A stretch of DNA of 64,000 nucleotides from Persicobacter psychrovividus (GTDB lineage: Bacteria; Bacteroidota; Bacteroidia; Cytophagales; Cyclobacteriaceae), in contig NZ_AP025295.1 of the NCBI RefSeq assembly GCF_036492425.1, forward strand, positions 1 to 64,000. Reading direction: 5' to 3'. A program made the position numbers and the translations under genes. How positions within the stretch are numbered: position 1 is the stretch's first letter; each line of letters begins with the position of its first letter. The notes under the pieces are model-generated. The model worked only from the letters and a program-made list of their open reading frames with translations. It had not been told where the DNA came from and ran no database searches. Positions 1-64,000 of this stretch are shown one piece after another.

Positions 1-12
1 GTCGACCCCGGG
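1..12. other. Fused SalI and SmaI sites, possible adaptor or vector trace
   Basis: The window opens with GTCGAC directly followed by CCCGGG, two six-cutter palindromes of the kind found side by side in polylinkers. The rest of 1-180 is AT-rich and looks genomic. It may be chance, or a clone or adaptor remnant at a contig end; the sequence cannot decide. Confidence 0.3.
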
Positions 13-183
13 TATGCGAAAATGTAGATTTGTGGACTAAGAGGCCAGAGCAAAAAAGGCTAATAGGCGATTTTAATATTTCTTTAATATACCCTCAATG
101 CTTCAAAATAATTGTTGAATGTTTGATTTGTTACAAATGGAATATTTTCAGTTTATTTTTTTCTAAATACCCATAGACCTTAC

Positions 184-214
184 ACGAAAAAAGGGCGACC
201 ATTTGGCCGCCCTT
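184..214 (-). terminator. Rho-independent terminator of hppA
   Basis: AAGGGCG (191-197) pairs with CGCCCTT (208-214). Read on the minus strand the stem is followed by a run of seven T. It lies 23 bases past the hppA stop codon. Confidence 0.85.
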
Positions 215-236
215 CATTATTTGAAATGAAATAAAA

Positions 237-2462
237 TTATTTCATTGAATGTTCAGCATCTAAAAAGCTCACGGGAGTATTGGTGGCTTTTTTTGCACAG
301 TTTTCTTTTTGGCAAGACTTTGAACAAGGAAGTTGCTCGGCTGTTTTGCTATCACTTTGTCCAATTCCGATGATCATTGGCGCAATTACCAATGAAACGA
401 TGGACATCAATTTAATCAAAATGTTCATCGATGGGCCAGAAGTATCCTTGAAAGGATCTCCTACGGTGTCACCTGTTACAGAGGCTTTATGAGGCTCAGA
501 ACCTTTATAGAATGTCTCCCCTTCGATAACGGCACCTTTTTCAAAAGTCTTTTTGGCGTTATCCCAAGCTCCACCAGCATTGTTTTGGAACATGCCCATC
601 AATACACCAGAAGCGGTTACACCAGCCAAAAGTCCACCTAAAACTTCAGGGCCGAAGATAAAGCCCACAACGATTGGCGTCAATAAAGCCAACAAGCCTG
701 GAGGAACCATCTCTTTAATAGATGCCTGTGTCGAAATGGCTACACACTTATCATATTCTGGAGTTGCTTTGTACTCCATGATGCCTGGAATTTCACGGAA
801 CTGACGGCGTACCTCATGCACCATAGCCATTGCCGCACGACCAACAGCCGCGATAGCCATGGAAGAGAACAAGAATGGAATCATGGCACCAACAAACATT
901 CCGGAAAGGACTTCAGCCTTAAAAATATCAATTGAAGTAATGCCCGACAAACCAACAAAAGCAGCGAACAACGCCAAAGAAGTTAAGGCTGCTGAAGCAA
1001 TCGCGAATCCTTTACCAGTTGCGGCAGTGGTGTTTCCTACGGCATCAAGTTTATCAGTACGTTCACGAACAATTTCAGGTAATCCACTCATTTCCGCAAT
1101 ACCACCTGCATTATCAGCAATAGGGCCAAAAGCATCAATGGCAAGTTGCATGGCTGTGGTTGCCATCATACCTGCAGCTGCAATGGCTACACCATATAAA
1201 CCTGCAAAATGATTTGACAAGAAAATACCTGCAGCTAAGACCAACATTGGTATCGCTGTAGATTGCATTCCGATCGAAAGACCACCGATAATATTAGTCG
1301 CGTGCCCTGTTGATGATTGATGAATGATTGAGTTCACAGGTTTCTTACCCATTGCGGTGTAATATTCCGTAATAATCGACATCAAAGCACCTACGATCAG
1401 CCCGACAACAATGGCATAGAATACATCCATTGAAGTAAATTCATGTCCACGAATAGTCATAGTGTCTGCCATCATCCATTTTACAAGGAAGAATGATGTG
1501 ATTGCTGTCAATATAATCGACGACCAGTTCCCTAAGTTCAAGGCTTGCTGTACATCACCTTCTTCATCTTTCACACGCACAAACTGTACACCGATAATCG
1601 AGAAAATAATACCTAAACCTGCAATAACCATCGGCAACAGGATTGGAGCCATTCCGCCAAATTGGTCATTAGAAACAATCTCTCTACCCAATACCATAGT
1701 GGCCAAAATTGTGGCTACGTATGAACCGAAAAGGTCAGCACCCATACCTGCTACATCACCCACATTATCACCAACGTTATCGGCAATAGTGGCAGGGTTT
1801 CTAACATCATCCTCAGGAATGTCCTGCTCTACTTTACCTACTAAATCGGCACCAACATCGGCTGCTTTAGTGTAAATACCACCACCTACACGAGCGAATA
1901 ATGCGATTGATTCCGCTCCAAGGGAGAAACCTGAAAGTACTTCCAACGCCATTTGCATTTCATGTCCATTTACACCAGCGTCATGGCCAACAAACATATA
2001 AAAGAAAATGATGAACAAACTGCCAAGTCCCAATACTGCAAGACCAGCAACTCCAAGTCCCATCACGGCACCACCAGTAAATGCAACATTCAGTGCTTTA
2101 CTTAATGAAGTTCGTGCCGCCTGTGTTGTTCTTACATTGGCTTTTGTTGCCACTTTCATTCCGATGTAACCTGCAAAAGCAGAAAATACCGCACCGATAA
2201 TAAAAGCAATGGCAATCACCGGGCTTGAAGTATCAACTGCATAACCTGAATAGGCAAGCAGTAATCCTGCGATAATGGCAAAGTAAGTCATTACCTTCCA
2301 TTCCGCTTTTAAAAATGCCATTGCACCATCGGCAATGTATTTTGAGAGTTCGGTCATCTTCTGATCCCCTGACTCCTGTTTATCTACCCAAGCTGATTTT
2401 ACAGCGGTGTAGATAAGGCCTACTATTCCCAAGACAGGAACAATAAAAATGAAATTTTCCAT
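237..2462 (-). CDS. hppA: Membrane-bound ion-pumping pyrophosphatase, K+-dependent type
   Basis: Hydrolyses pyrophosphate at the cytoplasmic face and pumps Na+ and/or H+ across the inner membrane. The 741-residue protein is nearly all membrane helices and carries the family's substrate loops: [11 protein letters not shown], then [24 protein letters not shown]. The motif [10 protein letters not shown] has Ala and Gly where K+-independent enzymes have Lys and Thr, so I place it in the K+-dependent class, many of which pump Na+; the sequence alone does not settle which ion. Unusual is a hydrophilic C-terminal tail of about 40 residues with four cysteines ([10 protein letters not shown]), beyond the usual end of the family. 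Single gene with its own terminator, divergent from the acetyltransferase gene. Confidence 0.95.
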
Positions 2463-2625
2463 ACTGTTGAATGAATTAAAAAAATGATACCAAAAAAAAT
2501 TGTATTTTATAGGGTATCCTAAAAAACTATAATTCTATAATTAATTTGAATTGAGCATTAAATTAAAGAAATTTCCACAATAAATAATGATGATAAACTT
2601 CATGTTTATTTAAAAATAATGCGAC

Positions 2626-3159
2626 ATGTTTAATATTTCTGAGGAATTTGTGGTGCGGTTTGGTACAATCGATGATATTGATCAGATTTTTGATAATATT
2701 CAAAGGATAAAAATTGAAATGAGTGAGCAGAAAATTGCGCAGTGGCCGCTCGATAAGGATTACCCGAGTAAAGAAATGATCAAGACTGATTTGCTCAACA
2801 GTCAGTATTTTATATTAGAGAAAAACAAGGAATATGCGGGCTCAGTGGTTTTAAATACCATCACCACGCCCCCATATAGTGAGATTTCATGGAATGGGAA
2901 GCATTTTTTAGCCGTTCACCGTTTGGCAACTGTAAAGGCGTTCAGAAAAGATGATGCAGGTCAGTTACTGATGAGTTTTGCTGAGGAATGGGCGTTGGCT
3001 CATCATCAGGATAGTATTCGTTTGGATACCTATTCACATAACCGCAGGGCAAATAAGTTTTATCAATCCTGTGGGTTCACACAGGTCGGAAAGATCAGTC
3101 TGCCCTGGATGCCCGAGCAGTATTATTGTTATGAGAAGTTACTATCAGTGGCTGATTAA
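2626..3159 (+). CDS. GNAT-family N-acetyltransferase
   Basis: A 177-residue single-domain protein with the GNAT fold: an N-terminal alpha/beta part (VRFGTIDDIDQIFDNI), a central strand ending in HRLATVKAFRKDDAGQLLM, which corresponds to motif A (acetyl-CoA pyrophosphate binding, degenerate here), and a C-terminal RLDTYSHNRRANKFYQSCGF block typical of motif B. The acyl acceptor cannot be read from the sequence. Stand-alone gene; ATG start 163 bases from the divergent hppA start. Confidence 0.85.
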   Translation: MFNISEEFVVRFGTIDDIDQIFDNIQRIKIEMSEQKIAQWPLDKDYPSKEMIKTDLLNSQYFILEKNKEYAGSVVLNTITTPPYSEISWNGKHFLAVHRLATVKAFRKDDAGQLLMSFAEEWALAHHQDSIRLDTYSHNRRANKFYQSCGFTQVGKISLPWMPEQYYCYEKLLSVAD

Positions 3160-3336
3160 GTAACAAATGCTTGATTTTAAACCTTATTAAGTGCGCAAAT
3201 GCGCTATTTATCGATCAGTTTTAGGATAAAAATAATTTTTTTATCCAAATGAATTAGATTGTTATAACTTGCGATCCTTTTTGTATAATTAGCATATCGT
3301 CCTTTTACCCTCATCAATCTTAAATGTGTATTCTAT

Positions 3337-4149
3337 ATGTCTGCGACATTGAAAAGAAAAATTCACGAAATAGTATTTGAAGCCGATACCAAAGCGGGAA
3401 AAACCTTCGATGTGGTCTTACTGATCCTGATTCTGCTGAGTATTTTGGTGGTCAGTTTAGAAAGTGTTTATACAATTAATAAGGTCTATGGTGTAGCCCT
3501 TCGGTGGATCGAGTGGGTTCTGACAATTCTTTTCACTTTCGAGTATATTTTGCGGGTTTGGCTTGTAAATAAAGCAAGGCATTACATGTTAAGTTTTTTC
3601 GGCATTGTTGATTTGCTTTCGATCTTGCCGACTTTTCTGAGCCTGGTTATTGTTGGTTCGCAATCTTTACTCATTTTCCGGTCTTTGCGATTGCTTCGGA
3701 TTTTTCGAGTGTTTAAACTCGGAAGGTATTTAGGGGAGGGGCAACAGTTGGTTGATGCTATGCGGGCGAGCCGAGCAAAGATTATTGTGTTTGTCTCCGC
3801 TGTTTTAACGGTTGCGCTAATTTTAGGCACTTTTATGTATTTGGTGGAAGGGGCTGAAAACGGCTTTACCAGTATTCCACGCTCTTTTTATTGGGCGATT
3901 GTAACCATGACCACCGTGGGTTATGGCGACATTGCTCCCCAAACGGTCATTGGGCAAAGTATTGCGACTTTATTAATGGTGCTGGGGTATGGGATTATCG
4001 CAGTGCCCACAGGCATTGTTTCTGTGGAATTCAGTGCAAAAAAGAATGTCGCTGAAACGGTCAGTACACAGGTTTGTCAGCATTGCAGTAAAGAGGGCCA
4101 TGATGCTGATGCGCATTATTGTAAATATTGCGGACATCATTTGCTATAA
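3337..4149 (+). CDS. Voltage-gated potassium channel with C-terminal zinc ribbon
   Basis: A 270-residue six-helix Kv-type channel subunit. S1-S3 lie at about residues 24-105, the arginine-rich S4 is FRSLRLLRIFRVFKLGRYL (about 114-132), and the pore loop carries the K+ selectivity filter TMTTVGYGD (190-198) followed by S6. After S6 the chain ends in a small zinc ribbon with CQHC and CKYC pairs, which could sense metal or redox state or act in tetramer assembly. Four subunits would form a channel in the inner membrane. No regulator is linked. Channel identity is certain; the role of the ribbon is inferred. Confidence 0.92.
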   Translation: MSATLKRKIHEIVFEADTKAGKTFDVVLLILILLSILVVSLESVYTINKVYGVALRWIEWVLTILFTFEYILRVWLVNKARHYMLSFFGIVDLLSILPTFLSLVIVGSQSLLIFRSLRLLRIFRVFKLGRYLGEGQQLVDAMRASRAKIIVFVSAVLTVALILGTFMYLVEGAENGFTSIPRSFYWAIVTMTTVGYGDIAPQTVIGQSIATLLMVLGYGIIAVPTGIVSVEFSAKKNVAETVSTQVCQHCSKEGHDADAHYCKYCGHHLL

Positions 4150-4243
4150 ATGTCGGTGTGCTTTCATTTTAGTTAAAATCATCAGTTTTATATATAATTT
4201 AGCGTTTGACTTACGTAAATTATATTAAACAAAAAACCTGATT

Positions 4244-4933
4244 ATGAAACTTGTAAAACAACCCTTTTTGTTGTTCTTGTTTTTCGCACTTATTTCAAGT
4301 TCAAGCTGTAGCGACGATAACAACAATTCGACCACCCCAAATCCTACTGAGGCCACTTATGAAGTGACCTTTACATTTGACTGGAGTGAAAAAAATTTCC
4401 CAGCAGATTATCCTTCTAACCCTCATTTTTCCCCACTTATTGGATGGTCTCATAAAGATACAGACTACCTGAAAATTGGAACCATGGCCACCGAGGGGAT
4501 TAAAATTATGGCTGAAACGGGTGGTACAAGTACGATGAAATCGGAACTGGATAAGATGATTGCGGACGGCGAAGGGTTGCAGAGTGTGACCGGAAGTGGT
4601 GTGTCAGGCAGTGGCGTAGGTGCCATTACGGTCGAAATCAAGGTTAATAATCAATATCCGATGGTTTCATTGGTAACGATGGTTGCGCCGAGCCCTGATT
4701 GGTATGTAGGAGCGGTAAATGTTTCTTTGCTTGAAAATGGTGAATTCGTGAGCATGAAAACAATCGAAGAATTACCTGTATATGACGCCGGGACTGATAG
4801 CGGATCGACCTATACCTCACCAAATGCGCCTACTGATCCCAAAGAAAATATCAGTATGTTTGTCAGCGCTCCGTTGGGTGATGGTATAGAACTTATCGGC
4901 ACCATTGCAAGTGTAACTTTTAAGAAAAAGTAA
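4244..4933 (+). CDS. Spondin-domain lipoprotein
   Basis: A 229-residue exported lipoprotein: signal peptide ending SSSSC (lipobox Cys about residue 22), a low-complexity Asp/Asn/Ser/Thr linker, then a domain resembling the spondin N domain. Recognisable are the opening YEVTFTFDWSEKNFP, the HFSPLIGWSH block, the long GSGVSGSGVG loop and the core MVAPSPDWYVGAVNVSL, close to the APSPDW signature of spondins. In animals this domain binds extracellular matrix; bacterial members are surface or periplasmic and mostly uncharacterised. The esterase gene begins 125 bases downstream. Confidence 0.8.
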   Translation: MKLVKQPFLLFLFFALISSSSCSDDNNNSTTPNPTEATYEVTFTFDWSEKNFPADYPSNPHFSPLIGWSHKDTDYLKIGTMATEGIKIMAETGGTSTMKSELDKMIADGEGLQSVTGSGVSGSGVGAITVEIKVNNQYPMVSLVTMVAPSPDWYVGAVNVSLLENGEFVSMKTIEELPVYDAGTDSGSTYTSPNAPTDPKENISMFVSAPLGDGIELIGTIASVTFKKK

Positions 4934-5058
4934 GGCTGATTTTTCGCATAGCCATTTTGCGATTATTTTTTCAGCTAAAGGCTGTGATTATACGCTTATA
5001 ATTTTCTCTTTTACCAATAGGTTGATAACTTTCCATTAAGTTACTCAACCTTTTTTTT

Positions 5059-5871
5059 ATGAAACGGATTATTTTTCTGGTTATTTTTTTAGCCGTTAGC
5101 CAATTAGCATTTTCTGCACAAGTTGATACCATCAAGGTTCGGTCAGCTGCCATGAAAACAATGATTAAAAATGTAGTGATTTCCCCTGAAGGAAAAGGGA
5201 ATGTACATTACCCTGTCCTGTATTTACTCCATGGTGCTTTTGGAGATTACAGCAGCTGGATAAAAAATGCCCCGAATATCAAGCAGTTGGTGGATCAGCA
5301 TAAAATAATCGTGATATGCCCTGAAGGCGGTTTCAATAGTTGGTATTTTGACAGCCCAATTGATCCTAAATTTCAATATGAAACCTATATCATGCGAGAA
5401 TTGATCACCTATATCGATCAGCATTACAAAACCTTGCCAGATAGAGCCCATCGGGCGATTGCGGGTTTAAGTATGGGAGGTCATGGCGCATTCTACCTCG
5501 GTATTCGTCATCAGGAAACATTTGGTGCAATAGGAGCCATGAGTGGGGGCCTTGATATTCGTCCTTTCGCTACAAAATGGGACATTTCCAAAAGAATAGG
5601 GACCATCGAGCAGTATCCTGATCGGTGGGAGTCTCGGGCCGTGATCAATATGGTGGATCAATTGATTGGAACGGACATTAAAATTATCATGGATTGTGGT
5701 GATGAAGATTTCTTTTATGGCGTTAACAAAGCAGTGCACCGCAAACTGATGAGGGAAGGAGTTCCGCATGATTTCACCATCCGTCCTGGAGGGCATAATT
5801 GGAAATATTGGTCCAATAGCATTGAATACCAAATGTTATTTTTCGACAGATTCTTTCGAAAAAAGGGTTAA
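5059..5871 (+). CDS. Secreted alpha/beta-hydrolase, esterase D-like
   Basis: A 270-residue protein with a cleavable signal peptide (ending LAFSA, about residue 20) and the esterase D / S-formylglutathione hydrolase-like fold. Seen are an oxyanion region PVLYLLHGAFGDYSSW, the nucleophile elbow GLSMGG and a late catalytic His in PGGHNWKYW; the acidic residue is probably in MDCGDEDFFYG. Relatives include carbohydrate esterases, feruloyl esterases and tributyrin esterases, so the periplasmic substrate could be an acylated sugar. It converges with the following minus-strand gene, with only five bases between the stop codons. Confidence 0.85.
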   Translation: MKRIIFLVIFLAVSQLAFSAQVDTIKVRSAAMKTMIKNVVISPEGKGNVHYPVLYLLHGAFGDYSSWIKNAPNIKQLVDQHKIIVICPEGGFNSWYFDSPIDPKFQYETYIMRELITYIDQHYKTLPDRAHRAIAGLSMGGHGAFYLGIRHQETFGAIGAMSGGLDIRPFATKWDISKRIGTIEQYPDRWESRAVINMVDQLIGTDIKIIMDCGDEDFFYGVNKAVHRKLMREGVPHDFTIRPGGHNWKYWSNSIEYQMLFFDRFFRKKG

Positions 5872-5876
5872 GTAAT

Positions 5877-6587
5877 TTAAATCAGGTGCTGAACTTGCGT
5901 AGCCACCCATTTACAAGCCGAAGTCACATACATCAGGTTTTCTGTGTAGGATGACTCCCAAATAAATAGCCCAATTGTGATTGTTGCTGCCCAAACGGCC
6001 ATATAAGGCCATGGCTTTTTGAAGTTGAATATGGTCATGGCTGTTCCCAGTGATTTTTTCATTCCCATAATGCTATACAATTCATCGAGCGTCAAATGAA
6101 CCATATAGCCTATGAAAAAGGAGGAGATGATGCGAAAGATAAATGCCTTCGAATAGCCATTTATAGTAATGAACAGTACATGATACTGGTTCGTCACTTT
6201 GAAGGCATAGCCGATTGATAAGGCAAGGAGTAGGGCCATGGGGATGGAGTGAAAAATGCCCCGATGTCGTGTGAATTTAAAGAAGATTGGTTTAACGATA
6301 TACATCGTAAGCACTACGGTTAAGCCCAGTAAAGGTAACAGCTCCAGGAAGTTTAAGACTGGTTTTAGAATAAAGCATAAGAAGAGGCCTAAACTTACAC
6401 CAAGACATTTAAAAAAATATTTGGTAATAATTGCATTTTTTGAATCTACATCAGGAGCAATACTTCCAATAAAGCAGAGTAAACCCAAGCCAATTGCCGG
6501 CATTAGGGATTCTGTGGCCATATAATTGAGTGCTAATACTGCGCCACAGCCTGCACCTACTGTTGCATGTGTTCCAAAGTTTGCCAT
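5877..6587 (-). CDS. YdjM-like membrane-bound metal-dependent hydrolase family protein
   Basis: A 236-residue polytopic membrane protein of the YdjM/DUF457 family. The signature elements are the N-terminal THATVGAGCG, the acidic FIGSIAPDVDSK segment, RHRGIFHS in a cytoplasmic loop (about residue 113) and a later HLTLDELYS. The conserved His and Asp residues are thought to bind metal; E. coli YdjM is LexA-controlled, but its biochemical activity is not established. No SOS-like operator is evident here. Single gene, convergent with the esterase. Confidence 0.8.
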   Translation of the reverse strand: MANFGTHATVGAGCGAVLALNYMATESLMPAIGLGLLCFIGSIAPDVDSKNAIITKYFFKCLGVSLGLFLCFILKPVLNFLELLPLLGLTVVLTMYIVKPIFFKFTRHRGIFHSIPMALLLALSIGYAFKVTNQYHVLFITINGYSKAFIFRIISSFFIGYMVHLTLDELYSIMGMKKSLGTAMTIFNFKKPWPYMAVWAATITIGLFIWESSYTENLMYVTSACKWVATQVQHLI

Positions 6588-6787
6588 TGATTAGTTATTT
6601 CAAGCATGAAACTATTTTGTAATGACGCAAATCTAACCAAAAAAATGACGGTCGGAAAGGTGTTTGGCGATTTATGGAAATTAATTGTTTAAAATAACCG
6701 TATTTATTACATGGTTATGCGCCTGTCTATGTAAACATCGTGCAAAAATATAGTTGAAAGATTAAACGTGTTTCTATTTATATTGTC

Positions 6788-7906
6788 ATGGTAAAAATTT
6801 TAGTCGTTGAAGACGAACATCACATTCGTGAAAACCTGGTCGATTTTTTGACTTTTAAAAAATACCAAGTCGCTGGTGCTGCCAATGGTATTGAGGGCTT
6901 GGAGTTGTACGATTCATTTAAGCCAGACTTGGTCATTTGTGATGTGATGATGCCTCAGATGGATGGCTATGAGTTCCTTAATGTACTTCGGAACGAGAAA
7001 AAACATCACCATATTCCTTTTCTGTTTCTTACCGCCAAAGCGAGCCGTCAGGATTTTCGAGAGGGGATGAATGCAGGAGCGGATGATTTTATTACCAAGC
7101 CTTTTACCTTTCAGGAAGTCGAAGAGGCAATTGAAAGTCGAATGAATCAAAAGATTCATCGGGTAAATTCCCTGAAAGCGCAGTTGGATGATCTGAGAAT
7201 AAATCTTGAGAAAATTTCTGATCAGGGAGATGATGGTACAGGAACTGTTGGCGAGTTAAAGGGACAAATCGAAGAACTCAATAATGTGCTCGGGAAGAAG
7301 AATCAACAAATTGAGGACGTTTCTTTTATTGCGAGTCATAAGGTTCGAGCTCCTTTATGTAACATTCTTGGTTTGCTCGATCTGGCAAAAGAAGAAGAAA
7401 TTATGCTTGATGATGAATTTGTAGATTTAATCAAGCATTCTGCAAGAGTATTGGATGAATCTATTCATCAGTTGAATGATCGCATTCACCATGTAGTAGA
7501 AACCATCAATGAAGGGGATCTGGAATCTATTAAGTCTATATTTTTAATTGATGACGATCCTTTTCAGCATAAAATCAATGCAAGAATTTTATCCAAAAAC
7601 CTGACGGATATCGATATTAAAACTTTCCTTGATCCCATGGATGCTTTACAGGCATTTAAGGTTGAGGCGCCAGATTTAATGTTACTTGATATTAATATGC
7701 CTGAAATGAATGGTTGGCAGTTTTTGGACCACTTACTGGAATTGCCTCACCCGAAAAAAACAAGGATATTTATGCTCTCCTCATCCATTGATACCAATGA
7801 TGAGAAGAAAGCTTTCCGATATGATATTGTTCAGGGTTTTATCAATAAACCTTTGTCCAAGGCACATATCGGAAAACTGTTTACCAAAGCAGATATTAAA
7901 GCATAG
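6788..7906 (+). CDS. Response regulator with REC-HisKA-like-REC architecture
   Basis: A 372-residue cytoplasmic signalling protein. Residues 1-125 form a REC domain with phospho-acceptor Asp52 (VICDVMMPQMDG) and the switch Lys in TKPF. A coiled coil (about 125-170) leads to a HisKA-like helical hairpin with the H-box-like sequence ASHKVRAPL (His184). No ATPase domain follows. A second REC domain (about 250-370) has Asp301 in LLDINMPEMNG and Lys in NKPL. The absence of both a kinase catalytic domain and a DNA-binding domain suggests a phosphorelay intermediate or a dimerisation platform for a partner kinase elsewhere. Single gene, convergent with the MATE exporter gene. Confidence 0.88.
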   Translation: MVKILVVEDEHHIRENLVDFLTFKKYQVAGAANGIEGLELYDSFKPDLVICDVMMPQMDGYEFLNVLRNEKKHHHIPFLFLTAKASRQDFREGMNAGADDFITKPFTFQEVEEAIESRMNQKIHRVNSLKAQLDDLRINLEKISDQGDDGTGTVGELKGQIEELNNVLGKKNQQIEDVSFIASHKVRAPLCNILGLLDLAKEEEIMLDDEFVDLIKHSARVLDESIHQLNDRIHHVVETINEGDLESIKSIFLIDDDPFQHKINARILSKNLTDIDIKTFLDPMDALQAFKVEAPDLMLLDINMPEMNGWQFLDHLLELPHPKKTRIFMLSSSIDTNDEKKAFRYDIVQGFINKPLSKAHIGKLFTKADIKA

Positions 7907-7946
7907 TTGCTTTATTTCCAGGTTAAGAAATCACCCGAAAATTAGA

Positions 7947-9308
7947 TTACACGTTATGAGCAGCTGAAGGAATTTGGCTGCTCAATTTTTTCCAGCTGTT
8001 GGCCAGAAAAAACATGGTCAATATAAATGCTAAGAAGTCAGCGATTGGAATAGCATAGAAAACACCATCAATACCATAAAATTGTGGAAGAATGATGATC
8101 AGCGGAATGATGAAAATCACCTGACGGGAAAGGGTCAGGAACAATGCAGGTAACGCCTTGCCAATAGCCTGGTAATAACTGGCCCCGAGCATTTGAATAC
8201 CAATTACAGGTAGTGAGATAGAAATAATTCTCAAGGTGTGGGCCGCGGCAGTAATTAACCGTTCTTCTTTTGAAAACAGACTCATGATAGGGTGCGCAAA
8301 AATGAAGATCAACACAAAGCACACCACCGAAATTGCAGTGATCATTATGGAAGAGGTTTTCAGCGTCAGTTTTACCCTGTCTAACAGTTTTGCTCCAATG
8401 TTATATCCCACCAATGGAATAAAACCTTGAACGATACCAATCATCGGGAAGAAGGTAAACATCATCACACGGTAAATCAGTCCGTAAATTGCCACGTAAA
8501 ATTCATTCCCAAAGTGTACCAGAGAATTGTTGATCATTGCGGCGATAATGGCCGCAGCACCCTGTCGGGCAAGGGTTGAGGATCCTATAGAAAAGGTTTC
8601 TTTGATAATGGCCCAGTCTGGAGTCCAATAAGCGGGTGAAAGCGAAAGAATACTTTTCTTACTGGCGAAAAAGATCATTAAATAGGCTGCCGAGGCTACT
8701 TGTGCAATAAATGTTGCCCATGCTGCTCCTGCAATGCCCATTTTAAAGGTGATCATGAATAATGCATCAAGGATGATATTCAGAAAGGCGGAAAACAGCA
8801 TCGCATACATGGCTGTTTTTGAGGCCCCTTCTGATCGTGCGACGTTATTGCCCATCATGGCTAATCCCATAAAAGGAGCACCAAGAATGACGATTTTATA
8901 ATAATTCAGTGCTTCATCAAAAATGGCTCCCTTAGCCCCAAAAATGGTTAAAATTGGTCGAGCAGCCAACAGGGAAACGGCGAGTGTAACCAGTCCGATT
9001 CCCCCTGCGAGAATTAACAAATTACCGAAAGTCCGCCTGGCTTGTTCTACATTTTTCGCACCATAGTGGCGTGAGATGATGCTCGCTCCCCCCATGCCTA
9101 TAGACATCCCGATTGCCGCGATCAGCATGGTAATGGGGAGGACAATAGATAAACCTCCAATCGCTTCTGTGCCAACAATACGGCCAACGAACATGGTATC
9201 AGCAATATTATACATGGCCATCACCATAATACCAATCATGGCAGGCAGTGATAACTGAAGGAGTGCTTTATTAATAGGGTATTCTCTTAATATTTTTTCT
9301 TTACTCAT
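7947..9308 (-). CDS. MATE-family multidrug/cation antiporter
   Basis: A 453-residue inner-membrane protein with the twelve-helix MATE pattern in two homologous halves. It starts with the usual PINKALLQLSLPAMIGIMVMAMYNIADTMF block (helix 1), and the GRIVGTEAIGGLSIVLPI and GGASIISRHYGAKN segments are typical of the NorM/DinF superfamily. It would export organic cations or drugs in exchange for Na+ or H+. The TTACTCAT context gives an ATG start just after a 223-base intergenic region. No regulator is adjacent, so the physiological substrate is unknown. Confidence 0.93.
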   Translation of the reverse strand: MSKEKILREYPINKALLQLSLPAMIGIMVMAMYNIADTMFVGRIVGTEAIGGLSIVLPITMLIAAIGMSIGMGGASIISRHYGAKNVEQARRTFGNLLILAGGIGLVTLAVSLLAARPILTIFGAKGAIFDEALNYYKIVILGAPFMGLAMMGNNVARSEGASKTAMYAMLFSAFLNIILDALFMITFKMGIAGAAWATFIAQVASAAYLMIFFASKKSILSLSPAYWTPDWAIIKETFSIGSSTLARQGAAAIIAAMINNSLVHFGNEFYVAIYGLIYRVMMFTFFPMIGIVQGFIPLVGYNIGAKLLDRVKLTLKTSSIMITAISVVCFVLIFIFAHPIMSLFSKEERLITAAAHTLRIISISLPVIGIQMLGASYYQAIGKALPALFLTLSRQVIFIIPLIIILPQFYGIDGVFYAIPIADFLAFILTMFFLANSWKKLSSQIPSAAHNV

Positions 9309-9412
9309 GGTGTTTATTTCCGTGTAAGTCGCAATTTAGGGCTTTTCAAGCATGATTGATGTCATGTTTCGGTCTTTCTTGTTAAGATTTGATTAATTTC
9401 CACCAACAGCAA

Positions 9413-9449
9413 AAAAAACGCTGCAATATATATTATTGCAGCGTTTTTT
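9413..9449 (-). terminator. Terminator of the S41 protease gene, bidirectional form
   Basis: A perfect 10-bp stem, CGCTGCAATA (9419-9428) with TATTGCAGCG (9434-9443), with A8 on one side and T6 on the other. It lies about 85 bases beyond the S41 gene's stop codon on the minus strand and upstream of the MATE gene, so it separates the two transcripts. Confidence 0.85.
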
Positions 9450-9531
9450 GAGTTGGCCCGTCATAGATCCGTGCACAGACTATAAAAGAATGGCCTACAG
9501 ATGATAAATAATTTGGTGGGGCCAGGTCTTT

Positions 9532-10842
9532 TTACTGATCTATTAAATTGGTGGTATAAGGATATTTACCCAGGATTAATTGCTCTGATGCTTTAGTTCT
9601 CAGGTTACTGACTTGCCCATTTTCGATCCAGTTTAATGCCGCAGATATTTTTGCTTCATTTCTTGTGCCTAATGGAAAGTTTTGAAGGTTAAATACCGAC
9701 TCCCCAATTTCAATATCAGGCGCTAAGCCTTGGGCATAATCGCCTTCATTGTCTTTATTGGTAATCCTGAATACAATCGGGAAGAAATTGTAGCCGAACT
9801 TATTGAATAACACCGAGCCTACGTCCTTACCTACTGATTCAGTACCGAAACTTAACAGCTTATTCCCCAAATAGGGGCGAAGACAGAAAATGATGGTTTC
9901 ACTGGCTGATGCGGTATAAGCATCCTGAATAATGGCGACTTTCTGAAAATTGTTGTTGATGTTTTGTGGATTGAAGAGGGTATTTCGGTTCTCGTTAGCA
10001 TATTTATCGTTGTAGGTCTGTTTTAGAAAGACATCGCTACTTGTAGCCTGCGGATAAATCATGGCGGCAAGTTTGGCACTTAATGACACCAGTCCTCCTC
10101 CATTAAACCTGAGATCCAAAATAAGATTGTTCACCCCTTCAGCTTCAAATCTTCTGAAAGCGGCTTTTAAGGGTTCTTCGGCTACAGTTTTAAAACTTTC
10201 AAAATTAATGTATCCCGTTTTGTGACCCTGCCCATCGTCAAATACAGTAACAGGGCCTACAAAATCTGCATTGATACGGGCGATGTTAAAACTGAAATTA
10301 AGATCTTGAGTTCCTCTTTTAACGGTAAGTTGAATTGGTGTACCCTGAGTCTGAGAATAAAGGATACCATAATTCTGACGGTCAATCGGGTTGCCGTTGA
10401 TGGTAAGAATTTGATCTCCTCGGCGCACTCCTGCATTATAGGCTGGGGTTCCCTCTGTTGCATTCATAATATAGAAAGCATCGTAGTTTGGGGTCGCAAT
10501 AATGATTAACCCAGAACCCACTTCAATTTCAAAATTGTTCTCTTCTGAAATGCGGGCATTGCTGCTATTAAACTCCTCGCTGATAAAACTGAAGCGGTCA
10601 TCTCTGTACCTTAGCGCTTCTAAAAGGGCTTCGGGGGTGGAATACCTTTGTGGGTTCGATACCGATGGGCTCATTTCAGACCATAGGTATTCGTCATGCA
10701 TAATACTATTGACGTAATCGAATATATTGTCTTGACCCTTATCTGTGTCAACGATGTTAGCATTGTTGGCATCTTCAAAGGGGTCGGAACACGAAAAGGC
10801 GAAGGGTATTAAGAGTAGGAGTAAAAGTGATTTCTTAAACAT
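9532..10842 (-). CDS. S41-family (C-terminal processing) protease, lipoprotein
   Basis: A 436-residue exported protease. The signal peptide ends LLLIPFAFSC (lipobox Cys about residue 18), so it is probably membrane-anchored in the periplasm. An N-terminal helical segment precedes a PDZ domain (about 110-190, VRRGDQILTINGNPI), then the S41 catalytic core with ILDLRFNGGG and the nucleophile motif TASASE (residues 310-315); the general-base Lys is likely in SVGKDVGS. CtpA-like proteases cleave unstructured C-termini. It starts one base after the stop codon of the upstream XRE regulator gene, so the two are probably cotranscribed. Confidence 0.9.
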   Translation of the reverse strand: MFKKSLLLLLLIPFAFSCSDPFEDANNANIVDTDKGQDNIFDYVNSIMHDEYLWSEMSPSVSNPQRYSTPEALLEALRYRDDRFSFISEEFNSSNARISEENNFEIEVGSGLIIIATPNYDAFYIMNATEGTPAYNAGVRRGDQILTINGNPIDRQNYGILYSQTQGTPIQLTVKRGTQDLNFSFNIARINADFVGPVTVFDDGQGHKTGYINFESFKTVAEEPLKAAFRRFEAEGVNNLILDLRFNGGGLVSLSAKLAAMIYPQATSSDVFLKQTYNDKYANENRNTLFNPQNINNNFQKVAIIQDAYTASASETIIFCLRPYLGNKLLSFGTESVGKDVGSVLFNKFGYNFFPIVFRITNKDNEGDYAQGLAPDIEIGESVFNLQNFPLGTRNEAKISAALNWIENGQVSNLRTKASEQLILGKYPYTTNLIDQ

Positions 10843-10843
10843 A

Positions 10844-12343
10844 TCAAATATTTTTCAAGGCAGATAACTGACCGATGATTTTGGCTTTGGCAATGGCTTT
10901 TTCTAATACTATAGGTTTGGAAGCGCGCTCTTTGCAGGTTTTCATGGAGCAACGTTCGCAGGTCTCATTCACTGTGTATATAGGGATGTTTTGGTCATCC
11001 CAAAAGTTGAATCGCTCGCGAAACACATCATTGAAGGTAAAACCTATACTGACACTTACTTCTGCATCCTCACCAACACTCGACGGCCTTACAAGTGATA
11101 TAACGAAATATTCTTCCCCTGAGTCTTGGTATTGAGAGCGCTGAACCATGAAATGAGCGTCGGGTGCCTGACCTTTATCCTTTAATTCCTGATATTCGTC
11201 GAAAATACGGATGGAGCTCCAACGTCGACAATAGTGCTCGCCATTTTCAATCGCATGTGCCGTATGATGCCGCGAGAAATGCAACTCCTTCGTCACAGAA
11301 TATTGCTTATTTTCGGGATTATGGTAAAAGCGCAGGTAGAAAAGGTTATTAATACCCCAATAGGTCGGAATCAAGGTGGTTAGCCGATGCATGAAAGTTT
11401 CCGAGGAATAGGTGTACTGATTCATCAGTTTGGTGAACGCCTCAGGGTTCCATCGTTCATTTTGGGCAAATGCCTCAAGGTCCTGCATAAGGCTTTCTCG
11501 ATTCATGATTAATGCCCCTGAGAAATAAGTTACTTTATGGTTGTTCAGTACCTGTTCAAAAGAGCCTGTTTCTATCGAAGAGTAGGTATATTCGCGTTCT
11601 TGAATATCCAGGAACCGATAGCCAAGTTCACGACCAATAACAAAGATTTTTTGGGACTCACTGAGGTCTGCATTGATATATAAGGTTGGTCGTTCACCGT
11701 CCACCATTACAGAGCGTAAGTTTTTCAATTCTTCAAAGTGGCTCAGTTTGTCATCATTGATCAGAATGCCATAATCTTTATGCAGGATGGTGGCCAACTG
11801 ATGAAACGAAACTTTATCAGTCACCTTGATTTGATGCTTATGCATAAATATTTCAACATCCCTTTCAATGGAATCGAAGTGATTCTCATGCATTTCAAGA
11901 TAGGAACGCAAAGCAGCGAGGTTAAAATCCTCCTCACTCATATTATATCGTCTCGAAATTTTAATCAGGGTGGAAATAAAGGCATTAATTTTTGTTGGCG
12001 CAGAGGCAATGATTTCTACCAGTTTATTCAGCTCCAGTCCAAGCATTTCCAATGGTAGGTTTTCCAGCACATTGGAGTTGAGCAAAGTGCCGATAGGCTC
12101 CATTTTTTTACTGAGTCTTAAACCCACCAGATCGTCATAGGAAACACCAAGACCAGAGGCTAAGTCCATCAGTTTTTTGGTCTTAGGATACTTTTTTCCT
12201 TTTTCGATTTCATTCAGGTAAGAAATGCTCAGTCCCGTTTGCTTGGCAAGTTCAGTAAGGGAAAGACCCAAATTGGTGCGGTATTCTCTGACCTTCAGGC
12301 CGAGAATTATTTTGATTCCTTCTTCACTAATATTCACGATCAT
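10844..12343 (-). CDS. RamB/ScfR-like XRE regulator with degenerate IrrE/M78 domain
   Basis: A 499-residue DNA-binding regulator. Residues about 14-70 are an XRE helix-turn-helix (LTELAKQTGLSISYLNEIEKG). The middle matches the ImmA/IrrE (M78) fold, but the zinc motif HExxH reads RELGY (238-242), so it should not be a protease. The C-terminal domain ends with four cysteines (CERCSMKTC), as in short-chain fatty acyl regulators ScfR and RamB. RamB of Corynebacterium controls aceA and aceB; here the glyoxylate genes lie 1.3 kb away, and a 20-bp motif upstream of this gene recurs before aceB. I infer an acyl-CoA or acetate-responsive regulator of the bypass that also controls itself and the cotranscribed S41 protease gene. 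Confidence 0.85.
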   Translation of the reverse strand: MIVNISEEGIKIILGLKVREYRTNLGLSLTELAKQTGLSISYLNEIEKGKKYPKTKKLMDLASGLGVSYDDLVGLRLSKKMEPIGTLLNSNVLENLPLEMLGLELNKLVEIIASAPTKINAFISTLIKISRRYNMSEEDFNLAALRSYLEMHENHFDSIERDVEIFMHKHQIKVTDKVSFHQLATILHKDYGILINDDKLSHFEELKNLRSVMVDGERPTLYINADLSESQKIFVIGRELGYRFLDIQEREYTYSSIETGSFEQVLNNHKVTYFSGALIMNRESLMQDLEAFAQNERWNPEAFTKLMNQYTYSSETFMHRLTTLIPTYWGINNLFYLRFYHNPENKQYSVTKELHFSRHHTAHAIENGEHYCRRWSSIRIFDEYQELKDKGQAPDAHFMVQRSQYQDSGEEYFVISLVRPSSVGEDAEVSVSIGFTFNDVFRERFNFWDDQNIPIYTVNETCERCSMKTCKERASKPIVLEKAIAKAKIIGQLSALKNI

Positions 12344-12410
12344 CGATAGCTATATGGTAAATGCTTGAAAGATACAATTTTCTTTGATAAATCCATGGGG
12401 GCGCTTCCTT

Positions 12411-12430
12411 TTTGTGAAAATTCGCTGAAG
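12411..12430 (-). promoter_or_regulatory. Candidate operator, copy 1, upstream of the XRE regulator
   Basis: Read on the minus strand this is CTTCAGCGAATTTTCACAAA; 16 of 20 bases equal the stretch at 13531-13550 before aceB. It lies about 70 bases upstream of the regulator's start codon. An overlapping inverted repeat, TTCGCTGA (12421-12428) with TCAGCGAA (12440-12447), repeats the AGCGAA half. That this is a binding site is inference. Confidence 0.5.
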
Positions 12431-12571
12431 TGGAATCGCTCAGCGAAAGGAGGAAAGCCTTATGGGCTGTAGATTTGTTTATGTCAGATAATTATTCTTT
12501 TTACAATTTTTAGGGGTTGAGCACTCACAATCGCCCACAACTTTTGGTTATATCCATAGATTTAAAAATAT

Positions 12572-13399
12572 ATGGAACAAGCATACAGTTTTTCGACCAC
12601 TATAAAAAAGTTATTTCGACGCGGGCAAATTACTTACCTTGAAGGCATTCAGCTGGTGCGATTTGCCTCAAAACTGGGTTGGTTTAGCCGCAGAAAGAGC
12701 AGTAAAGTTATCTCGTTTCAGTATTTGGGTTTTAAGTTTTATGCTTTGAATTTACAAGAGGTAAAGCGTTTGTTTTATCGTATTTTCTCCTCAGAAGAGT
12801 TTTGGCTTCCCGTCAATTCTACGAACCCAATTATTGTGGATTTAGAAGCAGGAGAGGGCCTGGCAGTACTTTTTTATAAATGGCGTTTTCCTGCGGCACA
12901 GATTATCGCTTTTGAGTCTGATTTTAAATTGTATCAGTTGCTTCGTAGAAATATTGAAAGCAATCAGCTGACAGATATTACCTTATACTATGGTAAAGCC
13001 CTTGATTATGAGGGTTACACGGCAATCAATGGTGATGTTTCAAATCGGGTGGCGTGTTATAAATTAAGTGCCGTTTTGCCAGCAGATAAAATTGATGTGT
13101 TTCACCTACCTTTAAATCAGCAAAGTCAGATAGTGCTTCAGGAGCTGGATGCTGCAGACAAAATGAGCAGTGTCGAGTACCTTTTAATAGATTTTTCAAA
13201 ATATTCGTTTGATATGAATACCTATCGGAATTTTTTCGATACGGTATCAAGCCTGGGTTGGAAAGTTGTTCGGGAATCGGTGTTTGGCAGTTTGGCATTA
13301 GTCGAAGACCGAAATTTTTTCCTATACCCAATTTCAGTTTCCCTGCGACAACGGTTTTTCAAAAAGTGGTGGGGAAAGCCCCTTATAAAGCTCAAGTAA
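12572..13399 (+). CDS. FkbM-like SAM-dependent methyltransferase, degenerate motif I
   Basis: A 275-residue protein with the layout of FkbM-family methyltransferases: a helical N-terminus, then the SAM-binding segment IVDLEAGEGLAVLF (about residues 87-100), followed by the acidic strand end IIAFESDFKLYQLLRRNIESN. In typical members motif I reads DxGxxxG; here it is DLEAGEG, and the later Asp-rich catalytic part is weak (EYLLIDFSKYSFD). It may be a functional O-methyltransferase or a diverged relative. It is followed by a strong terminator and is a single gene. Confidence 0.65.
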   Translation: MEQAYSFSTTIKKLFRRGQITYLEGIQLVRFASKLGWFSRRKSSKVISFQYLGFKFYALNLQEVKRLFYRIFSSEEFWLPVNSTNPIIVDLEAGEGLAVLFYKWRFPAAQIIAFESDFKLYQLLRRNIESNQLTDITLYYGKALDYEGYTAINGDVSNRVACYKLSAVLPADKIDVFHLPLNQQSQIVLQELDAADKMSSVEYLLIDFSKYSFDMNTYRNFFDTVSSLGWKVVRESVFGSLALVEDRNFFLYPISVSLRQRFFKKWWGKPLIKLK

Positions 13400-13412
13400 A
13401 GTTTCCTTTTAT

Positions 13413-13438
13413 AGCCCTCTTCGGAGGGCTTTTTTTTG
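13413..13438 (+). terminator. Terminator with TTCG tetraloop
   Basis: AGCCCTC (13413-13419), TTCG loop, GAGGGCT (13424-13430), then an uninterrupted T run. It ends the methyltransferase transcript 14 bases after the stop codon and separates it from aceB. Confidence 0.93.
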
Positions 13439-13530
13439 TGCTAAATTCTGAGGATGGCCAAGTTTTATTTCGACGGTTAGTAGCGATTCGGACGTATGTA
13501 GGTTTTTAAGGATGAAAGCGTAAATAAATG

Positions 13531-13550
13531 TATTAGCGAATTTTCGCAAA
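13531..13550 (+). promoter_or_regulatory. Candidate operator, copy 2, upstream of aceB
   Basis: TATTAGCGAATTTTCGCAAA, 55 bases before the aceB ATG, matches the motif upstream of the neighbouring RamB-like gene at 16 of 20 positions. It contains the inverted repeat GCGAA-TT-TTCGC (13536-13547). The half AATTTTCGCAAA resembles the published Corynebacterium RamB site AAAGTTTGCAAA at 9 of 12 positions. Binding is inferred from position and similarity only. Confidence 0.5.
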
Positions 13551-13604
13551 TCAGTTTATTTTCTCTAACTTCCGTTATTGTTAATAAACACAAATACAAA
13601 ACTT

Positions 13605-15197
13605 ATGACTAACCATACCAAATCCGTTACTACCCTTTTGAAGAATCACCCCGCACAGGCCGCAATCCTAACCGAGGAAGCCCTACAGTTTTTGTCCGAA
13701 CTGCATCATCATTTTGAAGTGAAAAGACAACACCTATTAGAGCAGCGAAAAAATCATCAGCATAAAATTAGCCAAGGTGTTTTACCAAATTTTGACCCAA
13801 TAACAAAAGGTATCCGAATGGGTAATTGGCAGGTAGCGCCATTACCTGTTGATTTACTCGAACGGCGGGTTGAAATTACGGGGCCTGTTCATCGTAAAAT
13901 GGTGATTAATGCCTTGAACTCAGGTGCCGACGTATTTATGGCAGACTTTGAAGATTCCACCTCACCTACCTGGGAGAACATGATCGATGGGCAGGCTAAT
14001 CTTCGCGATGCGAATGCTCGGCAGGTAGATTTTATCGATCCTGTTTCTCAAAAATCTTATGAACTCAACGAAAAAACCGCCACCCTCTTCGTTCGGCCAC
14101 GAGGCTTGCATCTTGATGAGAAGCATTTGTTGATCAATGGTCAGAAAATCTCTGGGGCACTTTTTGACTTCGGCCTTTACTTTTTTCACAATCACCAACT
14201 GGTAAAAAACAGAGGAACGGGTCCTTATTTTTACCTTCCAAAATTGGAACATTATCTGGAGGCGCGCTGGTGGAATGAGGTTTTTGACTTTGCTCAGGAT
14301 TATATGGCAGTGCCAAGTGGAACCATCAAGGCTACGGTTCTGATCGAAACGATTACAGCCTCTTTTATGATGGATGAAATTCTTTTTGAGCTTCGTACGC
14401 ATAGCGCTGGTCTTAATTGCGGACGTTGGGATTATATTTTTTCCTATATCAAAAAACTGCAAGGACATGCTGATTTTTTAGTACCTGACCGAGAGCTGGT
14501 AGGTATGAATATGCCTTTCATGAAAGCTTATTCTGATTTGTTGATCAAGACCTGTCACAAGCGAAATGTGCACGCAATGGGCGGTATGGCTGCACAAATC
14601 CCCATTAAAAATGATGAACATGCTCATGGAAAGGCAATGGATAAAGTGCAAAAGGATAAGCTGCGAGAAGCCAAAGCTGGTCATGACGGGACCTGGGTGG
14701 CGCATCCTGGGCTAATTCCTGTAGCTCGGGAAGCATTTGATCAACACATGAAAAGAATGAACAACCTGCACATTGAGCGTGGAGATGTGAAAGTGAGTGA
14801 TGAGCACTTGCTGGAAGTGCCCAATGGCAAAATCACTTTTGAAGGAATGGTGAAAAATATCGATGTGGGGGTCCAATACCTTGCTGCCTGGCTTGCGGGT
14901 AATGGTTGTGTTCCGATTTACAATTTAATGGAAGATGCCGCTACCGCTGAAATCAGCCGTACCCAGCTTTGGCAATGGCTGCATCACCCCACTGCATTAT
15001 TATCTGACGGGCGGAAAGTGGAATGGGCGGTTTATGAACAGGCCACTTTAGAAGCGAAAGAAAGAATCCGTGAGATTCATGGGGCGGACTGTTTCGAAAA
15101 AGAAAATTTCGCTCTCGCAGCCAAACTATTTGACCAAATGACAAAGGCTGATCAGCTTGAAGATTTCCTCACTTCAGTGGCTTATGAATATTTGTAA
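13605..15197 (+). CDS. aceB: Malate synthase A
   Basis: Condenses glyoxylate with acetyl-CoA to malate, the second step of the glyoxylate bypass. I take the ATG at 13605 (530 residues, the usual size of malate synthase A); an in-frame TTG 27 bases upstream is less likely. Family signatures seen: GPVHRKMVINALNSGADVFMADFEDSTSPTW, the RPRGLHLDEKHL block, ATVLIETITASFMMDEIL and HAMGGMAAQIPIKND near the active site. It heads a two-gene operon with isocitrate lyase. A candidate operator lies just upstream, and gltA, which feeds the same cycle, is 16 kb away. Confidence 0.97.
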   Translation: MTNHTKSVTTLLKNHPAQAAILTEEALQFLSELHHHFEVKRQHLLEQRKNHQHKISQGVLPNFDPITKGIRMGNWQVAPLPVDLLERRVEITGPVHRKMVINALNSGADVFMADFEDSTSPTWENMIDGQANLRDANARQVDFIDPVSQKSYELNEKTATLFVRPRGLHLDEKHLLINGQKISGALFDFGLYFFHNHQLVKNRGTGPYFYLPKLEHYLEARWWNEVFDFAQDYMAVPSGTIKATVLIETITASFMMDEILFELRTHSAGLNCGRWDYIFSYIKKLQGHADFLVPDRELVGMNMPFMKAYSDLLIKTCHKRNVHAMGGMAAQIPIKNDEHAHGKAMDKVQKDKLREAKAGHDGTWVAHPGLIPVAREAFDQHMKRMNNLHIERGDVKVSDEHLLEVPNGKITFEGMVKNIDVGVQYLAAWLAGNGCVPIYNLMEDAATAEISRTQLWQWLHHPTALLSDGRKVEWAVYEQATLEAKERIREIHGADCFEKENFALAAKLFDQMTKADQLEDFLTSVAYEYL

Positions 15198-15216
15198 TCC
15201 GCCGAAAAACATAAAA

Positions 15217-15248
15217 CCCGTGAGTCGCCTAAAATGGAAACTCACGGG
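15217..15248 (+). other. Stem-loop between aceB and aceA, no T run
   Basis: CCCGTGAGT (15217-15225) pairs perfectly with ACTCACGGG (15240-15248), but no T tract follows. It sits between the stop of aceB and the start of aceA, so it is more likely an mRNA-processing or stability element, or a weak attenuator adjusting aceA relative to aceB, than a full terminator. Confidence 0.6.
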
Positions 15249-15294
15249 CAACTTTAACCTAAATTAATTTCCCTACTTATAATCTACATAAAAA

Positions 15295-16569
15295 ATGACA
15301 AAGCAAGAAAGAATCACCCGATTGATTAATGAATGGAAAACAAATTCACGTTGGAATGGCGTAAAAAGACCCTATTCAGCAGAAGAAGTGATTAACTTAC
15401 AAGGATCTATTGTACCTGAGAACAGCCTTGCGAAATGGGGGGCGGAAAAATTCTGGCAGAAATTGAATAGTCAGGATTTTGTCGCTGGATTGGGCGCTTT
15501 AACTGGTAATCAGGCAATTCAGGAAGTGGAAGCGGGTCTTGATGCTATTTATCTTTCGGGCTGGCAGGTGGCTGCTGATGCAAACCTGGCGGGGGAAATG
15601 TATCCCGATCAAAGTTTGTACCCTGTAAACTCTGTGCCGATGGTGGTAAAACGGATTAACAGTGCATTGCGTCGGGCAGATCAGATTCAGTTTATTCATG
15701 GTGGGGAAATTGATTATCAAGTGCCAATAATTGCCGATGCCGAGGCGGGTTTTGGAGGAAACTTGAATGCTTTTGAATTGATGAAATCCATGATTGACGC
15801 AGGGGCTTCGGGGGTGCATTTTGAAGATCAGTTGTCATCAGCAAAAAAATGTGGACACCTCGGTGGGAAAGTTTTGGTTCCTACTCAGGAAGCCATTAAT
15901 AAGTTGGTGGCTGCGCGTCTTGCCGCTGATGTTATGGGAACAGAAACCATCATTATTGCCAGAACAGATGCCGATGCAGCGAATTTATTAACTTCAGATA
16001 TTGATGCACGTGACCATGAATTTATTACTGGAGAGCGCAGTACAGAGGGCTTTTTCTATGTAAAAAATGGCTTGGAGCAAGGGATTGCCCGTGGGCTGGC
16101 TTATGCGCCTTATTGTGATTTGATTTGGCTGGAAACCTCGAAGCCCGACATCAAGCAGGCTAAAGCTTTTGCGGAGGCCATCCATGCGAAGTACCCTGGA
16201 AAAATGCTGGCCTATAATTGTAGCCCGTCTTTTAACTGGGCAGCAAACTTGACGCGCGCTGAAATGGCGACTTTTCGGGAACAGCTTGCGGACTTGGGTT
16301 ATAAATTTCAATTCATCACCCTGGCAGGCTTTCACGCCCTAAATACCTCTATGTTCGAACTTTCCAAAGCTTATCAACAGCGTGGGATGGCGGGCTATTC
16401 TGAATTGCAGGAAAAGGAATTCGCTTTACAAAGTGAAGAAGGCTTCCGCGCGGTGAAACATCAGTCGTTTGTAGGCACAACTTATTTTGATGCGGTTCAA
16501 AATACCGTAACGCAAGGCCTGGCTGTAACCACCGCCATGAATGGTTCCACAGAGCAGGAGCAATTTTAA
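15295..16569 (+). CDS. aceA: Isocitrate lyase
   Basis: Splits isocitrate into succinate and glyoxylate, the first committed step of the bypass. The 424-residue protein carries the catalytic signature [14 protein letters not shown] (184-197, nucleophile Cys186), the metal-binding [12 protein letters not shown] segment and the YNCSPSFNW substrate loop. At about 424 residues it matches the short bacterial class. It lies 97 bases after aceB with a stem-loop in between, so operon expression with possible differential regulation is likely. ATG start at 15295. Confidence 0.97.
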
Positions 16570-16710
16570 GCAATGAAGTAATTAGTGGTTTTAATTGTAA
16601 TATCAGGAGGCAAATAAACATTTTAGGAAAACTAAAGTTTGGCTACTTGTACTATTCATGCACTTCTAACCAGAGTGATATGAAAATATTTAACTAAAAA
16701 ACCACTAACG

Positions 16711-17226
16711 ATGAAAAAGCTATCTTTTGCAATTGCCTTTTGTTTTATAGCTGGACTTTATTCCTGTTCAGAAAACAAGTCAGCTAAAGAAAAAGCGCAA
16801 GAATCTATCGAGAACATTAATGATGAACTTGGTGATAATTTGAATTCAGTGCAAGACGATATGGATGATGCCATGAACTCCATCGACAGTGAAATGGAGG
16901 AAATTGGGCGCAACATGGAAAACGCCACTGAGGAGCAAAAAGCCGAAATGGAGACCAGAATGCAGGAGCTTGAAAAAGAAAAAGAGCAAATGCAGGAAAA
17001 TGCTTCAGAATCATGGCAGGACGCTAAAAACGATGCCAACGATGCGATGGATAACGCACAGGACAAAGGGCAAGAAGCTATTGATGACACGAAAGATGCC
17101 ATTGATAATGCTGGTGACAAAATTGAGAATGCAACGGAAGATGCAGGTAACGCCATTGAAGACGCGGCAGATGATGCCAAAGATGGCGCCAACGATGCAA
17201 TTAATGATGTGAAGAAAAAGTTCTAA
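16711..17226 (+). CDS. Acidic helical-repeat lipoprotein, LEA/apolipoprotein-like
   Basis: A 171-residue lipoprotein: signal peptide ending AGLYSC (Cys about residue 19), then an almost uninterrupted charged, Ala/Asp/Asn-rich helix. The first half is coiled-coil-like (MEEIGRNMENATEEQKAEME); the second has irregular 11-residue repeats of the type DNAQDKGQEAIDDTKDAIDNAG, as in late-embryogenesis-abundant or apolipoprotein-like helices. Such proteins often line the inner face of an outer membrane or protect against stress, but no function can be assigned. The repeat also produces long spurious open frames on the other strand. Confidence 0.8.
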   Translation: MKKLSFAIAFCFIAGLYSCSENKSAKEKAQESIENINDELGDNLNSVQDDMDDAMNSIDSEMEEIGRNMENATEEQKAEMETRMQELEKEKEQMQENASESWQDAKNDANDAMDNAQDKGQEAIDDTKDAIDNAGDKIENATEDAGNAIEDAADDAKDGANDAINDVKKKF

Positions 17227-17246
17227 TCATTAATATTATATATTTT

Positions 17247-17280
17247 AAGGCCGTTAATTTTTATTGACGGCCTTTTTTTA
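17247..17280 (+). terminator. Terminator after the acidic lipoprotein gene
   Basis: AAGGCCGT (17247-17254) pairs with ACGGCCTT (17267-17274), and a T run follows. It lies 20 bases past the stop codon. Confidence 0.9.
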
Positions 17281-17311
17281 ATCAAATTAATGTTGAATGG
17301 CTTAGATCATT

Positions 17312-17896
17312 ATGGTAATAATTATTGACTGCGGAAGTGTATCGGTGCCTGATATTGTGAGGGAAGTCAGGCGGTTTAGAAGTAAAATGATGATGGTGGG
17401 TTTACAGGAATTTGAGGCCGATCAGATGCCCGACCATGATGCTTTGATCATTTCTGGCACAAACATGAATTTTACCGATGGGGAGTTTGAAGCTCTCCGC
17501 GAAAAGTTTGCTTTTCTAATGACCTCCGACATGCCCACTTTGGGAATCGGCGGAGGCATGCAAATTATTGGGCAGAGTTATCGTGCTCAAATTTACAAAG
17601 GAGTCTGTGAAAGGGACTATACAACCATGACGAGGCATACCGATCACGCTATTCTTTCTCATTTTTCCTATCAATTCGACATGAAAACCAATCATTGCGA
17701 AGGGATTACCCTACCCGCAGGTTTTCAGAAAGTTGCTTCAAGCAGAAATTATGAAGTAGAAGCCATTGCGCACCATTTCAGGCCAATTTACGGCGTGATG
17801 TTTAACCCTGAACTCTCGGGAACCCTGGGGACAGCCATTTTTAAAAACTTCTTCAATTTAGCGAACAGCTATATCCAGAATCCAATGTTAAGATAG
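17312..17896 (+). CDS. Class I glutamine amidotransferase-like protein, catalytically dead
   Basis: A 194-residue protein with the fold and length of the GuaA/TrpG glutaminase family: N-terminal IIIDCGSVSVPDIVREV, the ALIISGTNMNFTDGEFE loop and a C-terminal block. The nucleophile motif normally read as G-x-C-x-G-x-Q is LGIGGGMQ, with Gly80 in place of Cys. The catalytic His of the FHPE motif is Asn165 (GVMFNPE). Both triad positions are therefore lost while the scaffold is kept intact, which points to a binding or regulatory pseudo-enzyme rather than decay. Its 3' end overlaps the convergent patatin gene by 28 bases. Confidence 0.8.
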   Translation: MVIIIDCGSVSVPDIVREVRRFRSKMMMVGLQEFEADQMPDHDALIISGTNMNFTDGEFEALREKFAFLMTSDMPTLGIGGGMQIIGQSYRAQIYKGVCERDYTTMTRHTDHAILSHFSYQFDMKTNHCEGITLPAGFQKVASSRNYEVEAIAHHFRPIYGVMFNPELSGTLGTAIFKNFFNLANSYIQNPMLR

Positions 17897-20079
17897 GCCA
17901 GGAAGCGGTGCTGAGAATTATAGCTTCCAGTAAATTCAATTGGGCCAATAAACGAATTGTAGCCATAAGTCAGTGAGGTTGCGGTGCTCAGGTCGGTAAT
18001 GTGGAAAAGCTGCGAGCGGGTTCGCTCTACTTTTGCCGCATCAAAATGAATCTGCAAGTAATTTTTCTTAAACAGTTTTTGCTGATAAGTAACATTAGCC
18101 ATCAGGGCATTGGGGGCCGCAAGCCGATGATCACCTGCATGGAAACCGTTCAGTGAATGAATACCAGGCAATTTAAAATTATCGCCTCGTCCACCCAACA
18201 GTGCGAAGTAGGCCGCAGGAACCACTTCAGTGCTGTTAACATGAATCATCCCATTTAAAATTAATGTACCATTATGTGACAGCGGAAAGGCTTTTTCAGC
18301 TTTCACATTCATCAACAGATTGATTGGCTGATTGCCGAGATATTTGGTCAGTCTGAAATCGGCCCTCACTCGGCTCCCCCGATGCGGATAATGCGGCTGA
18401 TCGAGGTTATCCCTGAGCAAAACCATTTTTCCGCCAACATATACACCATTGGTAGAATCTTTTACCCCGAGTTCTTTCTCAAAAGTACTGGTTCTTGATA
18501 AAAAGTCCACGATTGGTCCCGCGCTTATGAGTACATCGTTGGAAAGCTTTCCGTGTGCGGTCAGGTCAACGGTGAATGAATTAATAATATATTCATTTAA
18601 TAAAGCCTGAAACTGAAATGTTTGCCTGAACTGGTCGAAGTCAAGCCCAAAAGAATAGTCAATATTTTTTTGGCCATACCACCAGTATTCTGATTTTATC
18701 CTTAGATTTTTGGAAATCTTAACGGCGAGGTTCATACGGCTATCCCGTGTCAGTAAATTATTATAGCCCGCCTGAAAAAGGATCGCTGGACCAAAATCAG
18801 GATCATAATGAACACCTATGCCGATGGTGCCTGGAACAGCGGGCTCAGTATCAAATTGAATATCTGCGGAACTGGAATCTGCCGAAGGCAATACTTTGTA
18901 GGATACCTTGTTGTAAAAGCCCGAAGCGTACAAACGGTCAACGTTGGCTTTTAAGGTTTGAAAATTGATGCTGTCGCCCTTGTGAATGATTCTTTGATCT
19001 TTCACCCGCCTTTTGGAAACTTTTTTAGCACCGATAAACTCCACATTATTGACTTTAAGATGCGGAGCCTGAAGCTGATGATGTTGCTTTATTTGATAAT
19101 CTTTGAATTCTTTCAGAGAATCGCCGAGCATATACAAATCATCAAGGTAATATTCTGCGGCTTTTGTTCCGAGGGTGATCAGAGAATCGACCTGATCAAA
19201 ATCACTCGGGCCAAGTTTACCCAAATTCGGTCGGATATTTAAATCCACCATGTGTTTGTTTTTCAGGTAGTTTTGCTCCCCGTAAAAAGACATACTCTGG
19301 TTAAGGACCGCAAACATACTGTTCAGATCTTTCTTTTTGGCCAATTCTCCATGAACATCCGCTCCAATGATAATGTCAGCCCCCATTTCCTTCAGCACAT
19401 CCACGGGGTAGTTATTAATAACCAAGCCATCGACCAACAGTTTTCCATCCAGTTCAACAGGGGTGAAAAAGCTTGGTATCGACATACTGGCCCGCAATGC
19501 ATCAGGTAAATATCCATGATCAAGCACGACGGCCTTACCAGTTACAATATCAGTGGCGACACATTTAAAGGGGATGGGTAATTTACTCCAGTCTTGTATA
19601 TTATAGACAGGGACGCAAAGCTCATTCAGCAAATTGGTCACACTTTGTCCCGCGACCAGTCCTCCAGGAAGTTGAACCCCATTTTTGTCAAAATTTAATT
19701 GAATGAAGGTGCGGTAATAGTTCTCTCGCTCCTCAATGTTGAGGTTGGTTCGGTCGATCTGATCCGCCAGGATTTTAGTCCATGGTGTTACCCGTGCGAG
19801 GGAATCTAAGGCATCAGCGGAATACCCCATAGCATATAATGCGCCTACAATTGAGCCCATACTGTTTCCCGCAATATAATCTACAGGAATGCCAGCCTCC
19901 TCCAAAACCTTCAATACTCCAACATGCGCTAATCCTTTCGCTCCTCCTCCTGAAAGAACGACGCCAACTTTTGGTCGGTGAAGTTTCTGTTTACTGACCT
20001 GAGCCATCGTGCGCTGGGAGCATAAGCAGCCGAGGATCATCAACAGGGATACAAGTATATTTTTATTTGAAAGAGACAT
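17869..20079 (-). CDS. Patatin-like phospholipase with POTRA and BamA-like barrel (PlpD type)
   Basis: A 736-residue protein with an N-terminal signal peptide and a patatin domain (about 35-250): oxyanion loop GGGAKG, nucleophile GNSMG, and the catalytic Asp in LLVDGLVINNYPVD. A POTRA-like segment (about 330-400, LKVNNVEFIGAKKVSKRRVKDQRI) and a C-terminal 16-strand-type beta-barrel of the BamA superfamily follow, ending in an aromatic residue (GFWI). This is the PlpD/type Vd arrangement: a lipase linked to an outer-membrane barrel. In Bacteroidota most homologues stay membrane-associated. Single gene; lipid homeostasis of the outer membrane is a plausible role. Confidence 0.9.
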   Translation of the reverse strand: MSLSNKNILVSLLMILGCLCSQRTMAQVSKQKLHRPKVGVVLSGGGAKGLAHVGVLKVLEEAGIPVDYIAGNSMGSIVGALYAMGYSADALDSLARVTPWTKILADQIDRTNLNIEERENYYRTFIQLNFDKNGVQLPGGLVAGQSVTNLLNELCVPVYNIQDWSKLPIPFKCVATDIVTGKAVVLDHGYLPDALRASMSIPSFFTPVELDGKLLVDGLVINNYPVDVLKEMGADIIIGADVHGELAKKKDLNSMFAVLNQSMSFYGEQNYLKNKHMVDLNIRPNLGKLGPSDFDQVDSLITLGTKAAEYYLDDLYMLGDSLKEFKDYQIKQHHQLQAPHLKVNNVEFIGAKKVSKRRVKDQRIIHKGDSINFQTLKANVDRLYASGFYNKVSYKVLPSADSSSADIQFDTEPAVPGTIGIGVHYDPDFGPAILFQAGYNNLLTRDSRMNLAVKISKNLRIKSEYWWYGQKNIDYSFGLDFDQFRQTFQFQALLNEYIINSFTVDLTAHGKLSNDVLISAGPIVDFLSRTSTFEKELGVKDSTNGVYVGGKMVLLRDNLDQPHYPHRGSRVRADFRLTKYLGNQPINLLMNVKAEKAFPLSHNGTLILNGMIHVNSTEVVPAAYFALLGGRGDNFKLPGIHSLNGFHAGDHRLAAPNALMANVTYQQKLFKKNYLQIHFDAAKVERTRSQLFHITDLSTATSLTYGYNSFIGPIEFTGSYNSQHRFLAYLNIGFWI

Positions 20080-20177
20080 AAAATGAGGTAGCAGGCTATT
20101 AATTTAATTTCTAAATTAGGTATTATAGTGGAATAAGTGTAAAATTCCCTTGTGTTTTTAATCAATTGCTCATCAAT

Positions 20178-20807
20178 ATGAATGCATTATTATTAATTGA
20201 TATTCAATACGACTTTCTGCAAGGCGGAGCTTTAGCCGTGCCGAATGCAAATGAGATATTGCCTGTGTTACAAAAATTGTTCCCAAAGTTTAACTTGATC
20301 TTCGCTTCTCAGGATTTTCACCCTGCTGATCATCGCAGTTTTGCCTCTCAGCACCAAGGGAAACAAATTGGTGAGGTCATCAATCTCGATGGTTTACCCC
20401 AAGTACTTTGGCCTGACCACTGCGTACAGGGTACCGCAGGGGTGGAATTGCATAGCGATTTGCCTACTGACAAGTTTACGGCAGTTGTTCAAAAAGGACA
20501 AGACGTAAAGGTGGATTCTTACAGTGCATTTTTTGATAACGGTCATCGGCACGCCACGGGGCTGGATCAGGAATTAAAGGAAAATGGGGTAACAAAGCTG
20601 TTTGTGGCGGGTCTGGCCACCGATTATTGTGTTAAGTTCTCTGTGCTTGATGCCCTAAAATTAGGGTATGAGGTCGTTTTGATAGCCGATGCCGTAAGGG
20701 CAGTAAATTTAGATGCAAAGGATGGCGAGCGTTCTATTGAGGAAATGAAAAGTAAAGGGGCATCAATAATCCTTTCTGAACTATTGATAAATGAGAAAAT
20801 GCTTTAA
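20178..20807 (+). CDS. pncA: Nicotinamidase
   Basis: Deamidates nicotinamide to nicotinate in NAD salvage; also able to process pyrazinamide-like amides. The cysteine-hydrolase triad is visible: Asp8 in LLIDIQYDFLQGG, Lys in VVQKGQDVKVDSYSAF, and Cys151 in GLATDYCVKFSVLDA; the metal-binding Asp/His cluster is ASQDFHPADHRSFA. I use the ATG at 20178 (209 residues); an in-frame TTG 12 bases upstream is unlikely. The next gene follows after 50 bases, possibly in the same transcript. Confidence 0.95.
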   Translation: MNALLLIDIQYDFLQGGALAVPNANEILPVLQKLFPKFNLIFASQDFHPADHRSFASQHQGKQIGEVINLDGLPQVLWPDHCVQGTAGVELHSDLPTDKFTAVVQKGQDVKVDSYSAFFDNGHRHATGLDQELKENGVTKLFVAGLATDYCVKFSVLDALKLGYEVVLIADAVRAVNLDAKDGERSIEEMKSKGASIILSELLINEKML

Positions 20808-20857
20808 ATCGTTTATTTTTTAGTGTATTCTTGCACATTATTTGATTAACGATTAGA

Positions 20858-21502
20858 ATGAAGTATGTAGTTGGGCTACTTTTGGTAGCATGTTTATTTT
20901 TTCCACTTCAAGGGAGAGGGCAAAATAGTGAGGATGGTTTTAAGCCTGTATCGGAAAGCACGAAAATAGGCGATTGGAGCATGAATACGCTGGTATATCA
21001 TGCTTTCCCCAAGTTTAATGCAGATGGCAATTATCGCCTTTGGTTGCAACAGAATTATAAATTAAGGAACAGCCCGCTGAACCTTCGGATGGAGGAGTCC
21101 TTTGGGTTAAAAAATGCTTTGGTCGGTTATATCGATTATTATTTGCCACTGACGTCGCACTTCCTTTTTGCGGGATCTATCGGGTCAGGGTATAATTTTA
21201 CCACGGCTACAAAAGTTTCTGAAGAAACGGGAGAAGTATTGCAGCGGGGTGCGATGGTTTCTCAGCTCGGCTGGGCGTGTGTGTTTATTGCTCCACTGAA
21301 TATTAACCGTTTGACGGTCGTATTGGCATCGGAGCCAGAGTATCAGTGGGTACGTGAAGTGTGGGACTGGACCAACTATATTGCCATTGTTTCCTGGAAG
21401 GTCAGTGACCATACTGCTGTTCAGGCACGGATTATTGGTGATTATACCCATGGCTATTTATACCAAGCGGGGGCAGGGGTGAGTATTGACTTGGCTCGAT
21501 AA
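20858..21502 (+). CDS. Outer-membrane beta-barrel protein of unknown family
   Basis: A 214-residue exported protein (signal peptide to about residue 21, ending QGRGQ) made of alternating amphipathic strands with aromatic girdles, such as NYRLWLQQNYKLRNSPLNLRM and HFLFAGSIGSGYNF. The pattern indicates an 8- to 10-strand barrel, possibly DUF2490-like, but I do not recognise the family with confidence. It may share a transcript with pncA and ends at a bidirectional terminator. Confidence 0.6.
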   Translation: MKYVVGLLLVACLFFPLQGRGQNSEDGFKPVSESTKIGDWSMNTLVYHAFPKFNADGNYRLWLQQNYKLRNSPLNLRMEESFGLKNALVGYIDYYLPLTSHFLFAGSIGSGYNFTTATKVSEETGEVLQRGAMVSQLGWACVFIAPLNINRLTVVLASEPEYQWVREVWDWTNYIAIVSWKVSDHTAVQARIIGDYTHGYLYQAGAGVSIDLAR

Positions 21503-21522
21503 AGGGCTATTTGTAAAAAGTA

Positions 21523-21598
21523 AGCTGGCTGATGAATGATGCTGCGCCATGAATTTTTTATTCCGTTGCAGTCCACCACTCATCAACTGGCTTTTTTG
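21523..21598 (+). terminator. Large imperfect terminator hairpin
   Basis: AGCTGGCTGATGA (21523-21535) and TCATCAACTGGCT (21580-21592) pair at 12 of 13 positions when G-U pairs are allowed, and six T follow. It sits between convergent genes and ends the plus-strand barrel gene's transcript. Confidence 0.55.
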
Positions 21599-21621
21599 CT
21601 TTTGATCAATCTGATTCCCAT

Positions 21622-21981
21622 TTATTTTTCAGCATTTAGGGACATTGCCACCTGCAAATAAATTTCTAAATTCGACGATGCGATTTCTTCTACAGATTGA
21701 AGGAGTATTGACCTCACTTGTTTTCTGCCTTGCTGTTCAAGTAGCGGAAATTCGGTCTGATCCATCAAGTACCCTTTCATAAAACTGACGGCAATTCCCC
21801 CTTCAGCATCGGGCTTTAGATAGCACAATGGCCCATTGAAATAAAAAAAAGGAATGGACCAGCTGATTTTTTCAGAAATATCGGACGATTGACTTTTAAT
21901 CAAATACCGAAGCTCTTCAAACATTTGCCGCTGTGGTGCAGGCCTTTGTGCAATCCAGTGATCTACGTGAACACTTCCCAT
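21622..21981 (-). CDS. DUF1801 (YdhG-like) protein
   Basis: A 119-residue cytoplasmic protein of the DUF1801 family: LRYLIKSQSSDISEKISWSIPFFYFNGPLCYLKPDAEGGIAVSF is the characteristic block. Relatives include YdhG, a proposed frataxin-like iron chaperone in Bacillus, but the molecular role of the family is uncertain. Its start codon overlaps the stop of the upstream ChaN-like gene (TAATG), so the two are translationally coupled. The link to a ChaN-type iron/haem protein is suggestive of a joint function. Confidence 0.8.
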   Translation of the reverse strand: MGSVHVDHWIAQRPAPQRQMFEELRYLIKSQSSDISEKISWSIPFFYFNGPLCYLKPDAEGGIAVSFMKGYLMDQTEFPLLEQQGRKQVRSILLQSVEEIASSNLEIYLQVAMSLNAEK

Positions 21982-22868
21982 TATTGGTGGGTATTGGTCA
22001 TGTCATCAGCTACCACCAATACATAATCTGCTTGGTTTAAGTGCTCCTCTGACAATTTTTTTAATTCCCCCTGTTTGACTGTCGCAATTGTAATAATTTT
22101 TGATTCAGGAGAAAGTGCTTTCAGGTAGGTGGTTATGCCTTCGTGAAAATCAGAATGATAACTTCCGTGGAAGTGGATGAATTTCGTGTTTTTGTCAAGC
22201 TGTTGCGCTATAAAATAGGCCATTGTCGCATCTTTTACCGCCTGCGCATAAACGATGTTATACCCACCATGCTGCCCCATCATCTGTTTCATTTTTCGAT
22301 ACTGAAGCTGTGTTGTATCAACTTTGATCGGTAGAGGGGCCAGGAGTGTTTTCGCCTCCGAAGACAGGCTTTCCAGTCCTTCCAAACCCTTTCGATAGAC
22401 CAACGAAGCATATCTCCTTGGAATGTTGGTGGCAATAAGTTCGATTTTATTTTCTCGGGCCCAACGCATTAAGGGCTGATAATCTGTGGGCTGATTAGGC
22501 CACAAGCGTGCCTGATCAGTAAAGTTTTTTTCTGAAATAAGTTGTTGCTGATATTCCGAAACGATCAACTGCTGATCGCGCTCCAACATTTCAAATCCCA
22601 ATTTTAACTTATAGTCAGGGCTTTGCAGGGCGTGTGCCACCCTGTTTTGTTGCCAATGAGCAATAGGGTCATTATGGAGTTCACCGAAAAGCACAACATC
22701 GGCTGACTGAAGGGACTTGATCAATTTTTTATAGCTTGTTTTTTTCCCCTGCGCAGTGAACCACTGAAATGCGTCATTGTCTTTTTGTGCAAATAAAGAT
22801 TGGTTTGTACAGAGTAGGAAGATCAAGGCGAGTGAAATGCCTTTGGTGAAAAAAAATATTTTCTTCAT
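21981..22868 (-). CDS. ChaN-family protein (haem-binding/Tiki fold)
   Basis: A 295-residue exported protein. The signal region is FTKGISLALIFLLCTNQSLFAQ. The ChaN/DUF399 signature is present: VLFGELHNDPIAHWQQ, then LGFEMLERDQQ and KFIHFHGSYHSDFHEGI. ChaN of Campylobacter binds haem dimers and may take part in iron acquisition; the wider Tiki superfamily includes metalloproteases that use the E-x-H-x(n)-H residues seen here, so a peptidase role is possible. Cotranscribed and coupled with the downstream DUF1801 gene. Confidence 0.87.
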   Translation of the reverse strand: MKKIFFFTKGISLALIFLLCTNQSLFAQKDNDAFQWFTAQGKKTSYKKLIKSLQSADVVLFGELHNDPIAHWQQNRVAHALQSPDYKLKLGFEMLERDQQLIVSEYQQQLISEKNFTDQARLWPNQPTDYQPLMRWARENKIELIATNIPRRYASLVYRKGLEGLESLSSEAKTLLAPLPIKVDTTQLQYRKMKQMMGQHGGYNIVYAQAVKDATMAYFIAQQLDKNTKFIHFHGSYHSDFHEGITTYLKALSPESKIITIATVKQGELKKLSEEHLNQADYVLVVADDMTNTHQ

Positions 22869-22952
22869 GTGGGTTTCAGGTTATTTTTTTGATTATAATT
22901 GGTCTAATATAACTATTCTTTACAGTACTTGACCTGAAAAGCGACTCAAATT

Positions 22953-23912
22953 ATGGATTTTGATTATCATCTTTTTGTGCTATCCCTTTGTGCTAATGTA
23001 GGCTACGTGACCATGACGGCAGCAAAAAAATACCTTGCAGAAAATGATGTGGATTTCCCTAATGAACGTGCATATGTAGAGGTGGTGGCCAACTTGAAAC
23101 GCCAAAATAGTCGGCTTAGAAATATCAGTGTTAAAGATGTACAACAGGCCCTGGATGCGTCTGATCAGATCTTGGATCGCTCTGAGGCTGCAGGAATCAC
23201 CATATTGGATCATCATCACCCTTATTTTCCACCATTATTACGACATGTGGACGGTGCCCCATTTTTTTTGTATGCCAAGGGTGAGTTAAGCTGCCTTAAT
23301 GAGTTGGGAGTAGGCGTGATTGGTTCGCGCAGCCCTTCGGATTTTGGTAAGCGAATAGGGGAGCAGTTAATTGGTCGATATTTGATTGAGGAGTTTGATT
23401 ACACCATAATTTCAGGTTTGGCTTTGGGCTGCGATGCCATAGCGCACCGTTTGGCACTTGAACACCAGCGTCCGACGATAGCCGTTTTACCTTCCGATGT
23501 TCAGAATATTTACCCTAATGAACATGCAGGTTTGGCAATGAAGATCGCCAAAGAAGGAGGCTGTCTTTTATCCATGTACCCGGTGGGCAGTAAGGTTCAG
23601 AAGTCGAATTTTCGGGAACGTGATCGGTTGATGGCGGCCATCAGTGCGGGGATGGTGGTGATCGAAAGTGAATTGGCATCGGGTACCATGCATACTGCCA
23701 CTTATGCCGATGAGTTTTTGAAACCCAAGGCGGCCATTTATGCCCACAGTCATCCGAATTATGCTTCGAAAGGCTATGCACAATCCCCCACATTTCAGGG
23801 CAATGTGGAATTGGTGGAAAACCGTGGATGGTTGCCATTGCGAAACGGGGAAGATATTGTTCGGTTTGACCGTCAGATTAAGCGGCGGTGCGCGCAATTA
23901 AGCCGAATTTAG
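22953..23912 (+). CDS. dprA: DNA-processing protein DprA/Smf
   Basis: A 319-residue single-stranded-DNA-binding protein that loads RecA during natural transformation. The Rossmann-like Smf core is complete: GVGVIGSRSPSDFGKRIG, ISGLALGCDAIAHRLAL, IAVLPSDVQNIYPNEHAGLAMKIAKEGG, then FRERDRLMAAISAGMVVIESELASGTMHTA. The N-terminal part (1-100) is a helical SAM-like region; no C-terminal winged helix is evident. It converges with dinB, 17 bases between stop codons. Other competence genes are not in this window. Confidence 0.92.
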   Translation: MDFDYHLFVLSLCANVGYVTMTAAKKYLAENDVDFPNERAYVEVVANLKRQNSRLRNISVKDVQQALDASDQILDRSEAAGITILDHHHPYFPPLLRHVDGAPFFLYAKGELSCLNELGVGVIGSRSPSDFGKRIGEQLIGRYLIEEFDYTIISGLALGCDAIAHRLALEHQRPTIAVLPSDVQNIYPNEHAGLAMKIAKEGGCLLSMYPVGSKVQKSNFRERDRLMAAISAGMVVIESELASGTMHTATYADEFLKPKAAIYAHSHPNYASKGYAQSPTFQGNVELVENRGWLPLRNGEDIVRFDRQIKRRCAQLSRI

Positions 23913-23929
23913 CAAGCTTGGCAGTATTG

Positions 23930-25018
23930 CTATTTGTGATGAAACCGATGCTTGAAAGGGATTTGAAGTTGCTTGTTAAACCGCTCATCAGGAATGTTGA
24001 GGTTGGAGATACTGACCCCCATCAGCCTGATTGGTTCATAATCTTCTTCAGCACCGAAAAAGAGTTTCAGTACCTGCTCTCGCAATTCCTTTTCTGATTT
24101 TACATAATGATCCAGGGATTTACTTCTGCTGATTTGTTTAAAGTCATGGAATTTAACTTTCAGGGTAATGGTTTTTCCAGAAGCATTACTGTGGAGCGCC
24201 CTTTTCCAAACAGTTTCACATATTTTGTAGAGCTGATCCAGGAGTTCATCATGGTGTGATAAATCGCTGTTAAAGGTGTTTTCTGCACCAATGGATTTGC
24301 GAACGCGATCTGGAATTACAGGGCGTTGATCATCACCGCGAACAATACGATAGAAGTGCGCCCCTGCACGCCCAAATTTTCTGACCAACTGTTTTTGGGT
24401 ATAATTTTTCAGGTCAAATCCTGTAGAAATGCCCATCTCCTTCATTTTTTCTGCGGTAACCTTACCAATGCCATGGAATTTTTTGATGGGTAATCGCTCA
24501 AGAAAAGAGACCGCCGCATCGGGTTGAATGATGTACATTCCGTTGGGTTTGTTAATGTCTGAAGCAACTTTAGCCAAGAATTTGCAATAGGAAATTCCCG
24601 CCGATGCAGTTAGACCTGTAACTTCGAAAATTTCATTCCTGATCATTTCCGCAATAAGTGTGGCAGAGGGAGGGCCTATTAACGGTTCGGTAACATCAAG
24701 GTAAGCTTCATCCAATGAAAGCGGTTCCACCAGTGGCGTGTACTTATGAAAAATTTTACGGATTTGTTTCGAAACAGCCTGATAGACCTCAAACCGTGGT
24801 CTTACAAAAATAAGATCGGGGCACCTTCGGGAAGCAATAACTGAAGGCATGGCACTGAAAACCCCAAACTTTCGCGCTTCATAACTTGCTGCCGCCACAA
24901 CCCCACGTTCTCGGGAACCTCCCACAGCAAGTGGTTTTCCCTTGTATTCTGGGTGGTCACGTTGTTCGATGGAAGCGTAAAAGGCGTCTAAATCAATATG
25001 TATGATCTTTCTTGAAAT
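23930..25018 (-). CDS. dinB: DNA polymerase IV (DinB), apparent ATT start
   Basis: Y-family translesion polymerase. From 25018 the frame reads ISRKIIHIDLDAFYASIEQ, which aligns with the usual MSRKIIHIDMDAFFAS start; the first codon is ATT. The nearest standard start downstream is a GTG at 24925, which would delete the metal-binding Asp of HIDLDAFYAS and the steric-gate residue. No ATG, GTG or TTG occurs upstream before the in-frame TAA at 25049-25051. The remaining domains are complete: SLDEAYLDVT catalytic acids, HhH thumb (FHGIGKVTAEKMKEMG) and little finger. The full product would be 362 residues, normal for the family. Possibly cotranscribed with the DUF5777 gene 57 bases upstream. Confidence 0.9.
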   Translation of the reverse strand: MSRKIIHIDLDAFYASIEQRDHPEYKGKPLAVGGSRERGVVAAASYEARKFGVFSAMPSVIASRRCPDLIFVRPRFEVYQAVSKQIRKIFHKYTPLVEPLSLDEAYLDVTEPLIGPPSATLIAEMIRNEIFEVTGLTASAGISYCKFLAKVASDINKPNGMYIIQPDAAVSFLERLPIKKFHGIGKVTAEKMKEMGISTGFDLKNYTQKQLVRKFGRAGAHFYRIVRGDDQRPVIPDRVRKSIGAENTFNSDLSHHDELLDQLYKICETVWKRALHSNASGKTITLKVKFHDFKQISRSKSLDHYVKSEKELREQVLKLFFGAEEDYEPIRLMGVSISNLNIPDERFNKQLQIPFKHRFHHK

Positions 25019-25075
25019 GGTGGTATTTGCTAATTTTGAAGGGGGAAATTACGTCAAATTTTAGCCTTTCACAAA

Positions 25076-25960
25076 TCACCATTTTTTCTTTTTTGCTTTC
25101 CCAAGTCCAAAATCTCTGGAGATATTGAAGCCAAGGTGAATGTCCCCTTCCCAGAAATTCCCACGTGTATCAGTAATAAACCCCTGTGGGATCACCTGCT
25201 GCGCATTGGTCAGGTGAATTTGGAATACATGGCCGCCTGTTTCAATATCTACCCCTATGGCAAGTGCATCATATTTATTGAGGTTTTCGCGGTTATTGAC
25301 ATTCAGGAAATATTCTGCCACAAGGGCGGTTCTTTTGTTAAGTTTGTACCTGCCCCCAAAACCTATTGAGAAAGTATCATTACTATTGTCTGCGGCACTG
25401 ATTCGGTTTTCATGCACCCAAGTAGGACTGAGCTGAAAAGAAAATTTTGAATTCCATTTGTGCGCGATCAGGAGCTGATGGGCAAAAGCACTTCGCTGCA
25501 AAACCGAAAGATTTTCTTCACTTGAAGGCTGAAAAGTCTTGACGCCCATGTTGGTAAAAAGCGTCATTGAGAGGGGAAATCGATCTGATTGTTTTTTCAA
25601 AGCGAATTTTAAATAGCCATCGACGATTTTATTGAAGGAACTGCGGCCGATTCCCATGGTGAGTCGGTCGGTAATCGCGTAAGAAAGTCCGAGCCGTATT
25701 TGTGCTTGATCGAGTCCGAAAAACTCAGTAGCCCCACTGTTCAGGGTTCCAAAACGATGCTCAATCAAAAATTCAAGGTTGCCAGCCTTGCGCGTTTCCA
25801 CCGATTGCCCATTAATAATTTTTGTACCTTTAAAGGTGCTGAATACGGGCGCTGGTGCCGTATCTTGGCTGTTTTCCAGTTCTGCAAGTAAGTCCGCCTG
25901 AGCAAACGAGTTGAAGGTGAGGCTGATTATAAGTAAAAAAACAGTGCTGATGGTTTTCAT
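25076..25960 (-). CDS. DUF5777 outer-membrane beta-barrel protein
   Basis: A 294-residue barrel with a 20-residue signal peptide. The N-terminal block KGTKIINGQSVETRKAGNLEFLIEHRFG and the repeated amphipathic strands (LDQAQIRLGLSYAITDRLTMGIGRSS) are typical of DUF5777 proteins of Bacteroidota, which usually sit with YceI and cytochrome-like genes, as here. It ends KAKKKKW. Its start overlaps the end of the yceI-like gene by 4 bases, so it is the third gene of a coupled operon. The substrate or partner is unknown. Confidence 0.85.
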   Translation of the reverse strand: MKTISTVFLLIISLTFNSFAQADLLAELENSQDTAPAPVFSTFKGTKIINGQSVETRKAGNLEFLIEHRFGTLNSGATEFFGLDQAQIRLGLSYAITDRLTMGIGRSSFNKIVDGYLKFALKKQSDRFPLSMTLFTNMGVKTFQPSSEENLSVLQRSAFAHQLLIAHKWNSKFSFQLSPTWVHENRISAADNSNDTFSIGFGGRYKLNKRTALVAEYFLNVNNRENLNKYDALAIGVDIETGGHVFQIHLTNAQQVIPQGFITDTRGNFWEGDIHLGFNISRDFGLGKAKKKKW

Positions 25961-26511
25961 TGGAGCGGGTAGGTGGCTTGTAGATCGATGGAAATGGTTT
26001 CAGCGATTTTCTGAAACATTAATTTTGGAACTTCAATGTCATAATCTTCGAGCTTTACAGAAAATTGGCATATTAAGTGCCACTCCGAGCCTTTACGTTC
26101 CATGGTGCCTTTTGCTTCAATAGACTGACTTTGGCCATGGATGGTCAGGACTCCTTTCGTACTGACCTTTTGCACGCCTTTTTTTTCAGGATCAAAATGA
26201 ATTAAATCCCCTGCATATGTTGCTTTGGGGTATTGGTCAGATTCAAGATAATTTTCATTGAAATGTTCCTGCATCAGCCCGTTTTTAAACTCAAAACCGA
26301 TAATAGGGACAACGAAAGCAATTTTTGATGTTGCCATGTCAATGGCCGAGACACCTTGATTGTTTGTCGCATCGATGTCCTCCAATGGCGCTTTCGAATA
26401 AAAGGAAATCACCATTTGAGTGGCACGTATTTTTTGAGCGCAGGCATGCTGCTGCATCGAGAATATCGCCCAACAGACGATTATCGCAATTTTCCATTTT
26501 GTATCCAGCAT
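25957..26511 (-). CDS. YceI-family periplasmic lipid-binding protein
   Basis: A 184-residue secreted protein (signal peptide ending ACAQ, about residue 25) of the YceI lipocalin-like family, which binds polyisoprenoids and related lipids. Family hallmarks are the NENYLESDQYPKATYAGDLIHFD and VSTKGVLTIHGQSQSIEAKGTM segments. It is translationally coupled on both sides: the start overlaps the cytochrome-like gene by 31 bases, and the stop overlaps the DUF5777 gene by 4. Confidence 0.9.
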   Translation of the reverse strand: MLDTKWKIAIIVCWAIFSMQQHACAQKIRATQMVISFYSKAPLEDIDATNNQGVSAIDMATSKIAFVVPIIGFEFKNGLMQEHFNENYLESDQYPKATYAGDLIHFDPEKKGVQKVSTKGVLTIHGQSQSIEAKGTMERKGSEWHLICQFSVKLEDYDIEVPKLMFQKIAETISIDLQATYPLQ

Positions 26512-26819
26512 GAAATAGAATCTATGGTCGCTTGAGGTAATTTTCCTGATGGTGGCATGATGGCCCCTTCTCCGTTAATTCGTTTTTCAATATTACTGGT
26601 ATGCGAATTAACTTCATCGTATCCTTTTAAAGATGGAGGAACGGCCCCAGGCACATGGCAGCCTGGCACGGCACAGTTGGTATTAATGATTTGATCAACC
26701 CCACCACTAAAGGTAATGGCCTCAGGGCAATCTTTCTCAGGAAGGGTTTCTTCTTTTTCAGATAGGCAGGCGGCAAAAATCAATGCAGTGGAAAAAATAA
26801 AAATAAGACTGTATTTCAT
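26481..26819 (-). CDS. Small c-type-cytochrome-like lipoprotein with CX4CH motif
   Basis: A 112-residue lipoprotein (lipobox AAC, about residue 17) with a putative haem attachment motif NTNCAVPGCHVPG, a CxxxxCH spacing rather than the usual CxxCH, and a distal Met candidate in IMPPSGKLPQ. This matches Bacteroidota proteins annotated as cytochrome c-like. It is the first of three overlapping genes (with yceI-like and DUF5777), suggesting a periplasmic electron-transfer or lipid-linked process. Haem binding is inferred from the motif. Confidence 0.75.
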   Translation of the reverse strand: MKYSLIFIFSTALIFAACLSEKEETLPEKDCPEAITFSGGVDQIINTNCAVPGCHVPGAVPPSLKGYDEVNSHTSNIEKRINGEGAIMPPSGKLPQATIDSISCWIQNGKLR

Positions 26820-26909
26820 AAGGTCGAGATTAAGGTGACATTCTACAGTCTTAAGTTAGGATGAAATTTTTGATAGGGAAAACGATCAGCCCAAAATTTG
26901 ATGTGCTTT

Positions 26910-27257
26910 TTACTCGATAATTTGATTTGCTGGAATTTCAATATCGAAGGAAGTGTCACAGCCTAAGGCGTCTTCAACCACCAATTGGTATTGACCTGCT
27001 GAAACTTGCTGCAAGTTCAAAATTTTTCTGATTTGACTGCTGTCGTTTTGGGCAAACATAGCTAATTGGTAGGGCGGTTGTCCATTTTCAATATTGGTAA
27101 CAATAACGGCCCCATCTTCACTATTGGTCGTCGTACTTGCTTTGATATTATAGGTCAATTCAATATTCGATCTACAGGTCGGCACAACGTTAGGCTCGTC
27201 AGTGCAAGCGGAGAAAATCAAACTGAACAGGAAGATAAATGAGCAATATTTCAACAT
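26910..27257 (-). CDS. Lipoprotein with a SprB-like repeat unit
   Basis: A 115-residue lipoprotein (lipobox FSAC, about residue 18). The single folded domain has the features of the SprB/PKD-like repeats of Bacteroidota surface proteins: NSEDGAVIVTNIENGQPPYQL, then SAGQYQLVVEDALGCDTSFDIEI. It lies 90 bases upstream of the cytochrome-like gene in the same direction and may be part of that operon. Function unknown; surface-exposed binding is plausible. Confidence 0.7.
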   Translation of the reverse strand: MLKYCSFIFLFSLIFSACTDEPNVVPTCRSNIELTYNIKASTTTNSEDGAVIVTNIENGQPPYQLAMFAQNDSSQIRKILNLQQVSAGQYQLVVEDALGCDTSFDIEIPANQIIE

Positions 27258-27325
27258 ATGTTTTATAGAAATAAGTTGAAATACCCATGTAAGGTTTAGG
27301 TGTTTGAAGTAATTTTAGCGCAAAT

Positions 27326-27355
27326 AAAAAGAGCCTATTCCAATAGGCTCTTTTT
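27326..27355 (-). terminator. Terminator of enolase, bidirectional form
   Basis: GAGCCTATT (27331-27339) pairs with AATAGGCTC (27342-27350); A5 precedes and T5 follows. It lies about 25 bases past the eno stop codon on the minus strand. Confidence 0.9.
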
Positions 27356-27379
27356 GTGATATAATGAACTTATCCTTTT

Positions 27380-28723
<1,344 letters not shown>

Positions 28724-28777
28724 TCAGCAAGTTATTAAAGTAAGCCGTTCGAGCTTCAAATTAATATCTTATGTAAT

Positions 28778-28805
28778 AAAAAAAGCCGATCTTATTGATC
28801 GGCTT
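28778..28805 (-). terminator. Terminator of the 28.8-29.4 kb lipoprotein gene
   Basis: AAGCCGATC (28783-28791) pairs with GATCGGCTT (28797-28805). On the minus strand the stem is followed by a run of seven T. It is 26 bases after the stop codon. Confidence 0.9.
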
Positions 28806-28830
28806 CCGCAATTATTAAATAGTGTTTTTT

Positions 28831-29376
28831 TTAGAAAGTTACCTTGACGTTAAGCACGACTCTAATGGGTGCCTTTGGTTCTTTTCCTTCTTCAATTTCT
28901 TCACCAGCGGTCAATTGACCCTGGAAGTAAAAAGGAATCGCCTTCACCTTATTGTTATTCATCGTATTTGCCAGTTTTTCCAGATCTTCTTCACTAACAT
29001 TAAGGCTATGAGATTTCTTTTCAGCAAAGAAGTCGGTGTCAATCGTGGCCAATTCTGTTTGTTCAAACCCTGAGGAGAATACCAATTTCCCTCCTTCAAA
29101 AGTTGAAGCTGCAAGGGTGTCGCCTAACCAGGCTGCTGAAATTTCAGTCACTTCAAAGCTTTTGTAATATCCACGGTTTGAAGAATACCATGAAGAATCA
29201 TTGTTGACCACAATGATGGAGTTGAAGTCTGGCGCATCACCATTAATGGTAATAGAATCGGACTCAAAAGGTGTCGGAGCTTGTGAATACCCGCCATTTT
29301 CTCCCGAAAGGCAAGAGGTAAGTCCACTGATGATAATCGCTACGAATAAAAATGGGTAAAAAATCTGTTTGAACAT
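28831..29376 (-). CDS. Lipoprotein of unknown family
   Basis: A 181-residue lipoprotein (signal peptide with lipobox LTSC, Cys about residue 22). After a Ser/Gly/Pro linker the domain is mostly beta, with FEVTEISAAWLGDTLAASTFEGGKLVF and a C-terminal PIRVVLNVKVTF strand. I do not recognise the family. Single gene with a terminator; no helpful neighbours. Confidence 0.7.
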   Translation of the reverse strand: MFKQIFYPFLFVAIIISGLTSCLSGENGGYSQAPTPFESDSITINGDAPDFNSIIVVNNDSSWYSSNRGYYKSFEVTEISAAWLGDTLAASTFEGGKLVFSSGFEQTELATIDTDFFAEKKSHSLNVSEEDLEKLANTMNNNKVKAIPFYFQGQLTAGEEIEEGKEPKAPIRVVLNVKVTF

Positions 29377-29657
29377 AATGAATTTATTTATGGGATTGCT
29401 AATATAAAATTAAAGGCAGTGTGCATTTCCCATCAAAAAGTAGATGTTACAAAAGTATAAGTTTTTAGGAATTTATGGAAATCTACTATCGGTTTTTATC
29501 AAATATAGCCAACCTCCTGCTTCATTAAATAGCGAAAAGCATTCCAAAAATAGTGAAAAACATCACTTTGGTCATTTATTTTTTTTAATGGGCGGTTAGA
29601 GTGGTGTTTAAGCACACAGCGGTAATCCCCAAGGGATAAAAAAGACTTTAATTAGGT

Positions 29658-30965
29658 ATGAAAAAAGTCTCCTTATTATTCTTCGTGATTTTGTTTATTC
29701 TTTGGTCGCCGATCCGCGGTTTGGCGCAATGGCATCAAACGGGATTCCTGCTGGATCCAACGCGTTCTGCTTATGGGTTGCAATTCAATCCAGCTTGGCA
29801 GCCAGCAGAAAAAGTGATGATTGGGGTTCCAGCTTTGAATCGGATTAGCATTGGTTACGATGCTACCGTGAACGCCAACGATCTTTTTATTTTTGACGGG
29901 ACCTCAGTAACCTTTGAACTGGAACATCTAATAGAGTCTGGTATGGAAGATTACCGCGGTCAGGTGAATGCACGGGCTGGCCTGATGAATGTAGGCTTTA
30001 AGACAGGAAAGCATTTTATCAATTTTGGTGTAGCGGCCCGAGCTTTCGGATATTTTTCCATGGATGGTGATCTATTGCTGGCTTTGGCGGAAAATTTAGA
30101 ATTGGATGATGGGGTTTATGAGTTTGATGATGTTCAGTTTCGAGGGTTAAGTTATGTGGAAGTTGCTTTGGGCGATGCCATTAAGATTAATGACCGATGG
30201 CAAGTAGGTTTCCGAGCTAAATATTTACAGGGAATAGGGCAGATTGAATCTGATAATTTTTCAGGTGTTGCAACGGTTGATCGAAGTGTCAATCGGGCAA
30301 GTATTCAATTTAATCAGGCGGGAGTGCGCTCTGCAGGCTATGATTTTTCCGAAGGATCACAGGATCGTTTTGATATTTCTGATAATAGGGGCTTTGGGGC
30401 TGATATTGCGGTGCAGTATAATGTGAGCGATGATCTTCAGGTGGGGACATCGTTTGTGGACCTGGGTAGAATTCATTGGAAAAGTAACGGGCTTAATTTT
30501 ACTATTTCTGACAATGTCTATGAAACTCCGGGGACGGTATTGGAGGCTGTAACCTATTACAAAACTCTCGAAGATGGAATTCGCGATGTCGTTGTTTCGG
30601 ATACGACCAAAGCCAAAGCCTATTGGGAAAATATGCCAGCGATGAATTATACCTATGCTATTTATAATTTAACAGAAAGGCATCAGGTTTCTGCTTTGTT
30701 GGTCAATACACTTTTTCAAACAGATTGGGATATAGCAGGGACGATCGGTTATAATTATTATGTGGGGAAAGGAATGACAGTGCATGCCAATGTAACGAGC
30801 AGCAATGAAAAGCTGGCGCAGTTGGGTGTTGGTTTTAGGGTACAGGCGGGACCTGTGCAATTGGTTGCTACTGTGGATGATCTGCCTGGCATATTTCATT
30901 ACAAAACTGCAAAGCAACAGGCGGTTGGATTTGGGTTGAATCTGCTTTTTGGCAAAGATGAATAA
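29658..30965 (+). CDS. DUF5723-like outer-membrane protein
   Basis: A 435-residue secreted protein (signal peptide ending RGLAQ) rich in alternating strands, with the N-terminal block LLDPTRSAYGLQFNPAWQPAEKVMIGVPALNRISIGYD typical of DUF5723 proteins of Bacteroidota, distantly related to PorV/FadL-type barrels. The C-terminus QAVGFGLNLLFGKDE is the last strand. Function unknown. It is followed after 57 bases by greB, which has its own promoter-like sequence. Confidence 0.8.
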   Translation: MKKVSLLFFVILFILWSPIRGLAQWHQTGFLLDPTRSAYGLQFNPAWQPAEKVMIGVPALNRISIGYDATVNANDLFIFDGTSVTFELEHLIESGMEDYRGQVNARAGLMNVGFKTGKHFINFGVAARAFGYFSMDGDLLLALAENLELDDGVYEFDDVQFRGLSYVEVALGDAIKINDRWQVGFRAKYLQGIGQIESDNFSGVATVDRSVNRASIQFNQAGVRSAGYDFSEGSQDRFDISDNRGFGADIAVQYNVSDDLQVGTSFVDLGRIHWKSNGLNFTISDNVYETPGTVLEAVTYYKTLEDGIRDVVVSDTTKAKAYWENMPAMNYTYAIYNLTERHQVSALLVNTLFQTDWDIAGTIGYNYYVGKGMTVHANVTSSNEKLAQLGVGFRVQAGPVQLVATVDDLPGIFHYKTAKQQAVGFGLNLLFGKDE

Positions 30966-30971
30966 CTTCCC

Positions 30972-31001
30972 TTGATCTTTTAGACTTAAACTGTAATTTT
31001 G
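30972..31001 (+). promoter_or_regulatory. Bacteroidota-type promoter before greB
   Basis: TTG (30972-30974), 19 bases, then TAATTTTG (30994-31001), an exact match to the Bacteroidota -7 consensus TAnnTTTG with a normal -33 spacing. It is 22 bases before the greB ATG. Confidence 0.5.
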
Positions 31002-31022
31002 TGGGTTAAATGAGTTGATAAA

Positions 31023-31511
31023 ATGAAAGCCTATAAAAGTTATATTACAGAAGCTGGTTTTGAGGTTCTGAAAAGTGAATTGGATCAATTGTGGAAAATT
31101 GATCGCCCCGCAGTTGTACAGGCTGTGGCCGAGGCAGCAGCGATGGGAGACCGATCGGAGAATGCCGAGTATATTTATGGAAGAAAGCGAATGCGAGAAA
31201 TCGATATCAGAATTGCTTTTTTGCGTAAGCGATTGCGGTCCGTAGAGGTGCGTCCCGTTATTGCACCTGCGGAAGAGGGTAAGGTGGTCTTTGGGGCTTA
31301 TCTGAAACTCGGTTTACCGAATGGAACGAGTATGGTTTATCAGTTGGTGGGGTCAGATGAAACAGACCTTAAAAATGGTAAAATCAGTGTCGCCTCACCC
31401 ATTGGAGATGCCCTGATGTATAAAAAGTTAGGGGATAAGGTGGAAGTCAATACGCCAGGAGGATTACGGGTTTTCCATATTCAGGCAGTACAATACGAGC
31501 CATATCAATAA
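31023..31511 (+). CDS. greB: Transcription elongation factor GreB
   Basis: A 162-residue Gre factor that reactivates backtracked RNA polymerase by stimulating transcript cleavage. The coiled-coil tip carries the catalytic acids in GDRSENAEYIYGRKRMREID, and the C-terminal FKBP-like domain is complete (SPIGDALMYKKLGDKVEV). RMREID after the tip is the GreB-like form. It ends at a strong shared terminator facing gltA. Confidence 0.93.
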   Translation: MKAYKSYITEAGFEVLKSELDQLWKIDRPAVVQAVAEAAAMGDRSENAEYIYGRKRMREIDIRIAFLRKRLRSVEVRPVIAPAEEGKVVFGAYLKLGLPNGTSMVYQLVGSDETDLKNGKISVASPIGDALMYKKLGDKVEVNTPGGLRVFHIQAVQYEPYQ

Positions 31512-31549
31512 AAAAAAGGGTTATCGAGAAGAACGATAACCCTTTTTTT
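31511..31549. terminator. Bidirectional terminator between greB and gltA
   Basis: AAAAAAAGGGTTATCG (31511-31526) pairs with CGATAACCCTTTTTTT (31534-31549), a 16-bp perfect inverted repeat with A and T tracts at its ends. It serves both convergent genes. Confidence 0.95.
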
Positions 31550-31557
31550 GTGATTTT

Positions 31558-32847
31558 TTATGATCTCATTTCAATAGGCTTGTACTCTAAATCAGTATTA
31601 CCAGTGTAAATCTGACGAGGACGACCGATTGGTTCTTTGTTCTCTCTCATTTCTTTCCATTGTGCAATCCAACCTGGAAGACGACCCATTGCAAACATTA
31701 CAGGGAACATCAAAGTAGGAATACCAATCGCTTTAAGGATAATTCCAGAATAGAAATCGACATTCGGGAATAATTTACGCTCGATAAAGTAGCTGTCCTG
31801 AAGTGCTGTTTCTTCAAGTTTCTTAGCGATATCCAAAATCGGATCGCTTACCCCTAATTTAGCCAATACAGCATCAGCATCTTTCTTGATGATTTTCGCA
31901 CGAGGGTCAAAGTTTTTATATACGCGGTGACCAAAGCCCATCAAGCGGAAAGGATCATCTTTATCCTTGGCTTTATTGATGTATTTCTCAACATTTCCAC
32001 CATCAGCCTGAATTTCATCCAACATCTGAATAACCCCCTGGTTGGCTCCACCATGAAGTGGTCCCCAAAGCGCATTAATACCTGCAGCAACCGAGGCATA
32101 AATACTTGCATTCGAAGAACCAACAATACGTACCGTTGAAGCGGAACAGTTTTGCTCGTGATCTGCATGCAAAATCAATAGCTTTTCTAAAGCACGAACA
32201 ATCACAGGATCGATCTCATACTCCTTCAACTTTGTAGAGAACATCATGTGCAAGAAATTCTCCACATAACCTAAACCACTTTTTGGATAATTGTGTGCAA
32301 TACCTTTAGCATGTGTATAAGCCCAGGCAGTAAAGGTAGGCAATTTACCCATCAATTTTTGAATTGAAAGATCAACCTGCTCATTCGGACGGTGTGGGTC
32401 CAATGCTTCTGGGTGAAAGGCATTTAAAGTAGTAGCCAATGCAGATAAAATACCCATCGGGTGCGTATGAGAAGGGAATCCTTCCAAAATTTTCCGATAG
32501 TTTTCATGCACTAACTGGTAACCTTTAATGCTCTCGGTAAAAGAGGCCAAATGCGCTTTATTTGGCAGGTTGCCGTAAATCAATAGGTTCGCAACTTCTA
32601 AGAAGGTTGATTTTTCGCAAAGCTCTTCAATGGAATAGCCGCGGTGTTTTAAAATTCCTTTTTCTCCATCCAGAAAAGTAACAGCACTTTGTGTGGATCC
32701 TGTGTTTTTGAACCCATAGTCTAACGTGATGTAACCGGTTTTGGAACGAAGGGTACTAATGTCTATACCTTTTTCGTTTTGTGTTCCTTCTACCACCGGA
32801 AACTCATAAGATTGTCCATCAAGGATTAATTCAGCAAACGTTGACAT
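31558..32847 (-). CDS. gltA: Citrate synthase
   Basis: Condenses oxaloacetate and acetyl-CoA at the entry to the TCA and glyoxylate cycles. About 429 residues from the ATG at 32847; the 20 extra upstream codons are not family-like. Type II (hexameric, NADH-sensitive-like) layout: an N-terminal domain with LDYGFKNTGSTQSAVTFLDGEKGILKHRGY, active-site His in LHADHEQNCSASTVR and GPLHGGANQGV, and the Asp in the VDFYSGIIL segment. Single gene. Confidence 0.97.
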   Translation of the reverse strand: MSTFAELILDGQSYEFPVVEGTQNEKGIDISTLRSKTGYITLDYGFKNTGSTQSAVTFLDGEKGILKHRGYSIEELCEKSTFLEVANLLIYGNLPNKAHLASFTESIKGYQLVHENYRKILEGFPSHTHPMGILSALATTLNAFHPEALDPHRPNEQVDLSIQKLMGKLPTFTAWAYTHAKGIAHNYPKSGLGYVENFLHMMFSTKLKEYEIDPVIVRALEKLLILHADHEQNCSASTVRIVGSSNASIYASVAAGINALWGPLHGGANQGVIQMLDEIQADGGNVEKYINKAKDKDDPFRLMGFGHRVYKNFDPRAKIIKKDADAVLAKLGVSDPILDIAKKLEETALQDSYFIERKLFPNVDFYSGIILKAIGIPTLMFPVMFAMGRLPGWIAQWKEMRENKEPIGRPRQIYTGNTDLEYKPIEMRS

Positions 32848-33109
32848 AGGTGATCTTAATTTAAAAGTTAAAGTTATCAATGAATACAAAAGCGAAATCA
32901 GAATCACAGTTATGGCTGTAATAATAATATCCTCCTTTATATTAGGGTTATCATTTGTCCTACCTAATTTAGTAAGAGATTTGAAAAATAGAATGAAAAA
33001 CCCCTTATATTTTTTAAAAAATCAGCATTTTTTCTTAAAAAAAGTCATATTATCGAACTATTTAACAGCGATGCTTTAATATTTTATTTTTTTCGCATTT
33101 TTATTACTT

Positions 33110-33493
33110 ATGAAATTCGTAGTCGAAGGAATAAGTTTTGGGGTTGAATCTTTTTTTTTCCTTATTGGAACGGATAATTATTTTTCACTAAGCCCCCAAG
33201 AAATTATGGAAACCCTCTGTCGTCATCGGATCAATATTTCGGAATTAAAGCAAACACTGAGTACACATCCAAGAATTAATCAGGTAGAGGTTTTAAGCAG
33301 GGGGGAAATGCTTGAAGTGGTCTATCATTTTCAGGGAGAATTTATCGACTGGGATATGTATTCAGAGGTCAGGCAGTTGGTGCAGGCGGCAGTTGGATCA
33401 GCCAATTTAAATGCTATCGATAGTATTAAGGGGCTGCCAAGTGCCCGATACAATTTACACCTGATGGAGAACTTGATGGGTGAGGAATTGTAA
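33110..33493 (+). CDS. Hypothetical protein
   Basis: A 127-residue soluble protein, no signal peptide. It contains LSPQEIMETLCRHRINISELKQTL and VEVLSRGEMLEVVYHFQGEFIDWDMYSEVRQLVQAA, suggesting a small alpha/beta fold. I do not recognise it. It is flanked by gltA (divergent) and a strong bidirectional terminator, which supports its being a real transcript. Confidence 0.55.
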   Translation: MKFVVEGISFGVESFFFLIGTDNYFSLSPQEIMETLCRHRINISELKQTLSTHPRINQVEVLSRGEMLEVVYHFQGEFIDWDMYSEVRQLVQAAVGSANLNAIDSIKGLPSARYNLHLMENLMGEEL

Positions 33494-33510
33494 AAATCAG
33501 CCTGAAAGCG

Positions 33511-33550
33511 AAAAAATCCCTACGTTAGTAATGTAACGTAGGGATTTTTT
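33511..33550. terminator. Bidirectional terminator, 17-bp perfect stem
   Basis: AAAAAATCCCTACGTTA (33511-33527) pairs with TAACGTAGGGATTTTTT (33534-33550) around a 6-base loop. It ends the plus-strand hypothetical gene and the minus-strand zinc-ribbon gene. Confidence 0.95.
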
Positions 33551-33762
33551 TATGTGAATAGATCAAACATCGAACTGAGCATGCTGGTACTGCCTTTGAA
33601 AAATTCGGTGTATCCGCAGCGTTTACAGGTAACATGGGTAAACTTTTTGTTTTGAACGTCAAAAATCTTACTCCAAAACCCTCCTGTAGTTCTGATTTCG
33701 CCAACGTCATAGGTGCGATTTTTACACTTAGGGCATTCATAATTTATCGCAGGTTTGCTCAT
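33550..33762 (-). CDS. Small zinc-ribbon protein
   Basis: A 70-residue protein with two CxxC pairs, CPKCKNRTYDVGEIRTTGG and VTCKRCGYTEFF, the signature of nucleic-acid-binding zinc ribbons distantly related to those in transcription factor S. Members are widespread and often annotated as GTP-binding-protein-like. It starts 11 bases after the MoeB-like gene's stop on the same strand and is probably cotranscribed with it. Confidence 0.85.
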   Translation of the reverse strand: MSKPAINYECPKCKNRTYDVGEIRTTGGFWSKIFDVQNKKFTHVTCKRCGYTEFFKGSTSMLSSMFDLFT

Positions 33763-33773
33763 AATTTTTGTTT

Positions 33774-34847
33774 TTAGTTTTGATATTTATCTATGCCACC
33801 TGCTAATTCGCTGACCGTCAGGCTTGGGTAGTTTTCCTTTATCCACAAACAAGCTGTTTTGCTTTTTATGCCATTTTGGCAAAAAACTAACATGGGCGAT
33901 TTAGTCTGATTATTTTTGAAATAATCCGGCAAAGTGCTGAGTGGAACATGATGGGATCCTTCCACAGGAAATTCCTCTTGTTCATAATCCTCTCTAATGT
34001 CTAATAAGATTCCTTCAGGGTACTTTGTTTTCCAGTTTGCTGGGGAGTCCTCAAATTGATCCCCCTCTGCCGGTATGAAGCACCTTTCTTCTTTGGGAAA
34101 AGGCAAAGATTTCACAGTCCTGTTTTCGGGATTGAGTTTAAACTGAATAAGTTGTTGATCATGGTGTAAAAGATCAATCAGCAAAAGCTTACCACTGAGC
34201 ACCTCTCCAATACCACAGATGACTTTTACCACCTCCATGGCCTGAAGCGAACCTATTACACCTGCCGTGGCGCCCATAATTCCAGCTTCAGCACAATTTG
34301 GGGCGGATTGCGCTTCGGGTTGTTGAGGGAAAATACAACGGTAGGTGGGGCCTTGCTGATAATTAAATACCGATACCTGACCATGGAACTGATGAATGGC
34401 GCCAGAGACCAGTACCTTATCGGCCAAAATACAGGCGTCGTTCAACAGGTAGCGGGTATCAAAATTATCCGATCCATCCACTACGATATCGTATGGCATG
34501 ATGAGCTCAATGACATTATCGCGATTTATATACAGGTCGTGGAATTCCCAGTTTACAAGCGGATTTTGTTCAGTCAGGATTTTTTTTGCCGCATCCACCT
34601 TTTTCTTACCCTTATCCGCAGCCCTATAAATAAACTGTCGGTTGAGGTTCGTCTCATCGACCAGGTCGAATTCCACTACGCCAATATGGCCAATGCCCAT
34701 TGCTGCCAGATAGGTCAAAACGGGACTGCCCAGACCTCCTGCGCCAATCACTAACACTTTTGCGGCCATTAATTGCAGTTGCCCCTCTTTTTTTATTTGC
34801 GGAAGAATAGTCTGGCGGCTATATCGGGTAGGGATTGTTTCTTTCAT
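33774..34847 (-). CDS. moeB: MoeB/ThiF-family adenylyltransferase fused to rhodanese domain
   Basis: About 357 residues from the ATG at 34847; 22 upstream codons are not conserved. The N-terminal E1-like domain has the ATP-binding VLVIGAGGLGSPVLTYLAAMGIGHIGVVEFD and NLNRQFIYRAADKGKKK. It adenylates the C-terminal glycine of a sulfur carrier (MoaD or ThiS). The usual pair of CxxC zinc motifs of E. coli MoeB is not evident. The C-terminal rhodanese domain (about 260-357) has a candidate sulfur-carrying Cys in FCQNGIKS. Such fusions occur in molybdopterin and tRNA-thiolation systems; which one is unknown. Confidence 0.88.
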   Translation of the reverse strand: MKETIPTRYSRQTILPQIKKEGQLQLMAAKVLVIGAGGLGSPVLTYLAAMGIGHIGVVEFDLVDETNLNRQFIYRAADKGKKKVDAAKKILTEQNPLVNWEFHDLYINRDNVIELIMPYDIVVDGSDNFDTRYLLNDACILADKVLVSGAIHQFHGQVSVFNYQQGPTYRCIFPQQPEAQSAPNCAEAGIMGATAGVIGSLQAMEVVKVICGIGEVLSGKLLLIDLLHHDQQLIQFKLNPENRTVKSLPFPKEERCFIPAEGDQFEDSPANWKTKYPEGILLDIREDYEQEEFPVEGSHHVPLSTLPDYFKNNQTKSPMLVFCQNGIKSKTACLWIKENYPSLTVSELAGGIDKYQN

Positions 34848-35182
34848 GGAGAATAGGTGCTTTTGCTTTGGATTTATCAACCCGATATTCGTCAAAAAAT
34901 TATTAATTATCAATGAATTTATGTTTGATCATTACCAATTACTGCTTTGATTTCAATCAATTGATTGGCTGAGGTCAGGAACAGGCGCATTATTTTTAAT
35001 CAGGTTTTAGATCGTCATCAATTTTAGAGAAGTGGCTAAATGTTTGAATATTAGTGGTTAGGGTTGTTTTTTGAACTTAAAAATAGATATGATAATTATA
35101 AAAAGCCAAATTTTAAGGGTTTTCAATAGGGTTTTCATTTGCCTTTTTCCCTATTACAGGTGAATGTAAAACAATATCAACA
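34848..35182. other. 335-base intergenic region, no gene seen
   Basis: AT-rich (roughly 65-70%), between the divergent moeB-like and DUF4136 genes. I see no frame, tRNA or clean hairpin, only scattered TTG/TA-rich stretches that could hold both promoters. Confidence 0.6.
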
Positions 35183-35965
35183 ATGAAAACCAATTATAAG
35201 AATCCCCTGTCGCGTATCGCTTCCATGATGGTGGTGATCGCAATGAGTTTTTCGATGATGTCGTGTAATCATCAAGGACCAACGTATGTTGATGAGCAAG
35301 ACGTTACGCTCACCTATTATGATGCTGAATTTTACAGCAATGAAAACACCTATCAAACCTTCAAAATTAAATCCGTCGGTATCCTCAGCGATAAAGATGA
35401 TGATCAGCTTTCTAAATCTGATTCTGTCAAAATCAGTTCCCGCCTGATTACAGGCTTTGAGGAATTGGGTTACAACTATGCTGCTGAGGGGCAAGAGGCC
35501 GATTTTTACCTGATTGCTGCTTTGCAGGAAAACACCAATACCGTAGTAGGTGGTGGCGCATGGTGGTGGGGTTACCCTGGATATTGGGGGGGCTGGGGCT
35601 TCCCTTATCCGCCAATGTGGGGCGGTTGGTATCCGTGGTGGAGTGGGGCTTATAGCTACCAGTACACTGTCGGGAGTATGATGATCGACAAAGTGGATGC
35701 CCACAGCCATGATTTGTTTGAAGAGGAATTCAAAAAACGTCTCGCTGCCTTTGAGGAGGAAAATGGCACTGCGACCAACAAAGACAAAATGGAGATTGCA
35801 GGCAAGATGGCCGAGGATGGTCATGAGGTAGATTTCAGATGGCAGGGTATCATTCAGGGCGTACTCTCACGCAATAGCGAATACAATGAGGAACGACTTG
35901 CCCGAGGAATGAACGAAGCCTTTGAGATGAGTCCATATATGGATATTAATAAAACCGACCGTTAA
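35183..35965 (+). CDS. DUF4136 lipoprotein with aromatic-glycine insert
   Basis: A 260-residue lipoprotein (lipobox MMSC, about residue 28) of the DUF4136 family: TYYDAEFYSNENTYQTFKI, then LITGFEELGYNYAAEGQEADFYLIAAL. In the middle sits an insert of about 40 residues made almost only of Gly, Trp, Tyr and Pro (GGAWWWGYPGYWGGWGFPYP), and the chain continues with the standard VGSMMIDKVDAHSHDLF. Similar inserts occur in family members; their role is not known to me. Cotranscribed with the barrel gene 20 bases downstream. Confidence 0.82.
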   Translation: MKTNYKNPLSRIASMMVVIAMSFSMMSCNHQGPTYVDEQDVTLTYYDAEFYSNENTYQTFKIKSVGILSDKDDDQLSKSDSVKISSRLITGFEELGYNYAAEGQEADFYLIAALQENTNTVVGGGAWWWGYPGYWGGWGFPYPPMWGGWYPWWSGAYSYQYTVGSMMIDKVDAHSHDLFEEEFKKRLAAFEEENGTATNKDKMEIAGKMAEDGHEVDFRWQGIIQGVLSRNSEYNEERLARGMNEAFEMSPYMDINKTDR

Positions 35966-35985
35966 TCCACTTCAACAATATCACG

Positions 35986-36612
35986 ATGAAAAATATTAAA
36001 GTTTTCTTTTCAGCACTGATGATATGTCTTTTGGGGAGCCAAATCGGACATGCACAATTCTACGATAATGGCTTCTTTACCCTTGGCTATAACATGGGGA
36101 TGCCTGCTGGTGGTACCAGTAATTTTGTGGACGATGGCAGCTATCGTAACTTCTCCGTAGAAGGGGCGGGCTTTGTTTACAAAGGCCTTGCCATCGGGGG
36201 GCGTTTGTCTTACGACAATTTCTTCCAGGATTATGGCCGAGGAATTTACGATAATGGGCAGGGAAGTGACATCTATGCCAATAAATACAATTACCTGAAC
36301 ATGATGAACCTTCAGGTGACGGCAAGTTATTACTTCAACCGTGATGGTCTGATTCAGCCCTATGTCGGTTTGGCCATGGGGGGATCTTATGTCGAACAAA
36401 GAACCGACTACGGGATGTTGTCCACAGGAGATCAGTACAATGGCTGGGCATTCAGTGTTGCGCCTGAAGTAGGGGTTTACATTCCCTTCGGCGGAACTTC
36501 AGATTGGGGAGCCACGGTACGAATGCAATACAATTTCATTAATCATAAAGCCTATGATTCAAGTGGAATAAATTATTACAACTTCGGTATAGGGATTACC
36601 CATCGATTCTAA
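35986..36612 (+). CDS. Outer-membrane beta-barrel protein
   Basis: A 208-residue barrel with a signal peptide ending GHAQ. The strands (YRNFSVEGAGFVYKGLAIGGRLSYDNFF, QPYVGLAMGGSYVEQ) and a C-terminal aromatic (THRF) match small OmpA/OmpW-like barrels of Bacteroidota. It follows the DUF4136 lipoprotein by 20 bases, so the two products likely work at the same membrane. Confidence 0.75.
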   Translation: MKNIKVFFSALMICLLGSQIGHAQFYDNGFFTLGYNMGMPAGGTSNFVDDGSYRNFSVEGAGFVYKGLAIGGRLSYDNFFQDYGRGIYDNGQGSDIYANKYNYLNMMNLQVTASYYFNRDGLIQPYVGLAMGGSYVEQRTDYGMLSTGDQYNGWAFSVAPEVGVYIPFGGTSDWGATVRMQYNFINHKAYDSSGINYYNFGIGITHRF

Positions 36613-36630
36613 GATTACCAATCTGTTTTT

Positions 36631-36664
36631 GCCCCTTTCAATTTTTTTGATTGGGGCTTTTTTC
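36631..36664 (+). terminator. Terminator after the barrel gene
   Basis: GCCCC (36631-36635) pairs with GGGGC (36653-36657), with further interrupted pairing inside, and a T run follows. It ends the DUF4136-barrel operon. Confidence 0.75.
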
Positions 36665-36697
36665 TGAACCTGTCCATATTTTTTTTAAATTTGGTAT

Positions 36698-37330
36698 ATG
36701 GTAAAGGAAACAGTGATTAATCAATTTCGAGGAATTTTTGAAAAAGCATTGCTTGAAGAAATTGCGCAGCATGCGACGCTGGTGGCCGTCAATGAGGGAG
36801 ATGTCCTGATGGATTATGGGCAGCATATCCGATCGATGCCTATCATTCTTAGCGGTTCAGTGAAGATTGTTCGGGAAGATGAGGACGGCAAAGAGGTCTT
36901 TCTATATTATGTGAATGCCAAGGAAACTTGTGCGATGTCCCTAACCTGTTGCATGGGGAATGCGCAAAGTCGCATACGTGCCACTATGGAGGATCAGGGA
37001 GAAATATTAATGTTGCCTGTTATTTATATGGATGAATGGATGCGCCGTTTTTCCTCCTGGAGGCAATTCGTAATTCAGGCTTATCAGAATCGGTTTGAAG
37101 AACTATTGGGAGCGGTTGATCTATTGGCCTTTAAAAAAATGGATGAACGCATTGCCACCTACCTACATGAAAAAGCCAAAATAAAAGAGGCGCAAACCCT
37201 CAGAATTACCCATGGTGAAATAGCACAGGATCTCGGAACCTCAAGAGAGGTCGTCAGCCGAATCCTTAAAGCCTTGGAAAAAGAAGGACAAATAGCCCTC
37301 GGTCGCAACAAAGTAACCTTACTCGGCTGA
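36698..37330 (+). CDS. Crp/Fnr-family transcription regulator
   Basis: A 210-residue regulator: cyclic-nucleotide-binding-like sensory domain (VAVNEGDVLMDYGQHIRSMPIILSGSVKIVRED), dimer helix and a C-terminal winged helix with recognition helix DLGTSREVVSRILKALEKEG. The sensor contains CAMSLTCCMG, a three-Cys cluster found in many Bacteroidota members and possibly a redox or metal ligand set; the cAMP-binding RxS motif is absent. No target gene can be named. Single gene. Confidence 0.88.
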   Translation: MVKETVINQFRGIFEKALLEEIAQHATLVAVNEGDVLMDYGQHIRSMPIILSGSVKIVREDEDGKEVFLYYVNAKETCAMSLTCCMGNAQSRIRATMEDQGEILMLPVIYMDEWMRRFSSWRQFVIQAYQNRFEELLGAVDLLAFKKMDERIATYLHEKAKIKEAQTLRITHGEIAQDLGTSREVVSRILKALEKEGQIALGRNKVTLLG

Positions 37331-37492
37331 TCGTTTGGGATTATTTCACGATTCAGTTAGTCAATGTATTTGATTGTTTAGCCCTTTTTCCTTTATAATG
37401 AAATGAGCAGGTGCTTTTTGTAGCAAATATTGAACTATTGGGAAGTGGCAGCGGTTAGTTTTTTAGTGTTTTACTAATTTAAACTAATCAAA

Positions 37493-37900
37493 ATGAGTAA
37501 GAAAATCACCCAAATTGAAGGAATTGGACCTGCCTATGCAAAGAAACTCGAAGCGGCAGGAATTACTACCGTGGAAAAATTGTTAGAGGAAGGCTCTTCA
37601 AGAAGCGGTCGGAAAAGAATAGCAAAAACGACTGGCGTTGAAGAGAAAAAGATTCTCGCATGGGTGAATATGGCAGACCTTTTCAGAATCAAAGGGATCG
37701 CTGGCCAATTCGCGGAATTACTGAAAGCTTCTGGTGTTGATACGGTGAAAGAATTGCGTAACCGTAACGCCAATAATTTGCACGGTAAACTGACCGAGGT
37801 TAATGAAGAGAAAAAGTTAACCAGAGCCATCCCTTCCTTGTCATCAGTAGAAGGTTTCATCGATCAGGCCAAAGGTCTTGATGCGGTGGTTACTCATTAA
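37493..37900 (+). CDS. DUF4332 helix-hairpin-helix protein
   Basis: A 135-residue protein of tandem helix-hairpin-helix units: IEGIGPAYAKKLEAAGITTVEKLLEEG (about 6-33) and IKGIAGQFAELLKASGVDTVKELRNRN. This is the DUF4332 pattern, with a predicted DNA-binding or protein-scaffold role. It is followed after 19 bases by the DUF937-like gene, so an operon is likely. Confidence 0.87.
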   Translation: MSKKITQIEGIGPAYAKKLEAAGITTVEKLLEEGSSRSGRKRIAKTTGVEEKKILAWVNMADLFRIKGIAGQFAELLKASGVDTVKELRNRNANNLHGKLTEVNEEKKLTRAIPSLSSVEGFIDQAKGLDAVVTH

Positions 37901-37919
37901 TCGTCAATCCCATTGAATC

Positions 37920-38378
37920 ATGATAGATAAAATAATGAATATGGTCGGAGGACCGCTACAGGATATGCTGAAAACACAGTCTAATCTTGGTCCTTCGGAA
38001 GCCAGCGAAGCGGCAAAATTAAGTGGCGAAAGCTTGATGGAAGGATTGAAAGACAATATTTCGAGTGGTAATACTTCTGAAATGATTTCGATGTTTACGC
38101 AGAAGGAGGACGTCAGCAATTCCCACCCGATGGTTTCGGGGATGATTGCCAATTTAAGTGGCAAGGTGGCCAATCAGCTGGGGGTAAGCACCGGTGTTGC
38201 TTCCAATGTTGCAAATATGGCCATTCCTTTTGTCATCAATCTCATTTCCTCGAAATTCCGAAATTCGGAACATTCTCAGGATGCTTCAGGATTAATGTCC
38301 ATGATTGCAGGCGGAAGCGGTGGCGGAGGGATCATCGATCAGGCCAAGGGCTTACTCGGCGGATTGTTCGGGAAATAG
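37920..38378 (+). CDS. DUF937-like protein
   Basis: A 152-residue helical protein, GlySer-rich at the C-terminus (GGSGGGGIIDQAKGLLGGLFGK), with NPHPMV-like VSNSHPMVSGMIANLSGKVANQLGVS and VIN-LISS segments, resembling DUF937 proteins of unknown role. The end IIDQAKGLL echoes FIDQAKGLD at the end of the DUF4332 protein next to it. Second gene of that operon. Confidence 0.65.
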   Translation: MIDKIMNMVGGPLQDMLKTQSNLGPSEASEAAKLSGESLMEGLKDNISSGNTSEMISMFTQKEDVSNSHPMVSGMIANLSGKVANQLGVSTGVASNVANMAIPFVINLISSKFRNSEHSQDASGLMSMIAGGSGGGGIIDQAKGLLGGLFGK

Positions 38379-38384
38379 GAACTC

Positions 38385-38424
38385 AAAAAAAATGGGTCTT
38401 TCAGTGGAGAGGCCCATTTTTTTT
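38385..38424 (+). terminator. Terminator after the DUF937-like gene
   Basis: AAAAAAAATGGGTC (38385-38398) pairs with GGCCCATTTTTTTT (38411-38424) with one G-U pair, and a T tract follows. Confidence 0.88.
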
Positions 38425-38515
38425 GTTTGATACTGAAGGAGTGGACAAGGTTTTTATACTGAAATGTACTATTAGGATGATATTTTATTAATTTTGAGGA
38501 TTAATCTTAGACTAC

Positions 38516-39622
38516 ATGAAAGAAAACCTCCGAATTATCCGCAATTGCCTCATTATCTTGACCGTGGTAGTGATTGCGGGTATCCTAACCATGCTTTCCT
38601 CTATATTTGTTCCATTGGTGCTTGCCCTGTTTTTGGCCATCCTGTTTCAGCCCATTATGGATCTTTTTACCAAATGGAAATTCCCCACCGTTGTTTCGGT
38701 AACATTGATTGTCTTGATTTTAACGACCTTTATCGTTTCTTTCGGTGCGGTAGTAATCAAAACAGGCACTCAGTTTGGGAAAGAACGGCAGAAATATTTC
38801 AACCAGATCGGTGCGAAAATGGAGGGAATGGTTGAAACGGTGAATAAGGTTCCTGGTTTGCATGATTTCAACACCTCGGGTATTGTTGAGGAAGTCTCCA
38901 AGTTTATTTCTTTTGAAAAAATATGGAGCAGTGCCCAAGTGCTTGTTAATGCGGTAGGTGATTTTTCCTCCGCCTTTGTCATTATGTTGCTTTATTTATT
39001 GGCGTTGTTGGGAGGATCGCAGAAGTACACCTCCTACTTTAATCAACTCCAGCGGAGTGAGAAAGAGCGGGTACATGAGGCAGGTGCTTTCTCCCGACAA
39101 TTTCTCAAAGTGCAAAAAGCCATTGTTACCTATATCAAAGTGAAAACCAAGGTAAGCTTGTTGACGGGCGTTTTGGTTTGGCTGGCCTGTGTGATCTTTG
39201 GTGTGGACTTCGCAGTTTTCTGGGGATTTTTGGCCTTTACACTGAATTTTATTCCTTCTATCGGAAGCATCATCGCCACGGTTCCGCCCGTACTTTTAGG
39301 CTTGGTACAGATAGAATCATCCCTGTTTCTCCTGATTTTTTCCGGCTTAATTGTAACCATTCAGTTTTTCTGTGGAAACATTCTTGAACCAAAATTGCAG
39401 GGTAAGGAATTATCGCTCAACACTGTTACGGTTATTTTCGGACTGGTCTTTTGGGGATATATTTGGGGAATTACAGGAATGTTGCTTTCCGTTCCGTTAA
39501 TGGTGATTTTGAAAATGCTGATCTCCATGATTCCAGGCTCTGAGGTATTGATTAAGCTGATGGAAAGCCCCGAGGAGACCGATTGTATTCATTTGCCCAA
39601 CCCTATCGAAACCTTAAACTGA
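38516..39622 (+). CDS. AI-2E family (UPF0118/PerM) transporter
   Basis: A 368-residue inner-membrane protein with about seven to eight helices: two N-terminal hairpins (LIILTVVVIAGILTML, FVPLVLALFLAILFQPIMD), a soluble helical segment and a C-terminal bundle with FWGFLAFTLNFIPSIGSIIATVPP and the GITGMLLSVPLMVILKML signature. Members export autoinducer-2 or act as Na+/H+ antiporters. The PatB-type lyase gene begins 7 bases after its stop, indicating an operon. Confidence 0.9.
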   Translation: MKENLRIIRNCLIILTVVVIAGILTMLSSIFVPLVLALFLAILFQPIMDLFTKWKFPTVVSVTLIVLILTTFIVSFGAVVIKTGTQFGKERQKYFNQIGAKMEGMVETVNKVPGLHDFNTSGIVEEVSKFISFEKIWSSAQVLVNAVGDFSSAFVIMLLYLLALLGGSQKYTSYFNQLQRSEKERVHEAGAFSRQFLKVQKAIVTYIKVKTKVSLLTGVLVWLACVIFGVDFAVFWGFLAFTLNFIPSIGSIIATVPPVLLGLVQIESSLFLLIFSGLIVTIQFFCGNILEPKLQGKELSLNTVTVIFGLVFWGYIWGITGMLLSVPLMVILKMLISMIPGSEVLIKLMESPEETDCIHLPNPIETLN

Positions 39623-39629
39623 CGTGAGC

Positions 39630-40796
39630 ATGAACACTGATTTTGACAAAATTGTTGATCGCAAACCTTATAATAATGTGAAATTTGGCTTGAGAAAAGC
39701 CTATTTCGGAACCGAAGATATCGACCCGCTATGGGTTGCTGATATGGATTTTGAAGTTGCCGAACCCATTAACAATGCGATTGTGAAGCGGGCAGCGCAT
39801 GCCGTATATGGCTACCCATTTGCCGATGATGACTTCAAGGCATCGGTATGTGATTGGCAGTGGAAACAAAATCAGTGGAAAGTTGCCCCGGAGTGGGTCA
39901 GTGGATTGCCTGGTGTGGTGCCTGCACTGCTGACGGCTGTACTTTCGTTCAGTGCGCCTTCAGACGAAGTCATTGTGCAGCCTCCCGTTTATTTTCCCTT
40001 TTTTGATGTCATTGAATCCGTTGGCAGGAACGTGGTCAAAAATCCATTGATACTCAATAATGGCAGGTATGAAATGGATTTTGATCATTTGCAAAAGGTG
40101 ATTACCGATAAAACAAAGATGCTCTTGCTTTGTAATCCACACAATCCTTCGGGAAGAATGTGGACCAAATCGGAATTGACAAAGCTGGGAGAAATCTGTG
40201 CTCAGCATCAGGTGTTAATTATTGCTGATGAAATTCATTCCGACCTCACGTTGGGCGGAAGAAAACATCAGCCCATTGCGAAAATCAGTCCGCAAATTTC
40301 CGAGATTACCGTAACATGTTCATCGGCGAGCAAAACCTTCAATTTGGCAGGTTTAACCTGTGCCTACACCATCATTTCATCGGACACTCTTCGTCGAAAG
40401 TTTGATAAAATGTTGTCCATGACGCACCTTTTTATCAGTAATGTTTTTGGACTGGAGGCCACATCGGCAGCCTATAGGTCTGGGAGCGGGTGGCTCGAAG
40501 AATTGAAGCTTTATCTGGAGGAAACGATTGCGCAAATGGAGGTGTTTTTTCAGGAAAATTTACCTCAGGTAAAAATGATGAAACCTGAAGCAGGCTATTT
40601 GGTGTGGCTGGATTTTTCGGCTTGTGGGGATCCAAAAGCAGTGCGGAAAAAATTGATTGAAGAAGCCAGGGTGGGCTTAAATCATGGGAGCAGTTTTGGG
40701 GCTGAAGGAGAAAATTTTCACCGGATAAATATTGCCGTCCGGAGAGCGGAAGTCTTCAGTGCCCTGAGTAGAATTCAGAAAGTATTCAGCAATTAA
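39630..40796 (+). CDS. patB: PatB/MalY-type PLP-dependent C-S lyase
   Basis: A 388-residue fold-type I aminotransferase-like enzyme, most similar to MalY/PatB cystathionine beta-lyases: DPLWVADMDFEVAEPI, the LCNPHNPSGRMWTKSEL block, the DEIHSDLTL segment and the PLP-binding Lys in SSASKTFNLAGL. It would split cystathionine or other S-alkyl-cysteines into pyruvate, ammonia and a thiol. An in-frame GTG lies 6 bases upstream of this ATG. Cotranscribed with the AI-2E transporter gene, perhaps for a thiol product. Confidence 0.92.
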   Translation: MNTDFDKIVDRKPYNNVKFGLRKAYFGTEDIDPLWVADMDFEVAEPINNAIVKRAAHAVYGYPFADDDFKASVCDWQWKQNQWKVAPEWVSGLPGVVPALLTAVLSFSAPSDEVIVQPPVYFPFFDVIESVGRNVVKNPLILNNGRYEMDFDHLQKVITDKTKMLLLCNPHNPSGRMWTKSELTKLGEICAQHQVLIIADEIHSDLTLGGRKHQPIAKISPQISEITVTCSSASKTFNLAGLTCAYTIISSDTLRRKFDKMLSMTHLFISNVFGLEATSAAYRSGSGWLEELKLYLEETIAQMEVFFQENLPQVKMMKPEAGYLVWLDFSACGDPKAVRKKLIEEARVGLNHGSSFGAEGENFHRINIAVRRAEVFSALSRIQKVFSN

Positions 40797-40809
40797 TCTG
40801 ACAGGATGG

Positions 40810-41151
40810 TCAGGCGGGCTTTTTAACAATCAGGCAAATGGACGGCTTAAAAATGGATTCATTATAGTAATAATCAATCACATCAAAATCCCAATATTTG
40901 CCTGTGAGTTTTATGCGCTGTAATTCTTTGTTCAATAACCAAGTTGGCCCTTGCACCTCAATAGTATCGATAATCGAAGCAATGTTTCCATTGAAATTGA
41001 TTTCGATATTTGCATTATTTTGCCCTTGGCGTTTTAATTTGATGACGCAGGAATTCGACTGATGATATATCTGACCATTAAGATCTGAATATTTTTCAGA
41101 TAACTTGCTCAGCATTTGATTAACGACTTTCCTTGATTTTAAATCCAGCAT
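40810..41151 (-). CDS. Hypothetical protein
   Basis: A 113-residue soluble protein, no signal peptide, with alternating strands (SCVIKLKRQGQNNANIEINFNG) and a C-terminal ICLIVKKPA. I do not recognise it. It converges with the lyase gene (13 bases between stops). Confidence 0.5.
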   Translation of the reverse strand: MLDLKSRKVVNQMLSKLSEKYSDLNGQIYHQSNSCVIKLKRQGQNNANIEINFNGNIASIIDTIEVQGPTWLLNKELQRIKLTGKYWDFDVIDYYYNESIFKPSICLIVKKPA

Positions 41152-41346
41152 CTGTTTCTTTATTACTTCTATGTTAGATATTACGTAGTCAGGACGATCA
41201 AGATCAAGTTTTTGTTGTCTATTTTTTACCTTTATTGCAAGTAGATATTAAAAATGCTTTAAATTAATTCGATCTTCATATCCTTTTAATATCCCATGCG
41301 GTTTACTGCTTTTGTCAGCTAAAAAGTCCATTAGAATTATCGTTTT

Positions 41347-42075
41347 ATGTGTTACCATGTTAATGTCAATACCAACGGAAAACAGATCAGCGATCAGTTT
41401 GATTTAAGTATTCCCCTGGGCTTTCATTTTCCGCCAATTCATCATCAGTCAGGCTTTGATTTTCCGCAATTACCCATCACCACCCATCAGGGTGTTTTGC
41501 AATTGGCAAGCTGGGGATTGGTGCCTGAGTGGGTTAAAAGCCCTGATCAAGCGATGAGCATGAAAAGTAGCACCCTGAATGCACGTGCAGAAAGTATTTT
41601 CCAGAAACCCGCTTTTTCGGAATCGATGGTCAACCGGCGATGCTTGGTTTTTCTGACAGGATTTTTTGAATGGCAGGCCGTTGGCAAAAATAAATACCCA
41701 TTTTTTATTCATTGTCCCGAGCGGCCAATCATTCCGATGGCAGGAATTTTCAGTCATGATCCACTAAAAATATCAACAAATGAGAAGGATATGACTTTTT
41801 CGATAGTCACCGTTCAGGCTAATGCATTGATGTCTAAAATTCACAATACCAAACAGCGTATGCCCTTAATTCTGAAGGATGATCAATTATCTGCATGGAT
41901 GGCCCCTGAGAGCAGTCAGAAAACCCTGAAATCGTTGCTGTTACCTTATGACGGGCCGATGAAAGCGCATTCAGTAAAATTGAGGCAACAACAGGGTAGA
42001 TTTGTAAATGAGGCCACAGCAACCGATCGGGTAGATTACCCCGCATTAGCATTTAAGCAAGGTCGGTTGTTTTAA
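41347..42075 (+). CDS. SOS response-associated peptidase-family protein (SRAP, YedK/HMCES)
   Basis: A 242-residue SRAP protein that shields abasic sites in single-stranded DNA by covalent attachment through Cys2 (MCYHVN). The other active-site elements are present: NARAES (Asn), the GFFEWQ Glu, and the His of KIHNTKQRMPLIL. A Trp/Tyr-rich FEWQAVGKNKYPFFIH block is typical. It lies just upstream of the Mks condensin genes, which may be chance or a DNA-repair theme (dprA and dinB are 17 kb away). Confidence 0.92.
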   Translation: MCYHVNVNTNGKQISDQFDLSIPLGFHFPPIHHQSGFDFPQLPITTHQGVLQLASWGLVPEWVKSPDQAMSMKSSTLNARAESIFQKPAFSESMVNRRCLVFLTGFFEWQAVGKNKYPFFIHCPERPIIPMAGIFSHDPLKISTNEKDMTFSIVTVQANALMSKIHNTKQRMPLILKDDQLSAWMAPESSQKTLKSLLLPYDGPMKAHSVKLRQQQGRFVNEATATDRVDYPALAFKQGRLF

Positions 42076-42141
42076 TGCTTGCCTTTCATTTTTTTCTTGT
42101 ATTTTTGAGCGCAAATTTAATCTTTTACGAAAAAAAGCAAG

Positions 42142-43383
42142 GTGCCTGCATTTCAATCAGCGGAACAACTATTACGTGATATAGGTGGCAAACGGGAGCG
42201 TCTGATCATCAATTACCTCTTTGTGAATAAGCACGGGCGGTTTGATGTATTGGCCGATTTGCTCGAAGGTGATGAACGATTTCTTCACCGTATGATTGCC
42301 AAAAGTATATTGGTCAAAAGGGACGAATGGCTCTATTTGGATGATCGGATTTTATCCTTTCTCGAGCGATTCCTGGAAGTTAATGAGGATATTCAGAACT
42401 ATGAGGTCGATGAAAAAATTGGTGCTATTGCCCTAAATATCCGACTTTTTCAGGAGGAAAATGCCTGGAAACGAAAGGAAGTCTTTTTGCAAAAAGTAAA
42501 AAAGGCGATGAGTTCGCTCGGGCGGGTGGTCAAAAGGAATGTGATTGATCTGGGCAAACAGGTTCAAATGGACTATAAAACCGAGGTGAACCCGAAGGTT
42601 AAAGAGATCAAAATTTCTGAGCATAATAATAAGGCGGTGAAGCTCCGCAAACTGATCGAAGGTATCGAAGACCTGTTGGAGAACCGGGTGTTTTTTCAGG
42701 AAGCGAATGATGAGATGCTCAACAGACTTTCGGTAGAATTGCGCTACGATTATTTACGCGATGCCAAAGTCAATCTGCGGGAACTTTCACAGGAAATCGT
42801 AGGGTACCTGAATAGAATTCAGGCCATGCAGGCGGTTCATCGGAAATTGCAGGAAGTTAAGCGACTGAAGGATCTTTTTGAGCTCGAAAAGCGGAGTAAT
42901 GTGGAAGCGCTGATCCAGCAACAGCAGGGGCTCTTCTTTGCTCCTCGTCTTTTTATTTCGACGCCCCCAAGCCTTGAATTTCTTCGATCGGATCAAGGGC
43001 ATGCGATTATCAGCAAGGTAGCGAATAAACTCCGACATCGGGCGCGGCAGAACAGCAGTAAATCTGGGGTAATGGCGAAGAAAGCGTTAGATACTACGGC
43101 TGTAAAAGAAGCGCGGATCAATTACTTTAAGTTACAACAGGAGTTTTTTAAGGGCGATACAGATTTATTTCAATTTTTATTGGCCTTCCCTTTCGAAACG
43201 AATGGAAGTTTGGAAGATCGGGTGAAAATATTCTGTAAAATGGCTTTGATGTATGAGGACAGGATGTTCTTTACGGGTATTACTGAAGTGTATGAATCCT
43301 TGCGTTATGGTGTGATTTTACCGCGTGACCCACGAAAATCTAAATCAGAAAGAATAGAAAATACTAATTGGTTGAAGGCATAA
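42142..43383 (+). CDS. mksF: Kleisin-like condensin subunit MksF/JetA
   Basis: A 413-residue, GTG-started helical protein that opens a three-gene operon. An N-terminal winged-helix-like part (LIINYLFVNKHGRFDVLADLLEGDERFLHRM) is followed by long helices and a conserved C-terminal region, the organisation of MksF/JetA kleisins that link the MksB heads. Four bases separate it from mksE. Its identity rests mainly on position and fold pattern with mksE and mksB. Confidence 0.72.
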   Translation: MPAFQSAEQLLRDIGGKRERLIINYLFVNKHGRFDVLADLLEGDERFLHRMIAKSILVKRDEWLYLDDRILSFLERFLEVNEDIQNYEVDEKIGAIALNIRLFQEENAWKRKEVFLQKVKKAMSSLGRVVKRNVIDLGKQVQMDYKTEVNPKVKEIKISEHNNKAVKLRKLIEGIEDLLENRVFFQEANDEMLNRLSVELRYDYLRDAKVNLRELSQEIVGYLNRIQAMQAVHRKLQEVKRLKDLFELEKRSNVEALIQQQQGLFFAPRLFISTPPSLEFLRSDQGHAIISKVANKLRHRARQNSSKSGVMAKKALDTTAVKEARINYFKLQQEFFKGDTDLFQFLLAFPFETNGSLEDRVKIFCKMALMYEDRMFFTGITEVYESLRYGVILPRDPRKSKSERIENTNWLKA

Positions 43384-43386
43384 CTG

Positions 43387-43941
43387 ATGGAAAATATAAA
43401 AAAAATAATTGCTCCTGTATTCGATGTTTTAAGTCGGGGAGGCTTTCTGAGCGCAAATACCAGCCGTTTGGAACACCGAAAACTTTATGGTAAGGTAGAG
43501 GAGCATTTTGAGCAACTTCATGAATATTACCTTGCCTTGGGCTTCCACCTTCAGCATGGGCATAATTATTTCTACTTTACCCGTGAGGAGCAAAAGTATG
43601 CTACGGAGGAAAAGTTGGAGCGATTTTATAAGTATATCGACATATTGGCATTTTTTGCCGATTATTTTCAGGGTTTTGGTGAAGGCTATCGATTTTCAAC
43701 TTCCGACCTGGAACAAAAGTGCAAGGTGGATACCAATTTGAGTGATCAGCTGAAGGTGATCATCCCTGAGGGAAGCACCTATTATGATAAAGCAAGACGA
43801 GTGGTTAAGCTGATGACCGATCGGGGTTTTTTCATCTGTGAAGATGATGAACGCGAAGACTACAAGGTGCTTTCTGCCTATAATTACTTACTGGATTTGA
43901 TTAAACTCATTGATATTGATGAAGACGAGACAACTAAATAA
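43387..43941 (+). CDS. mksE: Condensin accessory subunit MksE/JetB
   Basis: A 184-residue protein with the winged-helix look of the MksE/JetB (DUF4194-like) family, for example YYLALGFHLQHGHNYFYFTREE and AYNYLLDLIKLIDIDEDE. It sits between the kleisin and SMC-like genes and overlaps the latter by 23 bases, so translation is coupled. MksE binds the kleisin in the condensin complex. Confidence 0.75.
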   Translation: MENIKKIIAPVFDVLSRGGFLSANTSRLEHRKLYGKVEEHFEQLHEYYLALGFHLQHGHNYFYFTREEQKYATEEKLERFYKYIDILAFFADYFQGFGEGYRFSTSDLEQKCKVDTNLSDQLKVIIPEGSTYYDKARRVVKLMTDRGFFICEDDEREDYKVLSAYNYLLDLIKLIDIDEDETTK

Positions 43942-46900
43942 GCTGATATTTATTAATAGTGCTTCGGTGGCTTACAGCGAAGTTGCCTTGGATGGAAATA
44001 TTCACTTTGTGGGCTCGAATGGGTTTGGGAAAACCACCGTTTTACGGGCGATTCTGTTTTTTTATAATCCCAGCGACCGAAAGCGAGATTTGGGGATTCG
44101 GGAAGATCAGAAGGCATTTTCTGAGTATTACTTCGAGCGTTCAGACTCTTATATTATTTATGAGGTCAATCACGAGGCAGGGCCATATTGTTTGGTGCTT
44201 TACAAGCGAAATGGGCGTTTGCACGTGCGGTTTGTTGAGTCGGCTTATCAGCGTGATTGGTTTATTTCTGATTATCAGGCCAACGATCAGGCAGAAGTTT
44301 GGCAGAATATTCAGTCAGCAGGGGTAGCTATCGTTCCTGAGGAAATTACGCGGTTAGGTCATTTGCGTCAGATTCTTTATGGGGCAGGGGCAGAGAAAAT
44401 CTGGCGTCGTTTCGCCCTTTTCAAAATGCACTCGGGAATGCAAAAGCGAAAGACCAACAATATCCCTTTGGCGATTTCGAATATTTTCCGCAGCTCTCGT
44501 CTGGATTCAAACTACATCAAAAAATCAATTATTGATGCCGTGTTTTATGAATCCATCAAGCCACTCGATTTGTCTGTTATTGAGCGACAACTCGCCCGTT
44601 TCCGAAACGACCTCAAAGATCTTGATAGTTATCAGTCGCAGGAAGATGTGGCTAAAGAGATTATTCGTCAGTTTAATGAGCTGGAAGAATTAAAGCATAC
44701 GCTCGATACTACTGCGACCAATTTAGGGCATAAATTGAAAGAAGTCCGGGCCAAAATTGACCGTATTGATACGGATATGGAAGGTTTTCAGCAACAGATG
44801 ACTGAAGAAGATGGGAAGCTGAAAGCTTTGCAAACTACCTATGATGAACAGCTTGGTCGCTTGAATGGTGAAATTGCCGTGCTTAAAAATGAACTGGCGG
44901 AAACGGAGCGATTGAAATCCTTCTTTAAGGATAAGGATATTGAGACGTTGGTGAATAAGGTAAAAGGCAAGTCGCTGAAAGAAAAACAATTGATCAAGCT
45001 GAAAACTTCTTTGGAGGAAACAGGCCGAAAAGTTCAGGATGTTGCGGTATACTTTGAGAATAAACTTGCCCGCCTTGAAAATGAAAAATTAGCTTTCGAA
45101 AGTCAGTTTTCCGAAAAAAGGCACCTGGCTCAGGCCACATTATTAGAGGCTAAAACGGCCGAGAATGAGCTTTTTGAGCAGACAAAATTGGAGATTGAGG
45201 ATCAGTTTTTACAACGAATTGTGCCTTATGAAAAGGAAGTTGCGGAAAAACGTGCGCAGTACACCGATCTTCAGAGCAAGCTGCGAGGGGTAGAAAAGCA
45301 ACCTTTGGTATCGAAGGAGCATCAGCAATTACTTCAGGAAATTGGGGATCTTGAGCAGCAGGGACTCAGCTGGGATCATGAACATAAAATGCTGTTGCAG
45401 GAAATCAGCAGTAAAAAAGAACTTTATGCGCTAAAGGTGAAGCATCTGGAGTCAGATACTCACGCACAGAAAAAGCGCCTGCAGAAATCTTATGTCAGTA
45501 TCGAGGAGCAACTTCACAAAGTTGAAACGCAGCTGAAAGGATATGAGGGGTCGTTGCTTTCTTTTTTACATGAGCAGGTCGATGGCTGGGAAGCACATTT
45601 GGGCAAAGTGCTGAAAGAAGAAGTTCTGTTTTCGAAAAATCTTTCGCCTGCCTTTGATCCCGATCAGTCGAATAACTTGTTTGGATTGTCGCTTAATCTG
45701 GCAGACTTGCCGAGCACGTCGCATTCTATCGAACAGCTCGAAGCACTAAAAAAAGGTTTTTCCAAACAGTTGAAAAGTATTGAGGTAGAGTTGTCGCAGC
45801 TCGAAGCTGACTTTCTGAAAGAGTCTGAAGAGCTTCAACAGGCGATAGGATTACCGGTGAAGAAGCTACAGAATCGGGTCGATCAGTTGCGCTATGATCA
45901 GGAACGTTGTCAGGTGCAGGTAAAAAACCTGAAGTTGGAAGTTGATGCGCTGTCGCAAAAAGAGCAGGCGGTTCACGCAGAAAATTTGCATCAGATACAC
46001 CTTCAGCTGGATGAGGTTGAGGGAGCGTTGAAAGGAGCGGAACAGCAATTACAGGCTGTAAAGCAGCAACAGAAGGAGGAGTTGCTGGCGCTTCAGGGGC
46101 GTCATCGTACCACCTTGGCGCAGGCGGAAGAACATTGCTCCAAACAATTGCAGGGAATTGCCCAAGAGGCCAATGAGCGTTTGAAGCTGTGGAAAGAAGA
46201 AAAAGAGGATATACGCAAGGATCGCGATGCCCAAATGGCAGGGAAAGGCATCGATCCTGATCGTGTTCGGATGCTCGAACATCAAATTGAAACGCTGACA
46301 GCCGAGTTGGAGGAAATTGACGATGAGGCCATTGAATTGGTGAACCGTTATAAGTTTGCGCAGGAACGTTACCTTGATGTTGAACTGGATAATGTTAGAA
46401 AGTTAGCAGATGCCGAAGGCAAGGTCAATCAGTTGGCGGAGGATTTCCGACTGAAATCTGCAGGTGGTAAAAGGGCGGTTAAAGAACTTCAAATGCAAAT
46501 GGGGCAACAGCGACAGTTACGAAAAGAGTTGAACGCCCTGATTGCGCAGGATTTTGAATATTTCAAAACCGGAGCGCATTCAGTTTACCATGTTTATCAG
46601 CATTTGATTGATCATCCGAAAGGGGAGAACACCCAAGGGTTGGAACTCAAAGAAAGTATACATTTAATGAATAGCCATTTCAGCAGGCTGACGGTTGAAA
46701 CGACTCAGTTACAGCGTAAATTGAATAAATTTACAGGCTTGTTTTCTTTGAATAACTTCTTGAATTTCCCGAAAAAATTAGAGAAAGATCAGGATTATCT
46801 TGATTTTGTGCGCTACCATTTGGAGCCATTCGTGACCAATAATATGGTGGAGCTGGCACGTAAGCAATTGGAGAAATTGCATGCAGATACGATCAATGAC

Positions 46901-47605
46901 ATCGCTCGGGAGGTGAAGGATTTTTCCACCCACTCTACAGAAATTCATGCGGTAATTGCTCAGATCAATGCTGATTTTGAATCGAGTAATTTTGTGGGCG
47001 TAGTTAAAAGTATTCAGCTGGACTTTCGGGAGAAAAATGCGGGCGTGATTCAACTGATGCGGAAAATAAAAAAATTGACCGAAGATCATCAGTTTGGGGC
47101 GCAAGCGGGCATGTTCAATAAAGGGCTGTCCGAAGATATCAGTCAGGAGTCGATTAAGTTACTGACACAATTAAAATCAGCCATTGATGATGCCCCCAAA
47201 AAAATCATTTCAATCCATGATACTTTTGACCTTTGGTTCAGGGTTGAAGAAAATAATAATGATACCGGTTGGGTGGAAAGATTATCGAATGTGGGCTCCG
47301 AAGGAACTGATGTGATGGTGAAGGCGATGATCTACATTACTCTGCTGAATGTATTTAAATTGAATGCTTTCCGAACCGACAGTAACTATTGCATACATTG
47401 TATGATTGATGAGGTGGGGAAATTGTCGGATCGCTACCTTCGTGAACTGATCAATTTCACCAATGATAAAAACATCCGCTTGATTTTTGGTTCCCCGAAC
47501 GAAAATGATCCACTGATCTATCAGCATGTTTATAAGGTGCACCGAGAGGATGACCATATTCAAGTGATCGAGCTTATTGGCGAAGAGCAACAGGAAGCCT
47601 CCTGA
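43919..47605 (+). CDS. mksB: SMC-like ATPase MksB/JetC
   Basis: A 1228-residue ABC-type SMC-like motor. The N-terminal Walker A is GSNGFGKTT (32-40), the middle is a long coiled coil (about 230-900) with a hinge-like interruption, and the C-terminal head has Walker B-like CIHCMIDEVG (Asp1164, Glu1165). I use the ATG at 43919; a TTG 9 bases upstream is in frame. The operon ends at a terminator with no JetD/MksG nuclease gene following, so it is not a canonical Wadjet locus; it may act in chromosome organisation, or use an unlinked nuclease. Confidence 0.85.
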   Translation: MKTRQLNKLIFINSASVAYSEVALDGNIHFVGSNGFGKTTVLRAILFFYNPSDRKRDLGIREDQKAFSEYYFERSDSYIIYEVNHEAGPYCLVLYKRNGRLHVRFVESAYQRDWFISDYQANDQAEVWQNIQSAGVAIVPEEITRLGHLRQILYGAGAEKIWRRFALFKMHSGMQKRKTNNIPLAISNIFRSSRLDSNYIKKSIIDAVFYESIKPLDLSVIERQLARFRNDLKDLDSYQSQEDVAKEIIRQFNELEELKHTLDTTATNLGHKLKEVRAKIDRIDTDMEGFQQQMTEEDGKLKALQTTYDEQLGRLNGEIAVLKNELAETERLKSFFKDKDIETLVNKVKGKSLKEKQLIKLKTSLEETGRKVQDVAVYFENKLARLENEKLAFESQFSEKRHLAQATLLEAKTAENELFEQTKLEIEDQFLQRIVPYEKEVAEKRAQYTDLQSKLRGVEKQPLVSKEHQQLLQEIGDLEQQGLSWDHEHKMLLQEISSKKELYALKVKHLESDTHAQKKRLQKSYVSIEEQLHKVETQLKGYEGSLLSFLHEQVDGWEAHLGKVLKEEVLFSKNLSPAFDPDQSNNLFGLSLNLADLPSTSHSIEQLEALKKGFSKQLKSIEVELSQLEADFLKESEELQQAIGLPVKKLQNRVDQLRYDQERCQVQVKNLKLEVDALSQKEQAVHAENLHQIHLQLDEVEGALKGAEQQLQAVKQQQKEELLALQGRHRTTLAQAEEHCSKQLQGIAQEANERLKLWKEEKEDIRKDRDAQMAGKGIDPDRVRMLEHQIETLTAELEEIDDEAIELVNRYKFAQERYLDVELDNVRKLADAEGKVNQLAEDFRLKSAGGKRAVKELQMQMGQQRQLRKELNALIAQDFEYFKTGAHSVYHVYQHLIDHPKGENTQGLELKESIHLMNSHFSRLTVETTQLQRKLNKFTGLFSLNNFLNFPKKLEKDQDYLDFVRYHLEPFVTNNMVELARKQLEKLHADTINDIAREVKDFSTHSTEIHAVIAQINADFESSNFVGVVKSIQLDFREKNAGVIQLMRKIKKLTEDHQFGAQAGMFNKGLSEDISQESIKLLTQLKSAIDDAPKKIISIHDTFDLWFRVEENNNDTGWVERLSNVGSEGTDVMVKAMIYITLLNVFKLNAFRTDSNYCIHCMIDEVGKLSDRYLRELINFTNDKNIRLIFGSPNENDPLIYQHVYKVHREDDHIQVIELIGEEQQEAS

Positions 47606-47622
47606 TTGTAGATTGAAAACAG

Positions 47623-47656
47623 AAATGGCACTTGCGGAAACAAGTGCCATTTTTTA
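47623..47656. terminator. Bidirectional terminator between mksB and the LeuA-family gene
   Basis: AAATGGCACTTG (47623-47634) pairs with CAAGTGCCATTT (47641-47652), and T follows. It ends the mks operon and the convergent gene. Confidence 0.93.
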
Positions 47657-49183
47657 TTTATTGTAGGTGAAATCTTCCCGGTGAATTTTGTTGAGCATTT
47701 TCATGGTGGCCATAATGGCTGACGCCTGCTGGTCAGCATCAAGACCTCGGGTTTTGAACTGCTGTCTGCCATCGTCCCAACTAATGGTCGTTTCTACGAG
47801 GGCATCAGTATTTCCGCCTGGTGGAATATGAATACGATAGTTGGTCAGTTTTGGTAACGGCAACTGAATGTGCTCATCATAAATTTTCTTCAGCGCATTC
47901 ATGAAAGCATCGTACATACCATCACCTTTGGCATTTTCCTCGTAAACTTCCCCCTCGATTTCAATTTTAAGCATCGCCACAGGGTGCATATTATGTACAA
48001 GTGTACAATAATAATTGTGGATTTTAACCTTGCCCTCCATCGTGTTGCCCAATACATCAGAAACAATATATGGGAGATCGTCCTGGGTGATCAACGATTT
48101 TTTATCGCCCAACTCAACGACCCGTTGTGTAACTTCGGCCATTTTTTCCGGGGAAAGAATGATCCCGAGATCTTCGAGGTTTTTCTGAATGGAGGCTTTT
48201 CCTGAGGTTTTCCCCAAAGCATATTCCATTCGTCTGCCAAAACGTTCAGGCAATAAATCATTCTTGTATAAATTACCTTTTACATCCCCGTCCGCATGGA
48301 CACCACAGGCTTGCGTGAAGACATTTTTCCCAACGATTGGCTGATTTGATGGTGTTTCAATGCCACTGAAAACAGCGACCATATTTGAAATTTTCGTCAG
48401 TTTGCGCTCATCAACACTACACTCAAGCTGCATATGGTCTTTCAGGCCAATGATACTCGCCAATGGTGTATTTCCCGTTCGTTCCCCAAGCCCATTCACT
48501 GTACAATGAATGCCATTTACTCCTGCCTTGATCGCGGAAAAAGTATTCCCGACAGCCAAATCGTAATCATTATGGCAATGAGAATCAAAGTGTAGCTTTG
48601 GATACCTTTCACGCATCATCACGATGTACTCTTCAATAAGCACCGGATTCAAAATGCCGAGGGTGTCAGGTAACATAAAGCGGTCAATGGGTTCAAACCT
48701 GAGGGCGTCCATGAGTTGAAAGACATATTCAGGAGAGTTTTTCATGCCATTTGACCAGTCTTCCAAATATACATTGACCGACAAGCCCGCCTTTACCGCT
48801 TCCTGCACTTCTTTCCTGATATCAGTAATATGCTGCTCGGGGGATTTCTTCAACTGGTACTTCAGGTGATTGAGTGAGCCTTTGCAAAGCAAATTCAACA
48901 CTTTTGCCCCTGCCTCCAAAATCCAGTTGCGGGAACGCCCCTTATCTATAAAACCAAGAATTTCAATATTTTCCAGGTGACCATTTTCTTTTGCCCAACG
49001 GGTAATTCTGCGTACCGCCTCTTTTTCTCCTTCACTGATGCGTGCAGACGCCACTTCTATCCGATTCACTTTAACCTCTTCAAGAAGCAATTTGGCGATG
49101 GTTAATTTTTCGGCAGGAGTATAAGCCACCCCTGACGTTTGCTCCCCATCTCGGAGCGTTGTGTCCATTATCTCGATTCTCAT
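47654..49183 (-). CDS. LeuA/CimA-family synthase (2-isopropylmalate or citramalate synthase)
   Basis: A 509-residue acyl-transfer enzyme: catalytic TIM barrel with DTTLRDGEQTSG at the N-terminus, metal-binding FDSHCHNDYDLAVGN and NGLGERTGN, GVHADGD, and a C-terminal LeuA regulatory dimer domain (about 380-505). It condenses acetyl-CoA with a 2-oxo acid. The TTLRDGEQ form is the LeuA type, but several Bacteroidota enzymes of this group are citramalate synthases. No leuBCD genes are nearby, so substrate specificity is open. Confidence 0.85.
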   Translation of the reverse strand: MRIEIMDTTLRDGEQTSGVAYTPAEKLTIAKLLLEEVKVNRIEVASARISEGEKEAVRRITRWAKENGHLENIEILGFIDKGRSRNWILEAGAKVLNLLCKGSLNHLKYQLKKSPEQHITDIRKEVQEAVKAGLSVNVYLEDWSNGMKNSPEYVFQLMDALRFEPIDRFMLPDTLGILNPVLIEEYIVMMRERYPKLHFDSHCHNDYDLAVGNTFSAIKAGVNGIHCTVNGLGERTGNTPLASIIGLKDHMQLECSVDERKLTKISNMVAVFSGIETPSNQPIVGKNVFTQACGVHADGDVKGNLYKNDLLPERFGRRMEYALGKTSGKASIQKNLEDLGIILSPEKMAEVTQRVVELGDKKSLITQDDLPYIVSDVLGNTMEGKVKIHNYYCTLVHNMHPVAMLKIEIEGEVYEENAKGDGMYDAFMNALKKIYDEHIQLPLPKLTNYRIHIPPGGNTDALVETTISWDDGRQQFKTRGLDADQQASAIMATMKMLNKIHREDFTYNK

Positions 49184-49365
49184 TCGTCCTGCGTTTAAAA
49201 GACATTAAAGTAAATAAAATATCTAATAACTTGAGTGATTATTTTGATATTTATCCATTTAAATGAATTAAATATGGCTTGAATTGCCGCATTGGGAGGA
49301 AATGTCCGACTTTCAGCTAATTTGCCTAATATAAATTGGTGCTTGTGTTGCGTTTTGGGATAGGC

Positions 49366-50241
49366 TTAATCGATATGCTCCGCAATTGGCGATGGCATGA
49401 TCAGGTGAAACTGGTCTCTTTCGAACATATATTTTAGTAACACCTCCTGACGGTCGTCTGGTAAAGCACCATATTTCACTTTAAACTGAAATTGGTTAAT
49501 CACCTCGAAGGCATCAATCTGTATGCTTTGCTTATAATTGATGGCAATTAAATTACTGACCACCTTGTCGTGGGGCAGATCGAGTAATTGCTGTTCAATA
49601 TCGTCGATAATATGCGCATCATTGTGGATGTAATTTATAAATTGCTCCGCTCTTTCAAGATTTTCCAACAGCACATACCTGTTGATCGAATACACATTAT
49701 TATATAGGTGGTCGTATTGGGAGGCGGGCACTTCAAAAGGTCTTTTAAACCTCATTTGTAAAAGACGTGTCCACGGCTGACGTCCCCCTTTGGCATTTTT
49801 TCCAATGATTTTATCAAACTCATTATCGAATAAAGTAGCCTCTTGCGGATTGAAAGCCGCCAAAGGTGGTAGGAACGTTTGGAGTTCCTCATGAATGGAT
49901 CGAAGGTTATTGATGATACCGACAATGATTTTTTCATCCTGCCCTAAAACGGCCTTGAAATTCTTGATTTCCTGAAGATCGTCGATATCAAAAGACCACA
50001 CCCATCGTTGTTGTTTGCTTTGTTTGAAAGAGGGATGACGTAGATACAGCTTGGCCATTTCCTGGGCATGGGCTATAATTTCCGCCTTCCGTGATGAAGG
50101 AATGCTGTCCACAAAAGTATTCGATGAGGTCGCCTGGTAATCTGCATTACTACAAATGGTTCTTTTTCCCCAAACGCCCATACCTATAATAAGCAGGCAT
50201 GCCAAAGGGAAAATAAAAACTGGCGAAATGGACTTCCTCAT
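49366..50241 (-). CDS. Single-helix membrane-anchored hypothetical protein
   Basis: A 291-residue protein with one N-terminal transmembrane segment (VFIFPLACLLIIGMGVWG) and a large soluble domain rich in Ile and charged residues (ASQYDHLYNNVYSINRYVLLENLERAEQF). I do not recognise the family. It follows the LeuA-family gene after 182 bases on the same strand but is probably separate. It borders the gene desert at 50.2-51.7 kb. Confidence 0.65.
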   Translation of the reverse strand: MRKSISPVFIFPLACLLIIGMGVWGKRTICSNADYQATSSNTFVDSIPSSRKAEIIAHAQEMAKLYLRHPSFKQSKQQRWVWSFDIDDLQEIKNFKAVLGQDEKIIVGIINNLRSIHEELQTFLPPLAAFNPQEATLFDNEFDKIIGKNAKGGRQPWTRLLQMRFKRPFEVPASQYDHLYNNVYSINRYVLLENLERAEQFINYIHNDAHIIDDIEQQLLDLPHDKVVSNLIAINYKQSIQIDAFEVINQFQFKVKYGALPDDRQEVLLKYMFERDQFHLIMPSPIAEHID

Positions 50242-51685
50242 GAATAAATATTTGGGCTGACGATATTGAGGTTAAAATTATATAAAAATTAGATAAGTAA
50301 AAAGTTCTGATGGAAAGATTACTATGCATCGGCTGATGGTGTTAATTTTGGTTAAAATCCTTGGGCGTAAAATTTTTAGCTATAAATGTGGCAGGTAGAT
50401 TATTTTTTATTCGGTACGTTGCCTTCAATTCAAAACGCTGGAATTGTTTAATGAGTGTGGAGAGTCTATATTTTATGTTTGATTTCCTAAACCTTCACTA
50501 CGTTTGACCTGATAACCAAATGACTTTATTGAAAATCACACTTTTTATCTTTGAATAAGAATAAATTCGGTCTGTTTTTAAATGTTCAGCCAAACTTTCC
50601 CCGCTAAGCTATTGATTTTAAAATGCTTAAATAATGTCGAGTTTGAATTTCAACATTGATATTTATTAATCACCTTCTCATTCCAACCTCATCAAAACAG
50701 TTTTTTTTCAGTCTAAAAAATGTTTTCCTAAATCTGTAAAATGTTCATTTTAAGGCATAAAACAATCATTTAGGGATATTTTCAGCTTGGCTTTCAGGTA
50801 AGTTCTCGACCTGATGTTACTTTATGAAGATCTTATTGATGGGGTTTAAACAATAAATTCCCATTTATTTTACAACAGGTTTCGCAGGGAATTTTGACTT
50901 ATTTTCTGAAAATGAAGAGTAGTAATAATTAATGATTAATTGTATAACTTTTATGAATGGGGCTATTTTAGGATGTATAATTGCCCATTTTGTATTGTTC
51001 TTCTAAGAAATTTGAATATGCCTCATATGAAAATATTTTGAGGCCAATTGTCTGAGTGATTCATCAGAAAATTACTCAATATTTATATATCTATTTTTAA
51101 TATTTTAAGGAATTAGGGCTGTAGTCATTTTTTTCAGTTTGTTGGATTAATTATTGCCAACTGTGTATTGAAGCTTATCCTTTCAAGTATATTTCTGATG
51201 AAATAGTCAAAAAATCATCAGGTAATATTGAGGTAAAAAGTGTCTGATTAAATTAGAGAATTTATCTCTTTTTTCAGTTTCCATTTGTCCTCTTAGGCAA
51301 AGTTTCTAACTTTGTGTCGTTCCTAAGGTGCTGAAAGACAGAATTTATTGTGTTTTTTTCAGTGTAATATTTTAAATCAATCATCATAATTATACTAATC
51401 GAGAGATAGTACTATTTAGTATGTTGATGGTCATATTAAAGGGTTCGATTGAATCAATTATCTATATTTTTTCTTTAAATAGTGAGGGCTCATTTAGCAC
51501 TCGAATTATTTATTTAAAAAATGAGTATTTGTCAATTTAGAATAACATGATGATTATATATAGTTTCGATTTTTATATGCGATTTCAAAGAGTCATAAAT
51601 GAGTTAAGATAAACGCTTAACACATTTGTGTTTTTTAGAATCTTTTTTTGCTCACCAAAGCAAAGAAGTTGCAGGCCACATTACC
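50242..51685. other. 1.44-kb AT-rich gene-free stretch
   Basis: Roughly 70% A+T, no frame over 60 codons and no tRNA, repeat or long hairpin that I could see. A 24-codon frame at about 50932 is not supported. It precedes the giant T9SS protein gene. It may contain promoters, decayed genes or structured leader RNA. A weak AACAC-ATTT-GTGTT hairpin with T's lies at 51619-51636, just before the gene. Confidence 0.7.
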
Positions 51686-54600
51686 ATGAATTTTATGAGT
51701 TTTAAAAAATTTCTTCTAAGTTTTCTGTGTTTCTCTTTATTGTTGGTTTTTCCAGCATTGGCACAAAAAATTAACTTCGCTACACGAACAGAGGGTACCA
51801 AACTGCGCGTTACCTTGTCTTCGAGTAATAATGTTTATTATACAACGGATGGTTCGGAGCCTGGCAATGGATCTGAAGGAGGTAAAAATACAGTTTCCTT
51901 TCTTATTGACCGTTCTTTGACGGTCAAGGCGAAGAGTGGTTCTTCAAAAACACATCATTATAAAATTACTATGGGTGCTGCGGCTCCTGATAAGCCTGAG
52001 GTAACCAAACCGTTTCCTGTAATGGCCTGGGCGCACAATCTTCCCGATCAATCTTTTCCTTTGAGTGATTATTTTAAAGGCGACGGATTGACCTATACGA
52101 TCAAATCTAATTCTGGGGCTTCAACCACTGCCAAAATCGTTAATGATGCTTTGGTGGTTGGTCTTCCTGTTAATGGCGCCGATAAAGGAACAATCGTTGT
52201 TGAGGCAAAAAATACAGCAGGTGGTACGGTAACAAATGACTTGGTGTATACTGTTACGGCATCTGATATTTTGTATCGAGTGAATGCAGGAGGAAATCAT
52301 GTGAGTGATGTTCCAATGGAATGGAGTCAGGATAGTAAAGCAGCGGCCTCTGCTTATCTACAGAATGGCGGTGCATCCCACACTTCAAATGTGACCATCA
52401 GTAAATTTGCTGATATGGTGGATGTGAATGACCTGAATACTGATATTTTCAAGACACAACGATACTGTACTTCTGGTGCAATGAGTTATGAATTCCCAAT
52501 GCGTAATGGGGATTATACATTGCGTATTTATATGGCAGATGCTTACCAGGGAACATCCAATATTGGTGACCGTGTGTTTGACATTAATGTGAACGGACAA
52601 ACCGTAAAGAAAAATTTTGATATTGTTGCCGCCTTCGGTTTTGAAGTTGGTGGATTTGTTGAGGTTCCTGTTCATGTTACCGCCAACAAAGCGACCTTGT
52701 CATTCACAAGGATTTCGGGTAAAGACAATCCAGTGGTTGCGGGTGTAGAGCTGCTTAACCATGCCAAGCCAACCTATGGGGTGAGCTTGACTTCGCCAGA
52801 AAACAATGCGGAATTCAATGTTGGAGCAACCGTTGACTTTCAGGTGAACACTACAGGACATGAAGTAGATTCAGTGGCTTATTTCGGTGGAGATCATTGG
52901 CTGACTTCCTCAAATAATGGTGGAAATAATTTTAAATCCACACATGTGTTTAGAGGTGCAGGCGTTAAAATGATCACCGCCAAATCCTATGATGACGGAA
53001 AAGAGGTGGCAACTTCTACCGCTCACAAGATTACAGTAAATGAAGTACATGGTGAATTGGCCTGGTACCATCCTGCGGAGGGTAGCCTTCACCTGATGGG
53101 AAGTACCGCAGATATTCAGGTAGAGCCAAGAGAATTCACCCCGGACAAAGTAGATTTCTATTGTAACGATCAGTTGGTTGGTACCGCTACGAAGGCACCA
53201 TTTGCTGTAAAATATAAATTTGATCAGGCGCAGGCTGTTTTTGTTGCCAAAAGTTATTATAACGATCAACTCGTTGCTGAAACCAATCAGCGAACGTTGG
53301 TTGTGGTAGATCCATCGGTAGTGGTAATGAACATTGCAAACCCTGTGGAAGGTCAAAAAATTGTTATCGGTTCTAAAGTAAAAGTTCAGCTGGAAGGCAA
53401 TAAGAAGTTTATCGACCAGGTGAAATTCTATTTGGATGGTCAGTTGGTAAATACCACTGAGCAACCTTTTGACATGGAGCTTGACCTTGCTCAAACCGCA
53501 GATCACACACTGAAGGCGGAAGGCTATTGGGGAACGCATTTATTGGCTACTTCGGAAATCAAATTTCATGTAGTAAAACCTGATGAAGCGATTCTGACTT
53601 TGAATACGCCAGTTAATGGAAAGAGCTACGACGTGAACGAACAGATTTCTTTCAGCTCGACATTGGAGCATGCTCAGGCTGATCAGGTGGAGTACCACCT
53701 GAACGGTAAGCCTTTTGCCTCTGATGAAGACGCTGTAAAAAGTATTGATGAAGCGGGTGATTATCAGGTACAGGCGTTGGCGATGAAAGACGGTAAAGAA
53801 ATTGCCAAGTCGGCCACCCATACTATACATGTGCTTGAAGAAGCTTCCATTGCGTGGAACAGCCCTGAAAATGGTCTCGAAATGGTGAATGGGCATCAAT
53901 TGAAATTGCAAGCCACTCCAAATTCTTCGACAATTGATTACGTCGCCTATTATTTTGATGGTACTGAAGTTGGACGTGTAGCAACTGCACCTTATGCATT
54001 GAACTATGTGCCTGAAGCTTCAGGAGAGATTAATATTACTGCAAAATCAATCATTGATGGTAAAACGGTAGCGGTTACGCCTCAGCGAACTATCACGGTA
54101 ACTGATCCGTCATCCATTTCGGTATCGATCAGTAACCCGACAGAGGGACAGGTATTTGAAGTGGGTGATCAAGTTGATTTGGGCATTTCAGGAGACTTTA
54201 AGCACATCGCTCGGGTAGATTATTACTTGAATGGAAATAAGGCTGTATCGGCTTCAGCAGTTCCTTTTTCCGCTGTTGCAGCATTGAATCAGGCGGGAGC
54301 GTTCATCGTTACCGCAAAAATTTACGGTGCCAATGAGCTTCTTTTAGGGGAAGCAACGAATAAGGTGAATATCGAAGTTACGAGCCCAGATAATGCGGTG
54401 ATGAGTTTTGTTGCACCAAATGATGGAGACAAATTTGGGGTCAGTAATTCTGTTAAACTCAAAGTCGATATCAAAGGAACGGATCAGGTGGATGAGGTGA
54501 AGTATTTTGCAAATGGAAGAATGCTTCATTCAGTAAGTGATGGGCCTAATTATGAAGTCATTACTTCTTTCGGTACCCCTGGAAGTCAGAAATTGCAGGC

Positions 54601-56014
54601 TGTGGCTTATGACAGCGAAGCACGTGAAGTGGTTAAATCTGCAGAAATTACGATTGAGGTAGAGGAATTGGGCACTATTGCATGGTTGACACCTGGTGAT
54701 CAATCAGAAATGTTGATCAATAAGGCTTATAATTTTGAAGTTGTTGCTGATGGGTTTGTGCCGACGAAGGTGGTTTACTTCGATGGTAATCAACAAATAG
54801 GGGAGACTGATGCTTCTCCTTACCAGATTTCCGCAGCCTTTAGTCAGCTTGGAACGCATCAGATTAAGGCGGTGGCTTATCGTGGTACCAGCGTCGTTGA
54901 CGAAATTGTTAGATCGGTCAACGTGGTCGCTCTTCCAGTATTTGCATTATCGCAGCCTTTGGATGGCGCCTCTTATAACGAGGGGGAAGCCGTGAGCTTT
55001 GCCATTGGTACTAATAACCTGAATTTGGTCAAAAAAGTAGCTTATTTGGTGGATGATGAAGTAGTTGCAGAACGTAGCGAAGCCCCATTTACGGCTTCTG
55101 TTAGAATTGCAGGAACAGGGCTTAAGCAAGCTGTCGCGAGAGTGTATCTTGACAATGAAACACAGGAGACAAAATCAGTCAGCTTTAATATGGTTCCTAA
55201 AACGCAGGTTACCGTTCGATTGGTTAATCCTACAAATGGGCAAGTTTTTGCACCTCAGGATCGTATGCCACTGGCTGTGGAATTAAGTCAGGGGGATGTT
55301 AACCGCGTAGATTATTTGATTGATGGCAATGTGGTTGAATCTGTAAATCAACTTCCTTTTGCGTCGGAATATTTGCTTGAAAATGCAGGTGCTCATACGG
55401 TTGAGGCAAAAGCATATTATCAGAATAGCCTGGTGGCGACTTCAGCAGCGGTATCCATTACTGTGGAGCAGGCAGTTGATCAGCATATTGCGATTTTGAA
55501 CCCGATAGAAGACAGTAAACATTTTACGAACGAATCAATTTCAGTTCAAATTGAAGCGGTAGCAAAAAGTGTTTCATCAGTTTTATTGTATGTTGATAAT
55601 CAAATCGTGGATGAGCTAAGTGAATTTCCTTTCAACACTTCTGTTTCTTTTGAAGAAGCAGGCACTTACAAACTGCGTGCTGAAATGATCACTGAAGATG
55701 GAACAGTTTCATCAGAAATTATCAACATTACGGTCATCAATGATAGCGAAACACCAAATAAACCTGTAGATGGTCAAGTTTATCCTACGGCCGTCCAGGA
55801 TCATCTGAATGTTGTTTATACAGCCCAAGAAAATGTAAAATATCAGTCAATTACTATTGTTGACATGAGCGGGGTGGCCGTTTATCATAAAGAATTGAAT
55901 AATGCCACTTCCATCAATGAAAAAATTTCTACCAGTAATTTTGGTCAAGGCGTCTTTTTTGTCCGTGTAATCGGAAGTCAAACGGATGAAACGACTAAAA
56001 TTATGAAGTTCTAA
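51686..56014 (+). CDS. Giant T9SS-secreted protein with malectin and eleven Ig-like repeats
   Basis: A 1442-residue surface or secreted protein. Signal peptide: MSFKKFLLSFLCFSLLLVFP with cleavage after ALA. A chitobiase-like domain (YYTTDGSEP) and a cadherin-like segment follow, then a malectin-like domain (about 194-360, ILYRVNAGGNHVSD). About 364-1351 hold eleven repeats of 85-100 residues, each opening with a P-x-(E/D/N)-G-x type turn (SPENN, NPVEGQ, NPTNGQ) and containing a (D/Y)YxxxG-type strand. Residues 1366-1442 are a T9SS type A sorting domain (VYPTAVQDHLNV...). It is likely a carbohydrate-binding or adhesive surface fibre. ATG choice: the one at 51686 starts MNFMSFKK; 51695 also fits. 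Confidence 0.88.
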   Translation: MNFMSFKKFLLSFLCFSLLLVFPALAQKINFATRTEGTKLRVTLSSSNNVYYTTDGSEPGNGSEGGKNTVSFLIDRSLTVKAKSGSSKTHHYKITMGAAAPDKPEVTKPFPVMAWAHNLPDQSFPLSDYFKGDGLTYTIKSNSGASTTAKIVNDALVVGLPVNGADKGTIVVEAKNTAGGTVTNDLVYTVTASDILYRVNAGGNHVSDVPMEWSQDSKAAASAYLQNGGASHTSNVTISKFADMVDVNDLNTDIFKTQRYCTSGAMSYEFPMRNGDYTLRIYMADAYQGTSNIGDRVFDINVNGQTVKKNFDIVAAFGFEVGGFVEVPVHVTANKATLSFTRISGKDNPVVAGVELLNHAKPTYGVSLTSPENNAEFNVGATVDFQVNTTGHEVDSVAYFGGDHWLTSSNNGGNNFKSTHVFRGAGVKMITAKSYDDGKEVATSTAHKITVNEVHGELAWYHPAEGSLHLMGSTADIQVEPREFTPDKVDFYCNDQLVGTATKAPFAVKYKFDQAQAVFVAKSYYNDQLVAETNQRTLVVVDPSVVVMNIANPVEGQKIVIGSKVKVQLEGNKKFIDQVKFYLDGQLVNTTEQPFDMELDLAQTADHTLKAEGYWGTHLLATSEIKFHVVKPDEAILTLNTPVNGKSYDVNEQISFSSTLEHAQADQVEYHLNGKPFASDEDAVKSIDEAGDYQVQALAMKDGKEIAKSATHTIHVLEEASIAWNSPENGLEMVNGHQLKLQATPNSSTIDYVAYYFDGTEVGRVATAPYALNYVPEASGEINITAKSIIDGKTVAVTPQRTITVTDPSSISVSISNPTEGQVFEVGDQVDLGISGDFKHIARVDYYLNGNKAVSASAVPFSAVAALNQAGAFIVTAKIYGANELLLGEATNKVNIEVTSPDNAVMSFVAPNDGDKFGVSNSVKLKVDIKGTDQVDEVKYFANGRMLHSVSDGPNYEVITSFGTPGSQKLQAVAYDSEAREVVKSAEITIEVEELGTIAWLTPGDQSEMLINKAYNFEVVADGFVPTKVVYFDGNQQIGETDASPYQISAAFSQLGTHQIKAVAYRGTSVVDEIVRSVNVVALPVFALSQPLDGASYNEGEAVSFAIGTNNLNLVKKVAYLVDDEVVAERSEAPFTASVRIAGTGLKQAVARVYLDNETQETKSVSFNMVPKTQVTVRLVNPTNGQVFAPQDRMPLAVELSQGDVNRVDYLIDGNVVESVNQLPFASEYLLENAGAHTVEAKAYYQNSLVATSAAVSITVEQAVDQHIAILNPIEDSKHFTNESISVQIEAVAKSVSSVLLYVDNQIVDELSEFPFNTSVSFEEAGTYKLRAEMITEDGTVSSEIINITVINDSETPNKPVDGQVYPTAVQDHLNVVYTAQENVKYQSITIVDMSGVAVYHKELNNATSINEKISTSNFGQGVFFVRVIGSQTDETTKIMKF

Positions 56015-56031
56015 GAAAAATTTTGATCAAT

Positions 56032-56067
56032 AAAAAAGTCCTGTCAAAACGACAGGACTTTTTTTGT
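56032..56067. terminator. Bidirectional terminator after the giant gene
   Basis: AAAAAAGTCCTGTC (56032-56045) pairs with GACAGGACTTTTTT (56051-56064) and T's follow. It serves both the giant gene and the convergent DoxX gene. Confidence 0.95.
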
Positions 56068-56084
56068 AAGCTTATTTTTTCTGA

Positions 56085-56483
56085 TCAATGAAATAGCAAA
56101 GTGTCTAACGCCCATTTTCCAGGACCACTGATCAGTAAAATAGCATACATAATCAAATAATGTAAGGCAAACTCATGATCTTCAAATTTCCAACCTTTGT
56201 GAATATCGAAAACAACAATTAAAAACATTGCTGTTAATCCACTTGCAGCAATAGGGAATAATAAACCTAATGCTAACATCGGTGCGAAAATACATTGGCA
56301 AATTAATGTTAATCGCAAGCTGGAAATCGTGCTTAATCCCCAGAAAGTCGGAAAATTTTCCTTTACCTTCTTGAAATTAGCGATTTTATGTATTGACAAT
56401 CTTAACAATAAACCCGCACTAACAATACGGAGTAATAAGAGGGCCAGATCCACTGAGCAAACCTCAGTATAAATTTTAAACAT
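56085..56483 (-). CDS. DoxX-family membrane protein
   Basis: A 132-residue inner-membrane protein with four helices: DLALLLLRIVSAGLLLRLSIHK, then LICQCIFAPMLALGLLF, LTAMFLIVVF and FALHYLIMYAILLIS. The charged GWKFEDHEFALHY loop is typical of DoxX/MauE-like proteins, which belong to quinone-linked or thiol oxidoreductase systems. The partner is not in this window. Convergent with the giant gene. Confidence 0.8.
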   Translation of the reverse strand: MFKIYTEVCSVDLALLLLRIVSAGLLLRLSIHKIANFKKVKENFPTFWGLSTISSLRLTLICQCIFAPMLALGLLFPIAASGLTAMFLIVVFDIHKGWKFEDHEFALHYLIMYAILLISGPGKWALDTLLFH

Positions 56484-56554
56484 GAAGTATCTTTTTTTTG
56501 CAAAGATACCAAATACACTTTGAAATCGTGTATCATTTTCCCTTTCGGGCTATA

Positions 56555-56743
56555 TTATAATTCAGAAGATATTAATGCCGTATTTTCGACAGTTTCTGAT
56601 AAGTTATTCATAATCTCCTGTTTCAGTTCGATGGCAACTTGCTGCATGTCACTGGCATGTCTTTCTACATACTTACCAAAGGTTAAAACAGCGGCGAAAA
56701 ATACAATAGCGATGATGTTTTCTAAAAATGTGTTTGTGTTCAT
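56555..56743 (-). CDS. Small single-helix membrane protein
   Basis: A 62-residue protein (ATG at 56743; an ATG 21 bases upstream is also possible) with an N-terminal membrane helix (IIAIVFFAAVLTFG) and a basic/acidic amphipathic tail (ERHASDMQQVAIELKQEI). The opposite strand also has a frame of similar length, but this one has a more protein-like composition. Function unknown. Confidence 0.4.
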   Translation of the reverse strand: MNTNTFLENIIAIVFFAAVLTFGKYVERHASDMQQVAIELKQEIMNNLSETVENTALISSEL

Positions 56744-57161
56744 ATAGGAAGTAAATTGGTACATTATTATAAACGGAAATATGTAAGCTTTTGATACGGT
56801 GAAGATTATGTTTGCGCTAAAATGCGGATGAATCTACTGTGATTGATGATCAAACGGCGATTTTTAACTGAATTCATGCTTTCTACTCCTTTTTTTCCTG
56901 GTTAAAGAATTACATACACATGTATTGTTACAGGTAATAATCGAATTTTTTGGAATTGGTTTGGTGTAGGAAAAGAGCCGAAGCTGCAAAAAGCTGAATT
57001 TCTGATTTTCGGGATCAATCAACCTTCAGGCTTATGAAGACGCTAATTCGGTGGTATGGTTTTCGATATTGTCGGCAAACAATGGCGGATAAGTCAGTCG
57101 CGTGACTATAGGAGTGGAAATGTAAGTTTGCTGATGATGTGTGATATTCGGTACTGGGTAG

Positions 57162-57383
57162 CTATTGAGCTGAAAATGAGGAATGGAAGGGCCTGTTTGG
57201 GAGGAGGTGATAACCTCGGTTTAATTGAGGTAGATTTGATGAGCCGTATTTTTGCATTCTTATGACCGTGATTTTACCATCCGCAAATCGGTGCTTACCT
57301 ACGGTATAGTAATCAATCCATAGTTTGATGGGTTCTATGAAATTATATGTAATAGAAGGCATCAAAGATAGACCTCCGAAATG
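57162..57383 (-). pseudogene. Possible 3' remnant of a gene cut by IS66
   Basis: The minus-strand frame reading SLMPSITYNFIEPIKLWIDYYTVGKH, then FADGKITVIRMQKYGS up to a TGA-type stop at 57162 leads directly into the left end of the IS66 element. The composition is protein-like, suggesting the tail of an interrupted gene; the rest of the gene is not on the other side of the element. The region 56765-57161 holds nothing else I can support. Confidence 0.3.
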
Positions 57384-57462
57384 TAAACACCCCGCCAACC
57401 CCCATATTTGATATCCCCAATAACTTCCCGAAATTTCCTCTTTAACTAACATCAATTCAGTT

Positions 57463-57768
57463 ATGAAAAGAGGTGAAAAACAAAAGATAGCTTTAGTCGA
57501 AAAGTGGGAATGTTCCTCCTTGAGTATTCGGAAATTTTGTGAATCCGAAGACATCAGTCAGGCGAGTTTTTATAAATGGAAGCGTTTAAAAAAGGAAAAG
57601 GCCTCAAGCTCTTCTCAATTTCACTCACTTGAGGTGGATTGGTCTTCAGAGCAGAAGGAAAAAGTAACGCAGGGTGAAATTGAAATTCATTTTCCCAATG
57701 GCGTCAAAATTTTCATGCCAGCAGACTCATCAATGGAACGTTTAACTGATATCATTCACTCATGTTAG
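57463..57768 (+). CDS. tnpA: IS66 accessory protein TnpA
   Basis: A 101-residue protein, complete. N-terminal HTH-like region KIALVEKWECSSLSIRKFCESEDISQASFYKWKR and a C-terminal block IEIHFPNGVKIFMPADSSMERLTDII are those of IS66 OrfA. Its end overlaps the tnpB start (ATGTTAG). IS66 transposition requires OrfA-C together; the partners here are broken. Confidence 0.85.
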   Translation: MKRGEKQKIALVEKWECSSLSIRKFCESEDISQASFYKWKRLKKEKASSSSQFHSLEVDWSSEQKEKVTQGEIEIHFPNGVKIFMPADSSMERLTDIIHSC

Positions 57769-58124
57769 CTGTTGGACCAAAGGATTCATTATTTCTATTC
57801 AGTGAGCCAACGGATATGCGGAAGAGTTTCGATGGGCTTTGCGGTTTGATAAGGAATTGTACGGATAAAAACCCAATGGATCGGAATATTTATATTTTTG
57901 TCAATAAGTCACGAAATATGATCAAATTACTTCGTTTTGAAGGCGATGGCTTTGCGATCTATTTCAAACGATTGGAAAAAGGGCGTATTTAACTTCCTAA
58001 AAAGCAGGATGATGGGGCTACCAATTTAAAAATATCTCATGTAACGGTCATGATGATGCTCGAAGGTATCGGTTTGGAAAAACGAAAAAATAGGAAGCGA
58101 TATCAGTCTAAAAACAGTCGCTAA
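57762..58124 (+). pseudogene. tnpB: IS66 TnpB with nonsense codon
   Basis: The frame opens MLAVGPKDSLFLFSEPTDMRKSFDGL, the usual start of IS66 OrfB, and runs to residue 76, where TAA (57990-57992) stands where the family normally has a sense codon (GRFELP-like). The same frame continues with LPKKQDDGATNLKISHVTVMMMLEGIG to a proper stop at 58122. Without the nonsense codon the length would be 120 residues, typical for OrfB. Confidence 0.85.
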
Positions 58125-58159
58125 TTAGCTCAAATGGCTGTTTTTGATTATATTTAGTC

Positions 58160-59626
58160 ATGGACATCACCTCTAAATATAATGACTTACTCAAGGATCA
58201 TAACGATCTGAAACACCGTTTTGAGGTGATGGAACAACAACTCAGTTATTTTTTGAAATTGCATAATGGCTCGAGGTCAGAGCGGATGCCTAAGGGGAAA
58301 GTGGTGGATGAAAAGCAAACTGAAATACTTTTTGGCGGGCAACAAATCATAGACACCCCTGTTGAGGAATCTACTCAAAATACAACTAAGAAAAAGTCCA
58401 GTAAAAAAGGATTAGCCAAAAGGTTGGTGCTTCCGAAAGATCTACCGACCAAGGATATTTACTTGAAGCCCGAGAACCTTCCCGAGAATGCCCAAAAAAT
58501 CGGTACGGAAGTGATTGAAGTACTGGACTATCAACCGTCGAAGCTAATCAAACTTTGTTTTCATCGGCAGAAGTAAGTGATCCCTTTGGAGGATGAGCGG
58601 TTTGAGTCATTAATGGCTGATTATCCCTCACGAATTCCCATTCCGAAGGGCAATGTATCCGCTTCGTTGCTTTCTTATTTATTGGTCAGCAAATTTGTGG
58701 ATCACCTACCGATTTATCGTCTGATCCAGATGTTCAAGCGGGATCAGATCGTCATATCAGATTCGACCATCAACAATTGGATCAAAAAGTCAGCTGAATT
58801 GCTTGAAGAATTGTATCAACTTCTGACTCAAAAGGTACAGCAATCCAATTATGTGCAGGCTGATGAAACCTCGATCAAACTCAGCAAAAAAGGTGGTGCC
58901 GTGAAAGCCTATATGTGGGCGTATCATGCACCATGTGAAAAAATTGCTTGCTTTCAGTTCAACCGTGGACGAGGTGCTGTGCATGCGAAGAATTTTTTTG
59001 ATGACTTCACCGGAAAATATATTCAGGTTGATGGTTACGCAGGTTATGATTACTTGGGAAATCACAAAGAAGTAACATTGGTTGCCTGCCTGGCTCATAT
59101 TCGTCGAAAATTCTTCGAGGCACAAAAGAATGACAAAAAAAGAGCCTTATATGCGCTCAACGAAATAGGAAAAATTTACGAGATCGAGCGTGCGCTCAAA
59201 GAAAAAGAGGCTTCCGTCCGGCAGCAAAAACGAAAAGAGCAGATCCTTCCAATTCTGATGGATTTAAAGGAATGGATCAAAGAAAATGCAATATATACCA
59301 CCCCAAAACAGGATTTAGGCAAAGCTTTTCAATATTTCCTCAACATGTTTGATCGAATGGTCAACTATGCTGAAGATGGGCTGTTGTTGCCTGACAATAA
59401 CTTAATAGAAAATCAAATCCGACCAATCGCCATTGGACGCAAAAACTATATGTTCGTAGGTTCAGAAAGTGGTGGACAATGGGCCGCGATGTTCTATTCC
59501 TTCTTTGCCACATGTAAACTCAATGGTGTGAACCCAATGCAATGGCTTACTCATGTTCTTGAAAATATCCACACAACTCCTAAGGATAAGTTGGAGGCGT
59601 TGTTACCTCAGAATTTTGAGGGGTGA
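58160..59626 (+). pseudogene. tnpC: IS66 transposase TnpC with nonsense codon
   Basis: Codons 1-138 (MDITSKYNDLLKDHN... CFHRQK) stop at TAA 58574-58576, and the same frame continues with VIPLEDERFESLMADYPSRIPIPKG to 59626. The expected residue there is an aromatic (family reads RPKY-like). The DDE domain is otherwise intact: QADETSIKL (Asp), YVQVDGYAGYD-like IQVDGYAGY (Asp), then LIENQIRP (Glu). Total intended length 488 codons. One substitution thus separates it from function, as with tnpB. Confidence 0.88.
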
Positions 59627-59789
59627 GTATGACTGGGTGTTTACTTCATAGTAGTAAAAATGAATAAGAGCAAAAAGAGCGTTTTGTATTTCATAGTTGA
59701 TGTTTTTGTGATAAGTATAAAAATAAACAGATCATGGAGAGTGTCCATGATCTGTTGTGATGTTTTGAATAGTGTAAGCCTCAAACTTG
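59583..59789 (+). repeat. 207-bp repeat, copy 1
   Basis: Spans the last 44 bases of tnpC, the IS66 right end and 145 bases of flank. It is ungapped and 193/207 (93%) identical to 63155-63361. It contains the perfect 12-bp hairpin ACAGATCATGGA / TCCATGATCTGT (59727-59738 with 59744-59755), whose 5-base loop differs between copies while the arms are identical. Confidence 0.9.
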
Positions 59790-59944
59790 GTTTGTCATCA
59801 TTTTTAAAATTCTCCATGGGAATGCTGCAACTTCTCGAATTGTAATCTAAAACCATTAAACTTAGTAAAATACAATTACCCCCAATGTATACCTGATGAA
59901 AAAGTGAACGAAAACTGCCAAGTTATTTCAGGGAAAGACATATT

Positions 59945-60124
59945 TCAGCTTGACTTTTGTCTAAAAAAAACTATTAACCAAACTATTATAGATATATAAA
60001 TGATTTCTCCAATCTCAGACATACCAAATTCACTGCTTGTAAAATATATAATTATATATTCCCATAGTAATGTAACCATTAGAATAATGATAAAACTTTT
60101 TAGTGCTTCGATTATTTTCTTCAT
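59945..60124 (-). CDS. Small membrane protein coupled to an upstream broken gene
   Basis: A 59-residue protein below usual ORF cut-offs: MKKIIEALKSFIIILMVTL, then a second hydrophobic helix (IGEIIYISIIVWLIVFF). The ATG overlaps the TGA of the upstream frame (ATGA), the classical coupling arrangement. The upstream partner is cut by IS3. Such a small membrane protein directly behind a gene's 3' end would be where an immunity gene lies in toxin cassettes, but this is inference only. Confidence 0.45.
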   Translation of the reverse strand: MKKIIEALKSFIIILMVTLLWEYIIIYFTSSEFGMSEIGEIIYISIIVWLIVFFRQKSS

Positions 60125-60213
60125 TTTTTAATAGTCCTATTAGCCTCTTTAGCTTTTTTATCATGTTTTCGCATACTTTTTACATGTTTTACACTACCAT
60201 CATATATAATTTC
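60121..60213 (-). pseudogene. 3' fragment of a gene interrupted by IS3, toxin-tail-like position
   Basis: The minus-strand frame running from the IS3 boundary reads GEIIYDGSVKHVKSMRKHDK, then KAKEANRTIKK and a stop at 60121, overlapping the next gene by ATGA. The lysine-rich, intact C-terminal end looks like a genuine gene tail. The 5' part may lie beyond the IS at 61580-61658, where a frame (ISAPNPVSLALLSVFYAYYN) is open, but this join is not proven. Confidence 0.35.
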
Positions 60214-60306
60214 CCCCAATCTTCAGACAGCCATCTCTGCTATTTAAATTATTTTCCCTTGAACTCAAAACATCTGAGCGAGTTATCAAGTGCTTCAGTG
60301 AATCTT

Positions 60307-60360
60307 GTCAAGGGTGCTCCTGTGTTGCGCCTGCGGCAGGAGCATTTACCCGCCCTTGAC
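60307..60360. other. Two-step hairpin at the IS3 orfB stop
   Basis: GTCAAGGG (60307-60314) and TGCTCCTG (60315-60322) form a left arm; CAGGAGCA (60337-60344) and CCCTTGAC (60353-60360) the right arm, with an 8-base bulge TTTACCCG on the right arm and a loop TGTTGCGCCTGCGG. It includes the last codons and stop of orfB. A T run is missing, so it is not a simple terminator. Confidence 0.75.
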
Positions 60361-61221
60361 TGATTCTAAGGAAGCGCTTACTTTTGCTTCTGATGTTGTT
60401 GAGTGCGGCTTGGATTGGTAAAGATCGCAGGGCCTTTTCTCATCGATTGAGCTATGCCTTCTTTCGTTATTGTAAAAGTTCATATATTCGATAAGTCCTA
60501 TCTGCAGCTTTAATCCATCGCGATACTCATTCAAATAAATATCTTCATATTTGACCGTTCGCCAAAATCGTTCAATGTAAATATTGTCGGTTGCTCGACC
60601 TTTTCCATCCATGCTAATAGTTACTCCTTGGCCTAAGAGATAGCCCGTAAAGAGATCACTCGTAAATTGACTCCCTTGGTCTGTATTGACAATTTCAGGA
60701 GCGCCATGGTTGTTAATACATTCTTGAATTGTATTGCGGCACCACTCTGCTGACATGGTGTTTGAGAGTGACCAGCCTACAATATATCGAGAGTGGACAT
60801 CAATCACAGCCATCAGATACATGAACCCTTTTGCAATAGGAACATAGCTGATATCCGTCTCCCAAACTTGATTTGAATGGGTTATTTCAAGGTTTCTAAG
60901 TAAATAGGGGTATATTTTATTTTCAGGTGAAGGTTTTGAAGTGTGCGGACCAGGAAGAAGAGAACGAAGCCCCATGACTTTGTACAGACGTTCAATTCGC
61001 TTCTTATTGATCGGATAACCGCAATCATTAATCAAAAACGAAGTCATAGAAGGTACCCCTCGAAAAGGATGCTCAAGGTATTCTTTGTCAATTACACGCA
61101 TCAATTCAAGATTCAATTCACTTTCCCCTTTTGGCTTGTAATACCAGCCCGAACGAGAAATTTGGAGAAGCTCACATTGACGTCTAATGCTTAAATCAGC
61201 ATGTTCCTCATCGACCATCAC
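60346..61221 (-). CDS. IS3 transposase OrfB (DDE integrase domain)
   Basis: The 291-residue frame starts at GTG 61221, but the real product is the OrfAB fusion made by frameshift. The integrase DDE residues are visible: WETDISYVP (Asp), NTDQGSQFTS (Asp), and ATDNIYIERFWRTVKYEDIYLNEY (Glu). The N-terminal HTH-like block is SIRRQCELLQISRSGWYYKP. Complete, so the element may be active. Confidence 0.9.
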   Translation of the reverse strand: MMVDEEHADLSIRRQCELLQISRSGWYYKPKGESELNLELMRVIDKEYLEHPFRGVPSMTSFLINDCGYPINKKRIERLYKVMGLRSLLPGPHTSKPSPENKIYPYLLRNLEITHSNQVWETDISYVPIAKGFMYLMAVIDVHSRYIVGWSLSNTMSAEWCRNTIQECINNHGAPEIVNTDQGSQFTSDLFTGYLLGQGVTISMDGKGRATDNIYIERFWRTVKYEDIYLNEYRDGLKLQIGLIEYMNFYNNERRHSSIDEKRPCDLYQSKPHSTTSEAKVSASLESVKGG

Positions 61222-61241
61222 CTGTCTTTCGGTAACGCTCT

Positions 61242-61529
61242 TTACTTCGATGAGGCCTTTTTTAAAAAATCATTCTCAACTTGAAGTTGTCCTATTTTAG
61301 AGTATAATTTATTTAACGCTCCTTCATGATCAGATTCCTGCTTGATAGCCTTACTCCCTTTTTCAAAAACACTCGATGCATTCTCCAAAAAAAGTTGTTT
61401 CCATTGGCCAATCTGTGCAGGACTGATTTCATATTTCTGACAAAGTTCCGCTGTGCTTTGTTGTTCTTTGATCGCTTCAAGTGCTACCTTGGCTTTAAAC
61501 TTGGGGCTAAATTTTCTTCTGCTTTTCAT
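61242..61529 (-). CDS. IS3 OrfA (HTH_8-type)
   Basis: A 95-residue protein: KSRRKFSPKFKAKVALEAIKEQQSTAELCQKYEISPAQIGQWKQ is the helix-turn-helix of the IS3 family, followed by a leucine-zipper-like coil ending QVENDFLKKASSK. It ends 20 bases before the orfB frame's first start and shares the slippery site with it. Confidence 0.9.
   Translation of the reverse strand: MKSRRKFSPKFKAKVALEAIKEQQSTAELCQKYEISPAQIGQWKQLFLENASSVFEKGSKAIKQESDHEGALNKLYSKIGQLQVENDFLKKASSK
61257..61263 (-). promoter_or_regulatory. Programmed -1 frameshift heptamer A-AAA-AAG
   Basis: On the minus strand the orfA reading TTA AAA AAG contains A AAA AAG in the correct phase. A -1 slip there reads GGC CTC ATC GAA GTA AAG AGC, joining orfA to the orfB frame. 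This is the standard IS3 mechanism for making OrfAB transposase. Confidence 0.85.
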
Positions 61530-61658
61530 TGATTTACAAGTTAGTATATTATTTTAACTTGCTGTCTGAATTGTTGGGGTAATTATAATAAGCATAAAAA
61601 ACTGAAAGCAACGCCAGTGAAACTGGGTTAGGTGCTGATATTTTTTTCCTTGCTGTAG

Positions 61659-63157
61659 CCTAGCCTGTCGAAAATTCACAAAAAAAGCGATTCCAAAAAA
61701 AAGGTTAAATTTGAGTGTCCAAACCGTCATTCAACCTTACCAGAATCGCTTTGAGTTTTAAAAATAACAAACAATCTCTAAAAAAGAAAAAGTCAACAGA
61801 AAGAGCCAAACGAAAAAGGCGAAACGACAGTATCAAAATTAAAAGATATAAGGCTCGGGCTTCCTTTTGGGAAAAGATGTACAAAGAGGAAAAGTCTAAA
61901 AACAAGTCGGAGTTTGGTGGGAAAAAAATCAAGCACCACAGCTACTGTTCGGCCATTATTACTTTGGCTTTAATTTTACATACTGAAACCAGCATGAGCC
62001 TTCGTGATAGTGAGACGGTATTGCGTATTTTCATTCAACAAATGCACATAGATAGTAAATGCCCTGACCATTCGACGATTGATAATTGGTTAAAAAAAGC
62101 AGGAATGCAGGCCATCGAACCATTTTCACCTGAGCGGCCATGTGTTTTGATTTGTGATGAAAGCATTTCATTCAACGGGAAGAAATTGTTTTTGGTACTT
62201 GCCGTTCCTGTGTCGGTTTCTGACCAGCAGCGTACATTACGTTTTGAGGACTGTCACTTGGTTTATCTTGGTGCGAAAAAAGGTTGGTCGGCAGATGTAA
62301 TTTATAAGGAACTTCAACCACTCGTTCAGAAGCTGAAAATTCAATATGTCCTAAGCGATAAAGGTTCTAATTTACTTAAGGCTACAGCCTTGCTGGGGCT
62401 TGATCATGTTTCGGATATCACCCATGAAGTATCAAGGACACTGAAAAATCTATATAACGATACAGATGATTACAAGAATTTCATCAAATGGGTTGGTGAA
62501 CTCAGAAAAGATTTAGCGTGTGGGGAATATGCACATTTGGCCCCTCCAAAAGTAAGGCATCATTGTAGGTTTCATCAGCTTGGGCAATATGAAAAGTGGT
62601 TTAGAAAGGTCGGTCCTGAGCTGAAAAATGTCGCCGAAGAAAGCAAAGGTGCGGCTTTGAGCCTCCTCCAAATCAGTGATCATACACCTTTCATCAAGGA
62701 TTTGATATCTTTGACCCCAGTGATCAAAGAAATATTGTCGGTTGGCAGAACGGAAGGGATAAGTCACAAAACTATTTTGAAATTAACTCAAAAAATGGAA
62801 GAACTCGAAGGGGATCGGCCAACTATATTCAGAGAAAAAATCACTCATTATTTTCATAAAACCTATAAAACGATTGGTGAAGACATCCCTTTTTGTTGCA
62901 GTGCTATCATCGAAAGCGTATTCGGAAAGTACAAATCAAAAATGAGCAGCCACCCACAGAAAATGTGCACCAACCACTTGCTGACCATTCCCTTATTTTT
63001 TGTGAAAGAAAATGAAATTGCCGAACTTGTTTCAGGATTTGACACCGTAAAAGTGGCAGAAATCAAAGATAAGGAAGCCGTGGCAAAAGCAATGATGAGC
63101 GTTCAAATGGCTGCTTAACTCGTGTACATGTTTTTTGAAAATATTCGACAGGCTAGG
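61659..63157 (+). mobile_element. Unrecognised 1.5-kb DDE insertion element
   Basis: 1499 bp bounded by a perfect 14-bp inverted repeat: CCTAGCCTGTCGAA (61659-61672) and TTCGACAGGCTAGG (63144-63157). One transposase-like gene fills it. On the right it abuts the 3' end of tnpC of a second IS66 copy; on the left it abuts unrelated sequence, so a target duplication is not visible. Inserted after or together with deletion of the second IS66. Confidence 0.75.
61715..63118 (+). CDS. Putative DDE transposase, family not recognised
   Basis: A 467-residue, GTG-started protein with a lysine-rich N-terminus (KNNKQSLKKKKSTERAKRKRR). Three acidic residues fit a DDE triad with usual order: Asp148 in VLICDESISFNG, Asp215 in QYVLSDKGSNL, Glu400 in AIIESVFGKYK. 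A helical insertion with HxxxC-like KVRHHCRFHQLGQYEKW lies between the second Asp and the Glu. I could not match it to an IS family by eye. The single gene with flanking 14-bp repeats supports an autonomous IS. Confidence 0.7.
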   Translation: MSKPSFNLTRIALSFKNNKQSLKKKKSTERAKRKRRNDSIKIKRYKARASFWEKMYKEEKSKNKSEFGGKKIKHHSYCSAIITLALILHTETSMSLRDSETVLRIFIQQMHIDSKCPDHSTIDNWLKKAGMQAIEPFSPERPCVLICDESISFNGKKLFLVLAVPVSVSDQQRTLRFEDCHLVYLGAKKGWSADVIYKELQPLVQKLKIQYVLSDKGSNLLKATALLGLDHVSDITHEVSRTLKNLYNDTDDYKNFIKWVGELRKDLACGEYAHLAPPKVRHHCRFHQLGQYEKWFRKVGPELKNVAEESKGAALSLLQISDHTPFIKDLISLTPVIKEILSVGRTEGISHKTILKLTQKMEELEGDRPTIFREKITHYFHKTYKTIGEDIPFCCSAIIESVFGKYKSKMSSHPQKMCTNHLLTIPLFFVKENEIAELVSGFDTVKVAEIKDKEAVAKAMMSVQMAA

Positions 63158-63361
63158 ATAAGTTGGAGGCGTTGTTACCTCAGAATTTTGAGGGGTGAGT
63201 TTGACTGGGTGTTTACTTCATAGTAGTGAAAATGAATAAGAGCAAAAAGAGTGTTTTGTATTTCATGATTGATGTTTTTGTGATCAATATAAAAATAAAC
63301 AGATCATGGATGGTGTCCATGATCTGTTGTGGTGTTTTGAATAGTGAATGCCTCGAACTTG
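63155..63361 (+). repeat. 207-bp repeat, copy 2
   Basis: Ungapped match (193/207) to 59583-59789. Includes the tnpC tail, the IS66 right end (to 63216) and the flank with the hairpin ACAGATCATGGA / TCCATGATCTGT (63299-63310 with 63316-63327). Nearly all differences between copies would change the residues of the short frame starting MNKSKKSVLYF, so the frame is not under protein-level constraint. Confidence 0.9.
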
Positions 63362-63419
63362 TTACCTTCAGTTTTGAAATTCCAAACTTAGCGTTGCTGA
63401 GAGGCCTATTTTATACACT

Positions 63420-63800
63420 CTAATTATTAAATGAAGCTATAGTATCTAAAGGCGTTCCCTCAGGGAAGGAAAACTGTAATTTTATGGTATCCCTATTTCT
63501 TATCAAATAACAATAGATACTATTTTTTCTTTTATATATGAAATCTCCTTCTTGTATAGTTTCAAAAAATTCGTTTGGGTTGTTTGGTAAAGCAATCATC
63601 AACTTACTTGAATCATTCACAATACTAAACCTCGCAATATTATGTTCAGTTGATAATTGTTTTTTATCTTCTATTTTTCCTTTGAAGCTTAATGAATAAA
63701 AATATTCATTTTTAACATATGGATTCTCAAAGTTTTCTTGTATGAAGAAAAATAATACATATGCTAAAACTAACAAAATTGATATTGATTTTTTTGACAT
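63420..63800 (-). CDS. Small membrane-anchored protein, candidate immunity protein
   Basis: A 126-residue protein with a single N-terminal membrane helix (SILLVLAYVLFFFI) and a beta-rich domain (NSIYCYLIRNRDTIKLQFSFPEGTPLDTIASFNN). The start overlaps the 3' end of the upstream gene by 31 bases. Small membrane or periplasmic proteins in this position behind polymorphic-toxin genes are often immunity factors; that role is inferred only from position. Confidence 0.55.
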   Translation of the reverse strand: MSKKSISILLVLAYVLFFFIQENFENPYVKNEYFYSLSFKGKIEDKKQLSTEHNIARFSIVNDSSKLMIALPNNPNEFFETIQEGDFIYKRKNSIYCYLIRNRDTIKLQFSFPEGTPLDTIASFNN

Positions 63801-64000
63801 ACTATATATTTTTTAAAAAAAAACCTTGTAACACCAAATGTATATGCTCCTGATACTGGAAAGGATAATTCATCAAAACCACCAAGTAATGGAATACCTA
63901 CATCCGTAGCTCTATAAGTAGTCCCAACTTTTCTAGGATTAGTGGCATGATAGAATTTTAACATATTCCTACGATTTTCTTTTGGAGTATTCCAAGATTT
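63770..64000 (-). CDS. C-terminal end of a larger protein, runs off the window
   Basis: The minus-strand frame is open to the window edge: KSWNTPKENRRNMLKFYHAT, then NPRKVGTTYRATDVG and GFDELSFPVSGAYTFGVTRF before the stop at 63770. An internal ATG at 63964 is probably not the start, since the frame continues upstream without a stop. The compact, basic tail followed by a small overlapping gene resembles the C-terminal toxin module of RHS-type proteins; I cannot place the domain. Confidence 0.5.
   Translation of the reverse strand, partial: KSWNTPKENRRNMLKFYHATNPRKVGTTYRATDVGIPLLGGFDELSFPVSGAYTFGVTRFFFKKYIVCQKNQYQFC

Follow-up and report, generated by a model that had tools for sequence, protein, structure and literature searches.

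Organization of the locus

The window analysed here, 64,000 nucleotides of Persicobacter psychrovividus (positions 1 to 64,000 of contig NZ_AP025295.1), carries a gene of a RamB-like regulator on the minus strand and, divergent from it on the plus strand, aceB and aceA, with an FkbM-like ORF in between (Table 1). For this locus the shared motif, its conservation, its association with the regulator in trans, the covariation of recognition helix and operator, the promoter geometry and the fold of the regulator were computed. A Pfam search with the FkbM-like ORF at E 0.001 gave no family. The ORF splits the regulator from aceB in this genome, with one operator on either side of it; in 23 relatives the two genes are direct divergent neighbours. 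Two hairpins were seen in the plus-strand gaps. One, terminator-like and with a T run (GCCCTCTTCGGAGGGCTTTTTTTT, 13411-13441), directly follows the FkbM-like ORF and precedes the aceB operator; the other, at 15217-15248 between aceB and aceA (CCCGTGAGT at 15217-15225 and ACTCACGGG at 15240-15248), is a possible attenuator or processing site. Among the best 80 of at least 518 relatives, a contig named "uncultured Persicobacter sp." matches the regulator at 100% over residues 2-499 and aceB at 98.9%.

Table 1. Genes, operators and promoter elements of the regulator-aceBA region (window coordinates).
Feature	Position	Strand	Remarks
ScfR/IsaR-type (RamB-like) regulator	10844..12343	-	XRE helix-turn-helix, IrrE-like domain, C-terminal C-X2-C-X4-C
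Regulator-proximal operator AGCGAATTTTCACA	12413..12426	-	2 mismatches to AGCGAANNTTCGCT; presumed autoregulatory site
Two extra half-sites ATCGCT-C-AGCGAA beside the regulator-proximal operator	12435..12447	+	read from sequence alone
FkbM-like ORF	12572..13399	+	TIGR01444 sub-threshold, 23.1 vs 37.7 bits
aceB operator palindrome AGCGAATTTTCGCA	13535..13548	+	1 mismatch; place conserved in relatives
Third half-site TTCTCT	13561..13566	+	5/6 to TTCGCT; starts 26 bases past palindrome start; absent from the earlier note
-7 box, place as in relatives	13571..13578	+	here TCCGTTAT, poor match to TAnnTTTG
aceB, malate synthase A	13605..15197	+	TIGR01344, 772 bits
aceA, isocitrate lyase	15295..16569	+	NF011645, 730 bits

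The two sites and chance similarity

An earlier note on this DNA claimed that two 20-mers upstream of the regulator and of aceB, about 70 and 55 bases from their genes, agree at 16 of 20 positions and form part of an autoregulated glyoxylate switch. Read from the window sequence, minus 12411-12430 is CTTCAGCGAATTTTCACAAA and plus 13531-13550 is TATTAGCGAATTTTCGCAAA; the identity is 16/20 as claimed, and the distances hold, the palindromes within them lying 69 bases from the regulator ATG (end at 12343, minus strand) and 56 bases upstream of the aceB ATG (13605-13607). Taken alone, the pairwise match is weak and near chance: a best 20-mer match of at least 16/20 was reached in 30 of 400 shuffles of both upstream regions. 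Relative to the conserved core AGCGAANNTTCGCT, there is one mismatch at the aceB site, equalled by 0/500 shuffles, and there are two at the regulator site, equalled by 3/500. Since this core is palindromic, the contrast of minus and plus strand drawn previously is uninformative. The likeness of the motif to the Corynebacterium RamB site AAAGTTTGCAAA, also proposed there, is at chance level, with 9/12 matches at aceB and 8/12 at the regulator equalled by 26/200 and 85/200 shuffles. An operator of the published Corynebacterium consensus, AA/GAACTTTGCAAA, was likewise sought at the window sites in its several forms, and the best matches were no better than shuffled sequence (equalled by 40-128 of 200 shuffles). 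The 18-base core of the earlier note, searched in the own genome with two mismatches, gave 13 matches against 7 for the reversed control, which was considered too loose, and the palindrome was used instead.

Conservation of the palindrome in relatives

The conserved motif is the palindrome AGCGAA-NN-TTCGCT, with an A/T centre (AGCGAAwwTTCGCT) in the first set of relatives. This set comprised 117 genomes, the own genome included, of which 63 gave any match to the regulator at E 0.001; 43 (own included) with long matches at E <=1e-82 were taken as regulator-bearing, and the 20 with short matches alone, at E 1e-6 or weaker, were left out. The regulator and aceB are divergent neighbours in 23 of the 43, the window genome not being among them. 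The palindrome was found with at most one mismatch in 22 of these 23 ramB-aceB gaps, and for each of the 22 none of 200 shuffles matched it as well. The exception (G008) has the symmetric variant palindrome AGCGGAATTTCCGCT and a diverged malate synthase. On contig C1 of this genome (loci L081 and L114) a second regulator gene, matched in two pieces, lies beside a malate-synthase-like stretch and has a canonical operator, the variant operator belonging to the other copy.

The second, named set consisted of the best 80 of at least 518 confirmed relatives. Within these 80, the locus is divergent in 42, including Pontibacter, Hymenobacter, Marivirga, Tenacibaculum, Polaribacter and a Balneolia MAG, and the palindrome is present in all 42 at no more than one mismatch and exact in 36; it is spread from Cytophagales to Flavobacteriaceae and the Balneolia MAG. 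The Persicobacter locus is counted among the other 38 because of its extra ORF, and 13 of these 38 have a site at most 900 bases upstream of the regulator. In both sets combined, the aceB-promoter site is kept in 64 of 65 divergent loci, with at least two organisms present in both sets. As contrary evidence, the earlier note had named a lack of conservation of the motif in relatives sharing this gene order; this was checked, and the motif is kept (22/23 and 42/42).

The case rests on conservation and not on the pairwise match, which by itself would be compatible with a chance similarity of two AT-rich upstream regions, given that 30 of 400 shuffles reached it. That explanation is, however, refuted for the aceB site by its conservation in 64/65 divergent loci and by a third half-site at fixed spacing (see below), and for the two window sites it is very improbable, although the regulator-side site, the weaker of the two, could still be weak or idle.

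The palindrome follows the regulator

The exact A/T-centred palindrome occurs at 55 sites in the 117 genomes, compared with 7 for the reversed control, and in 37/43 genomes with the regulator versus 6/74 without it. By coordinates, 35 of the 55 sites lie at aceB or the regulator gene. Regulator-bearing genomes hold 49 of the exact sites, 34 of them at aceB or the regulator; of the remaining 15, 14 are intergenic and one lies within an ORF, before a glutamine-amidotransferase (glutamate-synthase-like) domain. Genomes without the regulator hold six: one is at aceB, and the other five fall within ORFs or between convergent genes. A terminator or a general palindrome was considered as well and was ruled out by this difference in placement.

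In a sample of 296 genomes of the phylum, the palindrome with a free centre was found in 46/56 genomes with the regulator (E <=1e-20) versus 48/240 without it. As many free-centre matches thus occur without the regulator, a family-stratified test was used, which gave a Mantel-Haenszel odds ratio of 8.3 (p 2e-7) on manually transcribed family tallies. Crude Fisher p values take no account of relatedness. Ten of the 56 regulator-bearing genomes have no exact palindrome.

The association also holds in trans. With a site defined as at most one mismatch within 400 bases of aceB, 7/9 aceB promoters carry it where the regulator gene is on another contig or far away, the misses being G010 and G060, in which both genes are present and the aceB site is absent. 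In genomes where no regulator was found the site is present at 1/6 aceB promoters, and this sole positive (G004) is a 330-contig draft. The regulator genes of the nine genomes have an upstream site in 4/9 cases, and 12 further regulator genes, 11 in genomes without an aceB match and one second copy in G043, in 5/12.

The regulator protein

In the window protein, Pfam HTH_3 and Peptidase_M78 (IrrE-like) are both above the gathering score, and among 29 members they were found at E <=1 in 29/29 and 28/29. The ScfRs family (PF09856) gives 13.3 bits against a cut-off of 24; 15/29 members match it at E <=1, the best at 8.6e-5. The score to the NCBIfam RamB equivalog NF038139, 47.9 bits over residues 14-328, is far under the cut-off of 700, so the name RamB expresses likeness only.

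Single-sequence and profile searches of PDB sequences at E <=1 gave helix-turn-helix and weak unrelated matches and no Mycobacterium tuberculosis PrpR (MtPrpR), and a fold search was therefore needed. With an AlphaFold model of the regulator (pLDDT 78, pTM 0.67), the five best Foldseek matches are chains of MtPrpR, described as PDB 6cyy, 6cz6 and 6d2s (PMC6765138), at E 2.5e-11 to 8.7e-9, with a TM-score by target of 0.68-0.70 and 14-15% identity over the structural alignment. Four cysteines, C372 and the C462-X2-C465-X4-C470 motif, are invariant in 29/29 aligned proteins; L017, a near-duplicate relative excluded from this alignment, has the C-X2-C-X4-C motif too. The same source gives Cys363 and a C-X2-C-X4-C motif as the [4Fe4S] ligands of MtPrpR (PMC6765138), and the four cysteines of the regulator correspond to these in pattern and are putative cluster ligands. 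By domains, modelled fold and cysteines, the protein is classed as an ScfR/IsaR-type regulator of a Bacteroidota branch, and it probably works like RamB.

Recognition helix and operator centre

The third helix of the predicted helix-turn-helix spans residues 40-47 in the AlphaFold model. Covariation with the operator was analysed for 128 distinct regulators, one row per distinct N-terminus, some of whose loci had been retrieved through the motif; regulator-bearing genomes of family f26 without an exact palindrome (G172, G183, G198, G329 and G399) were left out, and K40 regulators without a site could be missed. A site lies at most 600 bases upstream in 92/128 regulators and is absent in 36, so not every regulator would be autoregulated through this motif. 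All 14 K40 regulators have an operator with a non-A/T centre (13 CG, 1 AG); the other 78 site-bearing regulators have an A/T centre in 74 cases and a non-A/T one in 4. Residue 40 of the recognition helix therefore covaries with the central bases of the operator, although 13 of the 14 K40 regulators belong to Tenacibaculum, to Polaribacter or to the families f25 and f26 (probably Flavobacteriales), which means few independent events. Outside that group are G015 (K40, AG centre) and one copy in G113 (P40, CG centre). The canonical site is absent in 11 of the 13 regulators with YINE in place of YLNE. Regulators of Emticicia, Dyadobacter, Runella and Rhabdobacter (L158, L171, L183, L199, L214, L216) have YINE in the recognition helix, and no canonical operator was found upstream of them; another site may be read by these regulators.

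These data bear on the question of which protein reads the palindrome. It might be the operator of another transcription factor that is found together with the ramB-aceB neighbourhood: the binding of the regulator is deduced from sequence, 36/128 regulators have no upstream site, and some sites precede genes less closely tied to this metabolism, among them dihydroxy-acid dehydratase and glutamate dehydrogenase. An unrelated factor is nevertheless improbable, as the aceB site stays with the regulator located elsewhere (7/9) and is mostly gone without it (1/6), and as a residue of the regulator's own recognition helix covaries with the operator centre. It is proposed instead, with a probability of about 0.8, that AGCGAANNTTCGCT is the operator of the adjoining ScfR/IsaR-type regulator, which would form with it a switch of the glyoxylate shunt that responds to acyl-CoA and is autoregulated. 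The shared motif is probably bound by the regulator and would belong to a switch serving growth on acetate and similar carbon sources. The regulator's own gene and aceB share the operator, the regulator-side site of the window being the weaker one, and the regulator probably controls both itself and aceBA.

Promoter geometry at aceB and a possible mechanism

A half-site with at least 5/6 identity to TTCGCT starts at offset 25-27 from the palindrome in 49/59 loci, compared with a mean of 0.8 and a maximum of 5 in 1000 shuffles. The 59 loci remained from 61 after removal of the near-duplicates L161 and L174; they were chosen by core match, so that invariance of the core columns in this alignment is by selection. 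The third half-site is absent at this place in the Tenacibaculum and Polaribacter rows. A TAnnTTT sequence starts at offset 36 in 32/59 loci and at 35 in 6, with none in range in 14. In Flavobacterium psychrophilum the -7 box is placed at -12 to -5 (PMC9723704). Given this position and the common spacing, the palindrome would be centred at -41.5, and the third half-site would span about -22 to -17. In relatives, the aceB palindrome extends into the TTG of the -33 element, and the third half-site lies within the -33/-7 spacer. In the window the third half-site is present (TTCTCT) and the -7 box is poor. A palindrome centred at about -41.5 is in a class II activator position.

This geometry seems to fit a model from another phylum. 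RamB of Paracoccus denitrificans is described as an activator of the divergent ms-icl operon, for which the authors proposed a blocking tetramer and an activating dimer (PMC10370305). The regulator would bind at two promoters, its own (autoregulation) and that of aceBA, as a dimer on the palindrome and as a tetramer also on the third half-site. With little acyl-CoA, the tetramer would hold both the palindrome and the third half-site, and RNA polymerase would be blocked. Acyl-CoA bound beside the [4Fe4S] cluster would loosen the tetramer and free the spacer, and the dimer left at -41.5 might then allow or enhance transcription of the glyoxylate-shunt genes. In this model the binding, the ligand, the cluster, the oligomer switch and the sign of control are what we infer.

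Alternatively, the regulator would act at aceB in one sense only, activating or repressing, with no tetramer-dimer switch, and the odds of this come close to even. Each sign has a precedent, as the Paracoccus RamB is required for expression (PMC10370305) and the Corynebacterium RamB represses aceA and aceB (PMC4448153); in the promoters themselves the -41.5 position fits activation and the half-site in the spacer fits repression. The conserved pairing of both positions, on the other hand, suggests a switch.

Wider predicted regulon

With up to one mismatch allowed, a search of the own genome gave 15 places for the palindrome, compared with 6 for the reversed control. Eight of the 15 were inspected, of which seven are inside ORFs and one precedes focA; the aceB site was viewed as well, which makes nine of the 15 covered. 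The focA site (G000:C1:1147117; L085 1501-1514) is the sole exact palindrome found in this genome, and lies 249 bases before the ORF of a formate transporter followed by a PFL-like gene (focA-pflB), with another gene divergent on its far side. Among the inspected places, no convincing target was seen beyond aceB, the regulator and focA. Upstream of pckA of the own genome no site was found, the best match in about 1.5 kb having four mismatches, so the gluconeogenic targets of the relatives are not claimable for this Persicobacter. Four copies of AGCTAACTTTCGCT in either orientation (G000:C3:208040, 222717 and 298192, and C11:22812) suggest a repeated element in this genome.

In relatives with the regulator, an exact site precedes PEP carboxykinase in G060 (by Pfam) and in G099 and G114 (by ORF likeness), and fructose-bisphosphatase in G060, there with an aspartokinase-like gene on the opposite side. 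Further exact sites lie before aceA alone (G094), GAPDH (G012, with a second gene on the opposite side), glutamate dehydrogenase (G088), dihydroxy-acid dehydratase (G113 by Pfam, G098 by likeness) and a HAD-hydrolase/2-hydroxyacid-dehydrogenase fusion (G109). Seven multi-site genomes and G153 were also viewed, where the placement is less clear-cut and 9/35 sites were flagged inside an ORF, some merely through an upstream-extended ORF; two more sites of the multi-site genomes, adjoining regulators, are outside these 35. In G290 sites were found at acyl-CoA dehydrogenases and an enoyl-CoA hydratase, with an ETF-alpha gene 825 bases from a site and one ORF in between; in G153 at a hydroxyacyl-CoA dehydrogenase; in G138, and by likeness in G226 and G237, at aconitase; and in G295 at an acyl-CoA dehydrogenase and a B12-binding/MeaB protein. 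The multi-site list also includes a helicase, outer-membrane-like proteins and a nitronate-monooxygenase-like gene, with no obvious link.

A broader reading can be offered tentatively, at somewhat less than even odds. The regulator may be an ancient, phylum-wide acyl-CoA regulator of Bacteroidota, tying the glyoxylate shunt to gluconeogenesis (pckA, fbp) and, in some lineages, to beta-oxidation, aconitase and B12-binding/MeaB-type genes; on a tripartite operator embedded in the promoter, the same protein would block or activate sigma-A promoters according to the occupancy of the third half-site in the -33/-7 spacer. The precise operator, the promoter geometry and the predicted targets make the regulator testable in genera like Hymenobacter, Pontibacter and Marivirga, and the helix covariation predicts which residue reads which bases.

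Comparison with known systems

Literature searches of partial coverage, in which an earlier mention is possible, found no RamB-like operator or regulon in Bacteroidota. RamB outside Actinobacteria is already known, from Paracoccus. Of the "autoregulated glyoxylate switch in a Bacteroidota" in the earlier note, the shared, conserved, operator-like palindrome and the probable control of the regulator over itself and aceBA are supported at the level of sequence; the framing as "outside Actinobacteria" was too narrow, and the protein is RamB by likeness only.

The class 1 RamB of Corynebacterium glutamicum mostly represses, through the site AA/GAACTTTGCAAA, and its targets aceA, aceB and its own gene are alike to those predicted here (PMC4448153). 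It differs in that the window sites resemble this consensus no better than shuffles and in the equivalog score of the protein (47.9 vs 700). M. tuberculosis PrpR, of the IsaR clade, is the best fold match and is alike in the C-X2-C-X4-C motif with one upstream cysteine; it differs in the low identity (14-15%) and in regulating the methylcitrate cycle (PMC6765138). The class 2 ScfR RamB of P. denitrificans belongs to another phylum, and its preferred ligand is reported to be an intermediate of the ethylmalonyl-CoA pathway (PMC10370305). Compared by description, its two nearly identical boxes with an 18-bp spacer differ from the inverted pair 2 bases apart with a third half-site found here (PMC10370305). 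It is like the present locus in the ScfR family, in a regulator gene transcribed away from those of malate synthase and isocitrate lyase, and in repeated boxes upstream of ms; in Paracoccus, CoA esters shift the RamB tetramer to a dimer (PMC10370305), as is proposed for the regulator of Persicobacter.
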